In this document: in pieces, positions 1-64,000 of the stretch
How positions within the stretch are numbered: the stretch's first letter is position 1
How the letters are laid out: the number at the start of each line of letters is the position of its first letter
NCBI GenBank assembly: GCA_944389925.1
Contig: CALXOD010000067.1
Location: 1 to 64,000, forward strand
Length of the DNA stretch: 64,000 nt
Direction: 5' to 3'
Source of the DNA: an uncultured Victivallaceae bacterium
GTDB lineage: Bacteria > Verrucomicrobiota > Lentisphaeria > Victivallales > Victivallaceae
Notes under the pieces: model-generated
What the model saw: only the letters and a program-made list of their open reading frames with translations
Databases searched by the model: none
Told to the model about the DNA's origin: nothing
Translations under genes and position numbers: made by a program

Positions 1-102
1 GGTGACGAAGGCCAGGGCCATAGCCAGCAGCAGGCTCATGACGCCCAAGGCCAGCAACAGGGCAACGCCTTTTTCCTTTTGACGAATATTATGCTGCATC
101 AT
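1..102 (-). CDS. gspK: Type II secretion minor pseudopilin GspK-like (N-terminal fragment)
   Basis: Only the first 34 codons are inside the window; the gene continues past the left edge. Translation from the ATG ending at base 102 gives a short basic N-terminus (MMQHNIRQKEKG) followed by a long hydrophobic helix rich in Leu, Ala and Val. This matches the start of GspK/PilX-type minor pseudopilins, and it keeps Gly at the predicted prepilin peptidase cleavage site. It lies immediately downstream of a gspJ-like gene in the order G-H-I-J-K, which is the main support for the call. GspK would cap the pseudopilus tip in the inner membrane and periplasm. Most of the protein is unseen, so PilX remains possible. 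Confidence 0.6.
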   Translation of the reverse strand, partial: MMQHNIRQKEKGVALLLALGVMSLLLAMALAFVT

Positions 103-127
103 TCACTCTCCAAGGACAGTCTAATTC

Positions 128-883
128 TTAGTTTCGGTCGCCGATATAGACGAACCGGGTGAATTTCTTTTCCTGTTCTTTCAGTATGTCGTCTTTCACA
201 CTTCCGGAAGCGTTCTTCCAGCGTTCAAAATACGGGTCCGGCAGGATGCCCAGCTCTATTTTGACAATGGATGGACAAAATGGTTCCGTCGTGTCGGTCG
301 TCGCATCCTGAGTCCAATCGATCTTTTGGTTACCGTAATCATTGACTCCCGGCGTGATTTTGAATGTGGTGACATTGGGAATGATCTCGGTGGTATTGGT
401 GTTGTTCTTGATATCGTTATCCAGTTTTTGGACCAATTGAGTGCGTTTGTTCGGGGCAATAACAAATAAATTCTTATAGACTGTATCTTCGTCGCAGATG
501 GTGACGATCTTTAGAGTATGCTGATCGTCAACCTGAAAGCTTGCGCAGAACAGCGAGGTATTTCCACGTGGGCGCAAGCCGGATTTAGTGAAGAAGTAAA
601 TTTTATAGGTGTCATTGTTGCCATTGGCATTAATGACGAATGGCGTTGTGTCCACTTTGAAGTAGGTCGCCTGGAGGAGCGTGGCCATCAGGTCCATGGC
701 CACGCGGGCGTCGGAATAGACGGTATTTCGGCTTTCTGAGCTGGACCAGATGCGCTGGGCGCCGGAGAAAAACTGCATGGTCATCGCCATCAGCAGGCTG
801 AATACCCCCATCGCCACAATGATTTCCAGCAGCGTGAAGGAGGATTTTCGAAAGAAAACTCGTGTGTTTTTCATGACAGACAA
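128..883 (-). CDS. gspJ: Prepilin-type minor pseudopilin, GspJ-like
   Basis: A 251-residue protein with a type IV prepilin N-terminus: a basic leader, then S-F-T-L-L-E followed by a hydrophobic helix (about residues 17-40) carrying the conserved Glu at position +5. The remainder is soluble and would be periplasmic. GspJ is a minor pseudopilin that assembles with GspI and GspK at the pseudopilus tip of type II secretion systems. The assignment rests on its place as fourth gene of a G-H-I-J-K-ordered minus-strand cluster and on its size. The residue before the cleavage site is Ser rather than the usual Gly. The gap to the next gene upstream in the operon is about 10 bases. Confidence 0.65.
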   Translation of the reverse strand: MSVMKNTRVFFRKSSFTLLEIIVAMGVFSLLMAMTMQFFSGAQRIWSSSESRNTVYSDARVAMDLMATLLQATYFKVDTTPFVINANGNNDTYKIYFFTKSGLRPRGNTSLFCASFQVDDQHTLKIVTICDEDTVYKNLFVIAPNKRTQLVQKLDNDIKNNTNTTEIIPNVTTFKITPGVNDYGNQKIDWTQDATTDTTEPFCPSIVKIELGILPDPYFERWKNASGSVKDDILKEQEKKFTRFVYIGDRN

Positions 884-893
884 TCTCCGCGTT

Positions 894-1559
894 TTACAAC
901 AGGTCGGCCGGCGTCGCTACCGGATTCAGCAGTGTCAGCCGATAGAGACGTGTTTCCCGTTTGGAATGGGGTTGAGTAACCGGCCAGCTCAGTTCCATGC
1001 ATAACTCAATGGCCGCTTTTTTGTTGATTTCTTTGGCGGGAAGATCATAATTAGGCTTGCCGTTTGCGTCGACAGTTACATAACGAGCAAAGGCCGGTTC
1101 GTACCAGACCAGGGCATCTACGGCAAAGTCAGTGATCTCTTCGCTGTCAATCGTCGTAGTTTTCAGAAACCGAAAATAACCTTTTATATTTTTATGCCTC
1201 TTTATGCCGGATTCGACATCGTCCCAGGCGGAACTGTCATTGTCGGCGAGAATGGTATCCCCTATTGATGAAACTATTAATGAGATTTTGTCTGGCAAGA
1301 TGCTATTGGTATTGGTAATGTATTTATTATTGTCCGTTACCGCTCCCGTGGAGGTGCGCCAATTGCTGATGAGGTCGGCCTCCAGATAGCTCAGCATGTA
1401 TTCCGCCGCATCCGGGATGTTGTTGTCAGTAGCTGCCGCGCTGCTGGCGTTCAGCCCGACCGGAAAGAGCACCATGATGCTCGAAAGGCCGATGGCGATG
1501 ACTGCAATAGCCAAAGCCACCTCGATCATATTGAAATATTGCAGAGCGCGCGTTCTCAT
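894..1559 (-). CDS. gspI: Prepilin-type minor pseudopilin, GspI-like
   Basis: A 221-residue protein with a short basic leader, the core F-N-M-I-E-V-A and a hydrophobic helix at about residues 10-32. In GspI/PilV-type pseudopilins this region reads similarly (xTLLEVLVALAI), and the Glu at +5 is present. The rest is a globular periplasmic domain without motifs I recognise. Its start overlaps the end of the gspH-like gene by four bases (ATGA), indicating translational coupling. Position between gspH- and gspJ-like genes is the main argument for GspI; the residue before the cleavage point is not Gly. Confidence 0.6.
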   Translation of the reverse strand: MRTRALQYFNMIEVALAIAVIAIGLSSIMVLFPVGLNASSAAATDNNIPDAAEYMLSYLEADLISNWRTSTGAVTDNNKYITNTNSILPDKISLIVSSIGDTILADNDSSAWDDVESGIKRHKNIKGYFRFLKTTTIDSEEITDFAVDALVWYEPAFARYVTVDANGKPNYDLPAKEINKKAAIELCMELSWPVTQPHSKRETRLYRLTLLNPVATPADLL

Positions 1560-2233
1560 TCCCCGTCTCCTACGAGTTTGATTTTGATTTTCCCGGTGAA
1601 TGGGTTGATTTCAAGGGTGATGGAGTTGGCCGGTTTTGATGGATTGTCCGGGTCCAAATTGGAGTAAACGACGTTTTCTCCGGACATGATTCCTTCGGCC
1701 AGCAGAATTTCGATGACTTCAGCCGGGGGCGCGAGTACGCCGTAGGTGTTGAAGACAATTCCATAATAGGTAACTTTCGTCGTAGAACCTTCAGGTGTAG
1801 GTACACCATCTATTTGATAAATGTCGAGTTTGGCTGGGGAATTTGTCGATGGTTTTGCTACCGAATTGAATTGGGCTCCGGCAATAACGGCTCCTTTCCC
1901 TAAAGAAACCCATTTGCTTCCAGGGGTATAATTAGTAAAGGTAAAGCTTTTGTCGTTGCCAGTCGGCTTGACATAGCAGGTTCGGATGGCAGGAGTGCCG
2001 CCGTTGTTGAGCCCTTTGTAATCCAGCAGCAACGCCACCTGACGGCGCTGGGTGACGGCCTGAGACTGGGCCTGTTCCAAGCCGCCTTTGAGCGTGCTGG
2101 CAGAGTTAGTCACGGTGCCGCCTGTGATCATCTGGTTGAACGCGGGCAGGCCGATGGCGATCAGCATGATGCCGAGCGCCATGACAACCAGCAGCTCAAT
2201 CAGGGTGAAATGCTTTTTGTTCATGTCTTTCAT
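1556..2233 (-). CDS. gspH: Prepilin-type pseudopilin, GspH/FimT-like
   Basis: The reading frame is open from base 2281, but I start at the ATG at 2233 ([15 protein letters not shown]). That places the start just before the prepilin leader and 9 nt after a GGAG ribosome binding site, giving 225 residues. The N-terminus has the canonical F-T-L-I-E-L-L helix. The following segment (ASTLKGGLEQAQSQAVTQRRQV) resembles the GspH/FimT pattern in which many small-residue positions precede a beta-rich domain. It lies downstream of gspG and upstream of gspI, as in standard type II secretion operons. His replaces Gly at the cleavage site. Confidence 0.65.
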   Translation of the reverse strand: MKDMNKKHFTLIELLVVMALGIMLIAIGLPAFNQMITGGTVTNSASTLKGGLEQAQSQAVTQRRQVALLLDYKGLNNGGTPAIRTCYVKPTGNDKSFTFTNYTPGSKWVSLGKGAVIAGAQFNSVAKPSTNSPAKLDIYQIDGVPTPEGSTTKVTYYGIVFNTYGVLAPPAEVIEILLAEGIMSGENVVYSNLDPDNPSKPANSITLEINPFTGKIKIKLVGDGE

Positions 2234-2255
2234 GAGCCGGAACTCCCCGGTGAAG

Positions 2256-2963
2256 TTATTTTTCCCAACTGCAGATGTCATCGGTGGTGTTGTCGCCGAG
2301 ATTGTTCTGATTCAGTCCAGAGTTATCCACCCCGTTAGGACCGAGAGAGTAGAGGAATACACTACCGGACAGAAGCCAGCCGTCGTCGTAGTTTTTGGGT
2401 TTACTGACATTATCTCGAAGTTTTGCGTTAGTCCCCGCAGGAATATAAACTTTATTGGTATAGTTGACATTGATCAGGACCGTGTAGGGGTTGCCCCAGG
2501 GGTCGCTCCACCAGATGGTGTCATCATCGTCCTCATTATATTCCGGGGGGGCATCCAGAAATTTGATGTTACGGGTATTGATATTTTTGTTGGCAGTACT
2601 GATATCCTCGGGAGCGCAGAGTTCCCGGATGAATTCCCGGTAAGTATCTTTATGGTCGTCATCCTTGAGGCTTTCATTACCGATGGCAATAACTTTTTCT
2701 CCATCTTTTGATTTGACACTCTTTGCCTTTTTACCATTGAATTTAGCGGTTGGATTCTCAGCACCATCTGTTTTTATCATCTGACCATAATTGGTCTCCA
2801 CGTTTTTGAGGGCCATGCGGATGGAGTTCATGTCGGCCTTGGCCTGCGTGATCATGCCTTTCTGACGACCGCTGCTGACGGCCGGCAGCAGCAATCCGGC
2901 CAGTAATCCGATGATGCCGATGACAACCAGCAATTCGACAAGGGAAAAATCATGACGTTTCAT
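2256..2963 (-). CDS. gspG: Major pseudopilin GspG-like
   Basis: I start at ATG 2963 (MKRHDFSLVELL), 9 nt after a GGAG site; the frame is open upstream to 3068, but that would bury the prepilin leader. The 235-residue product has the type IV prepilin helix (about residues 6-30). Its C-terminal part contains the GspG-like pattern 'WWSDPWGNPY ... LYSLGPNGVDN', corresponding to the calcium-binding D-P-W-G-N-P and S-x-G-P-D-G region of GspG. It is longer than typical GspG (about 140 residues) because of an insert in the middle. As first gene of the cluster it would encode the main pseudopilus subunit. Asp precedes the cleavage site. Confidence 0.7.
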   Translation of the reverse strand: MKRHDFSLVELLVVIGIIGLLAGLLLPAVSSGRQKGMITQAKADMNSIRMALKNVETNYGQMIKTDGAENPTAKFNGKKAKSVKSKDGEKVIAIGNESLKDDDHKDTYREFIRELCAPEDISTANKNINTRNIKFLDAPPEYNEDDDDTIWWSDPWGNPYTVLINVNYTNKVYIPAGTNAKLRDNVSKPKNYDDGWLLSGSVFLYSLGPNGVDNSGLNQNNLGDNTTDDICSWEK

Positions 2964-3104
2964 ATGCGGTAACTCCATAAATATTATATCGATCTCCTGT
3001 TCAATGAGAGGCTGAAGCCGTACCCATTCGTTCATACCATAGGACATTTTCCCAAACTTTGCAACCATGAAACGTTTTTTTTTTTAACAAAATAGGCGAA
3101 AAGC

Positions 3105-3133
3105 TTGACAAGGGACCGCAGGGCGACTAGGTT
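3105..3133 (+). promoter_or_regulatory. Candidate sigma70 promoter for the pseudopilin gene at 3213
   Basis: A perfect -35 box TTGACA at 3105-3110 is followed after 17 bases by TAGGTT (3128-3133, three of six matches to TATAAT). The predicted start lies about 75 bases before the coding sequence. A 12-T tract sits just upstream at 3075-3086 and could act as an UP-like element. Promoter function is inferred from the sequence only. Confidence 0.4.
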
Positions 3134-3212
3134 AAATACGGAGTGGCCGCAGAGTTTTTCCGACAGTCGCGGCTTTCCGGGACGAGTCAATCCAAACAAC
3201 GGAGATATTGTC

Positions 3213-3932
3213 ATGCACGGGACAAAAAAACAATTTACCATGGTCGAACTCCTGGCAGTGATCGCGGTGATCGCGATTCTGGCCGGTCTGCTCTTTCCGG
3301 CAATCGGCGGCGCCCGGGCCAAGGCGCGTGCCGCCGCCTGTCTCAGCAATCAGAAACAGGTGGTGACGGGGATTATCCAGTCGCTGAACGACAATAACCA
3401 GTATTTTTATTCGATTGATTACGAAACTGCTACTCCGATCTCGAATGATAAATCCCGCTGGACATATCGGCTGAAGGATCGCAGATATCTGCCGGATTAT
3501 GCTGTGATGCGCTGTACCGAAGTCCTGTTCCCGGCCAAAGAACCGGGGGCTTTTGGTGAAGACGCCTTCACTTTCGGTGCGGCTTATATTGACGACAGCA
3601 ACGATGCGAAGGGGATCGACTTCCGCGGGACGAAGTACCTGATGGACGATGATGAGTCCGTTTCGCCGACCGCGCTGGCTCTGGGCGGCTGCTCCTGGAA
3701 CAGCGGTGCCGAAGGCGGCGGTGCCTTGATGGCGTTTGATGGTTCGGGGAGCAATCTGCCGTATGGAAAACTGTACCTGCCGCATAAAAAGGCTGTCAAT
3801 ATGTTCTTCTTGGACGGCCGCGCCGCCGCGGTAAGCGAAGGCGAGGTGAAGAATAACGACAAGCTCTACTATCCCGGCTGGAGCGGTGGTGCCAAGGCCA
3901 TCAAGATTCCGCAGAACAAGTACGTACTGTAA
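3213..3932 (+). CDS. Prepilin N-terminal domain protein with H-x9-D-G C-terminus
   Basis: Start chosen at ATG 3213 (MHGTKKQFTMVELLAVIAVIAIL), 8 nt after GGAG at 3201; the upstream open frame lacks a plausible start. The 239-residue product has a prepilin leader and helix (about residues 7-32), a cluster A-R-A-K-A-R-A-A-A-C-L-S-N typical of DUF1559-like pseudopilins, and a C-terminal H-K-K-A-V-N-M-F-F-L-D-G matching the H-x9-D-G signature. Such proteins are exported through a type IV pilus or type II secretion apparatus; individual functions are unknown. It is transcribed divergently from the gsp operon, followed by a strong terminator, so it is monocistronic. Gln precedes the cleavage site. 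Confidence 0.75.
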   Translation: MHGTKKQFTMVELLAVIAVIAILAGLLFPAIGGARAKARAAACLSNQKQVVTGIIQSLNDNNQYFYSIDYETATPISNDKSRWTYRLKDRRYLPDYAVMRCTEVLFPAKEPGAFGEDAFTFGAAYIDDSNDAKGIDFRGTKYLMDDDESVSPTALALGGCSWNSGAEGGGALMAFDGSGSNLPYGKLYLPHKKAVNMFFLDGRAAAVSEGEVKNNDKLYYPGWSGGAKAIKIPQNKYVL

Positions 3933-3945
3933 GTGTCTGTAGCAG

Positions 3946-4006
3946 CACTCCGGTGTCACGCCGGAGTGGAAGGAGACCCGCGGTCAATGCCCGCGGGTTT
4001 TCTTTT
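3946..4006 (+). terminator. Tandem hairpins ending in an intrinsic terminator
   Basis: A first 8-bp inverted repeat (CACTCCGG 3946-3953 / CCGGAGTG 3961-3968) is followed by a second (CCCGCGG 3977-3983 / CCGCGGG 3991-3997). The second runs straight into TTTTCTTTT. It ends transcription of the pseudopilin gene at 3213. Confidence 0.85.
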
Positions 4007-4208
4007 ACTTCCGTGGTTTGCCACATCGGGTTATGGGAGGGCGATTCTCTAGGATTAAGGAAAGATCAACAGTTTGGGTGGAAAAAAAGTATACTCCAAA
4101 CATAAAGCCAAAGCTAGACTTGTCGGCGTCGGTTGACTATTCTCCAGCCAGGAGGGGGAGGGATTTCGGATGGCATGAGACGACGTAGCTCCAGGGGGAA
4201 CGAAGGGT
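4007..4208. other. Intergenic stretch with no recognised feature
   Basis: The bases between the two converging terminators contain no open frame with a start and ribosome binding site, no clear dyad and no RNA motif that I recognise. Base composition is more AT-rich than the neighbouring genes. Confidence 0.5.
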
Positions 4209-4234
4209 AAAAAAACTCCGCGTTGCCGCGGAGT
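4209..4234 (-). terminator. Intrinsic terminator of the pseudopilin gene at 4258
   Basis: Read on the minus strand: ACTCCGCG, loop GCAA, CGCGGAGT, then seven U. The stem is 8 bp and perfect and lies about 24 bases after the stop codon. Confidence 0.9.
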
Positions 4235-4257
4235 CGGGAAAGACGGGACTGGGCCGA

Positions 4258-4848
4258 TCAGAAATTGACCAGGTCGTCGCAGATCATGGCGTTGTCATTA
4301 TCCCGGAAGTCCCTTTTCTCGTAGGTCTTGTCGTGAAGAACTGTCCAATTTTTGCTGAACTCCGCATAACGACCGTCCGGACCGGCGGAAATCAGATCGT
4401 AGGATTCCTTGTTGATTTCGCCGGGACAGCGGTAAACAATCTGATTGCCCCAGGCGTCCACCAGATATGAGGCCGTGCTATCAACGCTTACCAGATTTCT
4501 CAGAGATTCCGCATCCAGCTGTTTGACGAAGTCCGCCATGTAATTGCCTGTTACCTGCATGGCAGTATTTAAAGAGGCCGTATTCGTGCTGTCGGGCGGA
4601 TTGCCGTCCTGGTCGAAAATATAAACTTTCCCGTCATCACCCTGGGCACACGGGGGATAGTAGCCGTATTTCGCCTTCATGTTTTCCAACGCCACTTCAA
4701 TCTGTTTCATTGCGGAACGGGTGGCGGATTCCTTGGCGGAGTTCATGGCATAGGAGTAACCGCCCACGCCGATGCCGACCAGAATGCCGATGACCGCGAT
4801 GACTGCGAGCAATTCAATCAAAGAGAAAGATTGTCTTTTCTGTTTCAT
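4258..4848 (-). CDS. GspG-like pseudopilin
   Basis: A 196-residue protein with a prepilin leader (MKQKRQS), F-S-L-I-E-L-L helix at about residues 8-30, and the GspG-type C-terminal pattern 'VDAWGNQIVYRCPG ... YDLISAGPDGRY', i.e. the D-x-W-G-N and S-A-G-P-D-G calcium-loop motifs of the major pseudopilin family. A Met-K-A-K-Y-G-Y-Y-P-P segment at about residue 55 is also typical of GspG. It is outside the gsp operon and single-gene, with its own terminator, so it may be an accessory major pseudopilin or a pseudopilin-like secreted protein. Ser precedes the cleavage site instead of Gly. Confidence 0.75.
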   Translation of the reverse strand: MKQKRQSFSLIELLAVIAVIGILVGIGVGGYSYAMNSAKESATRSAMKQIEVALENMKAKYGYYPPCAQGDDGKVYIFDQDGNPPDSTNTASLNTAMQVTGNYMADFVKQLDAESLRNLVSVDSTASYLVDAWGNQIVYRCPGEINKESYDLISAGPDGRYAEFSKNWTVLHDKTYEKRDFRDNDNAMICDDLVNF

Positions 4849-4934
4849 TTTCCTGCGTCTCCGGGTTGTATTGAGGTGTATTCCCGTATATTTTATTGCC
4901 GAATATGGAAAAAAGCAAGATGGATTGGAGCAAG

Positions 4935-5255
4935 ATGTATTCGAAATTGGAAATTTATGTGCCGGCTACCCATGCGGAGGCCGTCAAGGACGCCGTTTTC
5001 CGTGCCGGGGCCGGAGCGCTTGGACGCTACCGCGCCTGTTGCTGGCAGACGACTGGAACCGGCCAGTTCGAGCCGCTGGAGGGAAGTTCGCCTTTCCTCG
5101 GTGAGCCCGGTGCGTTGGAGCGGGTGGAAGAGGTCAAAATCGAGGTGTTGTGTCCAACGGCGCGCATGCCGGAGATCATCCGGGCGCTGCGGGAGGCACA
5201 CCCTTATGAAACTCCGGCGTTTCAGTACTGGCCGGTTCAGATCGGAGCTTGCTGA
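4935..5255 (+). CDS. NIF3/YqfO C-terminal-domain-like protein
   Basis: I choose ATG 4935, preceded by GGAG four bases earlier; the product then begins MYSKLEIYVPATHAEAVKDAVF, matching the usual start of this family (about 105 residues). An in-frame TTG at 4896 and ATGs at 4905 and 4920 are alternatives. The family is the stand-alone form of the PII/CutA-like domain inserted in NIF3-like dinuclear-metal proteins. Visible family features are the G-A-G-x-L-G-x-Y-x-x-C segment, 'F-x-P-L-E-G-S-x-P-F-L-G' and the C-terminal A-H-P-Y-E-T-P-A. Its biochemical role is not established. It is followed 15 bases later by the M50 protease gene, probably one operon with xseA. Confidence 0.75.
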   Translation: MYSKLEIYVPATHAEAVKDAVFRAGAGALGRYRACCWQTTGTGQFEPLEGSSPFLGEPGALERVEEVKIEVLCPTARMPEIIRALREAHPYETPAFQYWPVQIGAC

Positions 5256-5270
5256 GGAAGGGAGAAGAGG

Positions 5271-5903
5271 ATGTCTTTGTTTATCAATGAGCTGTTTGAA
5301 AATCCACGGTTTTTCGCGGCGGTTTCCGTACTGGTAATCTTTTCCATCTGTCTGCATGAATTCTGCCACGCGTGGATGGCATTGAAACAGGGTGATCCCA
5401 CGGCGGCAGATCGGGGGCATCTGACGCTTAACCCACTGCGGCAGATGGGTTTTTTCTCGATCGTCACCTTTCTGATGATCGGAATTGCCTGGGGGGCGGT
5501 GCCGGTGGATCCGGCGCGGATGCGGCATAAATACAGTCATCTGCTTGTGGCGCTGGCCGGACCCGCGGCGAATCTGGGGTTGTTTGTGATATTCACCGTA
5601 CTGGCTGCTCTGCTGTTCAAGGCGGAAACGTCGAACGGATTTGCCTTTTCCATGTTGCTGAACGGGGCGATGCTCAATGTGGTGTTGCTCATCTTCAATC
5701 TGCTGCCGATTCCCGGACTGGATGGCTGGGTGGTGGTGGAAACATTGTTTCCTGGAGCGGTGCGGACAGGATCGGAAGTGGTCCGGGGAGCGTTTTTTAT
5801 TCTGATTGTGCTGCTGCTGTTCGGATTTCCGTGGTTGTTTAAGATCGGTTCGGTTATGACGGGGTGGCTGTTGCACGGCTGCCTGAGAGTAATGGGAGTC
5901 TGA
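5271..5903 (+). CDS. Site-2 protease family protein (peptidase M50)
   Basis: A 210-residue integral membrane protein with about six hydrophobic segments. The zinc-binding motif H-E-F-C-H lies at residues 29-33 inside the first helix, and the third metal ligand motif N-L-L-P-I-P-G-L-D-G lies near residue 150, together the S2P/M50 signature. A-G-P-A-A-N in the middle is also typical. The size fits the short rhomboid-like YwhC branch, which lacks PDZ or CBS domains. It would cleave substrates within the inner membrane; the substrate is unknown. A GGGAGAAGAGG ribosome binding site precedes ATG 5271. Confidence 0.85.
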   Translation: MSLFINELFENPRFFAAVSVLVIFSICLHEFCHAWMALKQGDPTAADRGHLTLNPLRQMGFFSIVTFLMIGIAWGAVPVDPARMRHKYSHLLVALAGPAANLGLFVIFTVLAALLFKAETSNGFAFSMLLNGAMLNVVLLIFNLLPIPGLDGWVVVETLFPGAVRTGSEVVRGAFFILIVLLLFGFPWLFKIGSVMTGWLLHGCLRVMGV

Positions 5904-5906
5904 TTC

Positions 5907-7097
5907 ATGCGGGAATACGGTCCGATCTGGAGCGTCAGCGATGCCAACAGCGCAGTACGCGATCTGGTGGAAAACAGCTTCATGCCCTTCTGGCTGCGCG
6001 GCGAAATCAGCAATCTGGTCATTCACCGTTCCGGACACGTGTATTTATCGCTGAAGGATGAGCGGAGTCAGATTCGCGCCGTCTATTTCGGTGGAGCGGC
6101 GGCGGTACGTGAACTGCAATTGCAGAATGGAGCGTTGATTGAAGCACACGGACGGTTGACGGTTTATGAGGTGCGTGGAGAATATCAATTCTCCATCCGG
6201 ACAATTCGCCCGACCGGCCTGGGAGAGCTGCAACGCCGGTTCGAGGAATTGAAACGAAAGCTGGAAGGGGAAGGTTTGTTTGCCCCGGAGCGCAAGCGCC
6301 CGATTCCCGCTCTGCCGCGTGCGGTGGGGGTGATCACCAGTCCGACCGGGGCGGCAATCCGGGATTTCCTGCAGATTGTCGACCGGCGATTTCCCAATCT
6401 TCCGGTTAAAATCTATCCGGCGCAGGTGCAGGGGACGGGGGCGGCGGCACAGGTGGCGGCGGGAATTGAATTTTTCAACCGGGCCGGAAACGTGGAGGTG
6501 CTGGTCGTCACCCGGGGCGGTGGCAGCATGGAGGACCTCTGGCCCTTCAACGAGGAAATTCTGGCCCGGGCGGTGGCGGCCAGCCGGATTCCGGTTATCA
6601 GCGCAGTAGGACATGAAATCGATTTCACCATCTGCGATTTCGTCGCAGACCTGAGAGCCCCGACGCCGTCGGCGGCGGCGGAGCTGGTGATCGGACGTCG
6701 TGAAGAGATGGAAGCTGCCGTCGATCGGTTGGCAAAAACGCTACGGCGCGCAGTGGATTTCCGCCTGATGGAGGTGCGCGGAGCATTGGACCGACTGGCG
6801 GGAAGCGCCTGTTTCCGGGAGCCTCGGCATCTGGTGCAGATGCGGGGACAGCAGCTGGATGAATTGCAGTTGCGTTTGACGGCAGCGGCGGAACTGGCGG
6901 TGACGGTGCGCCGCCACCAGTTGGAGGCGCTGGCGGGGCGGCTGCACATTCTGGATCCCCGACGGCAGCTGGAGCGGGGGTATGCAATTCTGACGGACAG
7001 GGAAGGGCGTCCGGTGGTCTCGGTGCAGGGGCAACGCCGGGGGGCGGAATTATCCGCCCGTCTGGTCGATGGTACGCTGGAGCTGACGGTGCGTTGA
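5907..7097 (+). CDS. xseA: Exodeoxyribonuclease VII large subunit
   Basis: A 396-residue XseA. It has the N-terminal OB-fold (about residues 5-100, with W-S-V-S-D-A-N-S-A-V-R and G-E-I-S-N-L) and the catalytic core with 'VGVITSPTGAAIRDFL', 'RGGGSMEDLWPFNEE' and 'PVISAVGHEIDFTI', all diagnostic. Exonuclease VII degrades single-stranded DNA bidirectionally into oligonucleotides and needs the small subunit XseB; no xseB is visible downstream, where the operon meets the fabG terminator. The start at ATG 5907 is three bases after the upstream gene, so translation is probably coupled. The family C-terminal helix region is somewhat short relative to Escherichia coli XseA (456 residues). Confidence 0.95.
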   Translation: MREYGPIWSVSDANSAVRDLVENSFMPFWLRGEISNLVIHRSGHVYLSLKDERSQIRAVYFGGAAAVRELQLQNGALIEAHGRLTVYEVRGEYQFSIRTIRPTGLGELQRRFEELKRKLEGEGLFAPERKRPIPALPRAVGVITSPTGAAIRDFLQIVDRRFPNLPVKIYPAQVQGTGAAAQVAAGIEFFNRAGNVEVLVVTRGGGSMEDLWPFNEEILARAVAASRIPVISAVGHEIDFTICDFVADLRAPTPSAAAELVIGRREEMEAAVDRLAKTLRRAVDFRLMEVRGALDRLAGSACFREPRHLVQMRGQQLDELQLRLTAAAELAVTVRRHQLEALAGRLHILDPRRQLERGYAILTDREGRPVVSVQGQRRGAELSARLVDGTLELTVR

Positions 7098-7100
7098 AAG

Positions 7101-7138
7101 AAAAAAAACTCCGATGCGACCCGGCGGCCGCATCGGAG
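7101..7138 (-). terminator. Intrinsic terminator of fabD-fabG
   Basis: On the minus strand a perfect 10-bp stem (CTCCGATGCG / CGCATCGGAG, 10-nt loop) is followed by eight U. It is 25 bases past the fabG stop. It also lies just past the xseA stop on the plus strand, but no U-run follows in that direction. Confidence 0.9.
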
Positions 7139-7163
7139 CGAATGTCGGAAGTATGCCGATTTT

Positions 7164-7916
7164 TTACATCAGCATGCCGCCGTCGACATTGATGACCTGC
7201 CCGGTTACGTAATCGGCGTCCGGTGAGCAGAGGAAGTAGACGACATTGGCCACATCCTGCGGAGTGCCGCCGCGTTTCGCAGGAATGATGGTGAGGAAGG
7301 CGTCAGTCGCTTCGGGAGAGAGCTTCGCAGTCATGTCGGTGATGATGTAACCCGGTGCGACGGCATTCACCTGAATATTGCGGGAGGCAAATTCCTTGGC
7401 GGTGGTTTTTGCCAGGGCGATCACACCGGCTTTGGAGGCGGAGTAATTGGCCTGACCGACGTTGCCCATGCGGCCGACGACGGAGGCGATATTGACGATC
7501 TTGCCGGCGCGCTGTTTCATCATCGGACGGCAGGCCGCCTTGGTGAAGTTGAACGTTCCCTTCAGGTTGACTGCGATAACGGCGTCCCACTGTTCCTCGG
7601 TCATGCGCATGAGAAGGGTATCTTTGGTGATACCGGCGTTGTTGACCAGAATATCCAGACGGCCGAAATCGGCAACGACCGCATTGACGGTGGCTTCGGC
7701 GTCTTCCATTTTCGCGACGTTGGCGGCATAGGCGCGGGCTTCGATGCCACGGGCTTTGAATTCATCAGCGGTGCTCTGCGCGACGTCGAGCATGATATCC
7801 ACGATGGCGAGCTTGGCGCCTTCGGCGGCGAGGCGTTCGCAGATGGCTTTGCCGATACCGCGGGCTCCTCCGGTGACCAGCGCGATTTTTCCTTCCAGTC
7901 GTTTTTCCTGACTCAT
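7164..7916 (-). CDS. fabG: 3-oxoacyl-[acyl-carrier-protein] reductase
   Basis: A 250-residue classical short-chain dehydrogenase. It has the nucleotide-binding T-G-G-A-R-G-I-G at residues 15-22, N-N-A-G-I at about residue 90, the catalytic S-(x)n-Y-x-x-x-K (N-I-A-S...Q-A-N-Y-S-A-S-K) at about 140-162, and the C-terminal 'VTGQVINVDGGMLM' typical of FabG. It reduces 3-ketoacyl-ACP with NADPH in fatty acid elongation. It lies 36 bases downstream of fabD with AAAGGAA before its ATG. The usual acpP does not follow; transcription ends at the terminator at 7101-7138. Confidence 0.93.
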   Translation of the reverse strand: MSQEKRLEGKIALVTGGARGIGKAICERLAAEGAKLAIVDIMLDVAQSTADEFKARGIEARAYAANVAKMEDAEATVNAVVADFGRLDILVNNAGITKDTLLMRMTEEQWDAVIAVNLKGTFNFTKAACRPMMKQRAGKIVNIASVVGRMGNVGQANYSASKAGVIALAKTTAKEFASRNIQVNAVAPGYIITDMTAKLSPEATDAFLTIIPAKRGGTPQDVANVVYFLCSPDADYVTGQVINVDGGMLM

Positions 7917-7952
7917 GAGACAAATTCCTTTCGTATGAGATGAGAGAAAAAT

Positions 7953-8867
7953 TCAGTTATGAAAAGCCTGCAGCGTTTCCATGCTGTTGATGTTGGCTGT
8001 CGGCAGTTCAGAGATCGTACGCCGCATCAAGCCGGTGAGCACGTTGCCGGGGCCGAATTCGATCATGCGTTCGCCGCCTGCTGCGACCATGGCACGAACG
8101 CATTCCTCCCAGCGGACGCTGCCGGCGACCTGCCGGGCGAGATTGTCGCGGATTTCCGCAACTGAAGTGGCGGGGGCGGCGCTGAAGTTCTGCCAGACCG
8201 GAATTTCCGGCATCTGGATGGCTGCGTCCGCCAGAACCGGCTTCAAGGCATCACCGGCGGACTGCATCAGGCGGGAGTGGAACGCACCGGCCACATTAAG
8301 GACGATCACCTTGCGCATGCCGCGTTCCTTAAGGGCGGCAACGGCTTCTGCAAGCTTGTTTTTTTCGCCGCTGATGACGATCTGGCCGGGATTGTTGTAG
8401 TTGGCCACATCAATGCCGCATTGTTCGCACACTTCACGGATGACGACGGCGTCGCCGCCGAGGACGGAGGCCATGCCGCCGCTCTCGGCCCGGCAGGCGG
8501 CATCCATGAGTTCAGCACGCTTGGCCAGCAATTTCAATCCGTCGGCGAAGGAAAAGGCGCCGGCGGCATAAAAAGCGGCGTACTCGCCCAGGCTCAATCC
8601 GGCACAACCGATCGGACGGATTTCCGGAAACCGTTCCCGGAAAGCGGCCAGTGCGGCGCAGCTCATGGTGTAGATCGCGACCTGGCAGTAACGGGTTTCG
8701 GTCAGTTTTTCAGCGGGACCGTTGAAGCAGATGTCGCTCAGGGAGTAGCCGAGCACAGCGTCCGCTTCCTGGAAAATCGCCCGGGCAGCGGCACTGTTTT
8801 CTGAAAAATCCCTGCCCATTCCCACTGTCTGGGCCCCCTGTCCGGAAAAAACGAAAAAGTCTTTCAT
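7953..8867 (-). CDS. fabD: Malonyl-CoA:ACP transacylase
   Basis: A 304-residue acyltransferase beginning 'FVFSGQGAQTVGMG', the canonical FabD N-terminus. The nucleophile motif is G-L-S-L-G-E-Y (about residues 90-96), where most FabD proteins have G-H-S-L-G-E; the Ser is retained. 'GAFHSRLM' supplies the catalytic His and 'EFGPGNVLTGLMRR' the C-terminal signature. It transfers malonyl from CoA to acyl carrier protein in the cytoplasm. It is first gene of the fabD-fabG pair; AGGA lies seven bases before ATG. Confidence 0.93.
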   Translation of the reverse strand: MKDFFVFSGQGAQTVGMGRDFSENSAAARAIFQEADAVLGYSLSDICFNGPAEKLTETRYCQVAIYTMSCAALAAFRERFPEIRPIGCAGLSLGEYAAFYAAGAFSFADGLKLLAKRAELMDAACRAESGGMASVLGGDAVVIREVCEQCGIDVANYNNPGQIVISGEKNKLAEAVAALKERGMRKVIVLNVAGAFHSRLMQSAGDALKPVLADAAIQMPEIPVWQNFSAAPATSVAEIRDNLARQVAGSVRWEECVRAMVAAGGERMIEFGPGNVLTGLMRRTISELPTANINSMETLQAFHN

Positions 8868-9049
8868 AAAAAAATCCTGATTGATTCACACATTCTTTCT
8901 TTTGCGCATTCATCAACTTACACCGGAAAGGGCGAAATTTCAAGCGGATACTGTTTGTATCGGAGATTCGACAGAGGAAAAAACGCCATTCAGCAGGGCA
9001 GCTGCCGGGACTGGAAATTTTCGGAACCACCATTATATTACGGCCAGAC

Positions 9050-9058
9050 AGGAGGTGA
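9050..9058 (+). promoter_or_regulatory. Strong ribosome binding site deciding the start at 9066
   Basis: AGGAGGTGA is complementary to the 3' end of 16S rRNA and lies seven bases before ATG 9066. It rules out the longer open frame that begins at 8955. Confidence 0.85.
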
Positions 9059-9065
9059 GACGGAC

Positions 9066-9311
9066 ATGAGCGAACAAAAAAAGAACCCATCTGCCATGCT
9101 TCTGGGGCTGGGGCTGGACAATCAGGACGGACACCAGCGGATTACCCGGGGCGATAATTTTTGTCTGGTGGGCGGTTCCGAGGAGACTCATGACCGCATG
9201 ACCGAGACCGCGGTGAAATTCAACGAGAAGCTCTCGAAGCGCGGTAAGTCTCTTCAGGAACTTTCCAAAGACGAGTTTGTGGATCTGATCCACGAAGCTT
9301 CCGGAAGATAG
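9066..9311 (+). CDS. Small conserved-looking protein of unknown function (81 aa)
   Basis: A compact soluble protein (MSEQKKNPSAMLLGLGLDN...). It has no signal peptide or membrane segment. Recognisable stretches are 'LLGLGLDNQDGHQRITRGDNF', 'GGSEETHDRM', 'KFNEKLSKRGKS' and 'DEFVDLIHEA'. I have the impression of a short family seen in planctomycete-type genomes, but I cannot name a function. The near-perfect ribosome binding site indicates high translation. It is divergent from fabD and 132 bases upstream of prmC on the same strand. The alternating charged C-terminal half is probably helical. Confidence 0.75.
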   Translation: MSEQKKNPSAMLLGLGLDNQDGHQRITRGDNFCLVGGSEETHDRMTETAVKFNEKLSKRGKSLQELSKDEFVDLIHEASGR

Positions 9312-9443
9312 GTTATTCATTGCTTTCCGGGGCATTGCCGCCGTCATCCGCGCAGGGGTGCGTGTTTTGATACGGACGGAGTGCCGTTGCCGTTCCGGTA
9401 TGCTGGTGGAGTTTTTTTCTCGAAAAACGATAAGGAATCAAAA

Positions 9444-10301
9444 GTGAACGGAGCATTTTCCGCCGTAGAAACCATCGGCGAAGTGCTGGCACGCTGGCGG
9501 CAGATGCTGATGGCGGCCGGAGTGGAGGATGCAGAATGGGAATGTGCGCTGATTTACAGCGAACTTTCCGGGATCCGGCATACGGAACTGCAGCGTGCAG
9601 CCGCTGCCGCGCCGGAGGTGGTGGCGCATGGAGATCTATGGGTGGCGCGGCGACTGCGCCGGGAGCCGTTGCAGTATATCATGGGACATGCGCCGTTCAT
9701 GGATTTCGAGCTGGAGGTGACACCGGATGTATTGATTCCCCGTCCGGAAACGGAATTACTGGCGGAGGCGTTGATCCGGGATCTCCCGCATGGCGGGCGG
9801 CTGCTGGATGTCGGTACCGGATCCGGTGCGATCGCTTTGTCCGTGGCATACGCCCGTTCCGATATCACCGTGCTGGCGCTGGAGGTCAGCGAGGCGGCAT
9901 TAAAGGTTGCGGCTCGGAACCGGGCCCGTTACGGGTTGGAACAGACGGTGATGCTGCGTCGGAGTGACCTGCTGGCGGCGCTGGAGGAGGGGGAACAATT
10001 CGATTTTCTGGCGGCGAATCTGCCTTACATTGCAGAAGAGGAGTATGCCGGTCTGCAACCGGAAGTCCGGGATTTTGAGCCGAAACTTGCATTGACCGCG
10101 CCGGAAGACGGGCTGGCATTGATTCTGGAGCTGGCGCGTCAGGCTCCACCGCATCTTAAACCTGGTGCGGGGGTGATATTTGAAATCGGCTGGCGTCAGG
10201 GACAGACACTCGCCAAGGCATTGCGGCGCATGGGGTATTGCGAGGTGGCTGTGCTCCGGGATTATTCCGGTCTGGATCGCTTTGTCAGGTGCGTTCGGTA
10301 G
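9444..10301 (+). CDS. prmC: Peptide chain release factor N5-glutamine methyltransferase
   Basis: I start at GTG 9444, preceded by AAGGA; the upstream in-frame GTG at 9381 adds an unrelated tail. The 285-residue protein has the PrmC N-terminal helical domain, 'EPLQYIMGHAPFMDFELEVTPDVLIPRPETELL' (family hallmark), the SAM-binding L-D-V-G-T-G-S-G at about residue 120, and A-N-L-P-Y-I at about residue 190. The catalytic motif is normally N-P-P-Y; here the first Pro is Leu, while Asn and Tyr are kept. PrmC methylates the Gln of the GGQ motif of release factors. Its end overlaps the convergent membrane protein gene by 17 bases. Confidence 0.92.
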   Translation: MNGAFSAVETIGEVLARWRQMLMAAGVEDAEWECALIYSELSGIRHTELQRAAAAAPEVVAHGDLWVARRLRREPLQYIMGHAPFMDFELEVTPDVLIPRPETELLAEALIRDLPHGGRLLDVGTGSGAIALSVAYARSDITVLALEVSEAALKVAARNRARYGLEQTVMLRRSDLLAALEEGEQFDFLAANLPYIAEEEYAGLQPEVRDFEPKLALTAPEDGLALILELARQAPPHLKPGAGVIFEIGWRQGQTLAKALRRMGYCEVAVLRDYSGLDRFVRCVR

Positions 10302-10626
10302 CCGCCGCTGCCGGTGAAGACTGCGCGTCGGCCCGGGCCCGGCATCTCCGGTAATAGAGAACCAGGATCAGGTCGGTAGCGACCATGGTGCCGTTGAGCA
10401 TATAGAGCCAGAAAATAAAATCCGGCTTATAGAGAATTTTATGCAGGCCACCGCTGATATAACCGATGATGACAAGCAGAGCGAAGAGAATGCTTTTCCC
10501 TCCGGGGTTTTTGCTTTTGTAGGTTTTCCAGATGGCGGCGGGCCAGCTGGCTGCGAAGCAGATCAGCATGCCCGCTTCAAACCAGCTGAGGTTTCCGGGA
10601 TTGAAAGAAAGCAGTTCCTGTAACAT
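10285..10626 (-). CDS. Small three-helix membrane protein of unknown function
   Basis: Using ATG 10626 the product is 113 residues (a GTG at 10668 would add 14). There are three hydrophobic segments: 'FEAGMLICFAASWPAAIW', 'SILFALLVIIGYISGGL' and 'FIFWLYMLNGTMVATDLILVLYY'. The 'CFAASWPAAIWKTYKSKNPGGKS' region resembles the conserved loop of PQ-loop/SWEET-like small membrane proteins, but I do not recognise a named family. It ends in a polar Ala-rich tail. It is convergent with prmC (overlapping ends) and downstream of the paaK-like gene on the same strand, with a 27-base gap to it if the longer start is used. Confidence 0.65.
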   Translation of the reverse strand: MLQELLSFNPGNLSWFEAGMLICFAASWPAAIWKTYKSKNPGGKSILFALLVIIGYISGGLHKILYKPDFIFWLYMLNGTMVATDLILVLYYRRCRARADAQSSPAAAATERT

Positions 10627-10695
10627 AATTGATGACTTTGCCGGATTGATGGATGAGGCCGCCCGCACCGGGAGGAGGGCGGGCGGCGAAAGTCT

Positions 10696-12012
10696 TTATT
10701 TATTCCGATGGTCAAGAACCCGTTTGGCTTTTCCCTCGCTGCGCTGAATGGTGTTCGGTGCGACGAGTTTGACTTTGATGCGGATGCCGATGACGCTTTC
10801 GACCGCACTGGAGAGCTGCTGATGCAGAGCTTCCAGCTCCCGAACCTGGTCAGAGAAAAGCGAATCGCTGATTTCGACATCGACTTCGATATTGTCCATG
10901 CCTTTTTCGGTATAAAGCACGATCTGGTAATGCGGCAGCGTTCCCTTGACCGAAAGCAGCGCGCTTTCGATCTGTGACGGAAAGACATTGACTCCCCGAA
11001 TGATGAACATATCGTCACTGCGGGAACTGATTCGGGCAATCCGGCGCAGGGTTCTTCCGCAGGCGCAGGGTTCACTGATGATTCGGGTCAGGTCGCGCGT
11101 CCGATAACGGATCATCGGCATGGCTTCCTTGGTCAACGTGGTCAGCACCAGTTCGCCGAACTCTCCGTCGGGCAGTACTTCTCCGGTTTCCGGATTGATG
11201 ATTTCCGGATAGAAATGGTCTTCGAGAATGTGGAGGCCATTCTGGCAGGGGCATTCGATGGCGACGCCGGGGCCGATGATTTCGGAGAGACCATAGATGT
11301 CGTAGGCTTTGATTCCCGCGCCGGACTCAATGCGCTGACGCATTTCGTTGGTCCACGGCTCCGCGCCGAAGACGCCGACCCGCAGGGGCAGTTCCCGCAA
11401 GTCAATACCGTTGGCCAGCGCCTGTTCAATCATGAAAATGAAGTAACTCGGCGTACAGCAGATGCCGGTGGTGCCGAAATCACGCATCAGCATGACCTGG
11501 CGCTTGGTATTGCCACCGGAGGTCGGGATGACGGTGGCGCCGAGCGCTTCCGCGCCGTAATGCGCCCCCAGTCCACCGGTAAAAAGCCCATAGCCATAAG
11601 AGACCTGAATCAAATCGTTGCGGGTCAGCCCGACACTGGCGAGGTTGCGCTTGACCACTTCGGCCCATACCTGGATGTCGTGGGCATTGTAGGCGACCAC
11701 GATCGGTTTGCCGGTGGTACCGCTGGAGGCATGCAGCCGGACGATCTCCGATTTGGGGCAGGCAAAGAGGCCGAAGGGATAGGTGTCTCTCAAATCCACT
11801 TTGGCCGAAAAGGGCAACCGGGAGAGATCTTCCAGAGTGCGAATGTCTTCGGGGGTCAGTTTGAGCGCTTCCATCCGGCTGCGAAACAGCCCGACCCGCT
11901 CATAAGCGTGACGAACCGTTTTCTGCAGCCGTGCCAGCTGCAGTTCCCGCAGGTACTCCGGACGCACATAATCCAGTGCGCTCAGATCATCGTTGAGTTG
12001 TAGAGAAGACAT
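10696..12012 (-). CDS. paaK: Phenylacetate-CoA ligase family protein
   Basis: Start set at ATG 12012 (MSSLQLNDDLSALDYV), GGAA seven bases upstream; an ORF extension to 12042 is possible. The 438-residue protein has the adenylate-forming motif S-S-G-T-T-G-K-P (about residues 92-99), 'YGLSEIIGPGVA', 'YRTRDLTRI' and the C-terminal 'GRSDDMFIIRGVNVFPSQIE'-like segment (SSRSDDMFIIRGVNVFPSQIE region) of PaaK. The reaction is ATP-dependent CoA ligation of phenylacetate or another aryl acid. No phenylacetate-degradation genes are nearby; in anaerobes such ligases often serve aromatic amino acid fermentation, which is inference here. Confidence 0.88.
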   Translation of the reverse strand: MSSLQLNDDLSALDYVRPEYLRELQLARLQKTVRHAYERVGLFRSRMEALKLTPEDIRTLEDLSRLPFSAKVDLRDTYPFGLFACPKSEIVRLHASSGTTGKPIVVAYNAHDIQVWAEVVKRNLASVGLTRNDLIQVSYGYGLFTGGLGAHYGAEALGATVIPTSGGNTKRQVMLMRDFGTTGICCTPSYFIFMIEQALANGIDLRELPLRVGVFGAEPWTNEMRQRIESGAGIKAYDIYGLSEIIGPGVAIECPCQNGLHILEDHFYPEIINPETGEVLPDGEFGELVLTTLTKEAMPMIRYRTRDLTRIISEPCACGRTLRRIARISSRSDDMFIIRGVNVFPSQIESALLSVKGTLPHYQIVLYTEKGMDNIEVDVEISDSLFSDQVRELEALHQQLSSAVESVIGIRIKVKLVAPNTIQRSEGKAKRVLDHRNK

Positions 12013-12176
12013 GTTTTGTTCCGTTGTTTTTGCAGTAACCAAGGTAATTTGAATAATATAACGCCAATCTGCCGTTTTCGCAAGAGGGACGATGCATTTT
12101 TCATGATTTGCGGCAGCGGAGAGGTGCGAACAGTGCTATATTACAGCAGAAGAAAACAGAATTCTGAAAAAGATAG

Positions 12177-14651
12177 ATGATGATGGATTTGCAGGAAAAC
12201 ACGCTGCCGGTCAGCACCGTGCTGCCGGAATTGGCCGCGGCTTTGCAGCAGCACGGGCGGGCGGTGCTGGCCGCGCCGCCCGGTGCGGGAAAAACCACCC
12301 TGGTGCCCCCCTATTTGTTGCAGACGCTGTGCAGTTCCGGTGGTCGGATTATTCTTCTGGAGCCGCGGCGCGTGGCGGCGCGTGCGGCTGCGGCGCGAAT
12401 TGCCGCCTTGCTGGGAGATCAGGTCGGAGGCGTGGCTGGATATCGGGTTCGCGGAGAGAGTCGGGTATCGGGAACCACCCGGATTGAAGTGGTGACCGAA
12501 GGGGTATTGACCCGGATGGTGCAGGAGGATCCGGAGTTGTCCGGGGTTTCTCTGGTGATTTTCGATGAATTTCACGAACGCCATCTGGAGGGGGATCTTG
12601 CCCTGGCGCTGGTCTGGGATGCGCGCGAAGCCTTGCGGGAGGATCTGGGGGTGCTGGTGATGTCCGCCACGCTGGAGGTGGAACGGATTGCCGCCTTGCT
12701 GGATGAGGCGCCGGTCGTCGAGGCGGCGGGGCGGGTGTTTCCGGTCACCGAACATTGGGGGGAGGCGTTCGGGGAGCCGGCGGAGCTGTCGCGGCGAATG
12801 GCTGCGGCCGTCCGCCGGGTGGCGGAACGGGAGTCGGGAGGGATTCTGGTATTTCTGCCCGGCGTCGGGGAGATTGAAAAAACTGCCGCGCTGTTGCGGC
12901 ACAACTTGCCGGCGGATACTCTGCTGGTGACGCTGCACGGCAGTCTGGATCGGGAGGCGCAGGACGAAGCGCTCATTCCCGCGCCGCCGGGGCAGCGCAA
13001 GGTGGTGCTGGCTACCAATATTGCCGAAAGCAGTTTGACGCTGAACGGGATTCGTGTGGTGATCGATTCCGGATACGAACGACGTTTGCGTTTCGATCCC
13101 GGTTCCGGGATGCCGCGTCTGGAGTGCTGTCGTATTTCCCGGGCTTCCGCAGCTCAGCGGGCGGGGCGGGCCGGGCGAACGGAGGCCGGGGCGGTATACC
13201 GGCTGTGGACGGAAGCGGATCATCGGTTGCTGGCGGAACGGCCGCTGCCGGAAATCCGGGAGGCCGATTTGTCACGTCTGGCACTTGAGCTGGCACGCTG
13301 GGGCGCGTCGCCGGAATCACTGCGCTGGCTGGATCCGCCGCCGGAAAGTACCTGGCAGGCAGCGTGCACTGTGTTGATGGATCTGGGGGCGTTGGATTCT
13401 TCCGGAAAATTGACCCGGCACGGGCGGGCGCTGGCCTTGTTGCCGGTACATCCGCGTATTGGCGCCATGCTTTTGCAGGCAAAAGAGATGGAACTGGCGC
13501 CTCTGGGCTGTGAACTGGCGGCACTGCTGGAAGAGCGGGATATTCTGCCGCCGGGCGTCGGCGCGGATGTGCAGCTGCGTCTGGAACAATGGCGTCGGCG
13601 ACCTCGGGAATACCGGACGCTGAACATGATTCGCGATCAGTTGTTGCGTTTGATGCGGGTAACGTGGCGGGAACAGCCGGTGGACGCGGCGGGCGTTCTG
13701 CTGGCGCATGCTTATCCGGAATGGGTGGGACGGAGCCGTGCTCATGCGGGGGCGTCTTATCTTTTACGCTGTGGTCGCGGGGTGGTGCTGGATAACGGGG
13801 ATGATCTGCGCCGAGCCGGTTTTCTGGCAGTAGCGCGGTTGGACGGAGGGGGGGGCGCCGGTCGGATTCGCTTGGCGGCGGAGTTGCGGGAGGAGGATTT
13901 GCGGCGCTGCTTTCCGGAGGGGATAGTTGTAGAGACGGTGGCGGAGTTTGATCGGATGCGGGAACGCGTTTCGGCATTCCGGGTGGAACGTTTTGGGGCG
14001 ATCGAACTGAGGCGGACACCATTGGAGGCGCCGCCGCCGGAACAGTGCGCCCGGTTGTTGGCGGAGGCGGTTCGAGAGGTGGGACTTCAGGTGTTGGCAT
14101 GGGATGGCGCGGCCCGATCACTGCTGGAACGGGTTCGATTCGCCGCGAGCCGGGAACCCAGCAGGTGGCCGGATTGGAGTGAAGCGGGAATCGCGGCACA
14201 ACTGGAGACATGGCTGCTGATGCTGCCGCAGGTCCGGTCTTTCGACGCACTGCGCAAGGTGGATTGGCAGGCACTGTTCCGCACGGTGCTGGGGTATGCG
14301 GAAGTGAACCGTCTGGAACGGATTTATCCGGAAAGATTCGTGGTTCCCACCGGTTCCCGGATTCGCATTGATTATTCCGGGACGGTGCCGGTGCTTGCAG
14401 TCCGCGTACAGGAATTGTACGGCTTGAAGACGCATCCGGTGCTGGGGGAAGGGCGCGTTCCTTTAAAGCTGGAATTACTCTCTCCGGCGCACCGGGTGAT
14501 TCAAATCACGTCTGATCTTCCAGGATTCTGGCAGAACAACTGGGGACCGGTTCGCCGGGAAATGCGCGCGGCTTATCCCAAACATTTCTGGCCCGAAAAC
14601 CCTGCCGATGCGCAGCCGACGACACGGGCCGGTTCCTCCGGCAGCCGTTGA
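12177..14651 (+). CDS. hrpB: ATP-dependent helicase HrpB
   Basis: An 824-residue DEAH-box-type helicase. Visible motifs: Walker A A-P-P-G-A-G-K-T-T at about residue 33, D-E-F-H-E-R (motif II) at about 128, S-A-T-L at about 161, 'TNIAESSLTLNGI' at about 278 and 'QRAGRAGR' at about 325. The C-terminal region with 'YPERFVVPTGSRIRIDYSG' and 'RVQELYGLKTHPVL' is diagnostic of HrpB rather than HrpA. Its cellular role is poorly defined; RNA remodelling is likely. Three consecutive ATG codons occur at 12177-12185 without a strong ribosome binding site, so the exact start is uncertain by a few residues. Confidence 0.92.
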   Translation: MMMDLQENTLPVSTVLPELAAALQQHGRAVLAAPPGAGKTTLVPPYLLQTLCSSGGRIILLEPRRVAARAAAARIAALLGDQVGGVAGYRVRGESRVSGTTRIEVVTEGVLTRMVQEDPELSGVSLVIFDEFHERHLEGDLALALVWDAREALREDLGVLVMSATLEVERIAALLDEAPVVEAAGRVFPVTEHWGEAFGEPAELSRRMAAAVRRVAERESGGILVFLPGVGEIEKTAALLRHNLPADTLLVTLHGSLDREAQDEALIPAPPGQRKVVLATNIAESSLTLNGIRVVIDSGYERRLRFDPGSGMPRLECCRISRASAAQRAGRAGRTEAGAVYRLWTEADHRLLAERPLPEIREADLSRLALELARWGASPESLRWLDPPPESTWQAACTVLMDLGALDSSGKLTRHGRALALLPVHPRIGAMLLQAKEMELAPLGCELAALLEERDILPPGVGADVQLRLEQWRRRPREYRTLNMIRDQLLRLMRVTWREQPVDAAGVLLAHAYPEWVGRSRAHAGASYLLRCGRGVVLDNGDDLRRAGFLAVARLDGGGGAGRIRLAAELREEDLRRCFPEGIVVETVAEFDRMRERVSAFRVERFGAIELRRTPLEAPPPEQCARLLAEAVREVGLQVLAWDGAARSLLERVRFAASREPSRWPDWSEAGIAAQLETWLLMLPQVRSFDALRKVDWQALFRTVLGYAEVNRLERIYPERFVVPTGSRIRIDYSGTVPVLAVRVQELYGLKTHPVLGEGRVPLKLELLSPAHRVIQITSDLPGFWQNNWGPVRREMRAAYPKHFWPENPADAQPTTRAGSSGSR

Positions 14652-14692
14652 TCCTGTGTGGTGATCGCAGACCACGCGGCGGTTGATCCGGG

Positions 14693-15721
14693 TCAGTTGA
14701 CCGGCAGGAGCCGTTGCAGGGCGTCCAGAAATTCCGGGAAATCCCGGGTGAGAAATTCCAGGCGGCGTTCCGGAGGAACCTTAGCCATGCCTTCGATATG
14801 AAAGGCCAGTACGCGAGTTTTCCACGCTGCGGGAAGGAGTTGTTTTTCCCGGTCGGACAGCGGCAGCAGACGCTCGTAGGTTTCCAGAAAGATCCGGGTT
14901 CGTTTCGCGTGGAAGCGCGGCAACTGCGTAAGATCCCAGATATTGCCGCAATCCGCGTCGGCAGGCAGGCCACCGGCAAAGAAATGCAGCGCGTCTGCAA
15001 TGTCCCGGATACGCGCTCCCGGCATGGTCCAGTCGAAGTCGAAAATTCCGGCCACCCGGCCGTTTTCATCGAACAGCAGATTGGAAAAATTAAGATCTCC
15101 ATGAATGATGTCGCAGTCGACTTCCGCGTAGATTTCGTCGCGGTATTCTTCCGCCAGATTTCGGGCGAGTCCGAGCACAGTATGCAGTCCGGTCACACCG
15201 GTGTCCGCGGCGAGGTGTTCCAGCGCACTGAGCATGGCAGCTGGATCGTCCAGCCGGGTACTGGGGGCGGCCCCGCCGGGAATGGCGGCTTCGAACTGGC
15301 AGACGGAAAGCTTCTCCATCTTCGGACGCCATTGTCGGGTGACGCGGTGAAATTCGGCCAGCACCCGCGCCAGTTCCCGGAGTTCCGTCTCGCTGCCGGT
15401 ATCGATGAAACGTCCGGCAACAAAGGGGTGGAGTTCGTAGACCGCACCGTCTTCCTGCACGAAGCGACGACCGTCGCGGGCCGCGACCGGGAGGGTGGTG
15501 GGCAGACCATGATGCAGTAGAAATTCCCGGAACCGGTGGTCGCGTTCGACCAGCCGGGGATCAGAGGTGCGCGCTCCCCGGCGGCGCAGCAGATAACGCC
15601 GGTTGTCGGCGGCGGTTACCCGCCAGCATTTTCCGGCGGTGCCGCCGCCGGAAGTGAGCTCCCGGACTGTGCCGACCGCAGGATAGTGGGCGGCAAGCAG
15701 CGTGGTGACGAAATCGTTCAT
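14693..15721 (-). CDS. Aminoglycoside phosphotransferase (APH)-fold kinase
   Basis: A 342-residue protein of the APH/homoserine kinase-II-like superfamily. The catalytic loop 'CDIIHGDLNFSNLLFD' (Brenner motif H-G-D-L-x-x-x-N) is at about residues 205-220, followed by the metal-binding 'GIFDFDWT'. The N-terminal lobe has 'RYLLRRRG', probably the ATP lysine/arginine region. Substrate is unknown; sugar or small-molecule alcohol is plausible. Its start codon overlaps the stop of the heparinase-like gene upstream (TAATG), so the two are translationally coupled. That suggests the kinase handles a product of the secreted enzyme, which is inference. Confidence 0.8.
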   Translation of the reverse strand: MNDFVTTLLAAHYPAVGTVRELTSGGGTAGKCWRVTAADNRRYLLRRRGARTSDPRLVERDHRFREFLLHHGLPTTLPVAARDGRRFVQEDGAVYELHPFVAGRFIDTGSETELRELARVLAEFHRVTRQWRPKMEKLSVCQFEAAIPGGAAPSTRLDDPAAMLSALEHLAADTGVTGLHTVLGLARNLAEEYRDEIYAEVDCDIIHGDLNFSNLLFDENGRVAGIFDFDWTMPGARIRDIADALHFFAGGLPADADCGNIWDLTQLPRFHAKRTRIFLETYERLLPLSDREKQLLPAAWKTRVLAFHIEGMAKVPPERRLEFLTRDFPEFLDALQRLLPVN

Positions 15722-18700
15722 TATGGCTGCTCCTTTCGCGGCAGTTGATATAGATTTTTCCCCGAGGCGAAAGCAATGCCGGAGGTGGATACGACTATGT
15801 CGGGGGTAAAGGCCGCTGTCATGTCGCGTTCATAATCGGCTACGGCTTCCGGCGTGCCATCCGGAGCGATCCAGTAGAGTTCACCGGAATCGACGAGCGC
15901 GAGCAATCGGTCTCCGTCCGCACACATCCGGCGCAGCGGTGCGGCAAGCCGCAGCAGTTTGACTCGTTTCCCGTCACCGTCGAACCAATGAATTTCTCCT
16001 GTGGCGGTGCCTACTGCGAATTTCGCTTTTTCCGGACCGTTGACCGGGACGATGGCAATCGGACGGGCTCCGACGTTGATTCGTTCCCAGCTGATCCGAC
16101 TGCCGTTCGGCGGCGTCATGACGTAGACGCAGTTGTCGGAACGCCCGGACAGTCCATCCAGTTTCCCGTCGCCGTCAAGATCGGCTGCCGCGGCGCAGTA
16201 GGTCCAGGGACTGACTCCGACCTGCTGGATCAGACGTTTTCCGTCGTCGTCCAGGAGCCGGTGCCAGTAATATTCATTGCCGGCGATGATTTCATCACGG
16301 CCGTCGCCATCGAGATCGGCAGCGCTGCCGACGGTGTTGCTGTGAACGATGTGATGCTTCCAGCGCAGTTTGCCGGTAGCCGGATCAATCGCATAGAAGA
16401 AGGCGCCTTCTCCGGCCACAATGAGCGAATCCGCGTCTCCGGTGTCCGCCTGAAGCCGGGCCGTAAAGATCTGTCGGGCCGGACCGTTGCGGCCATGGAA
16501 GGCGGGCAAGGGGAATTCCCATTGCAATTTGCCGTCGTTGTCGAAGAAGCGCAGACGGGCATTGCCTTCAGCGTCCTCCTGCATTGCGCCGACGGCCCAG
16601 CCGATGCTGCGATCGGGAAAGACAAAGGCGCAGATTGCGGTAACTGCGGCAGGAAGCTGCTGTTCAAAGCGGAGCTTCCCATCCGGACCGAGCACGCGAA
16701 AGCTGCCGTTTTCCATTCCGATGCCGAGGGTTCCGTCTGGTGCGGTTGCCAATGCGCGGATGCGATCAGGCAGGGAACTACGGACAGCATTCCGGTGCGG
16801 CAGGGAGGATTTTGTAGGGGCGGCGGCAGGGATGGGAGCGCCTGCCCGGGCTGCGAGAGTTTTCAGCGCTTCTGCCAGTTCGGGGGTGCCCGGGAGGCGG
16901 ACGGTCTGTGGCTGGTTGAAATTCAGATGCAGGTCGCCCAGGTGCAGGCGGGTTACTCCGACTCCGGCGATACCGTCGGCTGCCGCGAAAAGCTGTTCGG
17001 CCGCGATGTCGGCGTCACCGCTGTGCAGCGTACCGGCGACTGCGAGCAGCGGACGACCGGCGGCATCGGCGATCCAGGCATCGGCGCCGAGAGGACGGAT
17101 GACGGCTTTTTCAACGCTTTCCCGGCTGCCGGGATGGAAGAAGTGAACCATCCGGAAGCGTTCCCCGGTTTTCAGCTCTCCGGCTTTGACGGAACGGATC
17201 ACCCGGAGCAGGGGGGAGCTCAGCGGATAATCCCGGTAGGATCCGCTTTTGGCCATAAAGGACGAGGAATCATACTGGGTATGGGGAATGCGGAGCGCCC
17301 CGGTTCCTTCGGTGACGGAGAAGCAATCCGGATCGCCATTAACTCCGGACGGCTGCTGACGAAAGATGAAATTCTGTGGATTTTGCGCTTCCATATCTCC
17401 GAGAATACGGAAGAGGGCATCCATCCGGTAATGTCCCGGTTCCCGGGCAGTGACAGTGTCGATTATCCAGAATCCATCGCGGCTGATCCAACCGACATCA
17501 CGTCGCCAGTCTGTTCCGTTGTACTGTTCCAGCAACAGCGACAGCGCACCGACGCGGTTGCCGGGAGCGACGGCGGAACCTAGAATCTGGGAGAAACGCG
17601 ATAACTGCCGTTCCCGAAATGAATCGGGGAATGCGAGTTCACTGTTCCGGGCGACGGTGATGCTGTTAGTTTCATCCGGATATCGGCGGCAGTAGTCGCC
17701 CTCGACCAGCCAGACGTGACTGCCGCGCAGATACTGGGAAATCGCATTGGCGTCGAGGTGGCCATGCGGCGCCGCAGAAACTCCGGAAAGAACCAGGAAG
17801 TCGGAATCATCGTTCCAGGATGTACGGAAGATTGCCTTATCCAGGGTCGGGCGCTGGAACAGGTTTGCGCAGTGGTTGTAGTCCAGCCGAAAGTCGTCCA
17901 TGGGAAAGATTTCCAGTCCTGCGAACGACCGGGGACGTGGCAGGTCGGTCCGCGGTTCCAGCGGATAGTCATCCATTTCCGCCAGCCGGAAGGGGTCCCG
18001 GGTCGTGCGCCGCGCGGCAGCGGCAATGTATTCTGCCTCCTCATCGCCGAGGAAATCAGCTGCATAGAGCAGCATCGGCGTGGTGCCTACGTTAAACAGC
18101 GGAATGCTGTCTCCGTATCCGGCGGTGTAGCCGAGGTGGTGATAGTTCGCTTTGAGATAACGGATGTATTGCTGAAAACCGGGAGAACGGAAAAAGTCCG
18201 GAGTCATCTTGCCTGAGGCAATCAGATAATTCAATACGTTACGGTAACTGAGGCACTGATAAGCGGTGGCGTCTTCCGGGCCGAGAGGGAACGGCAGGAC
18301 GCCGTCGAGTGTCTTTTCGGCAAGATCGATCCAGAAGTCCGCCGGCTTGAAGTGGTAATGACGCCGGAGGTATTCTGCGCCGAAATAAAGGGTTCGTGCC
18401 GAGAAAACCGGATGGTTGGTGTAATACACAATCCGATTTTCCGCATAGTTTTTCAGCGGCATTGAGAGGTCTTTGTCCCGGAGGCAGTGTTCCATCACGT
18501 AGCGGATGATCTCCGCGGACAGCCGCCGGTCTGCATCGGTGAATGCGGGACTGTCGGAGACCACGTCGACGAACCATGGGAATTGGAAAAACGGGAAATT
18601 CGGCGGTGTTTTCCGGGCGTCGAGGGATCCTTCGTAACGGTCGAAGTAAATTTTCTGGCATTCCGCAAAGAGCTTCGCGTATTCATCCCGTCCCGTCCGG

Positions 18701-19377
18701 CGGTACTGGTCGGCGAGCCTTCGGAAAAAGATGTTGATCGTCATGGCATTGGGATTGGAATTCGGGGGAACGTCATAATATTGACGCAGCGCATCCGGCA
18801 TCCTGGCGAACTCTTCGGGAATCGGAGCATCGCGATCAACCCCCTCCAGAAACCCGAATGCGGGCAAGGAGGCTCCCTGGGGCGATTTCTGCAGCAGCAG
18901 TTTCAGCATCTGAGCACGTTTTTCCGGCGTCGGACCGGCAATATAGATTGCACCAGCCCAGTCCGGCACATCCGGCATCACCCGCAGTTCCGCCTGCAAC
19001 GTCCGGGGTTCGATCCGAAACAGTGCCGCCAGGCGGCGAACCGGCAGGTTGGCACGACAGTCTCCATAAAGAATCAACGTCTTGCCTGCAATAGCCGCAG
19101 CACCGTCCTCATCAGAGAGGATCGGGATGGATTTTCCCCACGCCTGTTCCAGCCGCTGTTGAATCATTCGCGCCTCCCGCTGCTCCGTATCGCCGGCGGC
19201 AGCGATAATGACCGGGGGATGGGCAGGGTCGTTCAGTTGCAGTTCCCGCTTGATTTTGCAGGCTGGGAAGTCTTCTGGAAATGGCTGGGTAATGGTACGT
19301 TGCAGATCTCCCGCAGAACTCGCGGGAATGGTTGCAGCGAAAAATGCCGTCAGCAGAATGAATGAAAAGCGATACAT
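15721..19377 (-). CDS. Secreted heparinase II/III-like protein fused to a C-terminal beta-propeller
   Basis: Start at ATG 19377 after GGAGGAATGC, giving a signal peptide (MYRFSFILLTAFFAATIPASSA, cut near residue 22) and 1218 residues. An N-terminal domain of about 120 residues ('PVIIAAAGDTEQREARMIQQRLEQ') resembles the accessory domain of several glycoside hydrolases. The middle is an alpha-helical barrel, followed at about residues 535-580 by 'HGHLDANAISQYLRGSHVWLVEGDY', the heparinase II/III beta-sandwich signature with its His. From about residue 860 the protein becomes a propeller with FG-GAP-like repeats 'AADLDGDGRDEIIAG' and 'AAADLDGDGKLDGLSG'. A polysaccharide lyase acting on an acidic glycan is likely. 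The lyase-propeller fusion is unusual. Confidence 0.82.
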   Translation of the reverse strand: MYRFSFILLTAFFAATIPASSAGDLQRTITQPFPEDFPACKIKRELQLNDPAHPPVIIAAAGDTEQREARMIQQRLEQAWGKSIPILSDEDGAAAIAGKTLILYGDCRANLPVRRLAALFRIEPRTLQAELRVMPDVPDWAGAIYIAGPTPEKRAQMLKLLLQKSPQGASLPAFGFLEGVDRDAPIPEEFARMPDALRQYYDVPPNSNPNAMTINIFFRRLADQYRRTGRDEYAKLFAECQKIYFDRYEGSLDARKTPPNFPFFQFPWFVDVVSDSPAFTDADRRLSAEIIRYVMEHCLRDKDLSMPLKNYAENRIVYYTNHPVFSARTLYFGAEYLRRHYHFKPADFWIDLAEKTLDGVLPFPLGPEDATAYQCLSYRNVLNYLIASGKMTPDFFRSPGFQQYIRYLKANYHHLGYTAGYGDSIPLFNVGTTPMLLYAADFLGDEEAEYIAAAARRTTRDPFRLAEMDDYPLEPRTDLPRPRSFAGLEIFPMDDFRLDYNHCANLFQRPTLDKAIFRTSWNDDSDFLVLSGVSAAPHGHLDANAISQYLRGSHVWLVEGDYCRRYPDETNSITVARNSELAFPDSFRERQLSRFSQILGSAVAPGNRVGALSLLLEQYNGTDWRRDVGWISRDGFWIIDTVTAREPGHYRMDALFRILGDMEAQNPQNFIFRQQPSGVNGDPDCFSVTEGTGALRIPHTQYDSSSFMAKSGSYRDYPLSSPLLRVIRSVKAGELKTGERFRMVHFFHPGSRESVEKAVIRPLGADAWIADAAGRPLLAVAGTLHSGDADIAAEQLFAAADGIAGVGVTRLHLGDLHLNFNQPQTVRLPGTPELAEALKTLAARAGAPIPAAAPTKSSLPHRNAVRSSLPDRIRALATAPDGTLGIGMENGSFRVLGPDGKLRFEQQLPAAVTAICAFVFPDRSIGWAVGAMQEDAEGNARLRFFDNDGKLQWEFPLPAFHGRNGPARQIFTARLQADTGDADSLIVAGEGAFFYAIDPATGKLRWKHHIVHSNTVGSAADLDGDGRDEIIAGNEYYWHRLLDDDGKRLIQQVGVSPWTYCAAAADLDGDGKLDGLSGRSDNCVYVMTPPNGSRISWERINVGARPIAIVPVNGPEKAKFAVGTATGEIHWFDGDGKRVKLLRLAAPLRRMCADGDRLLALVDSGELYWIAPDGTPEAVADYERDMTAAFTPDIVVSTSGIAFASGKNLYQLPRKEQP

Positions 19378-19533
19378 GCATTCCTCCGTAGTCGAATGTT
19401 TGATGTGTTTTGAGTGGTAATATGGTTTTCTTTTGGTTGAAAAACAACCGTCGGATTGGACAAAAAGCGTACCCGGTGCTATTTTTTTGATCAATTCGAA
19501 ATGGATCAATGATTCCAAAACAGCAGGAGTTGA

Positions 19534-20301
19534 ATGTCAATGGATGATTATGTGAAAATCATGCCGTGCCTGGATATGAGAGATGGCCGGGTGGTGAAAG
19601 GGGTGCACTTTGTAGACATCGCCGACGCCGGCGATCCGGTGGCGTGCGCCCGGGCCTATTGCGAAGCGGGCGCGGACGAACTGGCGCTGCTGGACATCAA
19701 TGCGACGGTGGAGAACCGCCCGACCCTGCTGCAGGTGGTGCGGGACGTGGCGGCGGTCTGCACCGTGCCGTTCACGGTGGGCGGCGGTATCGGCAGCGTG
19801 GAGGCCGCCGCGGCGGTGCTGGAGGCTGGTGCGGACAAGGTTTCCATCAGCAGTGCGGCGTTCCGGAATCCCGGTCTGGTGCCGGAATTGATCAAAGCCT
19901 TCGGCGCGGACAAAATCACCGTCGCCATCGACGTGGACGTCAATCCGGACCTGCCCTCCGGGTATGAGGTGTATATCGACGGCGGCCGTACCGCGACCGG
20001 TGTAGACGCACTGGAATGGGCGAAAAAGGTGGATTCGTTCGGCGTGCCGGTCATTCTGCCGACCAGCAAAGCGGGAGACGGGGCGCGTACCGGTTATGAT
20101 CTGCCGGTGATCCGGGCGATGGCGTCGGCCTGCAAGGCCCGGATCGTGGCATCGGGCGGTGCCGGCAAAATGGATGATTTTCTGGCGGCCGTGGATGCCG
20201 GAGCGGGGATTTTGCTGGCGGCTTCGGTGTTTCATTTTCACGTAATCGATATTCGGGAACTCAAGGACTTCCTGTATCGGAACGGAGTGAAGGTTCGCTG
20301 A
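19534..20301 (+). CDS. hisF: Imidazole glycerol phosphate synthase subunit HisF
   Basis: A 255-residue TIM barrel. The N-terminal 'MPCLDMRDGRVVKGVHF' contains the first catalytic Asp; 'VAIDVDVN' supplies the second; 'IVASGGAGKMDDFL' and 'LAASVFHFHVIDIRELKDFL' are HisF-specific phosphate-binding segments. In the loop that usually reads T-S-x-D-x-D-G the protein has T-S-K-A-G-D-G, losing the first Asp but keeping the second. HisF cyclises PRFAR with ammonia from HisH, producing ImGP and AICAR. It is monocistronic, with no hisH or other his gene nearby, and ends in a 12-bp-stem terminator. Confidence 0.9.
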   Translation: MSMDDYVKIMPCLDMRDGRVVKGVHFVDIADAGDPVACARAYCEAGADELALLDINATVENRPTLLQVVRDVAAVCTVPFTVGGGIGSVEAAAAVLEAGADKVSISSAAFRNPGLVPELIKAFGADKITVAIDVDVNPDLPSGYEVYIDGGRTATGVDALEWAKKVDSFGVPVILPTSKAGDGARTGYDLPVIRAMASACKARIVASGGAGKMDDFLAAVDAGAGILLAASVFHFHVIDIRELKDFLYRNGVKVR

Positions 20302-20322
20302 AGCGCGGGACGCATTCAAAAA

Positions 20323-20355
20323 AGAAACGGCGGGGATTCCCGCCGTTTCTTTTTT
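20323..20355. terminator. Bidirectional intrinsic terminator
   Basis: A perfect 12-bp stem AGAAACGGCGGG / CCCGCCGTTTCT with a 4-base loop. T-runs follow on both strands, so it serves hisF (plus) and the convergent pseudopilin gene (minus). Confidence 0.93.
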
Positions 20356-20377
20356 GCTCTGAAACCCGGAAGATACG

Positions 20378-21097
20378 TTACTTGATTCTTTCGTAGTAAT
20401 ATTTTTCCGGCTGGGTGATTTTTTCAGAAGTCATCCCCGCTTCCAGGACTTTCTGACGCTGGGTATCGGCATGACCGTCGGCCCAGAGCACATTGATAGC
20501 GGCATTGTGGCGGTCGCCGACGCCGGGGCCGTAGTTGTAATAGTACAAGGCCGCATGTTGAGCACTCGAAGTAGCGGTATGGTCCGCACTGTCTCCGCTC
20601 AGGATAGTTTCAGATGGCATGTTGAGCTGCTGAATCTTATAGATCGTGTAGAGTCGGTCATCACGGTATCCGGCACCGGTGAAATTCCAGCCATAGCCGC
20701 CCCATTTATGCTTTTGTTCGGTATTGGGTGCAGAGGCCAATTTCCCAACTGACCAGCTCGGGCAGAGGAAAACGCCTTCTCCCAGCACCGTCTGTTCGCC
20801 CGCGCTTTTGTTTGGATCGATATCGTTTCCGACGTATGGCGCGAGACGGCGTTTCCAGTTGGCCCACTCGTACTCCACATAAATACCGCTTTTGTTTTCC
20901 ATATATGGCAGATAATCATCGTTTGCCTGCATGTAGAACTGGACACCCAGCCCCTGCTGTTTGAGGTTGCTGATGCAGGAAATTTTTTCAGCAGTCTTCT
21001 GAGCCTTGGACAGGGCCGGCAGGAGCATACCGGCGAGGATGGCGATGATGGCAATGACCACCAGCAATTCGATCAGGGTGAATTTTTTATTTGTCAT
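20378..21097 (-). CDS. Prepilin N-terminal domain protein, H-x9-D-G type
   Basis: A 239-residue DUF1559-like pseudopilin. Leader MTNKK, helix [20 protein letters not shown] at residues 6-25, then L-S-K-A-Q-K-T-A and '[11 protein letters not shown]'. The C-terminus has [13 protein letters not shown] (H-x9-D-G exactly). These proteins are thought to be exported by the type II secretion/type IV pilus-like machinery; no enzymatic role is known. Lys precedes the cleavage point. It lies 69 bases downstream of another copy, with which it may be co-transcribed. Confidence 0.8.
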
Positions 21098-21166
21098 CAG
21101 AGAAGATCCCGTTGTTCAAGTTTCGTTGTTGTCGACGTTATATATTATGAGGACAGAAAAGGCGCA

Positions 21167-21889
21167 TTATTCAGTCTTTCCCATCCAGAACAGATCTCCT
21201 TCAGCGGTGTTGATGTACAGGCCGAGAACTTTTTTCTGGTCGACGTGTCCGTCGAAATACGCGACGTTTACCGTGTTGTTATGGCGCAATCTGACATCTT
21301 CGTTGTTGTCCATGCTGTCCGGAGACGGGTTCGCATGCTGTTCCGGTCCCCACCAAGCTTCGGAAGCAGTGGAGTTGATGTTCAACCGGCCATCGGCAAA
21401 TGCGAACTGAGATGAAGGATTACGGGCATCACTTTTCTTGTTGGGGTAGGTGGGACTCGCGGAATAGTAGCCGAATACCCGTCTCGTTGCCTTGGGATTG
21501 TCGATGCAGGCAATACTGTTGTAGCCATAGCTGCCGACCGCGTAGTCGCCGGTATACATATATTTATATTTGGCGGAGGGACAGACGGCGAGTTTGATGT
21601 GAACCGGTTCCTTGGCGGTGACATCCGGATAGCGGCCGCCGGCCAGGTAGGGATAGAGATAATACCAGAACGTCAGTCCTTTATTATACCCCCAAGTGGT
21701 ATATCCGTCGTTATCCATGGCATATTGTTCATGGCCGAGCGCGATCTGCTTGAGGTTGCTTTTACAGGAAGCGCTTTTGGCGGTTTCCCGGGCCCGACTG
21801 AGGGCCGGCAGAAGCATACCGGCGAGGATGGCGATGATCGCAATGACTATCAGCAGTTCAATCAGGGTGAATTTCTGTTTTTTCCGCAT
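21167..21889 (-). CDS. Prepilin N-terminal domain protein, H-x9-D-G type
   Basis: Start at ATG 21889 ([13 protein letters not shown]), after AAGGA; the frame is open to 21967 but with no prepilin-compatible start. The 240-residue product has the same architecture as its neighbour: helix, '[23 protein letters not shown]', and C-terminal [13 protein letters not shown] matching H-x9-D-G. It is preceded by a good minus-strand promoter and a leader of roughly 110 bases. The two tandem copies differ in their variable middle regions, consistent with diversified secreted or pseudopilus components rather than a recent duplication. Confidence 0.8.
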
Positions 21890-22003
21890 TTCGTTGTCCT
21901 TTCTGTATATAGTGATAATACAGTTATACGGTTTTGCCGTTTGATTCTGCAGTTGAAGCAAAGTCACCGCGAGCGATACGCTATACTCCTCTTTCCGAAA
22001 TAT

Positions 22004-22032
22004 AATATAACAAAAAAATAACGGGATGGCAA
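22004..22032 (-). promoter_or_regulatory. Candidate sigma70 promoter for the pseudopilin pair
   Basis: Read on the minus strand: TTGCCA, 17 bases, TATATT. The predicted transcript starts near 21997, about 110 bases before the coding start at 21889. The spacer and surrounding DNA are strongly AT-rich. Confidence 0.5.
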
Positions 22033-22187
22033 GTCAAAAAACGTTTTTTTTTAGGTGCTGAGGAGAAAAAAAGAAAAATTACAGACAAAATCCTGTAGCC
22101 CGCAGAACATCCGTTTTGCTGAAATGATGTGGAAATAAACCGATTTTTTCTTGCAACCTGAAATCTTCCGGTGTATATTGAGAAAGC

Positions 22188-22218
22188 GCGCATAGAGATA
22201 TTGTATGCGCATTTTTTT
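22188..22218 (+). terminator. Orphan intrinsic terminator in the nagA upstream region
   Basis: Inverted repeat GCGCATA (22188-22194) / TATGCGC (22204-22210) with a 9-base loop, followed by ATTTTTTT. No plus-strand gene precedes it: the neighbour upstream is divergent. It could end a small RNA or be part of a regulated nagA leader. A TTGACA box lies just after it at 22223-22228. Confidence 0.55.
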
Positions 22219-22277
22219 ACTATTGACAAAAGAGAAACGGCTTTTCAAGTAAAAAAAGAGACAGGGGAGTTCGGAAA

Positions 22278-23264
22278 ATGTTGGAAGTTCCGGGATTTGT
22301 CGATTTGCAGGTGAATGGATATCTGGGGGTGGATTTCAGCGACGCCGCCCTCACAGAGGAAGATTTCATCCGGGTCAGCCGGAAATTGTTGGACAGCGGC
22401 TGTGTGGCGTTTCAGCCGACGGTGATCACCGCGTCCGAGGAGGTGTATCGGCGGAATCTTGCCATGATCGGTAAGATCATTCAGTCTGCGGAATTTCGTG
22501 GCCGGATTCTCGGGATTCATGTGGAAGGACCGTTTATTTCGGATCAGCCCGGGGCCGTAGGGGCGCACAATCCGGACTGTGTTCGGCCGGCTTCTGTGGA
22601 ATTTTTCAAAAAGATGCAGGAGTGGGCCGACGGAACCATCCGGCTGCTGACTCTCGCTGCCGAAAGTGAAGGGGCTGTGGAACTGACCCGTTATGCGTCC
22701 AGTACCGGCGTTGCTGTGTCGCTGGGCCATCAGCTGGCCGACGCCGCCCAGATGGCGGCCTGCCGTGATGCCGGCGCCACGTTGTTGACCCATCTCGGCA
22801 ACGGCATGCCCAATGAAGTCAACCGGCACCGCAATCCGTTGCTGGCCGGTCTGGGAGTGGATGGCTTGACTGCGATGATCATCGCCGACGGCCACCATTT
22901 GCCGCGCGAACTGGTCAAGGTGATCATCCGCGCCAAAGGGGTGGAGAACACGCTGGTGGTCAGTGACGCTTCCTCCCTGGCAGGAATGCCTCCGGGACGT
23001 TACCATTCGATGGGGAATGATGTGGTGATTGAAGAGAACGGTTATCTGCACAATCCTGCCAAGAAATGTCTGGTGGGATCGTCGGCGACGATTTTCGGCT
23101 GCGTTAAAGTGCTTTGCGAAATTCCGGGCTTGTCGCCCGAGGACATTATCCGTTTGGCTTATACCAACCCGCTTCGGGCGATCCATGCGGATCCCGCTGA
23201 GCTGCGCCCTGCCGGACAGCGCTGTGTCTGGTCAGAAGAAAAGCATCAGTTTGAACGGATTTGA
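22278..23264 (+). CDS. nagA: N-acetylglucosamine-6-phosphate deacetylase-like amidohydrolase
   Basis: A 328-residue amidohydrolase with GGGGAG eight bases before ATG 22278. NagA landmarks: 'VPGFVDLQVNGYLGVDF' at the very start, the metal ligand Glu in H-V-E-G-P-F (about residue 83), His in S-L-G-H-Q, His in L-T-H-L-G-N-G-M, D-G-H-H and the catalytic Asp in V-S-D-A-S. The reaction removes acetate from GlcNAc-6-P. The protein lacks the first roughly 50 residues and the closing C-terminal strands that form the small beta domain of ordinary NagA (about 380 residues), so it is a near-minimal TIM barrel. No nagB is adjacent. Confidence 0.82.
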   Translation: MLEVPGFVDLQVNGYLGVDFSDAALTEEDFIRVSRKLLDSGCVAFQPTVITASEEVYRRNLAMIGKIIQSAEFRGRILGIHVEGPFISDQPGAVGAHNPDCVRPASVEFFKKMQEWADGTIRLLTLAAESEGAVELTRYASSTGVAVSLGHQLADAAQMAACRDAGATLLTHLGNGMPNEVNRHRNPLLAGLGVDGLTAMIIADGHHLPRELVKVIIRAKGVENTLVVSDASSLAGMPPGRYHSMGNDVVIEENGYLHNPAKKCLVGSSATIFGCVKVLCEIPGLSPEDIIRLAYTNPLRAIHADPAELRPAGQRCVWSEEKHQFERI

Positions 23265-23307
23265 CCTGAGTCGTTTCCGGAAAAAGCAGGAAAAACGCAA
23301 AAACCGC

Positions 23308-23335
23308 TTGCAGAATCGGTTTATTGCGATATATT
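23308..23335 (+). promoter_or_regulatory. Candidate promoter of the rpsP operon
   Basis: TTGCAG (23308-23313), 16-base spacer, TATATT (23330-23335). This leaves an untranslated leader of about 175 bases before rpsP, in which I see no recognised ribosomal-protein regulatory fold. Confidence 0.45.
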
Positions 23336-23518
23336 AGTGATTCTTCAACATGGCGGTTGTTTGTGCCGGGATCAGGCTGTTCATCCTCTGAGCCGGTTCC
23401 GGGAGCAGCAATCGTGGCGGATGTTGTTCCGCCCGCTGTGCCCTGTAGCTGGAGGCGCGGTTGCGGTCGAAGCACTGTTTTTAGGTGAGAAAGACACGGA
23501 AAAAAGGTTGAAAAAGTT

Positions 23519-23872
23519 ATGGTAAGAATCAGACTGAAACGGACCGGCACCCGGAATGCCAGTTGCTTCCGGATTGTAGTGATGGATGAACGCTCCAGCC
23601 GCGACGGCAAGGCGATCGAAGAACTCGGTTTCTACGATCCCCGGCGCAAGGACGAAAAAATCGCCCTGGATCGTTTCAATTACTGGAAAGGTGTCGGCGC
23701 CATGGTTTCTGAAACGGTAGCCGCCATCGCCGCCCGCGCCGACAAAGGGGTGTCGCTCAAGGACAAAGTGAAACCGGTCAAGCCGTCCAAGAAGGCACAG
23801 GCTGCTGCCGCCGCTGCGGAAAAAGCCAAGGCGGAAGCCGCCGCTGGTGATGAAGGCGAAGCGCAGGCGTAA
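23519..23872 (+). CDS. rpsP: 30S ribosomal protein S16
   Basis: A 117-residue S16: 'MVRIRLKRTGTRNASCFRIVVMD' at the N-terminus and 'GFYDPRRKDEKIALD' are diagnostic. After the conserved core (about 80 residues) comes a lineage-type extension rich in Ala, Lys and Glu (residues 85-117). It heads a translation/RNA-processing operon rpsP-khpA-trmD-rplS-rnhB. In many bacteria rimM lies between the KH gene and trmD; it is absent here. Confidence 0.96.
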   Translation: MVRIRLKRTGTRNASCFRIVVMDERSSRDGKAIEELGFYDPRRKDEKIALDRFNYWKGVGAMVSETVAAIAARADKGVSLKDKVKPVKPSKKAQAAAAAAEKAKAEAAAGDEGEAQA

Positions 23873-23919
23873 CGCCGGACCGGCATTTTCGGTGTATGAT
23901 TATTTTTGAGGAATGAAAA

Positions 23920-24234
23920 GTGCTGAAGGCATTTTTAAGATTTTTGACCGGCGCTTCCGCCAGGCCGGCGACAGTCTCTGCCGGTGAGCGCGGCATTCGT
24001 GATTTGGAAGGTTTTGTGGAGTATGTGGCGCGCGCTCTGGTGGACGCTCCGGATGATGTCCGGGTGACCCGAGAGGAGAACGCCGAAGGTTGCACCATCC
24101 GGATCGATTGTCGCAAGGAAGATATCGGCAAAATCGTCGGGAAACGCGGTAAGACGATCATGGCCATCCGTTCGCTGGTGAGCGGGGCTGCCGGTCGTAT
24201 GCGCCAGCGAGTCTCGGTCGAAGTGGTTGATTGA
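23920..24234 (+). CDS. khpA: KH-domain RNA-binding protein KhpA
   Basis: GTG start at 23920 preceded by GAGGA. A 104-residue protein whose C-terminal half is a type II KH domain with the RNA-binding [10 protein letters not shown] loop at about residues 73-82 (GxxG = G-K-R-G). The position right after rpsP is the standard one for KhpA/YlqC, which binds RNA, often with KhpB, and influences cell division and sRNA stability in some bacteria. The N-terminal 25 residues are longer than in typical KhpA (about 76-80 residues). The stop overlaps or abuts the trmD start. Confidence 0.88.
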
Positions 24235-24235
24235 A

Positions 24236-24943
24236 TTGAAGATCGATATCCTGACCCTGTTTCCGGAAATGTATCCGGGGCCGCTGGGGGAAAGCATCAT
24301 CGGTCGCGCGGTCAGGAACGGTCTGGTGGAAATCAACGCGGTTGATTTGCGGCGTTACGCATCTGACCAGCGAGGCACGGTGGACGAGAAGCCTTACGGC
24401 GGCGGTCCCGGTATGCTGATGAAGGTTGAGGTGCTGACTGCGGCAATTGAGGATCTGCGGCGTGAGGAGACTCTGGTGTTGCTGACTTCTCCCCGGGGGC
24501 GGCGATTTGATCAGGCCGCGGCTGTTGAACTGAGTTGTCGAAAGCATCTGCTGATTGTCTGTGGCCATTATGAAGGCGTGGATCAGCGGGTGATTGATCA
24601 GCTGATTGACCGTGAGTATTCGATCGGAGACATGGTACTGACCAGCGGTAATCTGGCCGCGATGGTTATGGTGGATGCGATGGTCCGGCTGTTGCCGGGC
24701 GCATTGGGATGTGAGGAGTCGAGCAGCGACGAATCTTTTTCCGGAGGTCTGCTGGAATATCCTCAGTACACCCGCCCGCCGGAATTCCGGGGACGGACGG
24801 TCCCGGACATATTGCTGTCCGGCGATCATCAGCGTATCGCGGCCTGGCGCCGCGAAGAGTCGGAGCGGTTGACGCGGGAGCGCCGCCCGGATTTGTGGGA
24901 ACGGTATTTGAAAACGAAAAAACTTGGAGGCAAGTTGAAATGA
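24236..24943 (+). CDS. trmD: tRNA (guanine-37-N1)-methyltransferase
   Basis: I choose TTG 24236, which gives [18 protein letters not shown], aligned with the family start; TTG 24227, overlapping khpA, is the alternative. The protein (235 residues) has the TrmD knot region '[17 protein letters not shown]' and '[29 protein letters not shown]', and '[11 protein letters not shown]' near residue 55. It methylates G37 of tRNAs to prevent frameshifting. The usual I-G-D-Y-V-L-T-G-G-E reads [10 protein letters not shown]. rplS overlaps its stop by four bases. Use of TTG could lower translation relative to the neighbours. Confidence 0.93.
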
Positions 24944-25281
24944 ACATAGTCGACAAAATTCGCAACGAACAGGTCAAGTCCGATGTTGCCGATTTCGCCG
25001 TGGGCGATACGGTCAAGGTCTATGTCAAGATCGTGGAAGGAACGACCGAACGCATTCAGCTCTTCGCCGGTACGGTGATTGCCCGGCGTGGAACCGGGAT
25101 TGAAGAAACGTTCACCGTGCGCCGGGTGACTGCCGGTCATGGAGTGGAGCGTGTTTTCCCGTTGCACAGCCCCCGGATTGACCGCATCGAAGTGGCCCGC
25201 AAAGGCCGGGTGCGCCGGGCCAAGCTGTATTATCTGCGGGATAAGGTCGGTAAGGCCGCCCGCGTTAAAGAAGCCCGCTGA
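24940..25281 (+). CDS. rplS: 50S ribosomal protein L19
   Basis: ATG 24940 with GGAGG ten bases upstream, overlapping the trmD stop (ATGA). The 113-residue product has the L19 core: '[16 protein letters not shown]', '[26 protein letters not shown]' and '[18 protein letters not shown]'. L19 sits at the subunit interface. Followed 55 bases later by rnhB. Confidence 0.96.
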
Positions 25282-25336
25282 CGCGATTTCATGCGGACGC
25301 CGGCGCCGCCTGTGGTGGTGACCGGCGGTGTTGCGT

Positions 25337-25990
25337 ATGAACTTCTTGCCGGAAGATCACGAACTCCTCTCCCTGGAAAGAATGCTCCGGGCGGAGGGGT
25401 TTGTTTTTATCGCGGGAGTGGACGAGGCGGGTCGGGGACCACTGGCAGGGCCGGTAGTGGCCGGGGCGGTCTGCTTCCCGCCGGGGAGCCGGATTCCGGA
25501 AGTTTTTGATTCCAAGCAGGTGGACGAAGCCACCCGCAGGGAAATGCGCGCAGCGATTCTGGCGGTACCGGGTGTGCGCTGGGCGGTTCGTGAGGTGTCT
25601 GCAGCAGACATCGACCGGATGAATATTCTGCGTGCCACGGATCGGGCCATGCGCGAAGCGGTGCTGGCGCTGGGCGAGGAGATCGAGTTTTTGCTGGTGG
25701 ATGGTCGTCCGGTGCCGCATCTGCCGCGGCCGTCGCGGGCGGTGGTCAAGGGTGATGCTCGTTCAGCTTCGATTGCCGCGGCAAGCATTCTGGCGAAGGT
25801 GTATCGGGATGAGTGGATGGTCCGGGCGGACACGGAGTTTCCCGGGTATGGTTTCGCGGAACATAAAGGATACGGGACGAAACAGCACCTGGAGGCGTTG
25901 CGACGGTTGGGGCCATGCTCGTTGCATCGGCGGAGTTTTGCACCGGTTCGCGAGCTGGTGTCGCCGACGGAGCAGGGGGAACTGTTTTGA
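25337..25990 (+). CDS. rnhB: Ribonuclease HII
   Basis: Start at ATG 25337 (MNFLPEDHELL); GTG 25328 is an in-frame alternative. The 217-residue protein has the catalytic 'AGVDEAGRGPLAGPVVAGAV' (about residues 27-46, containing the first Asp-Glu pair), 'DSKQVDEATR', 'LLVDG', and 'KGDARSASIAAASILAKVYRD'. It cleaves RNA in RNA-DNA hybrids and excises single ribonucleotides. Location downstream of rplS is common in bacteria. Confidence 0.95.
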   Translation: MNFLPEDHELLSLERMLRAEGFVFIAGVDEAGRGPLAGPVVAGAVCFPPGSRIPEVFDSKQVDEATRREMRAAILAVPGVRWAVREVSAADIDRMNILRATDRAMREAVLALGEEIEFLLVDGRPVPHLPRPSRAVVKGDARSASIAAASILAKVYRDEWMVRADTEFPGYGFAEHKGYGTKQHLEALRRLGPCSLHRRSFAPVRELVSPTEQGELF

Positions 25991-26204
25991 AGGCGCCCCG
26001 ATGAAATCAGGAAACGAATGGTGAGTATGAACGGAAAATTCAGGTCAAGGAGTATACCCCGCGCAACCGGCGCGGGTCAGACCGGATGCGGTTTCTGAAG
26101 CGGCGGATGTCGTTTCGGAGACCTTTCTGCGACGAAAACCGGCGAAAATGTGTGCCGGAATCATGTTTTGAGTCAAGCGGTCAGAGAAATACAGGAAGTT
26201 TATC

Positions 26205-27935
26205 ATGAGTGAATACAGTCTGGATACCATTCGTCACAGTGCCGCCCATCTGATGGCGGCGGCGGTCAAGCAGCTTTTCCCGTCAGCCCGGTTTGACATC
26301 GGTCCGGCGACAGAAAATGGATTTTATTACGACTTTGATTTGGAGCGGCGACTGACGCCGGAGGATCTGAAGGCCATCGAGAAGGCCATGAAGAAGATGA
26401 TCGGGCGGAAGATTCCGTTTGAGCGTTTTGAACCCACCCGGGAGGAGGCGGAGCGAATGCTGCGGGAAGACGGTCAGACCTTCAAGCTGGAACGGCTGGC
26501 CGATGTACCGGAAGGTGCGGTGATCAGCTTTTATCGCAGCGGGGATTTTGTGGATCTCTGCCGTGGGCCGCACGTAGACCATGCCGGACGGATCGGTGCG
26601 GTGAAACTGCTGTCGGTCGCCGGATCTTATTTCCGTGGAGACGAAAAGAATCCGATGCTGCAGCGGATTTACGGTACCGCTTTTGCCACGGAGGAGGAAT
26701 TGCAGGAATACCTCCGGCGGATGGAGGAGGCGCAGAAGCGCGATCATCGGCGTCTGGGGCAGGAGCTGGGGCTGTTCTGCTTCTCCGAGAACGTCGGTCC
26801 CGGTCTGGTGCTGTGGCAGCCGAAGGGGGCCTTTATCCGCAACCTGATTGAAACGTATTGGCGGGAACAGCATTATCGCAACGGGTATGACCTGCTGTAT
26901 ACGCCGCATATCGGTCAGAGTGTGTTGTGGGAAACTTCCGGGCATTTGTCGTTTTATAAGGACGGCATGTATTCGCCCATGCAGATTGACGAAAAGGACT
27001 ATTTCGTCAAGCCGATGAACTGCCCGTTCCATATCGAGATTTATCAGTCGAAGCTCCGTTCCTATCGGGAATTGCCGTTGCGCTGGGCCGAACTGGGCAC
27101 GGTGTACCGATATGAAAAATCCGGCGTGCTGCACGGATTGCTGCGCGTTCGGGGATTCACGCAGGATGATGCGCACATCATCTGCACGCCGGAACAGATT
27201 GAGTCGGAAATCGCCGAGGTGCTGCGGTTCAGCCTCTCCATCTGGAAGGATTTCGGCTTCAAGGAGATCAAAGCCTACCTCGCGACTCGTCCGGAAAAGG
27301 CGGTTGGCGATCCTGCCCGCTGGGCACAGGCGCTTTCCTCGCTGGAAAATGCGGTGCGGAAATGCGGCCTTGAGTGTGAAGTCGACGAAGGCGGTGGTGC
27401 ATTCTACGGTCCGAAGATCGACCTCAAGATCAAGGATGCGATCGGGCGCGAATGGCAGACGACCACCATTCAGTTCGATTTTAATCTGCCGGAACGTTTC
27501 GATATGAGTTATATCGGCGAGGACGGAAAAAAGCATCAGCCCTATATGGTACACCGGGCGTTGTTCGGATCGCTGGAACGCTTTTTCGGGATTCTGATCG
27601 AACAGTATGCCGGAGCATTTCCGCTGTGGCTGGCGCCGGAACAGGCGCGTATCCTGCCGATTACCGAACGGCAGCATGAATGCGCCCGGAAGCAGCTGGC
27701 GGAATTGCGCGAAGCCGGTTTTCGGGTGGAGCTGGATGACCGTCCGGCCAGTCTGGGGGCGAAAATCAAGGATGCGCGGCATGACCGGATCCCCTATCTG
27801 CTGGTGGTCGGGGCCCAGGAGGCGGAGAATGGCGGATTTGCCGTGCGCAGCCGTCGTGAAGGCGAACTGGGCGTGATGACGCCGGCACAGTTGATGGAAA
27901 AAATGAAAACAGAAGTTGATAATAAGATTTGTTAA
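26205..27935 (+). CDS. thrS: Threonyl-tRNA synthetase without the TGS domain
   Basis: A 576-residue ThrRS starting directly at the editing-domain region: 'HSAAHLMAAAVKQLFP' at residues 11-26 (normally at about residue 70 of a 640-residue enzyme). The N-terminal TGS domain is therefore missing. Editing-site residues H-x3-H and C-R-G-P-H-V are present. The catalytic core keeps the zinc ligands in 'MNCPFHIEIY' (Cys), 'TQDDAHIIC' (His) and 'MVHRALFGSLERF' (His). The C-terminal anticodon domain is intact. ATG 26205 follows AGGAAG. It heads thrS-infC-rpmI-rplT-pheS-pheT, the same order as in Escherichia coli. Confidence 0.94.
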   Translation: MSEYSLDTIRHSAAHLMAAAVKQLFPSARFDIGPATENGFYYDFDLERRLTPEDLKAIEKAMKKMIGRKIPFERFEPTREEAERMLREDGQTFKLERLADVPEGAVISFYRSGDFVDLCRGPHVDHAGRIGAVKLLSVAGSYFRGDEKNPMLQRIYGTAFATEEELQEYLRRMEEAQKRDHRRLGQELGLFCFSENVGPGLVLWQPKGAFIRNLIETYWREQHYRNGYDLLYTPHIGQSVLWETSGHLSFYKDGMYSPMQIDEKDYFVKPMNCPFHIEIYQSKLRSYRELPLRWAELGTVYRYEKSGVLHGLLRVRGFTQDDAHIICTPEQIESEIAEVLRFSLSIWKDFGFKEIKAYLATRPEKAVGDPARWAQALSSLENAVRKCGLECEVDEGGGAFYGPKIDLKIKDAIGREWQTTTIQFDFNLPERFDMSYIGEDGKKHQPYMVHRALFGSLERFFGILIEQYAGAFPLWLAPEQARILPITERQHECARKQLAELREAGFRVELDDRPASLGAKIKDARHDRIPYLLVVGAQEAENGGFAVRSRREGELGVMTPAQLMEKMKTEVDNKIC

Positions 27936-27943
27936 ATTATAGT
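27916..27943 (+). promoter_or_regulatory. Candidate internal promoter before infC
   Basis: TTGATA (27916-27921), 16 bases, TATAGT (27938-27943), overlapping the end of thrS. A GC-rich hairpin with 8-bp arms (GGTGCGCG / CGCGCACC, about 27955-27981) follows in the infC leader and has no U-run, so it is not a terminator. Confidence 0.45.
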
Positions 27944-28013
27944 AACGAAAAAAGTGGTGCGCGACACAGGGGCCGCGCACCGGAAATCAAACCCAACGGA
28001 ATGAGGTGTTGCT

Positions 28014-28523
28014 ATTGCTAAGCTGCTGAAACCCGGAGATCGTTCGTTTACCGCTGACCAGGTTCGCCTGATTGGCGCGGACGGGGAACAATTGGAAATT
28101 GTACCGCTGAGTCGGGCACGCGAAATGGCGCAGAATGCCGGACTGGACCTGGTGCTGGTTTCAGAACGATCCGTGCCACCGGTCGTGCGCATCATGAATT
28201 TCGGAAAGCTGCAGTACGAGCAGAAGAAGAACCTGAAGGCGCAGCGCAAAAATACCATCGCTCAGAAAATCAAAGAGGTCAAGTTTCATATCAATGTCGA
28301 TAAGAACGATTATGATATAAAAATGAAACGGGCCCTTGAATTTCTGGGAAAAGGGTATAGATTAAAACTCACGTTGGCGCTCAGAGGACGGGAAATGGCC
28401 CATCAGGATCTGGCATTCGAGCTGATCGAACGCATTCTGGCGGACCTGACGCCGTACGGGGAACCCGATGGCAAACCGAAATTGCTCGGACGCAACATTA
28501 CGGTGAACTTCGCTCCCAAATAG
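28014..28523 (+). CDS. infC: Translation initiation factor IF-3, probable AUU start
   Basis: The first ATG (28092) would remove a conserved part of the protein. In frame upstream are codons encoding AKLLKPGDRSFTADQVRLIGADGEQLEIV, the expected IF3 N-terminus (V-R-L-I-x-x-x-G-E-Q-L). The frame is closed by a TGA at 28002. No ATG, GTG or TTG lies between that stop and this N-terminus, but ATT 28014 is five bases after GAGGTG, an ideal spacing. This gives 169 residues, the normal IF3 length. IF3 discriminates against non-canonical starts, and E. coli infC uses AUU for autorepression, so the same control is inferred here. The C-terminal domain ('GREMAHQDLAFELIERI') is standard. Confidence 0.9.
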   Translation: MAKLLKPGDRSFTADQVRLIGADGEQLEIVPLSRAREMAQNAGLDLVLVSERSVPPVVRIMNFGKLQYEQKKNLKAQRKNTIAQKIKEVKFHINVDKNDYDIKMKRALEFLGKGYRLKLTLALRGREMAHQDLAFELIERILADLTPYGEPDGKPKLLGRNITVNFAPK

Positions 28524-28609
28524 GTTGTGGGAGCGTGGCGCGGCGACCGGCTGGCATCGGCCGGCGCGGCGCAGGAATAACAACCCATTCAACTATATGG
28601 AGAGAAACG

Positions 28610-28810
28610 ATGCCCAAGTTGAAGACGAGAAAATGTGCCGCCAAGCGGCTCAAAATGACCGGAACCGGCAAGTTCCGGCACAACAAGGCCGGCGCCCGCC
28701 ACCTGATGACCGGCAAGGGGGCCAAACGGAAACGTCGCCTGGGACAGGACGGCGCCATTTCTTCGGCGGAAAAGAGCCGGATCAAAGTTGCACTGCCCTA
28801 CGGGCTCTGA
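28610..28810 (+). CDS. rpmI: 50S ribosomal protein L35
   Basis: ATG 28610 after GGAGAG. The 66-residue, very basic product begins MPKLKTRKCAAKRLKMTGTGK and contains 'KAGARHLMTGKGAKRKRRL', the L35 signature. It lies between infC and rplT as in most bacteria and assembles into the large subunit. Confidence 0.95.
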   Translation: MPKLKTRKCAAKRLKMTGTGKFRHNKAGARHLMTGKGAKRKRRLGQDGAISSAEKSRIKVALPYGL

Positions 28811-28829
28811 CAGACGGAGGTAAATACAT

Positions 28830-29180
28830 ATGTCGAGATCTACTTATGCCGTGCCGTCGCGGAAGCGCCGCAAGCGGGTATTGGAACGGGCCAAAGGGTT
28901 CTACGGAAACAGCAGCAAGAATATCCGTACCGCATATGATGCGGTGGACAAAGCGATGGTTCATGCCTATCGCGGACGCAAGCAGAAAAAGCAGCAGTAC
29001 CGTGCGCTGTGGGTGGTTCGGATCAATGCTGCCTGCCGTGCGTTGGGCACCAATTACAGCAAATTCATGAACGGCCTGAAGAAGGCTCAGATCGAACTGA
29101 ACCGCAAGGTTCTGGCGGATCTGGCCGTCACGGAGCCGCAGGAGTTTAAGGCGCTGGTGGAGAAAGTCACCCAGGCCTGA
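28830..29180 (+). CDS. rplT: 50S ribosomal protein L20
   Basis: A 116-residue L20 with '[39 protein letters not shown]' and '[23 protein letters not shown]'. It is needed for early 50S assembly and, in other bacteria, represses rpmI-rplT translation. GGAGG lies eight bases before the ATG. A strong terminator follows 20 bases after the stop. Confidence 0.96.
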
Positions 29181-29200
29181 CGCTGCCGATTTTGTCGCGG

Positions 29201-29249
29201 AACAGCTTGAAAGCGGGTGAACTTTCACCTCTTTCGAGCTGTTTTTTTT
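29201..29249 (+). terminator. Strong intrinsic terminator/attenuator between rplT and pheS
   Basis: AACAGCTTGAAAG (29201-29213) pairs with CTTTCGAGCTGTT (29231-29243) over 13 bp with one G-U pair. An inner 5-bp hairpin GGTGA/TCACC lies in the loop, and T(8) follows. It sits where E. coli has the pheM attenuator. How transcription passes into pheS is not evident. Confidence 0.9.
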
Positions 29250-29298
29250 ATAGCCGGAGCAGAACCCCGGATTTCTGAAAGTACCCCAGGCGGGAGAC

Positions 29299-30330
29299 AT
29301 GGAAGCAATGATGAACGCGATTATCGAAAAAATCAATGCGGCGCTGGCCGATGCGGAACGGCGCCTGGCCGCCGCCGCGACCCCGGCGGAAGTGGAACAG
29401 CTGCGGATCGAATTGATCGGCCGGAACGGGCTCTTCCCGGCGCTCAGCAAGGAAATGGGAAGTGTTCCCGCGGAAGAACGTCGGGAGACAGGGGCGGCGT
29501 TCAATGCCGGACGCACCCGGATTCAGGAGTGGCTCGAAGCCGCTGTGCAGCGGTTGGCCGCCACGCCGGCAGAATCAATGGCGAAAATGGACTTGACTCT
29601 GCCCGGGCGCCGGTGGCGGACCGGGCACAAACATCCGATTTCCATCGTGATTGATGAATGTGTGGCGATTTTCCGGCGGATGGGATTCATTGTGGCGGAT
29701 GGACCGGAGATTGAGAGTGTTTACCATAATTTTGACGCATTGAATACGCCGCCGGATCATCCCTCCCGCGATCCGCAGGATACCTTTTATTTTGCCGATG
29801 GCAGGATTCTGCGCAGCCAGACTTCGCCGGTGCAGATCCGGGTGATGGAATCGCAGGAACCGCCGGTCCGTATCGTCGCACCGGGGCGGGTGTACCGCCG
29901 GGATACACCGGATGCGACACACGGAATGAATTTTCATCAGATAGAAGGATTGTACATTGACCGGGATGTTTCGATGTCGGACCTGAAGAGCGTGCTTCAG
30001 AGTTTTGCCGTCGAGATGTTCGGCCCCAAGGCGAAAATCCGGCTGCGGCCCCATTTCTTCCCCTTCACGGAGCCGAGTGTGGAGTATGACTTCTCATGCA
30101 TCATGTGTGAAGGCAAAGGGTGCCCGGTCTGCAAGAATTCCGGTTACATCGAAATTGCCGGTGCGGGGATGGTCGATCCCAATGTTTTGCGCAACGTCGG
30201 ATACGATCCGGAAGTCTGGTCCGGTTTCGCTTTCGGGATGGGAATTGAGCGGCTGGCGATGCTCCGGTACCGGATCGGCGACCTGCGTTATCTCTATGAG
30301 AACGACGTGCGGTTCCTCGGACAATTCTAA
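29299..30330 (+). CDS. pheS: Phenylalanyl-tRNA synthetase alpha subunit
   Basis: A 343-residue PheS. N-terminal coiled coil (about residues 1-95), then the class II core with 'GRRWRTGHKHPISIVIDECVAIFRRMGF', 'NFDALNTPPDHPSRDPQDTFYF', 'RVYRRDTPDATHGMNFHQIEGLYID' (motif 2) and 'GFAFGMGIERLAMLRYRIGDLRYLYENDVRFL' (motif 3). It forms the (alpha-beta)2 enzyme with PheT encoded 16 bases downstream. GGGAG precedes ATG 29299. Confidence 0.95.
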   Translation: MEAMMNAIIEKINAALADAERRLAAAATPAEVEQLRIELIGRNGLFPALSKEMGSVPAEERRETGAAFNAGRTRIQEWLEAAVQRLAATPAESMAKMDLTLPGRRWRTGHKHPISIVIDECVAIFRRMGFIVADGPEIESVYHNFDALNTPPDHPSRDPQDTFYFADGRILRSQTSPVQIRVMESQEPPVRIVAPGRVYRRDTPDATHGMNFHQIEGLYIDRDVSMSDLKSVLQSFAVEMFGPKAKIRLRPHFFPFTEPSVEYDFSCIMCEGKGCPVCKNSGYIEIAGAGMVDPNVLRNVGYDPEVWSGFAFGMGIERLAMLRYRIGDLRYLYENDVRFLGQF

Positions 30331-30346
30331 GAAAGAACGGTGAATC

Positions 30347-32743
30347 ATGAAAATCTCACGCAATTGGCTGGCACAGTATGTGACGATCGACTGCGATCTG
30401 GACACGCTTTGCGATAAATTAACCATGGCCGGGATCGAGGTGGAAGCGGTGGAAACCTCGCATCGGGTACCGCCGGGCGTGGTTGTGGCGAAAATCATCG
30501 AACGTGCCCCGCATACCGGTTCCGACCACCTGTCGGTCTGCCGGGTATTTGACGGGAAACAGGAGCTGCAGATTGTTTGCGGCGCGCCTAACTGTGATGC
30601 GGGAAAAACCGTGCCGCTGGCGACGATCGGAACGGTATTCCATTCACCCGAAGGCGATTTCGTCATTAAGAAATCCAAGCTGCGCGGCGTGGAATCCTTC
30701 GGGATGCTTTGCAGTGGCCGGGAACTGGGACTGAGCAGCGATCACAACGGATTGCTGATTCTCGACGATGCGCTGGAAGCGGGAACGCCGCTGGAGACGC
30801 TTTACCCGGGAGACAGCTGTATAGAGGTGGAAGTAACTCCGAACCGGCCTGATTGGCTTTCCCATTGGGGCGTGGCACGGGATGTGGCCTGTCTGTTGAA
30901 TGCCGAGGCCCGGCTGCCGGAGCTTTCTCTGCCTCCGACGGTGCCTGCACCGGAAAATTTGGTGACGGTGGAAGAACCGGAGCTGTGTCCGCGTTATATT
31001 GGCCGGATCATCCGCGGCGTGAAAATCGGCGAAAGTCCCGACTGGTTGAAGGAACGGTTGACCTCCGTGGGGCTGCGGCCGATCAACAATGTGGTGGACG
31101 TGACCAACTTCATTCTGATGGAGCTGGGGCAGCCGCTGCATGCCTTCGACCTGGATCTTCTCGCCGGCGGGCGGGTGGTGGTGCGACGCGCCCGCGACGG
31201 GGAGTCGATTGTAACCCTGGACGGCGGTCGACGGGAGCTGTCGCCGGCCAACCTGGTGATTGCCGATGCGGAAAAACCGATGGCGCTGGCCGGTGTCATG
31301 GGCGGCGAATACAGCGGCGTATCGGATAAGACCGTTAATATCCTGCTGGAAAGTGCGATTTTCCAGCCATCCTCCATCCGTGCCACCAGCCGGGCGCTGG
31401 AAATTGCCAGCGATTCCTCGTATCGCTATGAACGCGGAGTGGATTACGACATGGCCGATTACGCTTCCGACCGGGCGGCGCAGCTGATTATGGAAGTGGC
31501 CGGCGGGAAAGCGGTAACCGTCAAGGTCGATGTGACCCCGGGACGGCCTGAGCCGCGGAAAATCCCCTGCCGTTTCGAACGCATCCGCAAGCTGATCGGA
31601 GTGGCGGTGCCGGATGAGACGATGGTGGATATTTTCCGGCGGTTGCGGCTGGAGGTTTCCGACTGGGCGGACGGCCGCTGTGTGGTGACCGCCCCGCTGT
31701 TCCGGCTGGATCTGGAGCGTGAAGCCGACCTGGCGGAGGAAGTGGCGCGAATCAACGGTCTCGGGGCGATTCCGATACATCCGGTCGTCGGCAAGCTGGT
31801 TTCTTCTATATCCGATGACGCTTATTGGAAATATCAGCAGCTGCGCGACGAGTTGATCGGGTACGGGTTGTACGAATGCATGCATTACAGTATGGTCAGC
31901 GGAAAATCGGCACTGTCCGACACTCGTTTCACCGTCAACGATCTGGTGGTTTTGAAAAATCCGCTCAGTTCGGAACTGGCTTATATGCGGCCGTCCCTGC
32001 TGGGGGAAATGCTGGGAACGATCGAACGGAATGTTTCGCGGCGCAATTTGAATCTGCAGCTGTTCGAGCTGGGACGGGTCTTCTGCGCCAATCCGGAACT
32101 TTATCCAGAGGAACGGCACGAATGCTGTATCGTGCTTACCGGTCAGAAGCAGCCGGAACGGTACTCGACTGAGCTGGAGCTGAAATACGATTTCTACGAC
32201 CTCAAGGGGCTGCTGGAAAGCTGGCTGGAGCGGCGTGGCATTGTTCATTACTGTTTTGCCCCGGTGGAGGATGCCCGTTTTGAACCGGGGACGGCCGCCG
32301 CCGTGCTGGTCAATAACCGGGTGATCGGACATCTGGGGCAGTTGCCGACGGCGTTGACGCGCTCGTGGCGTACGCAGAACGCGGTTTTCGCGGCGCTGCT
32401 GGATGTGGATCAGCTGCTGGCGGTCAAACCTCGTTCCATCTATTACCGGGCGCTGTCGCAGTTCCCGGCGGTCAGTCGCGATGTGGCGTTTGTTGCGGAT
32501 GTCGGGCTGGAACATGCGACGGTTACGGAATTCATCCGCCGTGCCGGATTGAAACATCTGGAGTCGATTGAGCTGTTCGACATCTTCACCGACGACAAGG
32601 TGCTGGGGCCGGGGCGCAAGAGTATGGCGTACAAACTGACCTTCCGCCATGCCGAACGCACCCTGACCGATGCGGAGGTCAATGCCGCATTTGACAAGCT
32701 CCGGGCGCGCCTGGAACGGGAACTGAAAGTGGAACTGCGCTGA
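30347..32743 (+). CDS. pheT: Phenylalanyl-tRNA synthetase beta subunit
   Basis: A 798-residue full-length PheT. The N-terminal tRNA-binding (EMAP-II-like OB) domain spans about residues 40-150 ('HTGSDHLSVCRVFDG', 'VKSKLRG'-like 'KSKLRGVESFGMLCSG'). It is followed by B3/B4 editing and B5 domains ('VTPNRPDWLSHWGVARD', 'INNVVDVTNFILMELGQPLHAFD') and a C-terminal FDX-ACB anticodon-binding domain ('YRALSQFPAVSRDVAFV'). It completes the Phe-tRNA synthetase with pheS, and nadA follows 18 bases after the stop. Confidence 0.95.
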   Translation: MKISRNWLAQYVTIDCDLDTLCDKLTMAGIEVEAVETSHRVPPGVVVAKIIERAPHTGSDHLSVCRVFDGKQELQIVCGAPNCDAGKTVPLATIGTVFHSPEGDFVIKKSKLRGVESFGMLCSGRELGLSSDHNGLLILDDALEAGTPLETLYPGDSCIEVEVTPNRPDWLSHWGVARDVACLLNAEARLPELSLPPTVPAPENLVTVEEPELCPRYIGRIIRGVKIGESPDWLKERLTSVGLRPINNVVDVTNFILMELGQPLHAFDLDLLAGGRVVVRRARDGESIVTLDGGRRELSPANLVIADAEKPMALAGVMGGEYSGVSDKTVNILLESAIFQPSSIRATSRALEIASDSSYRYERGVDYDMADYASDRAAQLIMEVAGGKAVTVKVDVTPGRPEPRKIPCRFERIRKLIGVAVPDETMVDIFRRLRLEVSDWADGRCVVTAPLFRLDLEREADLAEEVARINGLGAIPIHPVVGKLVSSISDDAYWKYQQLRDELIGYGLYECMHYSMVSGKSALSDTRFTVNDLVVLKNPLSSELAYMRPSLLGEMLGTIERNVSRRNLNLQLFELGRVFCANPELYPEERHECCIVLTGQKQPERYSTELELKYDFYDLKGLLESWLERRGIVHYCFAPVEDARFEPGTAAAVLVNNRVIGHLGQLPTALTRSWRTQNAVFAALLDVDQLLAVKPRSIYYRALSQFPAVSRDVAFVADVGLEHATVTEFIRRAGLKHLESIELFDIFTDDKVLGPGRKSMAYKLTFRHAERTLTDAEVNAAFDKLRARLERELKVELR

Positions 32744-32761
32744 TTTGCGGGAGAAAACAAG

Positions 32762-33676
32762 ATGACCGATGCACAGATCAGAGACCGGATCGACCACCTC
32801 CGCCGGGAACGTCATGCAGTAATTCTGGCTCACAACTATGAGTTGGGTGAGATCCAGGATGTGGCCGATTTCTGCGGGGATTCGCTGGAGCTTTCCATTC
32901 GCGCCGCGGAAACCGATGCCGAGGTGATTGTTTTTTGCGGGGTTCGTTTTATGGCGGAAACCGCCAAGATTCTTTCGCCGGCAAAGACCGTGCTGCTGCC
33001 GGTGGAATCCGCCGGGTGCGACATGGCCGACATGATTGACGCCGAAGGGGTGCGGCGGATCAAGGCCGCCCATCCCGGAGCGCTGGTCGTCTGTTACGTC
33101 AACAGCACTGCCGCCGTCAAAGCGGAATGCGACCTCTGCGTGACCAGTGCCAACGCGCCGGAAATGATCCGGTTGCTGCCACCGGATCGGGAAGTTATTT
33201 TTGTGCCGGATCGAAATCTCGGAGCGCATTGTGCCGGTATCACCGGCCGTCCGATGATTTTCTGGGACGGCTGCTGTCCGGTGCACCAGCGTATGACCGC
33301 CGCCATGGTGGAGCGCCGCCGCCGGGAATATCCGGAGGCGGAGCTTCTCATTCATCCCGAGGCGCCGCCGGAAGTGGTGGCGCTGGCGGACTATGCGCTC
33401 AGTACCGGGGGAATTCTCCGGCATGTACGGGAATCGGCGAAGAAGGAATTTATCATCGCCACGGAGATCGGCATGCTGCACCGGCTGGAGGCGGAACATC
33501 CCGACAAAAGGTTCATTCCCTTGACGGAACAGGCGGTTTGTCCGCATATGAAGCTGATCCGTCTGCCGGACTTGTTGCGTTCGCTGGAGGAAAACCGGAC
33601 GGTGATAGAAGTGCCCGAACCATTGCGTGCCCGGGCGGAAGTGCCGATCCGGCGGATGCTGAACCGGAAGTTCTGA
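32762..33676 (+). CDS. nadA: Quinolinate synthase
   Basis: A 304-residue NadA. It has 'AVILAHNYELGEIQDVADFCGDSLELS' at residues 19-45, the three [4Fe-4S] cysteines in 'ESAGCDMAD', 'WDGCCPVHQR' and 'EQAVCPHMK', and 'FVPDRNLGAHCA'. It condenses iminoaspartate with dihydroxyacetone phosphate to quinolinate for NAD synthesis. Located at the end of the thrS-pheT operon, with no nadB or nadC nearby. Transcription ends at the terminator at 33713-33755. Confidence 0.95.
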   Translation: MTDAQIRDRIDHLRRERHAVILAHNYELGEIQDVADFCGDSLELSIRAAETDAEVIVFCGVRFMAETAKILSPAKTVLLPVESAGCDMADMIDAEGVRRIKAAHPGALVVCYVNSTAAVKAECDLCVTSANAPEMIRLLPPDREVIFVPDRNLGAHCAGITGRPMIFWDGCCPVHQRMTAAMVERRRREYPEAELLIHPEAPPEVVALADYALSTGGILRHVRESAKKEFIIATEIGMLHRLEAEHPDKRFIPLTEQAVCPHMKLIRLPDLLRSLEENRTVIEVPEPLRARAEVPIRRMLNRKF

Positions 33677-33712
33677 CATCGCGCCGGAAACGGCGCAGAC
33701 GGAGCCCCTTCC

Positions 33713-33755
33713 AAGGCTTCTTCAGGGAAAAGAGTTCCCTGGGGAAGCCTTTTTT
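33713..33755 (+). terminator. Intrinsic terminator after nadA
   Basis: AAGGCTTC / GAAGCCTT outer stem and CAGGGAA / TTCCCTG inner stem, separated by a 2+2 internal loop, followed by TTTTTT. Confidence 0.92.
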
Positions 33756-33788
33756 CTTTGGACGGCGAGGTGGGAGGAGAAACAGAGA

Positions 33789-33937
33789 TGATCAGTCTGA
33801 TAAGCTCAAATTTGATCAGTCTGATCAGATAACGTCTTGTTTTTCAAGTTATTATCTTGCATATTTTTTTAAAAATCACTATAATATGATCAGATTGAAA
33901 CATTTTTCCCAGTATCAAACGTCAGAGATGTGATCAG
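33789..33937 (+). promoter_or_regulatory. Array of five TGATCAG operator-like repeats around the GntR-gene promoter
   Basis: TGATCAG occurs at 33789, 33813, 33822, 33887 and 33931. The pair at 33813/33822 contains the 10-bp palindrome TCTGATCAGA (33820-33829). The copy at 33887 begins two bases after the -10 box and the last ends directly at the first ATG. The arrangement is what an autoregulated transcription factor would show. Binding by the adjacent GntR protein is inferred. Confidence 0.65.
33857..33885 (+). promoter_or_regulatory. Sigma70 promoter of the GntR-type regulator gene
   Basis: TTGCAT (33857-33862), 17-base A/T-only-rich spacer, consensus TATAAT (33880-33885). It lies between upstream and downstream TGATCAG copies, about 50 bases before the coding start. 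Confidence 0.75.
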
Positions 33938-34966
33938 ATGAACGGACACCGAAGAACCATGAACAAACCGGCCGTGGCTGCGGAGATGATCGAATATCTT
34001 TCGGCGCGGATTTTTGCCGGGAATTATGAGCCGGGCGGGCGTATTCCTTCGGTACGGGCTCTGATGCGGAAGTTTCATTTGAGTTATGGCTCCACTTTGA
34101 ACGGGATTTCGTATCTTTGTGAAAACGGATTGCTGGAAAAACACCCCAAAAGCGGCGTGACCGTCAGCCGCCATCCCTGTCCGGCGCCACCGGAGAACGG
34201 ACGGTGCATCGGGGTTTTGACCAGTACCGGCAACCGTCCGAACCGGGGGCTGGTGTATGAGGCGTTGGCGGAAATTCAGCAGGCGGCGGCAGAATTTCAG
34301 TTGCCGCTGGTGGCGGTTTCCGGTCCGTTTGACGCACTGTTTCCGGTGCTGGAAAAATGCAGTGTGGTGATTGTCATGACCGAGCTGGAGGAAACGCTGA
34401 AGGAGTTGCCGTTCACGGCGCCGGCAGTGGGGTTGTTTCAGAGTGATGATTTCAACGGACAGATGTCGATCGTGGATCTGGATCCGTATCAGGCGGCTCG
34501 TGTGGCAGTGGATTTTTTTCGGGAACGGGTCCGGCGGGTGACGGTACTGACCGATCCGCAGCCGGTGTACCGGCATCGTGGACGGATCTTTGAGTATCTA
34601 TGGCATGAGGCAGGTGGTGAATGTACGGGCTTTATCGCCTCTTCTTATGCGGAGCTGACGGAATGTGAGTTTCGGGACGGGGAGGGGTACCTTTTCACAT
34701 CCGATCATCAGCTGCAGCATTATGTCGGACAGCGACGGAAAGCAGGGGATGGAGGTTTCCCTGAGTTTGCGGTTATGCTGGGGCTGGACGGTAAAAGTCT
34801 TCTGGTGCCGGAATTTGAGAAATATCCTACGGTTGCCGCCGACTGGAGGTGGATTGGTCGTGTGGCTTTTGAAGAAGCGTTAGCGCGAATGGAGCATCCG
34901 CGGCGTCCGGCCCGGCGTATTTACTGTCCCGGGAAATTGATTTTGCCGGGCGGGGATTCCGGCTGA
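33938..34966 (+). CDS. GntR-family regulator with a LacI-like effector domain
   Basis: A 342-residue transcription factor. N-terminal GntR winged helix at about residues 15-80: 'ARIFAGNYEPGGRIPSVRALMRKFHLSYGSTLNGISYLCENGLLEKHPKSGVTV'. From about residue 85 a periplasmic-binding-protein-like domain follows ('IGVLTSTGNRPNRGLVYEALAEIQQAA'), as in AraR/LacI-type sugar regulators. ATG 33959 is an alternative start; neither has a strong ribosome binding site. It is monocistronic, lies upstream of two genes for secreted proteins, and is surrounded by TGATCAG repeats, suggesting autoregulation. A carbohydrate ligand is likely but unknown. Confidence 0.82.
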   Translation: MNGHRRTMNKPAVAAEMIEYLSARIFAGNYEPGGRIPSVRALMRKFHLSYGSTLNGISYLCENGLLEKHPKSGVTVSRHPCPAPPENGRCIGVLTSTGNRPNRGLVYEALAEIQQAAAEFQLPLVAVSGPFDALFPVLEKCSVVIVMTELEETLKELPFTAPAVGLFQSDDFNGQMSIVDLDPYQAARVAVDFFRERVRRVTVLTDPQPVYRHRGRIFEYLWHEAGGECTGFIASSYAELTECEFRDGEGYLFTSDHQLQHYVGQRRKAGDGGFPEFAVMLGLDGKSLLVPEFEKYPTVAADWRWIGRVAFEEALARMEHPRRPARRIYCPGKLILPGGDSG

Positions 34967-35004
34967 GCGATCCGTGATTTTTCCCCCAAACGAGGAGTTT
35001 TTGC

Positions 35005-35016
35005 ATTTGCAAATGA
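35005..35016 (+). promoter_or_regulatory. Palindromic operator-like site ATTTGCAAATGA (copy 1)
   Basis: ATTTGCAAATGA within the palindrome CATTTGCAAATG (35004-35015), 60 bases before the pseudopilin gene at 35077. An identical 12-mer occurs upstream of the next gene at 35890. Confidence 0.5.
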
Positions 35017-35076
35017 ATCAGGCTGAATATTGATAAAACGAAGACCCACCCATCCTCAAAAAAGTCAGGAGAACGG

Positions 35077-35874
35077 ATGATGAAAAGACATTTTACGCTG
35101 ATCGAGTTGCTGGTGGTGATTGCGATTATCGCGATTCTGGCATCGATGCTGCTGCCGGCGTTGAACCGGGCGCGGGAGACGGCACGGATGGCCTCCTGCA
35201 CGAACAATCTGAAGACTCTCGGCATGTGGCATGCCTTTGATTATGATGGCTTCCTGCCGATGGCGAATACGGCCGCGATCGGGGGGTGGAAGGGAGGGAT
35301 GCGCTGGCCGCAGCTGCTGAGCAAGTTGTACAGCAAGGGGGATTGGCTCTCCTCTTTTAGCAAAGTGAGAACGGCGACCAATCCCTTCAACTGCCCGTCC
35401 GTCATTCCGACGGCGCAGCAGCTGCAGGCGGAAAAAGGATACAAAGATCTGGTGATTAATACCTATCTGCGCCTGTGGGCTTTGCAGTGGGCGCAGTATA
35501 CTCCGCTCCCGGTAGCTGATCAATATATGCAGAACGGCAATACATTTGTGAAAACCACGCGAATCACGCATCCTTCTGTGGGAATCACCATCGTGGACGC
35601 TGCCGCATCGAAGTCTACAAACAGTACTTATACGACGGGTTATAACAACGCCTACAGTAACTCTGCCTCAATCTGGATGCTGCGGGATCTGCAGGCGCAG
35701 AGTCTTTACGATGAAGCGGGACAGCCACGTCCCTTCGTCGGGCATCGGGGAGATGGTTTTTCAACCTCGTTGTTGTTTGTGGACGGACATGCCGCAGCAC
35801 AAAACCGCATGAGTCTCAAGAAACATCAGGGGGACCTTGGCCATCAGAAGCAGCATCTGGCCGATGGAAACTGA
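35077..35874 (+). CDS. Prepilin N-terminal domain protein
   Basis: A 265-residue DUF1559-like pseudopilin, ATG 35077 (or 35080) after AGGAGA. Leader MMKRH, helix [20 protein letters not shown], then '[21 protein letters not shown]'. The C-terminal signature is '[18 protein letters not shown]', a relaxed H-x(n)-D-G-H. His precedes the cleavage site. It lies between a sugar-type regulator and a secreted propeller protein and shares the ATTTGCAAATGA site with the latter, suggesting joint regulation. Confidence 0.8.
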
Positions 35875-35889
35875 TTAAAAAAACTGCAG

Positions 35890-35901
35890 ATTTGCAAATG
35901 A
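35890..35901 (+). promoter_or_regulatory. Palindromic operator-like site ATTTGCAAATGA (copy 2)
   Basis: Identical 12-mer to that at 35005-35016, located 32 bases before the start of the propeller gene at 35933. Confidence 0.5.
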
Positions 35902-35932
35902 CATCATAAGAGAAATAACGAAAGGTCGAAGC

Positions 35933-37894
35933 ATGAGGAAAAAACTGGCAGCCTTGAATCTGGCTCTGCTGGCCGCCTGGAGTGCCGTTGCCATGACGGA
36001 TCTCGGCAATGGTTTCACGGACCATGGCATCTGTACGCCGGTCAGCAGCAATAAAGGAGTGACTACCGCCGTTGGAGCACGAGGACAGGACGTTCTGTTA
36101 TCGCTTTTTGCTGATTATCGTGGATGCAACGGAATATATATGATTGATCCGGCAACAGGCGAACAGGAGTTTTTTGAGCTGCCTTTTGCGCCGAGTGGGC
36201 ATTACGGCGTTTTTTCATCCTTATACAGTCGGGGGAATCGATATTATTCCCATCATAGCGGTCATTTGACGGAATTCGATCCGGTGACGAAGTCCTTCAA
36301 AGTATTTCCCACCCATACCGGAATGGGGATGGCAATGACTGAAGATGATGAGGGGACCATCTGGACCGTTACCTATCCCAACAGCGGATTGGTGGGATAC
36401 AATCCGAAAACTGGTTATTTCAAGGACTTTGGAAGTCTGCGCCGAGAGAATTGGGCACAATATCACCGGACGATCGCGGCAGACGATGCCGGTTGGCTCT
36501 ATTTTGGTGTCGGTAACACTCGGGCGCAACTGGTTGGATTTCATCCGGCTTCCGGAAAAAAAGTGGAATTTCTCTCTGAAAGTCAGCGTCCTTCCGGAAG
36601 CAGCGCAATGGTGTTTCGGGCGGAAGACGGTAAAGTCTATGGAGCCGTCGCTCCTACGCAGAATCAGCGGGATGTCGCGGAGGCATTCGAAAAAGTGCGC
36701 AATCTCAAGCCGGCACCGCAGTGGTACGAATTTTACCGTGGGGAAATGAGACCGGTTGACGGGGTACCGCAACTGACGCTGCGTAAGATTGATACCGGCT
36801 CACAATCGTTTCAGAACTATCGTTTTCGGGATGGTTGGAAGATCAAACGTTTTGATCCGGTGGAACGGGCAGTGCGGTTTATCGACCGAGACGGAAATAA
36901 AAAAGAATTTCGCATGGAATATCCGACCGAAGGCGCCCATGTCTCCAGTCTGGCTGCGACCGGAAATGGTCTGATTACCGGGGGGACATCGTTCCCGATG
37001 CGCAATTTCGTTTATGATCCGCAGAAGGACACGATGATTAATCGGAATGGCGCGGTGCAGTGGAATACCCTGTTGCCGTGGAAGAACCACCTGTTTGTCG
37101 GTGCGTATAACGGTGGTTTTCTGATCGATTGGCAGCTGGACAAGCCGTTTGATGGTATCCCTCGTTTTGTCACGCAGGCGAAGACCAATCCCCGGTGCAT
37201 TAATCAGGCCGGCAAGGAGCTGATTCGTCCGCATGTATTGAAGATCACGGCGGACGGCAAGGTGGTCCTGATGGGCGGCACACCGGAATATGGCCACACC
37301 GGCGGCGGTCTGGCCTTGTGGAACCGGGAAACGAATGAGTTCACGGTGATTCCCAATCGGGATTTGATTCCGGATCACAGCATTTATGCATTGGCACCGC
37401 TGCCGGACGGACGGATTTTCGGCGGAACGACGGTAGAGGCGGGAACCGGTGGGGAACAGAAGGCGCGACAGGCGAAGTTCTTCGAATTTGATTTGAAATC
37501 CCGGAAAATCGTTCGGGAATTCGATGGGATTCCGAAGGCGACGACGATTCACGATCTGACGGTGCTTCCGGACGGCAAGATTCTCGGAATTGCGGACAAA
37601 AAAGAATTTTTCCTCTTTGACCCCGCGACGGGCAAAGTGGTGCGGCGCTGGAATTCCGGACGGTTCGGATTGGCGGCGTGGCAGCAGGGCCCGCGGATGT
37701 TTGTGCGGAACGGGGACGACGTGTATGTACTGTTTCGCCGGCATATCGTGAAAGTAAATCCGGATCAAGGGGAACTGATCGAACTGGCGGAATCTCCGGT
37801 GGAGATCCTCACCGGCGGGGATTGGCTGGACGGCCGGATTTACTTCGCCAACGGCTCCCGGTTGTACAGCTATCAGGTGCCGGAAAAACAATAG
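35933..37894 (+). CDS. Secreted beta-propeller protein
   Basis: A 653-residue protein with a signal peptide (MRKKLAALNLALLAAWSAVA, cut near residue 20) and repeated strands of the type 'G-x-I-Y-x-x-D-P-A-T-G-E', 'G-H-L-T-E-F-D-P-V-T-K', 'G-L-V-G-Y-N-P-K-T-G', 'A-Q-L-V-G-F-H-P-A-S-G', 'L-F-D-P-A-T-G-K'. These indicate a propeller of about 40-50-residue blades, comparable to Vgb/two-component-regulator propeller repeats. No catalytic motif is evident; it may be a periplasmic or outer-membrane glycan-binding protein or lyase-like propeller. GAAAGG precedes ATG 35933. A 12-bp operator shared with the pseudopilin gene lies just upstream. Confidence 0.75.
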   Translation: MRKKLAALNLALLAAWSAVAMTDLGNGFTDHGICTPVSSNKGVTTAVGARGQDVLLSLFADYRGCNGIYMIDPATGEQEFFELPFAPSGHYGVFSSLYSRGNRYYSHHSGHLTEFDPVTKSFKVFPTHTGMGMAMTEDDEGTIWTVTYPNSGLVGYNPKTGYFKDFGSLRRENWAQYHRTIAADDAGWLYFGVGNTRAQLVGFHPASGKKVEFLSESQRPSGSSAMVFRAEDGKVYGAVAPTQNQRDVAEAFEKVRNLKPAPQWYEFYRGEMRPVDGVPQLTLRKIDTGSQSFQNYRFRDGWKIKRFDPVERAVRFIDRDGNKKEFRMEYPTEGAHVSSLAATGNGLITGGTSFPMRNFVYDPQKDTMINRNGAVQWNTLLPWKNHLFVGAYNGGFLIDWQLDKPFDGIPRFVTQAKTNPRCINQAGKELIRPHVLKITADGKVVLMGGTPEYGHTGGGLALWNRETNEFTVIPNRDLIPDHSIYALAPLPDGRIFGGTTVEAGTGGEQKARQAKFFEFDLKSRKIVREFDGIPKATTIHDLTVLPDGKILGIADKKEFFLFDPATGKVVRRWNSGRFGLAAWQQGPRMFVRNGDDVYVLFRRHIVKVNPDQGELIELAESPVEILTGGDWLDGRIYFANGSRLYSYQVPEKQ

Positions 37895-37979
37895 TCCACA
37901 TCAACCGCAACGGCCGCGGCATCCAGTCCCGGGTGCCGTCGGCTGATAATGAAAAAAAAGAAAATTTTTAGAATCGGAT

Positions 37980-38008
37980 TTGACAACGGGCAATTTCCGT
38001 GCCATCTT
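37980..38008 (+). promoter_or_regulatory. Candidate trp promoter
   Basis: Perfect -35 TTGACA (37980-37985), 17 bases, weak -10 CATCTT (38003-38008). A start about seven bases on would make the leader peptide mRNA nearly leaderless, which fits the absence of a ribosome binding site before its ATG. A second possible -10 (GATAAT, about 37943) lies upstream. Confidence 0.4.
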
Positions 38009-38015
38009 AAAAAAT

Positions 38016-38066
38016 ATGAAATACTCGACATACAATCGTAACACGGGTCGATGGCTCTGGCGGTAA
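38016..38066 (+). CDS. trpL: trp operon leader peptide
   Basis: A 16-residue open frame MKYSTYNRNTGRWLWR with TAA stop. Trp codons are numbers 13 and 15 (TGG at 38052 and 38058), two of the last four residues, as in classical trp leader peptides. It ends inside segment 1 of a four-segment attenuator immediately before trpE. No Shine-Dalgarno sequence precedes it. Only function-by-position supports the call, but the coincidence of two tandem-spaced Trp codons, pairing segments and trpE is strong. Confidence 0.85.
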   Translation: MKYSTYNRNTGRWLWR

Positions 38067-38153
38067 ATCCGCCGGGGCAGTGTTGTCGTTTGTTGGTCAG
38101 ATTCTGAAGAAACCGGCGGTGGGAACGCATTTTGCTTCTGCCGCCGTTTTTTT
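38057..38153 (+). promoter_or_regulatory. trp attenuator (segments 1-4)
   Basis: Segment 1 CTGGCGG (38057-38063) pairs with segment 2 CCGCCGG (38069-38075). Segment 2 is also the exact complement of segment 3 CCGGCGG (38113-38119). Segment 3 pairs with segment 4 CCGCCG (38141-38146), which is followed by seven U (38147-38153). With Trp abundant, 1:2 and the 3:4 terminator form. With a ribosome stalled at the Trp codons, 1 is masked and 2:3 antiterminates. Confidence 0.85.
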
Positions 38154-38172
38154 GTATTGAAAATTCTGAGAC

Positions 38173-38217
38173 CGCCGCGCCCTGGGAATAGGCATTCCGG
38201 GCGCGGCGTTTTTTTTT
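38173..38217 (+). terminator. Second intrinsic terminator before trpE
   Basis: CGCCGCGCCC (38173-38182) / GGGCGCGGCG (38199-38208), with an additional inner GGAAT/ATTCC stem, then nine T. It is stronger than the attenuator hairpin and lies 27 bases before the trpE ATG. Confidence 0.92.
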
Positions 38218-38243
38218 ACAGCAATTCATGGAGAAAAATCAAG

Positions 38244-39725
38244 ATGGCACAGATGAGTTTCAGGGAATTTGAGGAGGCCTGCGGGCGCGGCAATCTCGTG
38301 CCGGTCTGCCGGGAAGTGTTGGCGGATCTGGAGACGCCGGTGTCAGTGCTGGCACGGTTTGCGGAAGATGAACATGTGTTTTTGCTGGAGAGTGTCGAAG
38401 GCGGCGAGCGTTTCGGACGCTATTCTTTTATAGGAGTACGTCCCCGGGGAGTGTTCACCGTCGAGGACGGCAAGCCGTATCTGACCGGGCGCGACGGAGC
38501 GCGCGTCGAACTGCCCGCACCGGATGGGGCGTTTACGGCGTTACGTGCGTTACTGAAGGAGGTTGTCCCCGCAGACGTGCCGGGGCTGCCGCCGTTGTTC
38601 GGTGGCGCGGTCGGTTACATCGGGTACGAGACGGTGCGGGAATTCGAATCGCTCGCCATTCCGGTGCCGCCGCCCGGAGAACCGTCGGCGGCGATGCTGA
38701 TCACTGACGAAATGATCGTGTTCGACAACGTCCGGCATACCATCCGGCTGGTGGTATGTGTGCGACCTGAAGAATTTGCAACGCGACATGAGGCCTATGA
38801 AGATGCATTGCGGCGGCTGGAGGAACTGGCGGCGATCCTGCGTCGTCCTGCGGCAGTGCCGATGGAACCTCCGGTTCGGGCGCCGCGGCCGGAAGGAAAT
38901 CTGACGCGGGATGAATTTGGAGAAATGGTGGAGAAAGCCCGGGAACAGATCCGCGCCGGAGAAGCGATTCAGGTGGTACTGTCTCAGAAATTTTCCGCCC
39001 CGGCCGTCTCTTCCGGATTGCAACTGTATCGGGCGCTGCGGCTGGTCAACCCGTCACCCTATACATTCTACCTCAAAATCGGCGATCGCACGTTGGTCGG
39101 TTCTTCGCCGGAAACGATGGTCAAACTGGAGGACGGCTGCTGTTCTCTGCGTCCCATTGCCGGGACCCGCCGTCGGGGCGCCACTCCCGCTCAGGATCGG
39201 GCGCTTGCCGATGAACTATTGCGGGACGAAAAGGAGCGGGCGGAGCATCTGATGCTGGTCGATCTCGGGCGGAACGACCTTGGTCGGGTGGCCCGCCCGG
39301 GGAGTGTGCAGGTGAAATCCTTCATGACTGTGGAGCGTTACAGCCACGTTATGCATCTGGTCAGTTCCGTGGATGCTGTGATGGCGGAAGATTTGGATGC
39401 GTTTGATCTGGTTCGGGCGGTGTTTCCGGCGGGGACGTTGTCCGGGGCACCGAAAATCCGGGCCATGGAATTGATCGGGGAACTGGAGCAGACCCCGCGC
39501 GGCGTATACGGTGGCGCAGTTGGTTATTTCAGCTATACCGGAAATCTGGACCTGGCCATCACAATCCGCACGCTGGAATTGCATGATGGCCGGGTGACGG
39601 TGCAGACGGGGGCCGGAATTGTGTACGATTCGGATCCGGATCGGGAGTATGAAGAGACGTTGAACAAAGCCGCCGCGGTTTTTACGGCAATCCGTCTGGC
39701 CGCGAACGGATTGGAACTGGAATGA
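38244..39725 (+). CDS. trpE: Anthranilate synthase component I
   Basis: ATG 38244 after GGAGA (an in-frame TTG at 38157 lies inside the leader terminator and is rejected). The 493-residue protein has the N-terminal tryptophan-binding L-L-E-S at about residues 46-49 and 'RFGRYSFIG'. The chorismate-binding C-terminal domain includes 'IQVVLSQKF', 'PIAGTRRRG', 'ELLRDEKERAEHLMLVDLGRNDLGRV' and 'GAPKIRAMELI'. It makes anthranilate from chorismate with TrpG and is probably feedback-inhibited by tryptophan. First gene of a complete trpEGDCFBA operon under attenuation control. Confidence 0.96.
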   Translation: MAQMSFREFEEACGRGNLVPVCREVLADLETPVSVLARFAEDEHVFLLESVEGGERFGRYSFIGVRPRGVFTVEDGKPYLTGRDGARVELPAPDGAFTALRALLKEVVPADVPGLPPLFGGAVGYIGYETVREFESLAIPVPPPGEPSAAMLITDEMIVFDNVRHTIRLVVCVRPEEFATRHEAYEDALRRLEELAAILRRPAAVPMEPPVRAPRPEGNLTRDEFGEMVEKAREQIRAGEAIQVVLSQKFSAPAVSSGLQLYRALRLVNPSPYTFYLKIGDRTLVGSSPETMVKLEDGCCSLRPIAGTRRRGATPAQDRALADELLRDEKERAEHLMLVDLGRNDLGRVARPGSVQVKSFMTVERYSHVMHLVSSVDAVMAEDLDAFDLVRAVFPAGTLSGAPKIRAMELIGELEQTPRGVYGGAVGYFSYTGNLDLAITIRTLELHDGRVTVQTGAGIVYDSDPDREYEETLNKAAAVFTAIRLAANGLELE

Positions 39726-39741
39726 CGAAGGAGGTGCCGCG

Positions 39742-40341
39742 ATGATTCTGGTCATTGATAATTACGATTCATTCACCTACAATCTGGTGCATTTGCTGTA
39801 TACCCTGACGCCGCAGGTACTGGTGCGGCGCAATCGGGAAATTACCGTGGACGAAGTCTTGGCGCTGCGTCCGGAGGCGATCGTGCTTTCCCCGGGCCCC
39901 GGACGGCCGGAGAAGGCCGGCATCATGCCGGAATTGATCCGGCGTGCCTTCCGGGAGATCCCGCTGCTCGGCGTCTGTCTGGGGCATCAGGCGATCGGAC
40001 AGGCGTTCGGCGGCGAGGTAGTCGGCGCCAAAGAGATCATGCACGGGAAATCCTCGGACATCTTTCATGACGGAAAAGGGGTGTTTGCCGGACTGGAATC
40101 GCCGTTTCGGGCGGTACGGTATCATTCACTGGCGCTGCGAGAAGCGTCTCTGCCGCCGGAGCTGGAGGTGACGGCCCGGACGGCGGATGGGGAGGTTATG
40201 GGGATCCGGCATCGGGAATTTCCGGTGGAGGGGATTCAGTACCACCCGGAATCGATCATGACTGCTACCGGAAAGCGCCAGCTGGCTAATTTCGTCCGGA
40301 TGGCCGGAGCATATCGCCGCGGTACTAGTGGAAGGGGGTGA
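39742..40341 (+). CDS. trpG: Anthranilate synthase component II (glutamine amidotransferase)
   Basis: A 199-residue class I amidotransferase. 'VIDNYDSFTYNLVHLL' at the N-terminus, oxyanion strand 'LSPGPGRPEKAG', nucleophile Cys in G-V-C-L-G-H-Q (about residue 79), and the His-Glu pair in 'GIQYHPESI'. It releases ammonia from glutamine for TrpE. It is not fused to trpD. The H-G-K-S-S segment is typical of TrpG/PabA. GGAGG precedes the ATG. Confidence 0.95.
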   Translation: MILVIDNYDSFTYNLVHLLYTLTPQVLVRRNREITVDEVLALRPEAIVLSPGPGRPEKAGIMPELIRRAFREIPLLGVCLGHQAIGQAFGGEVVGAKEIMHGKSSDIFHDGKGVFAGLESPFRAVRYHSLALREASLPPELEVTARTADGEVMGIRHREFPVEGIQYHPESIMTATGKRQLANFVRMAGAYRRGTSGRG

Positions 40342-40343
40342 AC

Positions 40344-41354
40344 ATGCTGCGGGAATTTCTGGAAAAAGTGCTGGCCGGACACGACCTTACCGCCGGAGAG
40401 ATGGAGCGCGTGGTCGCATTGCTGACCGGCGGCGAAGTCCCGCACGTACAGATCGGTGCCTTCCTCGCCGCACTGCGGATGAAGGGCGAATCCCGTTCTG
40501 AACTAGTTGGAGCTGCCCGAATGTTGCGGCGTCATGCCACCTTTATCGACTGTGGCTGTCGGGACGTGGTGGATGTGGTAGGTACCGGCGGAGACGGGGG
40601 GATTTCGTTCAACATTTCGACGACGTCGGCCCTGGTGGCGGCGGGCGCGGGAGTGGTGGTCGCCAAACACGGAAACCGGGCGGTTTCCGGCAAATGCGGA
40701 TCAGCCGACGTGCTGGCGGAACTGGGGTTCAATCTGGAGACGACGCCGGCGCAGATGGAGTATTCGATCCGGGAACACGGTATCGGTTTCCTCTTCGCGC
40801 AGAAAATGCACCCTATGCTCGGTGCCGTGGCGGTTTTACGGCGGGAATTGCGGGTACGCACGATCTTCAACATGCTCGGGCCGCTCTGCAATCCGGCAGG
40901 AGCCTCCGCCATGGTGCTGGGGGTTTACGACGCCGGACTGACGGAATTGTTTGCCGAGGCGTTGGCTGATCTCGGGATCCGCCGGGCCATGGTGGTGCAC
41001 GGGCACGACGGGCTGGATGAGATCAGTTGCGCCGCACCGACCCGGGTGACGGAGTTGAAGAACGGAACCCTGACCAGTTACGAACTCTTTCCGGAGATGC
41101 TGCTGGGGCGGGCGTTTCCCGCCGGATCATTGCGAGGCGGCGATGCGGCGGAAAACGCCGCGGTGCTGCTCGACGTGCTGGAAGGGCGTGATCACGGTGC
41201 TCCACAGGCGGTGGTGCTGCTGAACGCGGGTGCGGCGATTTATGTCGGCGGCCTGGCGGAATCGCTGCAGGAGGGGATGGCACGTGCCGCCGCCGCCATC
41301 GATTCCGGCGCGGCCCGGGAGAAACTGCGATTGCTGATTGAGGAGAGCCTGTGA
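40344..41354 (+). CDS. trpD: Anthranilate phosphoribosyltransferase
   Basis: ATG 40344, six bases after AAGGGGG; an in-frame GTG at 40338 is the alternative. The 336-residue protein has the PRPP loop 'VGTGGDGGISFNISTTSALVAAGAGVVVAKHGNRAVSGKCGSAD' and 'MHPMLGAVAVLRRELRVRTIFNMLGPLCNPA'. It transfers phosphoribose from PRPP to anthranilate. Only two bases separate it from the trpG stop, and its stop overlaps the trpC start. Confidence 0.95.
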   Translation: MLREFLEKVLAGHDLTAGEMERVVALLTGGEVPHVQIGAFLAALRMKGESRSELVGAARMLRRHATFIDCGCRDVVDVVGTGGDGGISFNISTTSALVAAGAGVVVAKHGNRAVSGKCGSADVLAELGFNLETTPAQMEYSIREHGIGFLFAQKMHPMLGAVAVLRRELRVRTIFNMLGPLCNPAGASAMVLGVYDAGLTELFAEALADLGIRRAMVVHGHDGLDEISCAAPTRVTELKNGTLTSYELFPEMLLGRAFPAGSLRGGDAAENAAVLLDVLEGRDHGAPQAVVLLNAGAAIYVGGLAESLQEGMARAAAAIDSGAAREKLRLLIEESL

Positions 41355-42130
41355 TGAGCGACATTTTGAAAACCATTGCAGAACGTACACGTCGACGGGT
41401 GGCAACGGCGAAACTGGCCGTGCCCGTTGCCATGCTGGAAGCGCACCTGGAGACTCTGTCGCCGTGTCGGGATTTTCCGGCGGCGCTGCGGGGAAAGGGC
41501 ACGCGGGTGATTGCCGAACTCAAAGCTGCTTCTCCTTCCAAAGGGGTGATTCGGACAGATTTTCCGGTGGCGGAGCTGGCGCGGGAGTTGGAGTTGGCGG
41601 GGGCGGCGGCGCTGTCGGTGCTGACAGAACCGGAATTTTTCCGCGGTCGCCTGGAGAATCTGGAGCTGGCGCGGCGGGAAGTCCGGATTCCGCTGTTGCG
41701 CAAGGACTTTGTTGTGGATGAATATCAATTGCTGGAAGCGCGTGTCGCCGGTGCCGACGCGGTACTGCTGATCGCGGCGCTGCTGACGCCGGAAGAATTG
41801 CACCGCCTGACTGACCGGGCGCACCGGCTGGGATTGGCGGTGCTGGGCGAAGCCCATGACGAGGCAGAGCTGGGGATGCTGCTGGATTCCGGTGTGGACA
41901 TGATCGGGGTCAATGCCCGTGACCTTCGCACCTTCCGAACCGATCTTGCCACGACGGCCCGATTGTTGCAACGGATTCCGCCGGAACGCCTTCCCGTGGC
42001 GGAAAGCGCGATCCGCGACCGGGCCGATGTGAGGGGCATGGAAGCAGCCGGAGCCGCCGCGCTGCTGGTCGGGGAAACGCTGATGCGCGCTCCGCATCCG
42101 GGCATGGCGCTGAAAGGATTGCTGGGATGA
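41354..42130 (+). CDS. trpC: Indole-3-glycerol phosphate synthase
   Basis: ATG 41354 overlaps the trpD stop (TGATG). The 258-residue TIM barrel contains 'VIAELKAASPSKGVIR' (catalytic Lys), 'SVLTEPEFFRG', 'PLLRKDFVVDEYQLLEARVAGADAVLLIAA', 'GVNARDLRTF' and 'VAESAIRDRADV' with 'LLVGETLMR'. It converts CdRP to indoleglycerol phosphate. Its stop overlaps trpF by four bases. Confidence 0.95.
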   Translation: MSDILKTIAERTRRRVATAKLAVPVAMLEAHLETLSPCRDFPAALRGKGTRVIAELKAASPSKGVIRTDFPVAELARELELAGAAALSVLTEPEFFRGRLENLELARREVRIPLLRKDFVVDEYQLLEARVAGADAVLLIAALLTPEELHRLTDRAHRLGLAVLGEAHDEAELGMLLDSGVDMIGVNARDLRTFRTDLATTARLLQRIPPERLPVAESAIRDRADVRGMEAAGAAALLVGETLMRAPHPGMALKGLLG

Positions 42131-42741
42131 ACATTCCGGTCAAAATCTGCGGGCTGACCCGGCGCTGCGACGTCGAACTGGCCGTGGAACTGGGCGCGGC
42201 GTATGTCGGATTCGTCCTGGCTCCGGAATCCCCACGCCGGGTGACTCCGGATGCGCTGGCCGGTCTGACCCGGGATCTGCCGCGGAGCGTGCGGCGGGTC
42301 GGGGTTTTCGTCGATGCTTCCCCTGCATTCATCCGGGAAGCCGCGGCGGCAGGCCAGCTGGATGTCGCGCAGTTGTACGGCGGCGATTCGGCCGCGTTCA
42401 TCCGGGAACTGCCGGAGCTGGAAATCTGGCGGGCGGTCCCGGTAACCGGCCCGTCGGCGGTGGCGGCGTTCGCGGAAGATCCGGCGGCACGGCTGGTGGC
42501 GGATGCCGCACGCGGCGGTTCCGGCGTCCGCTGCGACTGGGAAGCTGCGGCGGAACTGGCCCGTCGCCGGTCGCTGCTGCTGGCGGGCGGATTGACGGCT
42601 GCCAATGTGAGGGAGGCCATTCGCCGGGTGCGGCCGGCGGGGGTGGATCTTTCCAGTGGCGTGGAATCGGTCCCGGGGGTGAAGAGTACGGAAAAATTAC
42701 GGGAATTTTTTGATATTTTCAATCATATGGAGGAGTTATGA
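42127..42741 (+). CDS. trpF: Phosphoribosylanthranilate isomerase
   Basis: A 204-residue TIM barrel: K-I-C-G-L-T-R at residues 6-12 (catalytic Cys), '[17 protein letters not shown]', 'RVGVFVDAS', and C-terminal '[44 protein letters not shown]'. The usual V-Q-L-H-G reads A-Q-L-Y-G. It isomerises PRA to CdRP. Coupled by ATGA overlaps with trpC and trpB. Confidence 0.93.
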
Positions 42742-43949
42742 AAACCCATTACGGTATTTATGGCGGGCAGTATGTGGCGGAAACCCTGATGCCGGTACTG
42801 CAGGAGGTGGAGACTGCCTATGAATCGGCCCGGCGTGATCCGGCATTCGTGCGGGAACTGGCGGAGCTGTTGACGGATTACGTCGGTCGGGAGTCACCGC
42901 TTTATTTCGCACGCAATCTGACGCGGTATTGCGGAGGAGCGCGCATTTTTCTCAAGCGGGAGGATCTCAACCATACCGGTGCACACAAGGTGAATAACAC
43001 GATCGGACAGGCATTGCTGGCCCGGCGCATGGGCAAAAGGCGACTGATCGCAGAAACCGGCGCGGGAATGCACGGAGTGGCGACGGCGACGGTGGCGGCG
43101 CTTTTCGGCATGGAGTGCGAGGTGTTCATGGGGGCGCTCGATGTGAAGCGGCAGGCCCCCAATGTCGAGCGCATGCAGGTGCTCGGTGCCAAAGTAACGG
43201 CGGTCGACGCCGGTTCCGCCACCCTCAAAGACGCGATGAACGAGGCGATCCGTGACTGGACGGCGACGGCGGATCACACGTTTTATGTAATCGGCACGGT
43301 GGCCGGGCCTTATCCTTATCCACGGATCGTGCGGGATTTTCAGTCGGTTATCGGTTGTGAAACGCGGCGGCAGTGTCTGGAGAAGACCGGAAAACTTCCA
43401 GATGAAGTGATCGCCTGCGTCGGCGGCGGCAGCAATGCGATGGGGATGTTTGCCGGATTTCTGGATGATGCATCGGTCAAGCTCACCGGCGTGGAGGCGG
43501 GCGGTGAGGGGCTGGAAACCGGACGTCACGCGGCCAGCATCAACGGCGGGCGTGTCGGTGTGTTGCACGGCAGCAAATGTTATCTTTTGCAGGATCGGGA
43601 TGGCCAGATTCTGGAAACGCATTCGGTTTCGGCGGGGCTGGACTATCCCGGCGTCGGGCCGGAACACTGCCTGCTGGCGGATACGAAACGGGCACGTTAC
43701 ACGACGGTGAACGATGAAGAGGCGATCCGCGCCTTCGAACTGTTGTCGCGCCTGGAAGGAATTATTCCGGCGCTGGAGTCGTCCCATGCAGTAGCGCAGG
43801 TGCTTCGGACGGCCGGAACGTATTCTCCGGATGCCGTGATCGTCGTCAATCTTTCCGGACGCGGCGACAAGGATATGGACAGTGTCCGGCGTTACCGGGA
43901 AACACACCCTGGAGAAGCAGCAACCAATCAATCAGAAACACAGGAGTGA
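42738..43949 (+). CDS. trpB: Tryptophan synthase beta chain
   Basis: A 403-residue PLP enzyme with the Schiff-base Lys in '[17 protein letters not shown]' (about residue 87), '[13 protein letters not shown]', phosphate-binding '[12 protein letters not shown]' and '[15 protein letters not shown]'. It condenses indole and serine and forms the alpha2-beta2 complex with TrpA. It is the classical TrpB1 type. GGAGG precedes the ATG, which overlaps the trpF stop. Confidence 0.96.
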
Positions 43950-43957
43950 GAAACATC

Positions 43958-44743
43958 ATGGATCGCATTGCAGGAATTTTTGAACGCTGTCGGAAAGAGG
44001 AACGGCCGGCACTGACGGTGTTTGCCACTTGCGGCTGCCCGTCTCCGGAAGAGAGCGTGGAACTGATGGAGGAGATCATTGCGCGAGGGGCGGACATTCT
44101 GGAAATCGGCGTACCGTTTTCCGACCCGATGGCGGACGGGGCAGTTATTCAGCAGGCTTCCGATCTGGCGCTGCGGCAGGGAATGACGCTGGAAAAAGTC
44201 CTGGAGACGGCCGGCCGTCTCCGGGCACATCATCCGGAAACCGGACTCATTCTTTTCAGTTATTTCAATGTTCTGCTGCAGTATGGACTGGAACGGTTGA
44301 CCTCACGTCTTGCCGAGCTGGATGTGGACGGTGTGCTGGTGGTGGATCTGCCGTTTGAGGAGCGTGACGAACTGCTGCCGCACTGCCGGGCTCACGGCCT
44401 GCATTTGATTAATCTGGTGTCTCCGGCGACGCCGCCGGAGCGGATGCGGCGCATTGTCGCTGATGCTACCGGTTTCGTCTACTATGTGATGGTGTGCGGA
44501 GTGACCGGGACGCGCGATGAGTTGCCTCCGGAACTGGCAGACAATCTGAACCGGCTGCGTACGGTCAGCCCGGTACCGGTGGCGGCGGGGTTCGGAATCG
44601 CTTCTGGCGAGGCTGCCCGGATGGTCGGACGATACGCGGACGGGGTGATTGTCGGCTCTGCCGCAATGCGTCCGGCAATTTCCGGACGTTCTTTTCCGGA
44701 AATCCGCAAGGAAGTGGGAGCACTGGTCGCTTCTCTGCGGTAA
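43958..44743 (+). CDS. trpA: Tryptophan synthase alpha chain
   Basis: ATG 43958 (in-frame GTG 43946 overlaps the trpB stop and is less likely). The 261-residue barrel has the catalytic Glu and Asp in 'LEIGVPFSDPMADGAVIQQAS', 'GVLVVDLPFEE', 'FVYYVMVCGVTGTR' and 'PVAAGFGIASGEAA'. It cleaves indoleglycerol phosphate to indole. Last gene of the trp operon; no obvious terminator follows, so low read-through into 44943 is possible. Confidence 0.95.
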   Translation: MDRIAGIFERCRKEERPALTVFATCGCPSPEESVELMEEIIARGADILEIGVPFSDPMADGAVIQQASDLALRQGMTLEKVLETAGRLRAHHPETGLILFSYFNVLLQYGLERLTSRLAELDVDGVLVVDLPFEERDELLPHCRAHGLHLINLVSPATPPERMRRIVADATGFVYYVMVCGVTGTRDELPPELADNLNRLRTVSPVPVAAGFGIASGEAARMVGRYADGVIVGSAAMRPAISGRSFPEIRKEVGALVASLR

Positions 44744-44875
44744 CTGCCCGAGGCGGCAGAGCAGTTTCGAGGAGGCCGGAACGTATTGGAAAGAAACTTC
44801 TGGAATAGATAAATACAACCATCTGAAATATAGTCGTGTTTATAAAAAAAGCGCAGGAGAAACCTGAAAAAATAC

Positions 44876-44904
44876 TTGCTTCCCGGCCCGGCTGAGGTTA
44901 TTTT
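44876..44904 (+). promoter_or_regulatory. Candidate promoter of the phosphohexomutase operon
   Basis: TTGCTT (44876-44881), 17 bases, TATTTT (44899-44904), 39 bases before the start at 44943. Confidence 0.4.
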
Positions 44905-44942
44905 AAACCGGAGGGAACAACAGGACTGGGTTGAGGTGGATC

Positions 44943-46313
44943 ATGGATGTGCTTTTACGACCGCTGAGTCTGGGCGGAGCGGGGCTCCGGGGACAGATCG
45001 GTACCGGATTGACGCCGGAGGCGGTGATGAATTTCGCCTCCGCTTTCGGGACGCTTCACGCCGGGCGCGGCGTATTGCTCGGGATCGATACCCGACCGTC
45101 GTCGCAGATGCTGCGCCAGGCGGTAATTGCCGCATTGTGCGGCTGCGGCTGCCGGGTGATTGACGGCGGTGTGATGCATGCTGGGATGATGCATGTACTG
45201 ATTCCCCGGCTCGGTTTGGATGGTGGTTTGCTGATTACCGGCGGCCATCAGGCGGCGGGATGGAATGCGATCATTCCCATGGATGCCGAGGGGGCCTATT
45301 ACGATGATCTGCGGCGCGGGGAACTTTTCGATCTTTATCACGGAAAACGTTTTTTTGAGGCAGGTTACGATCAGGTCGGGACTGTAGAGCCGCTGCCGGA
45401 ACGGGCGGAGCGGTGGTATTGGGAATTCGTGGAGCGTTCGGTGGACTCCAGTGCGATACACCGCGCCGGCTTAACTTTGATCGGAGATTTCTGCAATGGG
45501 GCCGGCAGCAGCATGGCGGCAAAATTCGCCTCGCTCTTTGGCATACGGCTGATCGCGGTCAACGATTCTCCGGGCGGCAGTCTGCCGCGTGATCCGGAGC
45601 CGCGCCCCCGCAGCGAATCGCCGATCCGTGCCGTGATTGAACCGTTAGGCGCGGCCGCAGGGCTGGTGTTCAACAGCGACATGAGCCGAATGGGGATTCT
45701 GACCGACGGCGGAGAACCGCTTTCGGAAGAGATGACGTTTCCCCTGGCAGCGGACTATCTGCTGGAAAAATGGGGAGCCGGTGCTGTGGTGGTCGGGAAC
45801 TGTTGCAGCAGTCGCACCCTGGATGATGTGGTGCGCCGTCGAGGCGGCCTGCTGGAGAAGGTAAAGGTCGGTCAGGCGCAGGTGGTTGCCGGTATGAAGC
45901 GGCTGGACTCTTCCCTGGGCGGAGAGGGCAGCGGAGCGTTTACCTTCGGTACGTTGCGGGGGTTTGACGGTTTTCTGATGGCGGCGCTGCTTCTGGAGAT
46001 GATTGCGGTGCGCGGCCAGCCGTTGAGCATGCAGCTGCGCAACCTGTCCCGCTACCATATTGTCAAGAAAACCATTCCCTGCCGGTCATCGCACGGTTAT
46101 GCGCTGCTGCGTCGGTTGAAGGGACGGTTTGGAGATGCGAAAGTCAGCGAGATCGATGGATTGCGGTTTGACTGGGAGGACGGCTGGCTGAGTTTGCGGC
46201 TTTCCTCGACGGAGCCGGTGATCCGGTTGATTTCGGAGTCGAAACGCAAAAGCACGGCGCAGGAGCGGGCCTGGCAGGCACGCTCTCTGCTGGAAAATCG
46301 GGTGGGAAAATGA
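44943..46313 (+). CDS. Phosphohexomutase paralogue with degenerate active site (probable pseudoenzyme)
   Basis: ATG 44943 follows GAGGTGG; 456 residues. The fold is that of phosphoglucomutase/phosphomannomutase: 'GLRGQIGTGLTPEAV', 'GIDTRPSS', sugar-binding 'GGEGSGAFTFG' at about residue 325 and phosphate-binding 'RLSSTEPVIRLIS' near the end are present. However, the catalytic T-A-S-H-N-P reads I-T-G-G-H-Q-A-A (about residues 96-103), so the phospho-serine is missing. The metal loop D-x-D-G-D-R reads F-N-S-D-M-S-R (about 241-247). It overlaps the next gene, an intact paralogue, by four bases, so a regulatory or heterodimer role is likely. This is inference. Confidence 0.75.
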   Translation: MDVLLRPLSLGGAGLRGQIGTGLTPEAVMNFASAFGTLHAGRGVLLGIDTRPSSQMLRQAVIAALCGCGCRVIDGGVMHAGMMHVLIPRLGLDGGLLITGGHQAAGWNAIIPMDAEGAYYDDLRRGELFDLYHGKRFFEAGYDQVGTVEPLPERAERWYWEFVERSVDSSAIHRAGLTLIGDFCNGAGSSMAAKFASLFGIRLIAVNDSPGGSLPRDPEPRPRSESPIRAVIEPLGAAAGLVFNSDMSRMGILTDGGEPLSEEMTFPLAADYLLEKWGAGAVVVGNCCSSRTLDDVVRRRGGLLEKVKVGQAQVVAGMKRLDSSLGGEGSGAFTFGTLRGFDGFLMAALLLEMIAVRGQPLSMQLRNLSRYHIVKKTIPCRSSHGYALLRRLKGRFGDAKVSEIDGLRFDWEDGWLSLRLSSTEPVIRLISESKRKSTAQERAWQARSLLENRVGK

Positions 46314-47683
46314 ATCAGAACGGCGGTTTTCTGAAATTTTCCGAAAGCGGTGTACGGGGTGTAGTCGGTACGGGCCTGACTCCGCGTCTGGTGGCGGATC
46401 TGGCAACTGCTTTCGGGCTCTATCAGGGGGGCGGCCGGGTGGTGATCGGGCGCGATACCCGTCCTACCGGCGAAATGCTGGAACGCGCAGCCGTGGCGGG
46501 ATTGCTGGCTGCCGGCTGTCAGGTGATCTGCCTCGGGGTAGTACCGACGCCGACGGTTCAGCTGATGGTACGGGAATTGGGGGCGGTCGGCGGCATCGCT
46601 GTTACCGCCAGTCATAACCCGGTGGAGTGGAATGCGCTGAAATTTGCTGGAAGCAACGGGACGTTTCTGGATGCGACAGAAGTGTCGGAGTTGTTCGACG
46701 TCTACAGCCAGGGCGGATACGAATACGCGCCGGAGAGTGAGTTGCGGGATGTCAGCCAGTATGCGCGGGCATTTGCGGATCATTCCCGGAAAATTTTTCA
46801 GGCCGTGGATGCCAAGACAATCCGGAACCGGCGGCTGAAAGTCGCTGTCGACTGCTGTAATGGCGTCGGTGCGCTGTACTCTCCGGGCTTTCTGGAGAAA
46901 CTTGGTTGCGAGGTGCTGGCGTTGAACGATACGCCGGATGGTTTGTTCCGGCGTGCGCCGGAGCCGCTGCCGGAGCATCTGGGGGAACTGGCAGAGCTGG
47001 TGCGCCGTGAACGGTGCGATATTGGTTTCGCCCAGGATCCGGACGGGGACCGGTTGACGCTGGTGGACAATACCGGTCGGGTATTGAGTCCGCAGCTGAC
47101 GGTGGCGCTCGCTCTGGAACATATTCTGGAAGCTTATCCCGGGCCGGTTGCAGTCAATCTGCAGACCACCCATCTGGTGGATCGGATTGTAGCGGAATGC
47201 GGAGGGGAGCTTTTTTATTCGAAGGTCGGTGAAATTAATGTGGTTCAGCGGATGCGCGAATGCGGGGCGGCGATTGGCGGCGAAGGGAATTGCGGCGGCA
47301 TCATCTGGCGCCGGGTGCACCCGGGCCGGGACAGTTTTTCCGGGATGGCGATCATGCTGGAGATGTTGGCGCTTTCCGGAGAAAAGTTGTCGGATATCGT
47401 GGACAGTTTGCCGCCGTGCTGCAATCGGTCGCTGCGGTTTGATGCCTCACCGCTGGAGGCGCGGCGGGTGGTGGAAACGCTCTGCCGCCGATATGAGGCG
47501 GAACGGCCGTTGACTTTCGACGGCTTCCGGCTCAATCGTCCGAATGGCTGGGTCCTGGTGCGTTCGTCCAATACCGAGCGGATCCTCCGGCTCAATGTTG
47601 AGAGCGAGACAGAGGCGGAAACGGAAGCGCTTCTGACACGTTTCGCCGAAGAGATTAAAGAGATATTGAAAGAGACGCCATGA
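46310..47683 (+). CDS. glmM: Phosphoglucosamine mutase/phosphomannomutase family enzyme
   Basis: A 457-residue alpha-D-phosphohexomutase with all motifs: 'SGVRGVVGTGLTP', 'IGRDTRPTGEM', catalytic serine in V-T-A-S-H-N-P (about residue 100), metal loop D-P-D-G-D-R, sugar loop 'GGEGNCGGIIW' and phosphate loop 'RSSNTERILRLNVES'. GlmM interconverts glucosamine-6-P and glucosamine-1-P for cell-wall synthesis; PMM/PGM activity cannot be excluded from sequence. It is encoded directly after the degenerate paralogue and overlaps the HAD phosphatase gene (ATGA). Confidence 0.85.
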   Translation: MNQNGGFLKFSESGVRGVVGTGLTPRLVADLATAFGLYQGGGRVVIGRDTRPTGEMLERAAVAGLLAAGCQVICLGVVPTPTVQLMVRELGAVGGIAVTASHNPVEWNALKFAGSNGTFLDATEVSELFDVYSQGGYEYAPESELRDVSQYARAFADHSRKIFQAVDAKTIRNRRLKVAVDCCNGVGALYSPGFLEKLGCEVLALNDTPDGLFRRAPEPLPEHLGELAELVRRERCDIGFAQDPDGDRLTLVDNTGRVLSPQLTVALALEHILEAYPGPVAVNLQTTHLVDRIVAECGGELFYSKVGEINVVQRMRECGAAIGGEGNCGGIIWRRVHPGRDSFSGMAIMLEMLALSGEKLSDIVDSLPPCCNRSLRFDASPLEARRVVETLCRRYEAERPLTFDGFRLNRPNGWVLVRSSNTERILRLNVESETEAETEALLTRFAEEIKEILKETP

Positions 47684-48348
47684 AGCGGGAACCGAAGTTT
47701 TATATTTTTGACATGGATCATACCCTGATCAATGCGGATTGTGATGTTACCTGGAAGAGTTACGGGGTTGCCGCCGGGATTGCACCGGAAAATGCGTTGG
47801 AGTTGGCGGATGCATTTTATCGGCAGTATCAGGCCGGGACACTGGATCCGGAGGAGTTCATGCAATTCCAGTTTCGTGAATTCATCGGGCATTCACGGGC
47901 GGAGATGGAAAAACATGCGCATGCTCATTTCGAGCAGTTTATTCGTTCCCGGTGTTACGTTGCCGCACAGAATCTGGTAAAATCGTTGCTGGCATGCGGC
48001 ACCCCGGTGGCAATCCTGACCTCAACCAATACGACACTGGCGCGGCCGGTGGCCGATTATTTCGGTATTCGCGAAGTGATGGGCACGACGCTGGAGTTGG
48101 TGGACGAACGTTACACGGGACGGATCGTCGGAGACTACACCGTCGGTGCCGGGAAAATCGCTCCGGCGGAAGATTTCGCACGGCGATGCGGTGGGACGCT
48201 GGAGGAGCTGGCCTATTACGGGGACAGTATCAACGATCTGAATCTGCTGGAACGGGTTGGTTTTCCCGTAGCCGCCAACCCGGATGAGACCTTGCGGAGA
48301 GTTGCCGCGGAGCGGGGATGGCCTGTGATTGATTTCGGGTTGCTCTGA
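47680..48348 (+). CDS. HAD-IB family phosphatase (SerB-like)
   Basis: A 222-residue HAD hydrolase. Motif I F-D-M-D-H-T-L (residues 9-15), motif II L-T-S-T-N, Lys in 'GAGKIAPAEDF' and motif III 'YYGDSINDLNLLERVGFPVAANPDETL'. The IB subfamily with a helical cap includes phosphoserine phosphatase and related enzymes. Clustering with hexosamine-phosphate mutases hints at a sugar phosphate or 1-phosphate substrate, which is inference. The start overlaps the mutase stop. Confidence 0.85.
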   Translation: MKREPKFYIFDMDHTLINADCDVTWKSYGVAAGIAPENALELADAFYRQYQAGTLDPEEFMQFQFREFIGHSRAEMEKHAHAHFEQFIRSRCYVAAQNLVKSLLACGTPVAILTSTNTTLARPVADYFGIREVMGTTLELVDERYTGRIVGDYTVGAGKIAPAEDFARRCGGTLEELAYYGDSINDLNLLERVGFPVAANPDETLRRVAAERGWPVIDFGLL

Positions 48349-48488
48349 TTTGCGAAAAAAACTGCACATCAAAGCTGGATTTTTGAGGAGAGCGGATCAG
48401 AGAGGCCGGGCATCCCGACAGGAAAGAGGAGAAAAAAACGGGAATCGGAGCAATATCAGGCCCTGATTCGACGTTTTCCCGAACAGAA

Positions 48489-48526
48489 TGACCCCGGATG
48501 GTTGTCAACAGACGATCCCGGGGTCA
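48489..48526 (+). promoter_or_regulatory. 9-bp perfect inverted repeat upstream of the small membrane protein gene
   Basis: TGACCCCGG (48489-48497) / CCGGGGTCA (48518-48526) with a 20-base spacer, 20 bases before ATG 48547. There is no U-run, so it is not an intrinsic terminator. It could be an operator or an mRNA hairpin near the ribosome binding site. Confidence 0.45.
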
Positions 48527-48546
48527 GGATGTTTGGCAGAGGTGTG

Positions 48547-48762
48547 ATGATGAAGAGGAGTATATTCTGGTCTGCGACGGCGGCTGCCGTCGGTTTGTTT
48601 ATCCTGCCCTGGAATGCGTGGGCTTATCTGGATCCTGGAGCCGGGAGTATGGCGATACAGGCTCTGGCCGCGGCGATTTTCACGGTGGCGGTGTTTTTCC
48701 GGCAGATCCGGAACCGGGTCTGTTCCCTCTTCCGGAGGAGCAGCCGCCATGATAAACAGTAA
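48547..48762 (+). CDS. Small membrane protein with Y-L-D-P-G-A-G-S motif
   Basis: ATG 48547 (or 48550); about 71 residues. A first hydrophobic segment ends in A-W-A, then comes Y-L-D-P-G-A-G-S at about residue 28, a second helix 'MAIQALAAAIFTVAVFF' and a basic tail. Short proteins with a Y-(L/I)-D-P-G-x-G-S motif recur next to polysaccharide and sulfatase-like membrane genes; I know of no defined function. The methyltransferase gene starts inside its 3' end, in another frame with its own GGAGGAG site. Confidence 0.7.
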   Translation: MMKRSIFWSATAAAVGLFILPWNAWAYLDPGAGSMAIQALAAAIFTVAVFFRQIRNRVCSLFRRSSRHDKQ

Positions 48763-50134
48763 ATGCCGTCCGGAATGTTTTTCCTATCGGGATCCCGCCG
48801 GAGGGGCGATACGGGTCGGGGATGCGTTTTTCCGCCGGATCACTGCTTCCGGATGGGAGGACTGGCGCCGGTTCAACGATTCCGGACTGGCGAAGGATCT
48901 GGTGGCGGACGGCTGGCTGCTGCCGTTCGGCGATGCGGAGAAACAACCGTCCGGAGAATGGTTGGCGCCGGTGGAGACATTGGATTTCGTCTCCTATTCT
49001 TATGAGTGGGCGTTTGGACAGCTCCGGGATGCTGCGGTGCTGACGCTGGAGCTGCTGCTGCGGGCATTGGAGTACGGTATGACGCTCAAAGATGCCTCTT
49101 CCTGCAATGTCCAGCGCCATCGAGGGCGAATGATTTTTATGGACCACGGTTCTTTCACCCTCTATCGCGAGGGCGAGGTCTGGGCGGGGTATCGTCAGTT
49201 CGTCTCGCATTTTCTCGGACCGCTGCTGCTGATGGCCCGGGGGGATCGGCGACATCAGTTGCAGCTGCGTAATTTCCCGGATGGATTGCCGCTGGATTAT
49301 GTGGCGGGAGCATTGCCACAACGTTGTTTGTTGTCGCTGCCGGCGCTGGTTCATATTTATGGTCATGCCTGGTTTCAAAAGCGGTTGCAGGATACTGCCG
49401 ATCTGCGCCAGCCGGAGATCCGTCCGCTGCCGAAGAAGCGCTTTCAAATCCTGCTGCTTTCTCTGCGGGATTTTCTTGCGGGGCTGAAGTCTCCTTCCGA
49501 ATCCGGGGAATGGAGCGATTACTATGAGCATACCAGTTATTCCGAAACGTCATTCCTGGACAAGCAGCGGATTGTGCGCGAACTGTGCCGGGAAGTTGCT
49601 CCGCACCGGGTGGTTGATCTGGGAGCGAATACTGGAGTGTTTTCCCGGATTGCCGCGGAAACGGCAGAAGTGGTCATCGCCGCGGATGTGGATTTCCCGG
49701 CCGTGGACCGGTTGTACGGACAGTTGCAGCAGGGGGCCGGTGGAGAACGGATTTATCCGCTGCAGCAGGATTTGTGCTGCCCGTCGCCGGGACTCGGCGT
49801 GTTGAATCGGGAACGGCTGCCGTTTCTGGAGCGGGCCCGGGGGGATCTGGTGTTGGGTCTGGCACTGATTCACCACCTGGCAATCGGCAATAACTGGCCG
49901 CTGCCGCTGGTGGGAGCATTGTTTGCGGAACTGGCGCCGGTTGCACTGGTGGAATTTGTGCCGAAGGCGGATAGACAGGTGAAGCGGTTGCTGCGGACCC
50001 GGCGGGATATTTTTCCTGAATACGGACGGGACGGGGTGCTGGCGGCATTCGGACGGTATTACCGGCGGGTAAAGACTTTCCCGATTGCAGGATCGGAGCG
50101 GGAGCTTTTTCTGTTCGACGGGAGGATCGAATGA
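48749..50134 (+). CDS. SAM-dependent methyltransferase with N-terminal NoeA-like region
   Basis: ATG 48749 after GGAGGAG, overlapping the preceding gene by 14 bases; 461 residues. The N-terminal half carries 'TLKDASSCNVQRHRGRMIFMDHGSF', a feature of nodulation-protein NoeA-related methyltransferases. The C-terminal half is a Rossmann methyltransferase with 'VVDLGANTGVFSRIAAE' (about residue 290) and 'LVLGLALIHHLAIGNNWPL'. The substrate is probably a cell-surface glycan or its precursor, judging from the neighbours. No signal peptide, so cytoplasmic. Confidence 0.75.
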   Translation: MINSKCRPECFSYRDPAGGAIRVGDAFFRRITASGWEDWRRFNDSGLAKDLVADGWLLPFGDAEKQPSGEWLAPVETLDFVSYSYEWAFGQLRDAAVLTLELLLRALEYGMTLKDASSCNVQRHRGRMIFMDHGSFTLYREGEVWAGYRQFVSHFLGPLLLMARGDRRHQLQLRNFPDGLPLDYVAGALPQRCLLSLPALVHIYGHAWFQKRLQDTADLRQPEIRPLPKKRFQILLLSLRDFLAGLKSPSESGEWSDYYEHTSYSETSFLDKQRIVRELCREVAPHRVVDLGANTGVFSRIAAETAEVVIAADVDFPAVDRLYGQLQQGAGGERIYPLQQDLCCPSPGLGVLNRERLPFLERARGDLVLGLALIHHLAIGNNWPLPLVGALFAELAPVALVEFVPKADRQVKRLLRTRRDIFPEYGRDGVLAAFGRYYRRVKTFPIAGSERELFLFDGRIE

Positions 50135-52539
50135 AAAAAATAATCGGCCTCTTAAACCGATTACGGCGGCGGATTTCACCACGGGTCTGGTCCGCGGCGG
50201 GCGGAGGCGCATTGGTGGCGGGCTCCCTGCTGCTGCCGGGGATTGATCTATATTGCTGCAATGCGGGGGAGTTGAACTTCCGATTAGGGGACTTTCTGCC
50301 GTTTTTGCTCTGTTTGACGGTGTTGCTGGCATTGCTGCTGATGATGTTGCAGCTGGCATTCCGGCGTTTTTTCACGGTCGTGAATGCGGCGGTGATAGGG
50401 GTCGGATTGCTGATCTGGGTGCAGACAACGTTTCTGAAGAATGATTTCGGAGTGGTGGATGGGGCGATCCCGGACTGGAAGGGACTGGAGTTCTTCGTGG
50501 TGCTGGAGCTGGTGATTTTGCTGGCGTTGTTTGCGGGGGTGCTCTGGCAGCGGCGCTGGTGTTCGGCCTGTGGTGCGCAGATTGCCGGGATTGTGTTGCT
50601 GGCTCAGCTGGTGCCGGTGGGGGTGCATCTGACACAGAGTTTTTCTGAGGAATATCAAAATCATACCTATAGTCTGAATTCTCAGAATATGTTCCTTTTT
50701 GCACCCCGTGACAATGTGGTGCTGATTCTCATGGATGCGGTGGGGCGGGAGGTGTTTCAACGGGTATTGGAATCACATCCCGACGTCGAGGAGATCTTTC
50801 AGGATTTCAACTGTTTTATCCGTACGATCAGTCCGACGCCGCTGACGCGTTTCGCGGTTTCGGGGCTGCTCAGCGGGGTGACTTACAGCGGGAATTATGT
50901 CGATGCGGCTAACGAGGAACATAATGCATATTTACGGGCCTCCGCCTTGGCTCCCGGTTCGCTGTGGCAGACTCTGGGGGCGGCCGGTTATCGCCGGGAG
51001 GCGTATCCATTCATCGTGCCGACGGTCTGGTTGGATCCGGCGTTGGTGGATAATCTGGAACCGTGGAAGGAAGAGGCGATTTCGTTGCGTCCCTGGCTGG
51101 AATTATGGAATCTTCGATGCATGCCGTTGATTTTAAAACCATGGGCTCATCGGCGGGCGCAGAAGATTTTAAATGATTATGGCGTACAGGATCCTCACGT
51201 TCTGAAGGCAAAAGGCCGGCAGCTGCCCCGTGATTTGCAACTGTTACAGCGGATGCGGGAGGAGAGCGCGACGGGAGAGCGGGACAAGATATTTAAATAT
51301 CTCCATTTTCAAGGGGCGCATGTGCCGTTGGCGTTGGACGGGCAGATGAATCCCGTCCCGGAAGGGAGTCTGCCGCTGGATGAACAAGTGGAAGGTGTGC
51401 TGCGGATTTTCGGTGAAGTGATACGGATTTTGAAGAAACTCGGCGTTTACGATAACGCCTTGATTGTGATTGCCGGCGATCATTCCGAACGGTACGGGGC
51501 AGATACCGTTACCCTGATCAAGCGGCGCGGTGAAACAGGCGAACAGATGCGCACGATTCACCGGGCGGTATTTCTGCCGGAGCTGGCGGAGACGATCCGG
51601 CGTCTGGCATTGGGAGAAGGGGATAAGGGAACTGTTTTTGACGAAAAGCGTCCTGGGCAGGAAGCCCGCTGGCAGGAAGTCGCCGCTCATCGCCAGCCGA
51701 CGGCTCTGTTGAAGCTGACGGGGTGGGAACCGGTCAATGCGGAAGAATTCAGGCTTCCGGAAGAGAAAATGCTGAACCGCCGGTTTCTTAATGGATATGG
51801 CGAACGGGATGGGGAGCAGCTGCTGCTGATTGTGCATGATCTTCCACTGGAAGAAATTTGGGTAGAAGGAATGGCATCTCCGGAAGTGTTTCTGGGGGAT
51901 CCCTGTTCCGGAAAGGTATTGTATCGCAGCTTGCTGCACAGAGCGGATGCGCACTCCAGAACCACCTCGCCGATCTGCTTTCGCATGTCGTTCGCAGATA
52001 TTCCGGACGGCATTTATCGCTGGCATCTGCGGGGGAGGGATCGGTATGGAGAGCTCTCCGGTCAATATTTTTTCTCCAGCCTGATTCAGGTCAGTGGCGG
52101 TCAGTGGACGCTGATTGGAAAGTCGCCGCCGAGTGTACCGAGTCGGCTGAAAATCGGGGATGATATTCTGTTACGCGGCGACCGGTATTGGCCGCAACTG
52201 GATCTGATCCGGGTCGGGAATCAGGATTTTGATCAATTTGATTTTTATCCAAGCAGTCGCCTGGTCCTGCGGCTGCCGGAGCACGATGGAGCGCTTCGCT
52301 TGCTTTTTACAGTGGCTCATGGGCGTTTCGGTCTGACGTCGGTTCAGCCCGGCGCTGCGGGGATGAGTTTCTCTCCATGGATGCTGAAGCAGATGGAGGC
52401 GGATCAGGAATTTTCTCTGGTGATTCCGGAGGAAGAGGTGCGGCGTGGAGAATTGACGTTGCGGTTTCAGTTTCAGGTATCTCCTGCGGTACGTCCTTAT
52501 TTCAGTCTGTCCCGCATCCGGGTAGAAGCGGCGGAGTGA
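50131..52539 (+). CDS. Membrane-anchored sulfatase/alkaline-phosphatase superfamily protein
   Basis: An 802-residue protein with four or five N-terminal transmembrane helices (about residues 20-175), then an extracytoplasmic sulfatase-fold domain. Metal and nucleophile motifs: 'NVVLILMDAVGREVF' (Asp), 'PTPLTRFAVSGLLSG' (candidate Thr nucleophile), 'YLHFQGAHVPL' (His) and 'IVIAGDHSERYG' (Asp-His). The C-terminal 270 residues are beta-rich without a named motif. The layout resembles phosphoglycerol or phosphoethanolamine transferases of the LtaS/EptA kind. The start overlaps the methyltransferase stop by four bases, so both probably modify the same surface polymer. Confidence 0.75.
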   Translation: MKKIIGLLNRLRRRISPRVWSAAGGGALVAGSLLLPGIDLYCCNAGELNFRLGDFLPFLLCLTVLLALLLMMLQLAFRRFFTVVNAAVIGVGLLIWVQTTFLKNDFGVVDGAIPDWKGLEFFVVLELVILLALFAGVLWQRRWCSACGAQIAGIVLLAQLVPVGVHLTQSFSEEYQNHTYSLNSQNMFLFAPRDNVVLILMDAVGREVFQRVLESHPDVEEIFQDFNCFIRTISPTPLTRFAVSGLLSGVTYSGNYVDAANEEHNAYLRASALAPGSLWQTLGAAGYRREAYPFIVPTVWLDPALVDNLEPWKEEAISLRPWLELWNLRCMPLILKPWAHRRAQKILNDYGVQDPHVLKAKGRQLPRDLQLLQRMREESATGERDKIFKYLHFQGAHVPLALDGQMNPVPEGSLPLDEQVEGVLRIFGEVIRILKKLGVYDNALIVIAGDHSERYGADTVTLIKRRGETGEQMRTIHRAVFLPELAETIRRLALGEGDKGTVFDEKRPGQEARWQEVAAHRQPTALLKLTGWEPVNAEEFRLPEEKMLNRRFLNGYGERDGEQLLLIVHDLPLEEIWVEGMASPEVFLGDPCSGKVLYRSLLHRADAHSRTTSPICFRMSFADIPDGIYRWHLRGRDRYGELSGQYFFSSLIQVSGGQWTLIGKSPPSVPSRLKIGDDILLRGDRYWPQLDLIRVGNQDFDQFDFYPSSRLVLRLPEHDGALRLLFTVAHGRFGLTSVQPGAAGMSFSPWMLKQMEADQEFSLVIPEEEVRRGELTLRFQFQVSPAVRPYFSLSRIRVEAAE

Positions 52540-52613
52540 TGTCGGAGAAGAGCTTTCCGTATCTCTGAGTATGTGCTTTTTTGCAAAAAATATGTGAAGA
52601 GAGAAGATTCGTC

Positions 52614-52642
52614 TTTGTAAAAAGCGCAGCAGAGAATATATT
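52614..52642 (+). promoter_or_regulatory. Candidate promoter of the nitrilase-like gene
   Basis: TTTGTA (52614-52619), 17 bases, TATATT (52637-52642), 45 bases before ATG 52687. Confidence 0.45.
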
Positions 52643-52686
52643 CCGACATCAACGACAGTTTGTGACAACAGAAGGAGTTCCGAAAC

Positions 52687-53784
52687 ATGCGCTTAAAACT
52701 TTTATCCATAGCCATCGTTGTTATCCTGGCCGGTTGGTGCACAGGATGTGCCATGTCAAAAGAAGGAGGGCCTTCCGTGGATGCTTTAAAATCAATCTCT
52801 TCTCCGGTGGAACCAGTCGCTTATGCCGGGAAACCCATGCTGCCGGCCAAACCACAGCGGATTACCGTCAGTCTGGTGGCCCCTTTTGCCGTGCAGGAGA
52901 ACCTGCATGGAGAAGAGGCGCTGGCCTTCATGAAGAAATTCTGGAGCCAGGCATTGGAACCGATCCTGCCGAACCGCCCGGATCTGATCGTGCTGCCGGA
53001 GGCTTGTGACCGCTTCCCGAGGCATACGATGGAGGAACGGTTCCGGTGGTACGAGTACCGGGGAGATCAGATGCGGGATTTCTTTCGGGATATTGCCCGG
53101 GCAAATCATTGCTATATTGCTTATTCCGCCGCACGCCGGATGCCGGATGGCAGTTACCGGAACTCGACCCAGCTGATCGGCCGGGACGGCGAAATCGTCG
53201 GCATTTATAACAAGAATCATCTGGTACCGGCAGAGACCACCGAGGGGAAAATTCTCTGCGGCAAAGATGCACCGGTTTTCGAAACGGATTTCGGCCGGGT
53301 GGCCATGGCAATCTGCTTTGACCTCAATTTCGACGAACTTTTGCGGAAATATGCGGCACAGCGGCCGAACTTGATTATTTTTTCCTCCATGTACCATGGC
53401 GGGCTGATGCAGAATTACTGGGCCTACCAGTGCCGCAGTTATTTCGTCGGCGCCTTCGCCTACGAAAGCACGGTGGTCAATCCGGTAGGGACGACGATCG
53501 CACGCAGTACTAATTATTATCAGACCGTTACCACGACAATCAATCTGGATTACCAGGTGGTGCATCTGGATGAAAACTGGGAAAAGCTGGTGGCTCTCAA
53601 GAAAAAATACGGTCCCGGCGTCACGGTGTTCGATCCCGGATTTGTCGGCGCGGTTCTGGTGACTTCCGAACTCCCCGACGTCAGCGCCAGGCAGATGATC
53701 GAAGAGTTTCAGATGGAAACCTGGGACGAATATTATGAACGGAGTATGCGTCATCGTCATACCCCGGGTAATATGGAGCCGTGA
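52687..53784 (+). CDS. Exported carbon-nitrogen hydrolase (nitrilase superfamily)
   Basis: A 365-residue protein starting with a signal sequence ending W-C-T-G-C-A-M-S, plausibly a lipoprotein lipobox (Cys at residue 21). The nitrilase triad is visible: Glu in 'LIVLPEACDRF', Lys in 'IYNKNHLVPAE', Cys in 'VAMAICFDLNFDE'. Members hydrolyse amide or nitrile C-N bonds; the substrate is unknown. An exported form is uncommon because most nitrilases are cytosolic. AGAAGGAG lies nine bases before the ATG. It is a single gene with its own candidate promoter. Confidence 0.82.
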   Translation: MRLKLLSIAIVVILAGWCTGCAMSKEGGPSVDALKSISSPVEPVAYAGKPMLPAKPQRITVSLVAPFAVQENLHGEEALAFMKKFWSQALEPILPNRPDLIVLPEACDRFPRHTMEERFRWYEYRGDQMRDFFRDIARANHCYIAYSAARRMPDGSYRNSTQLIGRDGEIVGIYNKNHLVPAETTEGKILCGKDAPVFETDFGRVAMAICFDLNFDELLRKYAAQRPNLIIFSSMYHGGLMQNYWAYQCRSYFVGAFAYESTVVNPVGTTIARSTNYYQTVTTTINLDYQVVHLDENWEKLVALKKKYGPGVTVFDPGFVGAVLVTSELPDVSARQMIEEFQMETWDEYYERSMRHRHTPGNMEP

Positions 53785-53791
53785 TTTTCTG

Positions 53792-53841
53792 ACGGGTTCC
53801 CCGGAAAAGAGGCCTTTCCCAATGGCTGACCGGGGAGCCGT
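53792..53841. terminator. Large hairpin between convergent genes
   Basis: ACGGGTTCCCCGG (53792-53804) and CCGGGGAGCCGT (53830-53841) can pair over about ten bases. An inner AAAG/CTTT stem lies in the loop. There is no U-run, so it may stall polymerase or stabilise 3' ends rather than act as a classic terminator. Confidence 0.45.
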
Positions 53842-53862
53842 ATCGAAGGGCAGGGGGGAATC

Positions 53863-54531
53863 TTACCGGCCAACCTGAAAGGACAGCCGGACATCGGTGC
53901 CGGGACAGGGGGCGTGCTGTTCTTTCCAGGTGCCGGGGATCCAGTTTCGATGACGGTCGAGCATCACTTCGTAACTGCCGGGCTTACCGGCCAGAATGGC
54001 GTCAAACTCTTTTTCCGCTCCGGAAATGCCGACCTGTCGACCGTTTTCAATGCGAACCTCTCCCAGCGTTTCCCGCAGTTCCGGAGACAGACTGACCCGG
54101 ATACGCTCAAGGCGGGGACGGATTTCCAGAATCCGGCTGGTGGCATTCCATTTTTCCAGGGCCAGAATCTGAGGGGCAGTCAGACCGCGTTTCCAGGGAA
54201 TCTGCCGCTCCGGCGGCGGTTCCGGAAGTTTTCCCAGAAGTTCTTCCAGCTGCTGCCGGGCCTCCGGTGTGAGTTCTTCTGCACGGACAAGACAGTATAA
54301 ATCAAAATAACGTTCCGACCAGGCCAGAGGAACCCCATCCCGGTCTAGAAGACGAGCGCGTGGCGCGTAATATTCCGCCTGATACAGGGCGAGTTTTCTT
54401 CCCAGTTCCAGATATTTCTCCCGTTCCGGACCGGCCAGAGTGAAATTCATCGCCAGGGCGGCGGCCAGCCAGGCCCCCAGCAGGGCACTCAGAATGAAAC
54501 AGCGTTTTCGAAAAGAGCGACCGTCATTCAT
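53863..54531 (-). CDS. Stand-alone penicillin-binding-protein dimerisation-domain protein
   Basis: A 222-residue membrane-anchored protein (one helix at about residues 11-32). After the anchor it follows the FtsI/PBP2 N-terminal pattern: 'APRARLLDRDGVPLAWSERYFDLYCLV', a helical 'LTPEARQQLEELLGKLP' segment and 'GISGAEKEFDAILAGKPGSYEVMLDRHRNW', which matches the G-x-x-G-x-E-x-x-F-D-x-x-L-x-G-x-x-G region just before the transpeptidase domain. The S-x-x-K transpeptidase domain itself is absent, and the stop is not followed by a degraded remnant that I can see. It may modulate a septal or elongation PBP. It is the last gene of a kinase-MFS-PBP-like operon. Confidence 0.7.
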   Translation of the reverse strand: MNDGRSFRKRCFILSALLGAWLAAALAMNFTLAGPEREKYLELGRKLALYQAEYYAPRARLLDRDGVPLAWSERYFDLYCLVRAEELTPEARQQLEELLGKLPEPPPERQIPWKRGLTAPQILALEKWNATSRILEIRPRLERIRVSLSPELRETLGEVRIENGRQVGISGAEKEFDAILAGKPGSYEVMLDRHRNWIPGTWKEQHAPCPGTDVRLSFQVGR

Positions 54532-54545
54532 ACGAATCCTCCTGT

Positions 54546-55763
54546 TCAGGCATGGCGTCGCCGTTCCGGCGGCGGAATCCTGTGGCCGACAAATTGAACC
54601 AGCGGAATCAACAGCAGAAACAACACGGCAGCTCCGATGAAGACCGCCCGGACATTGTTGTCAAACACCCGGATCATGCCCCCGCCCAACAGAGCCCCAA
54701 GCGTCCAACCCATGGCTTTGAAACAGGCTGCCCAGCCGAAGTAACGGCCATGTTCTTTTTCCGGGGTAACTCCCGCCAGCCAGGATTGCAGCAGCGGTTC
54801 GATTCCTCCCGCGGCCAGGACCATCAACGTCCGGAATGTAAGCAAAAACCCGAAACTTCCGGCCAGCGCCTGCGGAATGCGCAGCAGGCCTGCAATCAGA
54901 ATGGCGGCCAACAGGACTTTCAGCAGTTTCATCCGGTCGGCGATGTAACCCAGTGCCAATCCGGATAGGATCGCCGCCGCGGAACAGTATCCGCTGATAT
55001 GGCCGCTCCAACGCAGTGCCAGAACATTGTCGTTGACGATATGGTCCACCAGCACCGGCACGAAGGGGCCATCGAAATCCCGGCAGAGACTCATGCAGAC
55101 GAACAACAACATCAGATACCATACTTTGCCGAACCGGGGAAGCCGGAAGGTGAAGTTCCGGCGCATGCGCGCCAGAGGCGCAGGGTGACGGCGGAAATTT
55201 TCCCGTACGCCCAGCACCAGTATTCCCGCCGTTCCCAGAAACGCGCCACCGACGCCGAACGTGGCGTTGAATCCGATCCAGTTAACGATGTCTCCTCCCA
55301 GAAACTGACCGATCATCATTCCGCTGAACAAAGCCGAAGCGATCGCTCCCAATGCGAATGTCCGATGCCGGGCCGGGGTCGTGCTCAGCACCAGCGTCTG
55401 TGCCGCCGTTACCGTTCCGGTCATCGCTCCCAGGAGCAGCCGGTGAAAAATCAGCAACTCCGGATTGTGAATGAGCCCCATGAGGGGAATCAGCGCTGCG
55501 GCTGCGAAGTTCGCCCGCAGCAGCATCATCCGGCGTCCGAACAGATCGGCGGCCATCCCCCAGATCGGCGAGGCGACGGCGAAGCTCAGATTGCCTGCGG
55601 CGGCGAACAGTGCGACATACCAGCTCAGCTGCTCCCCGGATACGCCGATCGCCTTGAAGTAAAACGGCATAAAGGTATAAGCGGAACTGAATGCCGCCAT
55701 GGAGAGAAACTGGGAAAACCAGATCAGCGTCAGATTTTTCTTCCAGCCTGTGTCCGTCGTCAT
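54546..55763 (-). CDS. MFS transporter
   Basis: A 405-residue protein with about twelve hydrophobic segments. The motif-A-like loop 'GMAADLFGRRMMLLRAN' lies between helices 2 and 3 (about residues 69-85), and 'GYIADRMKLLKVLL' is its counterpart in the second half. It resembles sugar-phosphate or drug:H+ antiporter branches. The substrate cannot be predicted. ATGA overlap with the upstream kinase-like gene and a 14-base gap to the PBP-like gene place it in one operon. Confidence 0.85.
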   Translation of the reverse strand: MTTDTGWKKNLTLIWFSQFLSMAAFSSAYTFMPFYFKAIGVSGEQLSWYVALFAAAGNLSFAVASPIWGMAADLFGRRMMLLRANFAAAALIPLMGLIHNPELLIFHRLLLGAMTGTVTAAQTLVLSTTPARHRTFALGAIASALFSGMMIGQFLGGDIVNWIGFNATFGVGGAFLGTAGILVLGVRENFRRHPAPLARMRRNFTFRLPRFGKVWYLMLLFVCMSLCRDFDGPFVPVLVDHIVNDNVLALRWSGHISGYCSAAAILSGLALGYIADRMKLLKVLLAAILIAGLLRIPQALAGSFGFLLTFRTLMVLAAGGIEPLLQSWLAGVTPEKEHGRYFGWAACFKAMGWTLGALLGGGMIRVFDNNVRAVFIGAAVLFLLLIPLVQFVGHRIPPPERRRHA

Positions 55764-57349
55764 GGCTGAGCGGCCGGTCGGGAGCCGGCAATTTCTCGCA
55801 GACTTTGCAGCAGCTGCGGATAATTGACGGGGCGCTGCAACACCCGCATTCCGGGGAAGAGCGACAGATGCCGCCGGTACTGTTCCAGCTGATCATTGAC
55901 CAGAATGAATACGGCTGTCTGTGCCGCAACGGCATCGGAAAGGAATTTTTCCAATTCCGGCGTGCGCGCATGAAAACCGGATGCTCCCGGGGCAATCAGC
56001 ACGGCATCGTATTCCGCCGGAGACGGATATTCAGTCAGGCGATCCGGGGGGGGCAGTGTCCGGATATCCGTTTTCGGCAGCAGCGCGCACAAAATGGCCG
56101 CAAAATCCCGGTTCGCATCCAGCAGCAGCAGGCGGCGCGGCTCCTGCAGATTTCCGGTGGATGGGTGCTGGGTATGATGCAATCCTGCGGTCGTATTGGC
56201 GAAACGGATGGCGCCGGCACCGGCTGAGACATGTTGCGGCACGGCAGCCTCTTCCAGCACCAGGCATAATTCGGCGGTGTCTTTTTCATGTACTTCCAGG
56301 CGGCCATTGATGGTGGCGGCCTGGGTTTCCACAAAGAGCAGACCGAGGATAACGCGTTCCGGCGGCGTGCCGTGCTGATGGTTCCGCCGATAAGCATGGA
56401 ACCATTCCGCCAGCGGATTTTTACGGACAACGGGGCCGATTTCCCGGATCTTGAAAAGGGTATTATGCAGATCGTGTTCGCAGGAAATTTCCACGGAATT
56501 TCCCGGTGCGGCGGTGTGCCCCACCGCCCGGATCAGAATGGTCAGCAATTGAAACAGCAATGCCCGGTCGGTTACCAGTTCTTCCGGGGCGTCGGAGGAG
56601 AAGCGTTTGACCAGCGTCACGTCTTTTTCCAGCAGATACCGGGTGTTATACTCCGTCAATTGGCGAATCAGCGCGGTGAGGTCGAAGGGGGATTCGATAC
56701 GGTCCCGGTTTCCCTGCGCACCGAGCGCACCGATGTCCAGGAGACGTTCCAGAAGTCGCTCCGTCGTATGCAGGTTATGGCCGATGGCGGCGATCCATTC
56801 CTCCCGTTCCGGGGCATCCGGGCGGGTTTTCAGGAGGTATTCATAACCGGCAAGGGCGTTGAGCGGTATCCTCATATCCGGAAGCATCCGGGTGAGAATC
56901 TGGCTGCGCAGTTCGCCGTTGCCGTCTCCGGTACGGAAATGATCTTCCTGCTGGCGGCTGCTGCGCAAGCGGGTATCCGCGCTCTGCAGCCGATCCCGCA
57001 ACAGATTCAGCGAACGGACAAGATTGGGAAAGGCATTACGCCGGGTACCGTCATTTTTCAACGGAGCGGGAAATTCTCCGCGTGCCAGCCGGTCAGCAAA
57101 TTCCTCCAGCTCCTCCAGCGGCTGGATCAGTCTCCGATAGATGCGGCGGCTGATGAGGAGCCCTCCCGCGGCCAGCCAGACTCCCAGGACGGCGGCAGCT
57201 GCGGGAAACAGGCGGTTATCGGGAAAAAATCCCCACAGAAACAGCAGGATGACGCACACAATGAACAGCAGCGCCAGAAACAGAACCAGACGGAAAAATC
57301 TCGCGGAAATCGTTCCGGGGGGCGTGAACAGCAACGATTGTTTTTTCAT
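55760..57349 (-). CDS. Degenerate membrane hybrid histidine kinase (probable pseudokinase)
   Basis: Start at ATG 57349 (MKKQSLLFTPPGTISARF), 529 residues. Two transmembrane helices (about 20-42 and 48-68), a HAMP-like segment with 'PLEELEEFADRLARGEF' at about 75-95, and a dimerisation helix 'LTRMLPDMRIPLNALAGYEYLLK' where the H-box His (S-H-E-L-R-T-P-L) is Pro. The ATPase region lacks a recognisable N-box Asn and the glycine-rich boxes. From about residue 400 a receiver-like fold follows ('RRLLLLDANRDFAAIL'), but its phosphoacceptor position reads 'YDAVLIAPGASG', without the Asp. Signalling by phosphotransfer is therefore unlikely; a sensor or scaffold role is inferred. Confidence 0.7.
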   Translation of the reverse strand: MKKQSLLFTPPGTISARFFRLVLFLALLFIVCVILLFLWGFFPDNRLFPAAAAVLGVWLAAGGLLISRRIYRRLIQPLEELEEFADRLARGEFPAPLKNDGTRRNAFPNLVRSLNLLRDRLQSADTRLRSSRQQEDHFRTGDGNGELRSQILTRMLPDMRIPLNALAGYEYLLKTRPDAPEREEWIAAIGHNLHTTERLLERLLDIGALGAQGNRDRIESPFDLTALIRQLTEYNTRYLLEKDVTLVKRFSSDAPEELVTDRALLFQLLTILIRAVGHTAAPGNSVEISCEHDLHNTLFKIREIGPVVRKNPLAEWFHAYRRNHQHGTPPERVILGLLFVETQAATINGRLEVHEKDTAELCLVLEEAAVPQHVSAGAGAIRFANTTAGLHHTQHPSTGNLQEPRRLLLLDANRDFAAILCALLPKTDIRTLPPPDRLTEYPSPAEYDAVLIAPGASGFHARTPELEKFLSDAVAAQTAVFILVNDQLEQYRRHLSLFPGMRVLQRPVNYPQLLQSLREIAGSRPAAQP

Positions 57350-57520
57350 GTTGGGGGTCCTATTCGCCGAGTCAAAGGGGCTGAACCTGAAATAACATAA
57401 CACCGTCCCTGCGTTTTTTCAAACCCCCGGTGTTTTTTCCGGAAAGGATCCTGGCATTTTCCCGGAACTGGAGTCCGCACTGTATGGCCCCAGAAGGCCA
57501 GAATGCAACATGGATATTTT

Positions 57521-58762
57521 CTACTCGGCAGAGCTGTTCGCATGATTCGATGGCGCTGTTCCGTCACGCTTCAACAGGCGCGGTGCAAAAAAATCAATCG
57601 CCCAGGCTCCCGCGGGTGCGGTCAGAACAATGGAGACGACGGCCATTGCCAGCACCAGTCTTCCACAGGGCAGATTCAAGGACAGCGGCACTGCGCCGAT
57701 GGCAGCCTGTACCGTGGCCTTGGGTAGATAAGCCAGCATACAGAAGCTGCGTTCCTGGCGCGTGAGCGCACTTTTCAGCAGAGAACCGTAGACTCCGGCA
57801 ACACGGAACAGCAATGCTCCTGCCACGACCGCCACAATCCAGGGGCCGGTCTGAAGCACCAGCTGCAGATCAACTGTTGCTCCTACCAGGGCGAAGAGCA
57901 GGATTTCTGCGGGGATCCAGAGCTTGGCAAATTGTGCGGAAAAACGTTCCGCAATGACTGGATTGCCGCGCAGAAGGACGATGCCGACCGTCATGACCGC
58001 CAGCAGTCCGGAGAAGGGAAAAGGCGCCTTGCTTTCAAACGCCGTCAGCAGAAAAGCGGTGCTGAGCAGCAGCAGCACGCCGGGGACCCCGTGCATGGGA
58101 AAGCGGCGAAACCAGCGTTCCAGCCCCCACCCGGCCACAGCCCCGCCCAGAATGCCGCATCCGATAGCGATGGGAACCCGGCCGAATGTTCCCGGTGTTA
58201 CTGTTCCGCCGGTTGTCAAGGTGACGGCGGCACTGAATAATACGATGACCAGCACATCATCCATGGATGAACCTGCCATCAGCAGTTGCGGTACGCTGTG
58301 CCGGGCACCGTATCCTTCTTGAATGAGTCGAAGCATGCGTGGCACGATGACGGCGGGAGAGACGGCAGCCAGGACGGCGCCGGCCACGGCGGCCTCAGGC
58401 AGGGAAATGCCCAGCAATGGCGGTGCCAGCAACAGAACTCCGGTGATCTCCAGCAACGCGGGCAGAAAACACATCAAGACAGCAGGACGGCCCACCCGGC
58501 GCAGGTAGTTCAGGTCCAATGCCAGTCCCACCCGGGTCAGGATGATGATCAGAGCGATCTGTCGCAGGTCGGGAGCCATTTTCAACAGATCCGGCGCGAG
58601 CAGATTGCAGCCATGAGGACCGAGCAGCATGCCGGTAAGCAGCATGCCGCACAATCCGGGCAGTCGCAAATGGTGGGCGATCCGGGCGGCTGTCATGCCG
58701 CATAGAAACAGAAGGGCAAGACTGTTAACATGAAAAACGATTCCTTTCCAGTGGGGTGACAC
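57521..58762 (-). CDS. Cation/proton antiporter (CPA family)
   Basis: A 413-residue protein with about twelve helices: 'GMLLTGMLLGPHG', 'PDLRQIALIIILTRVGLALDLNYL', 'AVLAAVSPAVIVPRML', 'GSSMDDVLVIVLF' (Asp pair region) and 'LLFALVGATVDL', matching NhaP/CPA-type Na+(K+)/H+ antiporters. The GTG at 58762 directly follows the riboswitch U-run and has no ribosome binding site. The next good site (AAAGGAA) leads to an ATG in a different frame, which ends by overlapping Met23 of this frame, so the true start is uncertain. An upstream fluoride riboswitch suggests a role in fluoride or pH stress. Confidence 0.82.
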   Translation of the reverse strand: MSPHWKGIVFHVNSLALLFLCGMTAARIAHHLRLPGLCGMLLTGMLLGPHGCNLLAPDLLKMAPDLRQIALIIILTRVGLALDLNYLRRVGRPAVLMCFLPALLEITGVLLLAPPLLGISLPEAAVAGAVLAAVSPAVIVPRMLRLIQEGYGARHSVPQLLMAGSSMDDVLVIVLFSAAVTLTTGGTVTPGTFGRVPIAIGCGILGGAVAGWGLERWFRRFPMHGVPGVLLLLSTAFLLTAFESKAPFPFSGLLAVMTVGIVLLRGNPVIAERFSAQFAKLWIPAEILLFALVGATVDLQLVLQTGPWIVAVVAGALLFRVAGVYGSLLKSALTRQERSFCMLAYLPKATVQAAIGAVPLSLNLPCGRLVLAMAVVSIVLTAPAGAWAIDFFAPRLLKRDGTAPSNHANSSAE

Positions 58763-58862
58763 AAAAAAAGATGACTTCTCCGCCTTGCGGCGCAGAAGTC
58801 ATCAGCTGTATTTTGCAGCGGTTCCGAATTAAAAATTCGCGGGAGAACCTCATTCCCTTTGA
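58763..58862 (-). ncRNA. Fluoride riboswitch (crcB motif) with terminator expression platform
   Basis: On the minus strand the RNA runs from about 58862. P1 is GGGA/UCCC enclosing AUGAGGUUC. An optional stem CGAAUU/AAUUCG follows, then A-A-C-C, P3 GCUG/CAGC, then UGAUGACUUCUGC. The loop GAGGU can pair with ACUUC as the fluoride-site pseudoknot. Order and residues parallel the known crcB aptamer from Thermotoga petrophila. GAUGACUUCU is also the left arm of a terminator (arms at 58794-58803 and 58770-58779, inner stem CGCC/GGCG) followed by seven U. Fluoride binding would therefore switch the antiporter gene on. Identified by eye, not by a covariance model. Confidence 0.8.
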
Positions 58863-58866
58863 GCGT

Positions 58867-58896
58867 ACAATACTGTTGTTTATGAAAAAATGCCAG
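58867..58896 (-). promoter_or_regulatory. Candidate promoter of the riboswitch RNA
   Basis: On the minus strand CTGGCA, 18 bases, TATTGT. The predicted start, about seven bases beyond, is near 58860, exactly at the 5' edge of the aptamer's P1 stem. Confidence 0.5.
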
Positions 58897-58914
58897 TTTT
58901 TTTCGGCAATAATC

Positions 58915-58948
58915 TTGAGTTTTCTTCGTTTTCCACTTACAGTGGAAA
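58915..58948 (+). promoter_or_regulatory. Candidate macAB promoter with overlapping operator dyad
   Basis: TTGAGT (58915-58920), 17 bases, TACAGT (58938-58943). An 8-bp dyad TTTCCACT-tac-AGTGGAAA (58930-58948) covers the -10 box, where a repressor would block polymerase. The promoter lies back-to-back with the riboswitch promoter. Confidence 0.5.
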
Positions 58949-58990
58949 TAACGTATATATTTTTGGGCAGAGTAGCGAAGAGGAGTAAAT

Positions 58991-60232
58991 ATGGCTGTCT
59001 GGCGAAAGATTGGCGTTATAGTGGTTGTCGCCGTCCTGGTGGGGGGGGGATGGTACTGGTGGCAGGAACGGCAGAGTCGTGCCGGGGAGCAGGTGCAGTA
59101 CAAGACGGTCAATCTTCAGCGACGCGACCTGATTGACGCCATTTCCGCCACCGGCACCATCGAACCGGAAGAACTGGTGGATGTTGGTGCTCAGGTCGGG
59201 GGAATGGTGGCGAATTTCGGCACGGACGTGGATGGGAAGACCATCGACTACGGGTCGAGTGTCAAGGCCGGTATGGTGCTGGCTCGGATCGACGATTCTC
59301 TCTATACCGCGGAATTGCGGCAATGTGAGGCGCAGCTGGCACAGGCCAAGGCCAATTTGCTCAGCGCCGAGGCGGCCTTAAAACAGTTGTATGCAAAACA
59401 GGAACTGGCCAAGAGCAATTTCGCGCGGGCGGAACAGCTGCGCCCGAGTGGTGCGGTTTCCCAGTCCGATTATGACACCAGCAAGGCTGAACTGGATGTC
59501 GCTGTCGCTGATATTGCCGCTGGTGCCGCCGCGATTGAACAGGCCAAGGCGGAGATCGCCAGCGCTGAAGCCGCCCGAGACCGGGCGCAGCGCAATTTGG
59601 GATATTGCACGATTTCCTCGCCGGTGGATGGAGTGATCATCGACCGGCAGGTGAATGTGGGGCAGACGGTGATTTCGAGCATGAGCGCGCCGAGTCTGTT
59701 TCTGATCGCCAAGGATTTGAAGCGTATGCAGATCTGGGTGGCGGTCAATGAGGCGGATATCGGGCGGATTCAGCCGGGCCAGCGGACGGTTTTCACGGTT
59801 GACACGTTTCCGGGGGAAACCTTTCAGGGAATCGTCAGCAAAGTCCGGTTGAATGCGTCGATGTCGCAGAACGTAGTCACCTATGTCGTGGAAGTGACGA
59901 CCGACAACTCCAGCGGCAAGTTGCTGCCGTACTTGACCGCTTCGGTCAAATTCGTCATCAATGAGCGGAAACAGGTACTCGCCGTTCCCAATGCTGCGTT
60001 GCGGCTGCGACTCGGCGACGAAGAACCCGGTAACGCCGTCTGGGTACTGGACGACAACGGTCCACGCCGGGTCACGGTTGAAACCGGGTTGAATGATGGC
60101 ATTTTTACGGAGATTTCGGGAGAAGGTCTTGACGAAAATGCCCGGGTCATTACCGGGGTCTCCGCCGTAGAAACCGGTTCAGAGCCGCAGTCGAAGAATC
60201 CGTTCCTGCCCACGCCGCCGAAACGCCGCTGA
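58991..60232 (+). CDS. macA: Periplasmic adaptor of a tripartite efflux system, MacA/HlyD family
   Basis: A 413-residue protein with one N-terminal membrane anchor (about residues 7-26). It has a split lipoyl domain ('ISATGTIEPEELVDVGAQVGGMV' and 'YCTISSPVDGVIIDRQVNVGQTV'), a long coiled-coil hairpin (about residues 100-205, heptads of Ala/Glu/Lys) and beta-barrel/membrane-proximal domains. It links an inner-membrane transporter to an outer-membrane channel. The MacB-type ABC subunits follow in the same operon, 16 bases downstream. AGGAG lies seven bases before ATG. Confidence 0.9.
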   Translation: MAVWRKIGVIVVVAVLVGGGWYWWQERQSRAGEQVQYKTVNLQRRDLIDAISATGTIEPEELVDVGAQVGGMVANFGTDVDGKTIDYGSSVKAGMVLARIDDSLYTAELRQCEAQLAQAKANLLSAEAALKQLYAKQELAKSNFARAEQLRPSGAVSQSDYDTSKAELDVAVADIAAGAAAIEQAKAEIASAEAARDRAQRNLGYCTISSPVDGVIIDRQVNVGQTVISSMSAPSLFLIAKDLKRMQIWVAVNEADIGRIQPGQRTVFTVDTFPGETFQGIVSKVRLNASMSQNVVTYVVEVTTDNSSGKLLPYLTASVKFVINERKQVLAVPNAALRLRLGDEEPGNAVWVLDDNGPRRVTVETGLNDGIFTEISGEGLDENARVITGVSAVETGSEPQSKNPFLPTPPKRR

Positions 60233-60248
60233 ACCGGGGAGGCACAAG

Positions 60249-60964
<716 letters not shown>

Positions 60965-60968
<4 letters not shown>

Positions 60969-62311
60969 GATTGGGATCTTCCTTTACGGTGGCGCTTCGA
61001 GCCCTGGCCCGTAATCCGGGACGAGCGGCATTGACCATGCTGGGGATCATTATCGGTATTGCCGCGGTGATCACCCTGATGGAACTGGGGGCCGGATCTG
61101 CGGAGTCCATCCGCAGCAATATTGAGACCATGGGGGCCAGTACCATTCTGGTTTTTCCGGGGGCGGCGCGCAGCGGCGGAATCAGCATGGGGTCGGGGAC
61201 CAGCATGTCGTTGACTCCTGATGACTATCAGGCGTTGTTGCGGCGTTGTCCGCATGTGGAGGCGGCGGTGCCGATTGTAAACGCCCGGGGACAGGTGATT
61301 TTTGAAAATCAGAACTGGACGCCCAACTCCATGGTGGGAACTGCTCCGGAATATCTGGATGTGCGCGGCTGGACCATGGAGGAGGGGGAAATGTTCAACG
61401 ACCGACAGGTGCAGAGTTCGGCCACTGTCTGTGTCGTGGGAAAGACGATTGTGCGTGAACTGTTCAACGGCCGGTCGCCGCTCGGATCGGAAATTCGGAT
61501 CAAGAACGTCAACTTCCGGGTGATCGGCGTGCTCGCCTCCAAGGGCGCGAATATGATGGGATTCGACCAGGACGATGTGATCATCGCCCCTTGGACGACC
61601 ATTCGCCAGCGGGTGGCGGGGTCGCGAACTTCCAGCGGGACTTCCTCCACGTCGGAAATCTCCACCAACAGCGTTTATCCGGGGGATTCAAGTCTTTATC
61701 CGCCACAATCGGAAAAGTTTGAGGAAAATTACCGCTGGAGTCCACGTTTCGTATATGTCGACCAGATTCTGCTCAAGGCCTACTCTCCGGACGAAGCGTC
61801 CAAGGCTATGGATGAGATTGAGGCGGTATTGCGGGAGCGGCACCGTCTCGAGCCGGGCATGGAGAATGATTTCCGGCTCCGCAGTTCAGCGGAAATGCTG
61901 AAGATGTTGACCGAGACCACGACATTGATGACGAATCTCCTGCTGGGGGTGGCGTTGTTGTCGCTGGTGGTCGGCGGCGTGGGGATTATGAACATCATGC
62001 TGGTGTCGGTGACCGAGCGCACCCGGGAAATCGGATTGCGTATGGCGGTGGGAGCACGGGCGCGTGACATTCTCCGGCAGTTCCTGATTGAATCAATCGT
62101 TTTGTGTCTGGCGGGCGGATTGATTGGAATTCTGCTCGGGCACGGTGCGGCATTGTTTCTGCGCTATTATCTGGGGTGGCCGGTGATCGGTTCGGTGCAG
62201 GCGGTGCTGGCGGCGATGACGGTTTCGGCGTCGGTGGGGATCGTGTTCGGTTTCTATCCGGCCTGGAAGGCGTCGCGGCTGGACCCGATTGACGCGCTGC
62301 GGTACGAATGA
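60965..62311 (+). CDS. ABC transporter permease, MacB/FtsX family
   Basis: A 448-residue permease with one N-terminal helix ('RAALTMLGIIIGIAAVITLMELG', about residues 18-40). A large periplasmic MacB-type domain (about 50-320) is rich in Ser/Thr near its middle. Three C-terminal helices follow, with 'GGVGIMNIMLVSVTERTREIGLRMAVGARARDILRQFLIESIVL' and 'FGFYPAWKASRLDPIDALRYE', all diagnostic of MacB. Together with the adaptor and ATPase it would export an antibiotic, peptide or lipid-like substrate; no outer-membrane TolC-like gene follows in the window. Confidence 0.93.
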
Positions 62312-62374
62312 GAAAACTTACCTCCGCGGGCGCCCCGCAAAGCGGGTGCCCGTATGCCGGGGCAGGGAGCGACC

Positions 62375-63460
62375 ATGAGAAACGGTGGAAAAAATCAGGT
62401 GGTGCGTTATGCGGTGATCGGTTTCGGGGGAATCGCGGAGAACCGGATCGCCCGGGAGGGGTTTGCGCTGGACCGGCGGCGTTTTGCCCCTTTGCAGGGG
62501 GCGGTTCTGACCGGAGCCTGGAGCCGGAGCGACCGGCGGCGGAAGGCAGCGGAGGAGCTGGGATTATGCTGGTACGAGTCGCTGGAATCACTGCTGGCGG
62601 ATGAACGGTTGGATGCGGTTTTCATTGCGGGGAACAATGCCACTCATGTGCCATACGCCCTTCAGGCGCTGCAGGCGGGAAAACATGTGATTCTGGAGAA
62701 GCCCATGGGGGTTACGCTGGAGGGCGCAGAGGCGGTGACGGCTGCTGCGGCCGCCGCCGGGCTCAGTCTTTCCGTGGATCATATGATGCGCCGGAACGGA
62801 TTCAACCGGAAGGCAAGGGAGATGCTTATCTCCGGTGATTGCGGGGCGGTGCAGCATGCGGAATTTCATATCGCAGGCAGTTTCGGGAGACAACCGGAGG
62901 AGCGGACCACCTGGCGTTGTGCCGATCCGGAGGAGCTGGGAGGACCGATCGGCGATATCGGCAGTCACTGTCTGTATATGGCGGAATATCTGCTGGGATC
63001 GCCGATTGTCCGGATTGCGGCGGTTTATGAACCGAAGGTACTGCCGATGCCGGTGGAGGACGGTGCCCTGATCCGTTTTGAGCTGGCGTCTGGGGTACGC
63101 GGTGTGATCCGGGTGGCCTTTGGTGTGTCGTATGGAACTCCGGAAGAGATGCAGGATCAGCTGGGATATGAAATTTACGGAACGGTCGGAACACTTCGCG
63201 GATACGGGGTACTGGGGCAGTTGTCCGGACATGAGGACGAACCGCGACCGTTGCGGCTGGAGTTGAGCCGAGATGGGGAGCTGCTTCCCATCCGGCCGGA
63301 ACATACGGAAAACATCTATCGTCAGGTGATAGAGGAACACGCGGCTTCGATACGAAACGGGAATCCGCTTTCCGGGGAGGAGGGAGTGCACAATCTTCGA
63401 CTCTGCCTGGCGGCGCACGCCTCCGCCCGGCAGGGCGGCGTCTGGATCGATGTTTGTTGA
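62375..63460 (+). CDS. Gfo/Idh/MocA family oxidoreductase
   Basis: ATG 62375 after GGGAG; 361 residues. The N-terminal Rossmann domain has 'YAVIGFGGIAENRIAREG' and 'DAVFIAGNNATHVPYALQALQAGKHVILEKPMGVTLEGAEA', including the E-K-P that binds the nicotinamide. The C-terminal alpha/beta domain carries 'GGPIGDIGSHCLYMAEYLLG' with the D-x-x-x-H substrate-site residues. Members oxidise or epimerise sugars and inositols using NAD(P). The specific substrate is unknown. It follows the macAB-type operon by 63 bases and may be transcribed with it. Confidence 0.88.
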   Translation: MRNGGKNQVVRYAVIGFGGIAENRIAREGFALDRRRFAPLQGAVLTGAWSRSDRRRKAAEELGLCWYESLESLLADERLDAVFIAGNNATHVPYALQALQAGKHVILEKPMGVTLEGAEAVTAAAAAAGLSLSVDHMMRRNGFNRKAREMLISGDCGAVQHAEFHIAGSFGRQPEERTTWRCADPEELGGPIGDIGSHCLYMAEYLLGSPIVRIAAVYEPKVLPMPVEDGALIRFELASGVRGVIRVAFGVSYGTPEEMQDQLGYEIYGTVGTLRGYGVLGQLSGHEDEPRPLRLELSRDGELLPIRPEHTENIYRQVIEEHAASIRNGNPLSGEEGVHNLRLCLAAHASARQGGVWIDVC

Positions 63461-63561
63461 TGCGCCGTTCTGCGTCAATGGCTACGGTGACGGTTTCTCT
63501 ACATATCTGGCGGGGGGCTGGAGAGAATTTTGCATGGGTCAGGCGTGCGGCCGCGGATAAT

Positions 63562-64000
63562 TCAGAAAATCAGCGCGGGCAAACCGGAGGCGGTACGCCG
63601 GGTGTTTACATACTGACAGAGCGCGGGATCCCGGGCGATGAGTTTCAAGAGGGAGGACGGTGAATGTCCGGTCTTACCGGCGGTTGCTTTCAATTCCCAA
63701 TGCTGTTCTTCCAGATGGTCAAGCAGCCGCGCCACCCAGAGTGGGTAATCGGGATGATCCAGTGCGCAGCGCAGCCGGGGGAGTTCTCCGGCAGGATGCA
63801 CGCGCAGTGCCAGAGCCATGTTCAGGCGCAGTTTCCGCAGTGCGATCGCACGATTGCGGTGCTGACTGCGTTCGGAGCAATCAGTTGCCTCAATGCCGGT
63901 GGCGCGATGGCGAAGCCGGACGGCGGAGGCCGTTTTGTTGCGGTGCTGGCCGCCGTTTCCGGTTCCTTTGGTGAAGGTCATGACGCAAGCCGATGTCAGT
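63562..64000 (-). CDS. Release-factor-like (GGQ domain) protein, 5' end outside the window
   Basis: A GGQ-domain protein. 'FTKGTGNGGQHRNKTASAVRLRHRATGIEATDCSERSQHRNRAIALRKL' is the class I release-factor catalytic domain with G-G-Q. The ATG at 63981 lies within a conserved strand, and the frame stays open to the right edge, so the true start is probably beyond base 64000. The C-terminal extension (about 75 residues, ending K-A-T-A-G-K-T-G-H-S...A-L-I-F) is not part of RF1/RF2. Such short GGQ proteins act in ribosome rescue or on damaged ribosomes. It is convergent with the oxidoreductase gene, 101 bases apart. Confidence 0.75.
   Translation of the reverse strand, partial: LTSACVMTFTKGTGNGGQHRNKTASAVRLRHRATGIEATDCSERSQHRNRAIALRKLRLNMALALRVHPAGELPRLRCALDHPDYPLWVARLLDHLEEQHWELKATAGKTGHSPSSLLKLIARDPALCQYVNTRRTASGLPALIF

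Follow-up and report, generated by a model that had tools for sequence, protein, structure and literature searches.

The complete trp operon of an uncultured Victivallaceae bacterium, trpEGDCFBA, occupies positions 38244-44743 of the window, by which we mean the whole 64,000-nt stretch of DNA that was analysed (contig CALXOD010000067.1, positions 1 to 64,000, forward strand). Its genes are tightly packed and were confirmed with family models. Upstream of trpE lies a leader with a short Trp-codon ORF, followed by two terminators, T1 and T2 (Table 1). A 653-aa ORF upstream of the leader (35933-37894, + strand) had no NCBIfam match, and the product encoded at 35077-35874 (+ strand) has a type IV pilin/pseudopilin-like N-terminus and no NCBIfam match at 1e-10. 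The sole Rfam match at gathering score in the window was a fluoride riboswitch (RF01734, 58786-58866, - strand, 44.4 bits). A first-pass annotation, made from the sequence alone, had taken the genome to be Lentisphaerota-like. It was right about the phylum, as genomes of the same genus have been deposited as uncultured Lentisphaeria bacteria.

Table 1. Features of the trp leader and operon in the window.
Feature	Position	Strand	Remarks
-35 box TTGACA of the putative trp promoter	37980..37985	+	read from the sequence; spacing as in 30 relatives
-10 box CATCTT	38003..38008	+	weak in the window; TATATT, TATCTT or TGTAAAGT in relatives
Leader peptide ORF, MKYSTYNRNTGRWLWR	38016..38066	+	16 codons and stop; no visible Shine-Dalgarno sequence
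Regulatory Trp codons (Trp13, Trp15)	38052-38054 and 38058-38060	+	
Leader ORF stop TAA	38064-38066	+	
Segment 1, GCUCUGGCGG	38054..38063	+	overlaps Trp and Arg codons
Segment 2, CCGCCGGGGC	38069..38078	+	contains 2a and 2b
Segment 2a (core CCGCCGG)	38069-38075	+	partner is segment 3
Segment 2b (CCGGGGC)	38072-38078	+	partner is the T2 5' arm
Segment 3 (CCGGCGG)	38113..38119	+	
Terminator T1	38114..38153	+	3:4 hairpin 38114-38146, then U7 38147-38153
Terminator T2	38173..38217	+	hairpin 38173-38208, then U9 38209-38217; no leader peptide of its own
Segment 5 (GCCCUGG, in T2 5' arm)	38179..38185	+	complementary to 2b
trpE Shine-Dalgarno sequence GGAG	38230-38233	+	
trpE (anthranilate synthase component I)	38244..39725	+	TIGR00564, 520.9 bits
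trpG	39742-40341	+	
trpD	40338-41354	+	
trpC	41351-42130	+	
trpF	42127-42741	+	
trpB	42738-43949	+	
trpA	43946-44743	+	

The leader ORF was present where the first-pass annotation had read it, and the pairings that it had described were found at their places. In the predicted minimum free energy fold of the window's leader, the 1:2 pairing was 10 bp long and took up all ten bases of segment 2, and the cores of segments 2 and 3 were exact complements. The 3:4 terminator with seven U was also found; however, it does not stand just before trpE as had been claimed, because the stronger T2 intervenes. Segment 2 begins 17 nt from the Trp13 codon and 5 nt from the stop codon. With an assumed ribosome footprint of ~15 nt, constrained folds indicated that a stall at the Trp codon would free segment 2 and that a ribosome at the stop codon would cover it. 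The folding z-score against dinucleotide shuffles was -3.6 for 38016-38160 and -4.5 once the second terminator was included, up to trpE, and the leader fold was more stable than all 200 shuffles. Trp codons clustered upstream of trp genes, mutually exclusive 1:2, 2:3 and 3:4 pairings and a U-tract terminator are what is expected of a leader-peptide trp attenuator, and we regard a basic Trp attenuator at this locus as practically certain.

A T-box, a riboswitch or a known leader was rejected for this region, as the leader had no Rfam match at gathering score, including to Trp_leader (RF00513). A Spot_42 match of 22.7 bits (gathering score, 80) was discarded as terminator-like. Elsewhere in the same genome there were 17 further matches to the W-x-W-R leader pattern, none of which was a short ORF with attenuator anatomy. 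Matches to a five-His-codon pattern for His leaders lay only inside longer frames or had no attenuator anatomy.

A TrpE homologue was found in 81 of 137 genomes at the level of the order, in 130 of 198 at that of the class, and in 334 of the 388 genomes that were sampled across the phylum. About half of the genomes of family f1 (genus g14 and others), rather complete ones included, had no trpE match, which suggests that many close relatives are Trp auxotrophs. From about 110 loci of the class, mostly in metagenome-assembled genomes, we extracted the sequence that precedes trpE and counted ORFs of 10-45 codons with WW or WxW in 350-nt regions. Such an ORF was present in 79 of the 108 upstream regions; dinucleotide shuffles gave a background of 6.9%, and the antisense strand one of 2.8%. 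Families f2-f6 were mostly without it, and some other relatives had a single terminator. Thirty leaders aligned at the ATG were 15-18 codons long, with variable N-terminal codons and C-terminal ends of WxWR, WRWR, WWRWR, WRWW or near variants. These ends are similar because segment 1 has as its core the same UGG-CGG (Trp-Arg) codons that close the peptide. RNAalifold found 1:2, 3:4 and 5:6 with compensatory changes. The first-pass annotation had staked its reading on such an alignment, to be given up if homologous leaders lacked the Trp codons or the pairing segments. The homologous leaders kept both, with the Trp codons near the C-terminus and compensatory changes in the three pairings.

The 30 aligned leaders had a TTGACA or TTGCAA-like box, a spacer of 16-18 nt and then a -10-like hexamer roughly 7-10 nt from the leader ATG, with no visible Shine-Dalgarno sequence. 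The usual distance from a -10 box to the transcription start site is 5-9 nt, and the start site would thus lie at the leader ATG or 1-3 nt upstream. With the promoter so close to the ATG and no visible Shine-Dalgarno sequence, translation of the leader peptide is likely to be leaderless. The earlier remark that the ATG may be nearly leaderless gained support here, as TTGACA and CATCTT would put the window's start site at about the ATG and the spacing was kept in 30 genomes. The first-pass reading was also to be given up if transcription started downstream of 38016; relatives kept the promoter just before the leader ATG. A leaderless trp leader has precedent in Sinorhizobium meliloti, since the available part of the report on the trpL-trpE(G) attenuator gives the RNA 5' end as the ATG of the leader peptide ORF (PMC7298713). 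Both systems would be Trp attenuators with a leaderless leader, although near-leaderlessness in our case is read from promoter position only, the phylum is another, and the same part of that report describes no second terminator (PMC7298713). Because it is conserved and its leader peptide is probably leaderless, the system should be useful for learning how initiation of this kind can match the speed of RNA polymerase.

T2 lies between T1 and trpE, and its hairpin (about -27 kcal/mol) is stronger than T1. In the window, the U-tract of T2 and the trpE ATG are just 26 nt apart, too little space to hold another promoter. No further ORF lies between T1 and T2. The attenuator itself had been read correctly at first pass, but T2 was overlooked, and the mechanism appears to be more than the classical one that had been claimed. 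This order of elements (a single leader peptide, T1, a gap of 9-33 nt, T2 and then trpE) was shared by about 34 leaders from about 13 genera and three families, counts that rest partly on hand reading of sequences and on genus labels plus hand classification; some Lentisphaeria trp leaders had no T2. In erm(K), too, a pair of intrinsic terminators follows a single leader peptide ORF. An unregulated strong terminator in this position would prevent good induction of the operon in starvation, and T2 would therefore have to be regulated. A generic terminator motif of the genome was rejected as an explanation for T2, since the 2.8 Mb contained the pattern of its 3' arm and U-tract only 3 times, and both matches other than T2 itself were inside coding ORFs. 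Also rejected was read-through of T2 from an in-frame upstream trpE start (TTG, 38157). The frame is open in the window, but this route is not general because the relatives' open frames upstream of trpE are mostly too short.

Segment 2b is complementary to segment 5 in the T2 5' arm. For 17 leaders, we calculated duplex energies between each part of the leader and its own T2 5' arm and compared them to those obtained after exchanging arms between genomes. The 2:5 pairing had a z of -3.0 (p 0.001, as with all 2:5 permutation statistics here ignoring the tree), and the control pairings had a z of -3.6 for 1:2, -2.8 for 2:3, -7.3 for 3:4 and -8.3 for 5:6. Segments 1, 3 and 4 and the two linkers (2-3 and T1-T2) were rejected as antiterminators of T2, as none had genome-specific complementarity to it in these 17 leaders. 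Likewise, there was no genome-specific signal for a 2:6 pairing in the exchange test. When 18 nt at a time were compared along the leader from -50 to +65 relative to the stop codon in 15 representatives, the signal for complementarity to the T2 arm was confined to +0 to +10, with a peak at +5 (z -4.3). None of 20 000 permutations was as strong as this signal for segment 2. The p value was at most 0.0004 with any one genome dropped and 0.001 within the window's own family alone. There was no signal within family f10 alone because its sequences are nearly identical. A blind search for the best partner of the T2 arm returned segment 2 in 9 of 15 genera, and shuffles averaged 4.9.

Two alignments gave the same picture. 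In the first (A1, 18 sequences), a 2b:5 helix of 11 pairs was formed in 82% of cells, compared to 23-47% when the partner was shifted by 1-3 columns. Six core pairs were almost always formed, G-C to A-U double changes occurred at columns 38/144 (7 sequences) and 33/149 (3 sequences), and 2a:3 and 2b:5 combined were 91% paired. In the second (A2, 11 sequences, the window included), 2b:5 was formed in 90% of cells, compared to 30-74% after sliding by 1-3 columns, with double changes at 33/142 and 35/140. Examples of the helix are CCGGGGC:GCCCUGG in the window, CCGGAA:UUCCGG in L014, CACUCCG:CGGAGUG in L022, GGCCGGGU:ACCCGGCC in L151 and CAGGGCUGGAU:AUCCGGUCUUG in L178. By these comparisons of sequence, segment 2 coevolves with the T2 5' arm. 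The 2a and 2b parts are adjacent and separate in the A1 leaders, so that 2a:3 and 2b:5 could coexist there as a pseudoknot. In the window's clade, about 4 nt (CCGG) are common to 2a and 2b and the two full pairings cannot coexist; in this clade, a pseudoknot is less likely than strand exchange or partial pairing.

The mechanism that we infer for the living cell, including termination, ribosome stalling, leaderless initiation, the blocking of T2 by 2:5 and the choice between pseudoknot and exchange, would run as follows. When Trp is plentiful, the ribosome would reach the stop codon (38064) and cover segment 2, and both T1 (3:4) and T2 (5:6) would form. When Trp is scarce, the ribosome would stall at Trp13 (38052), masking segment 1 and leaving segment 2 free. 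The freed segment 2 would pair first with segment 3, blocking T1, and its 3' half would pair with the T2 5' arm, as a simultaneous pseudoknot or by strand exchange, blocking T2 and letting RNA polymerase reach trpE. If the leader were not translated, 1:2 would sequester all of segment 2 and both terminators would form. Segment 2 would be the only strand that the ribosome hides or frees, and control of T1 and T2 by one strand would allow an inducible operon to have a second terminator ahead of its genes. In folds of the window's RNA outside the assumed footprint, 2:3 was the minimum energy structure before segment 4 emerged when Trp13 was in the A site and the RNA was occupied up to 38066, and the terminators formed when the ribosome was placed at Trp15 or at the stop codon. 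As is common with attenuators, the outcome at T1 would be kinetic because T1 wins at equilibrium. Similarly, T2 (about 27 kcal/mol) beats any antiterminator at equilibrium, and for this reason the model needs co-transcriptional capture of the T2 5' arm.

Taken together, a ribosome-mediated attenuator of trpEGDCFBA with a probably leaderless leader, in which segment 2 controls two serial terminators, is in our judgment a highly probable reading of the locus. That the 2:5 pairing controls T2 is, as a point of its own, fairly likely. We lean, with some reserve, toward a bipartite antiterminator in which the 5' half of segment 2 opens T1 and the 3' half, which that pairing leaves exposed in its loop, opens T2 by pseudoknot or hand-over. 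This two-gate, one-sensor arrangement would be conserved across Lentisphaeria and possibly in other Verrucomicrobiota.

The simplest alternative is a classical single attenuator at T1 with T2 as a constitutive, leaky backup that lowers basal output independently of the leader. Such a role would suit the strong, canonical character of T2, the general existence of backup terminators and the degenerate U-tract of some relatives (L052 and L035, for example). However, T2 stands ~24-100 nt before trpE, and in several genomes there is no room for a promoter in between, so a backup would cap output in starvation. Its conservation in about 13 genera and a 5' arm that tracks segment 2 of the same genome also argue against this explanation, which we consider unlikely.

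T2 could instead answer to a different signal or factor, such as an RNA-binding protein, NusG/Rho or a small molecule, in a two-input leader like that of Salmonella mgtCBR. T2 does have conserved sequence of its own, and two-signal tandem attenuators exist (PMC3641672). Against this are the lack of an Rfam family at gathering score in the leader and of a second ORF between T1 and T2, and the only covarying partner found for T2 was segment 2; we think this explanation quite improbable. Least credible of all is that there is no ribosome attenuator and that a chance upstream ORF is combined with terminators that belong to the preceding gene (35933-37894). Genes are often followed by intrinsic terminators, but the recurrence of the W-rich ORF in 79 of 108 trpE leaders refutes this idea, and both the compensatory changes in the pairings and the promoter between the upstream gene and the leader contradict it.

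The preferred reading, in which segment 2 governs both terminators, shares much with known attenuators. The trpL leader of E. coli and Salmonella (RF00513) likewise has a short Trp-codon leader peptide, exclusive 1:2, 2:3 and 3:4 pairings and a U-tract terminator, with a similar spacing from Trp codons to segment 2. The leader described here would work alike, yet its sequence is unrelated and outside the Rfam Trp_leader family. Its Trp codons are W-x-W rather than WW, it is probably leaderless with no visible Shine-Dalgarno sequence, and its second terminator appears to be coupled to segment 2. Lopatovskaya and colleagues reportedly published a comparative survey in 2010 (cited in PMC4833913). 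A statement from 2010 restricted leader-peptide systems to Proteobacteria and Actinobacteria, to which a his leader of Firmicutes was then added, and a second tandem terminator was noted in the rimP leader (PMC2965389). In Corynebacterium and Streptomyces, W-rich trp leaders with complementary triples were found by comparative genomics; the available part of that report describes a single terminator and no 2:5 pairing (PMC1262725). The erm(K) macrolide attenuator of Bacillus is reported to be a leader-peptide transcription attenuator with two adjacent Rho-independent terminators (cited in PMC4335068). It senses drug-stalled ribosomes and not an amino acid, and homology is not implied. We found no literature joining Lentisphaerae with leader-peptide attenuators, and none on an amino-acid attenuator in which a single strand acts on two terminators, in a search that covered subscription journals sparsely and may have missed later extensions. 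With these data, Lentisphaeria join the bacteria for which leader-peptide attenuation has been predicted, as a further class. If 2:5 works as proposed, one translation sensor can control two terminators, repression would be tighter and the dose response could sharpen. A design backed by covariation is also available for two-gate RNA switches.

Short WxW upstream ORFs were also observed before trpE in L105 (Planctomycetia), L103 (Hydrogenedentes) and L090 (Syntrophaceae), with the sequences MNRSVNNMFFWRWRLNDR, MFPIDQQVWRWRGAAANA and ...NNWCWR..., respectively, and may be Trp leaders of additional phyla. Outside the class, three genomes from a different Verrucomicrobiota family (L161, L163 and L164) had a RWLWRGDSPERLA-type W-leader followed by two terminators, and in these CCGGA in segment 2 was complementary to UCCGG in the second terminator.

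Salmonella mgtCBR has tandem attenuators in one leader, with two ORFs and two signals (PMC3641672), whereas in the window one ORF and one signal would drive two terminators. Tandem-ORF versions were found in relatives. Seven leaders from six genera (L008, L025, L027, L036, L041, L045 and L053) had two complete leader-peptide attenuators in series upstream of trpE, that is, two W-rich ORFs, each with its own terminator. In L041 and L025, ~370-400 nt upstream of trpE, the stop codon of a mini-ORF overlaps the ATG of a W-rich leader (CTATGA and TTATGA, respectively), an overlap that suggests translational coupling of the two leader ORFs. The mini-ORF of L041 begins directly behind the promoter.
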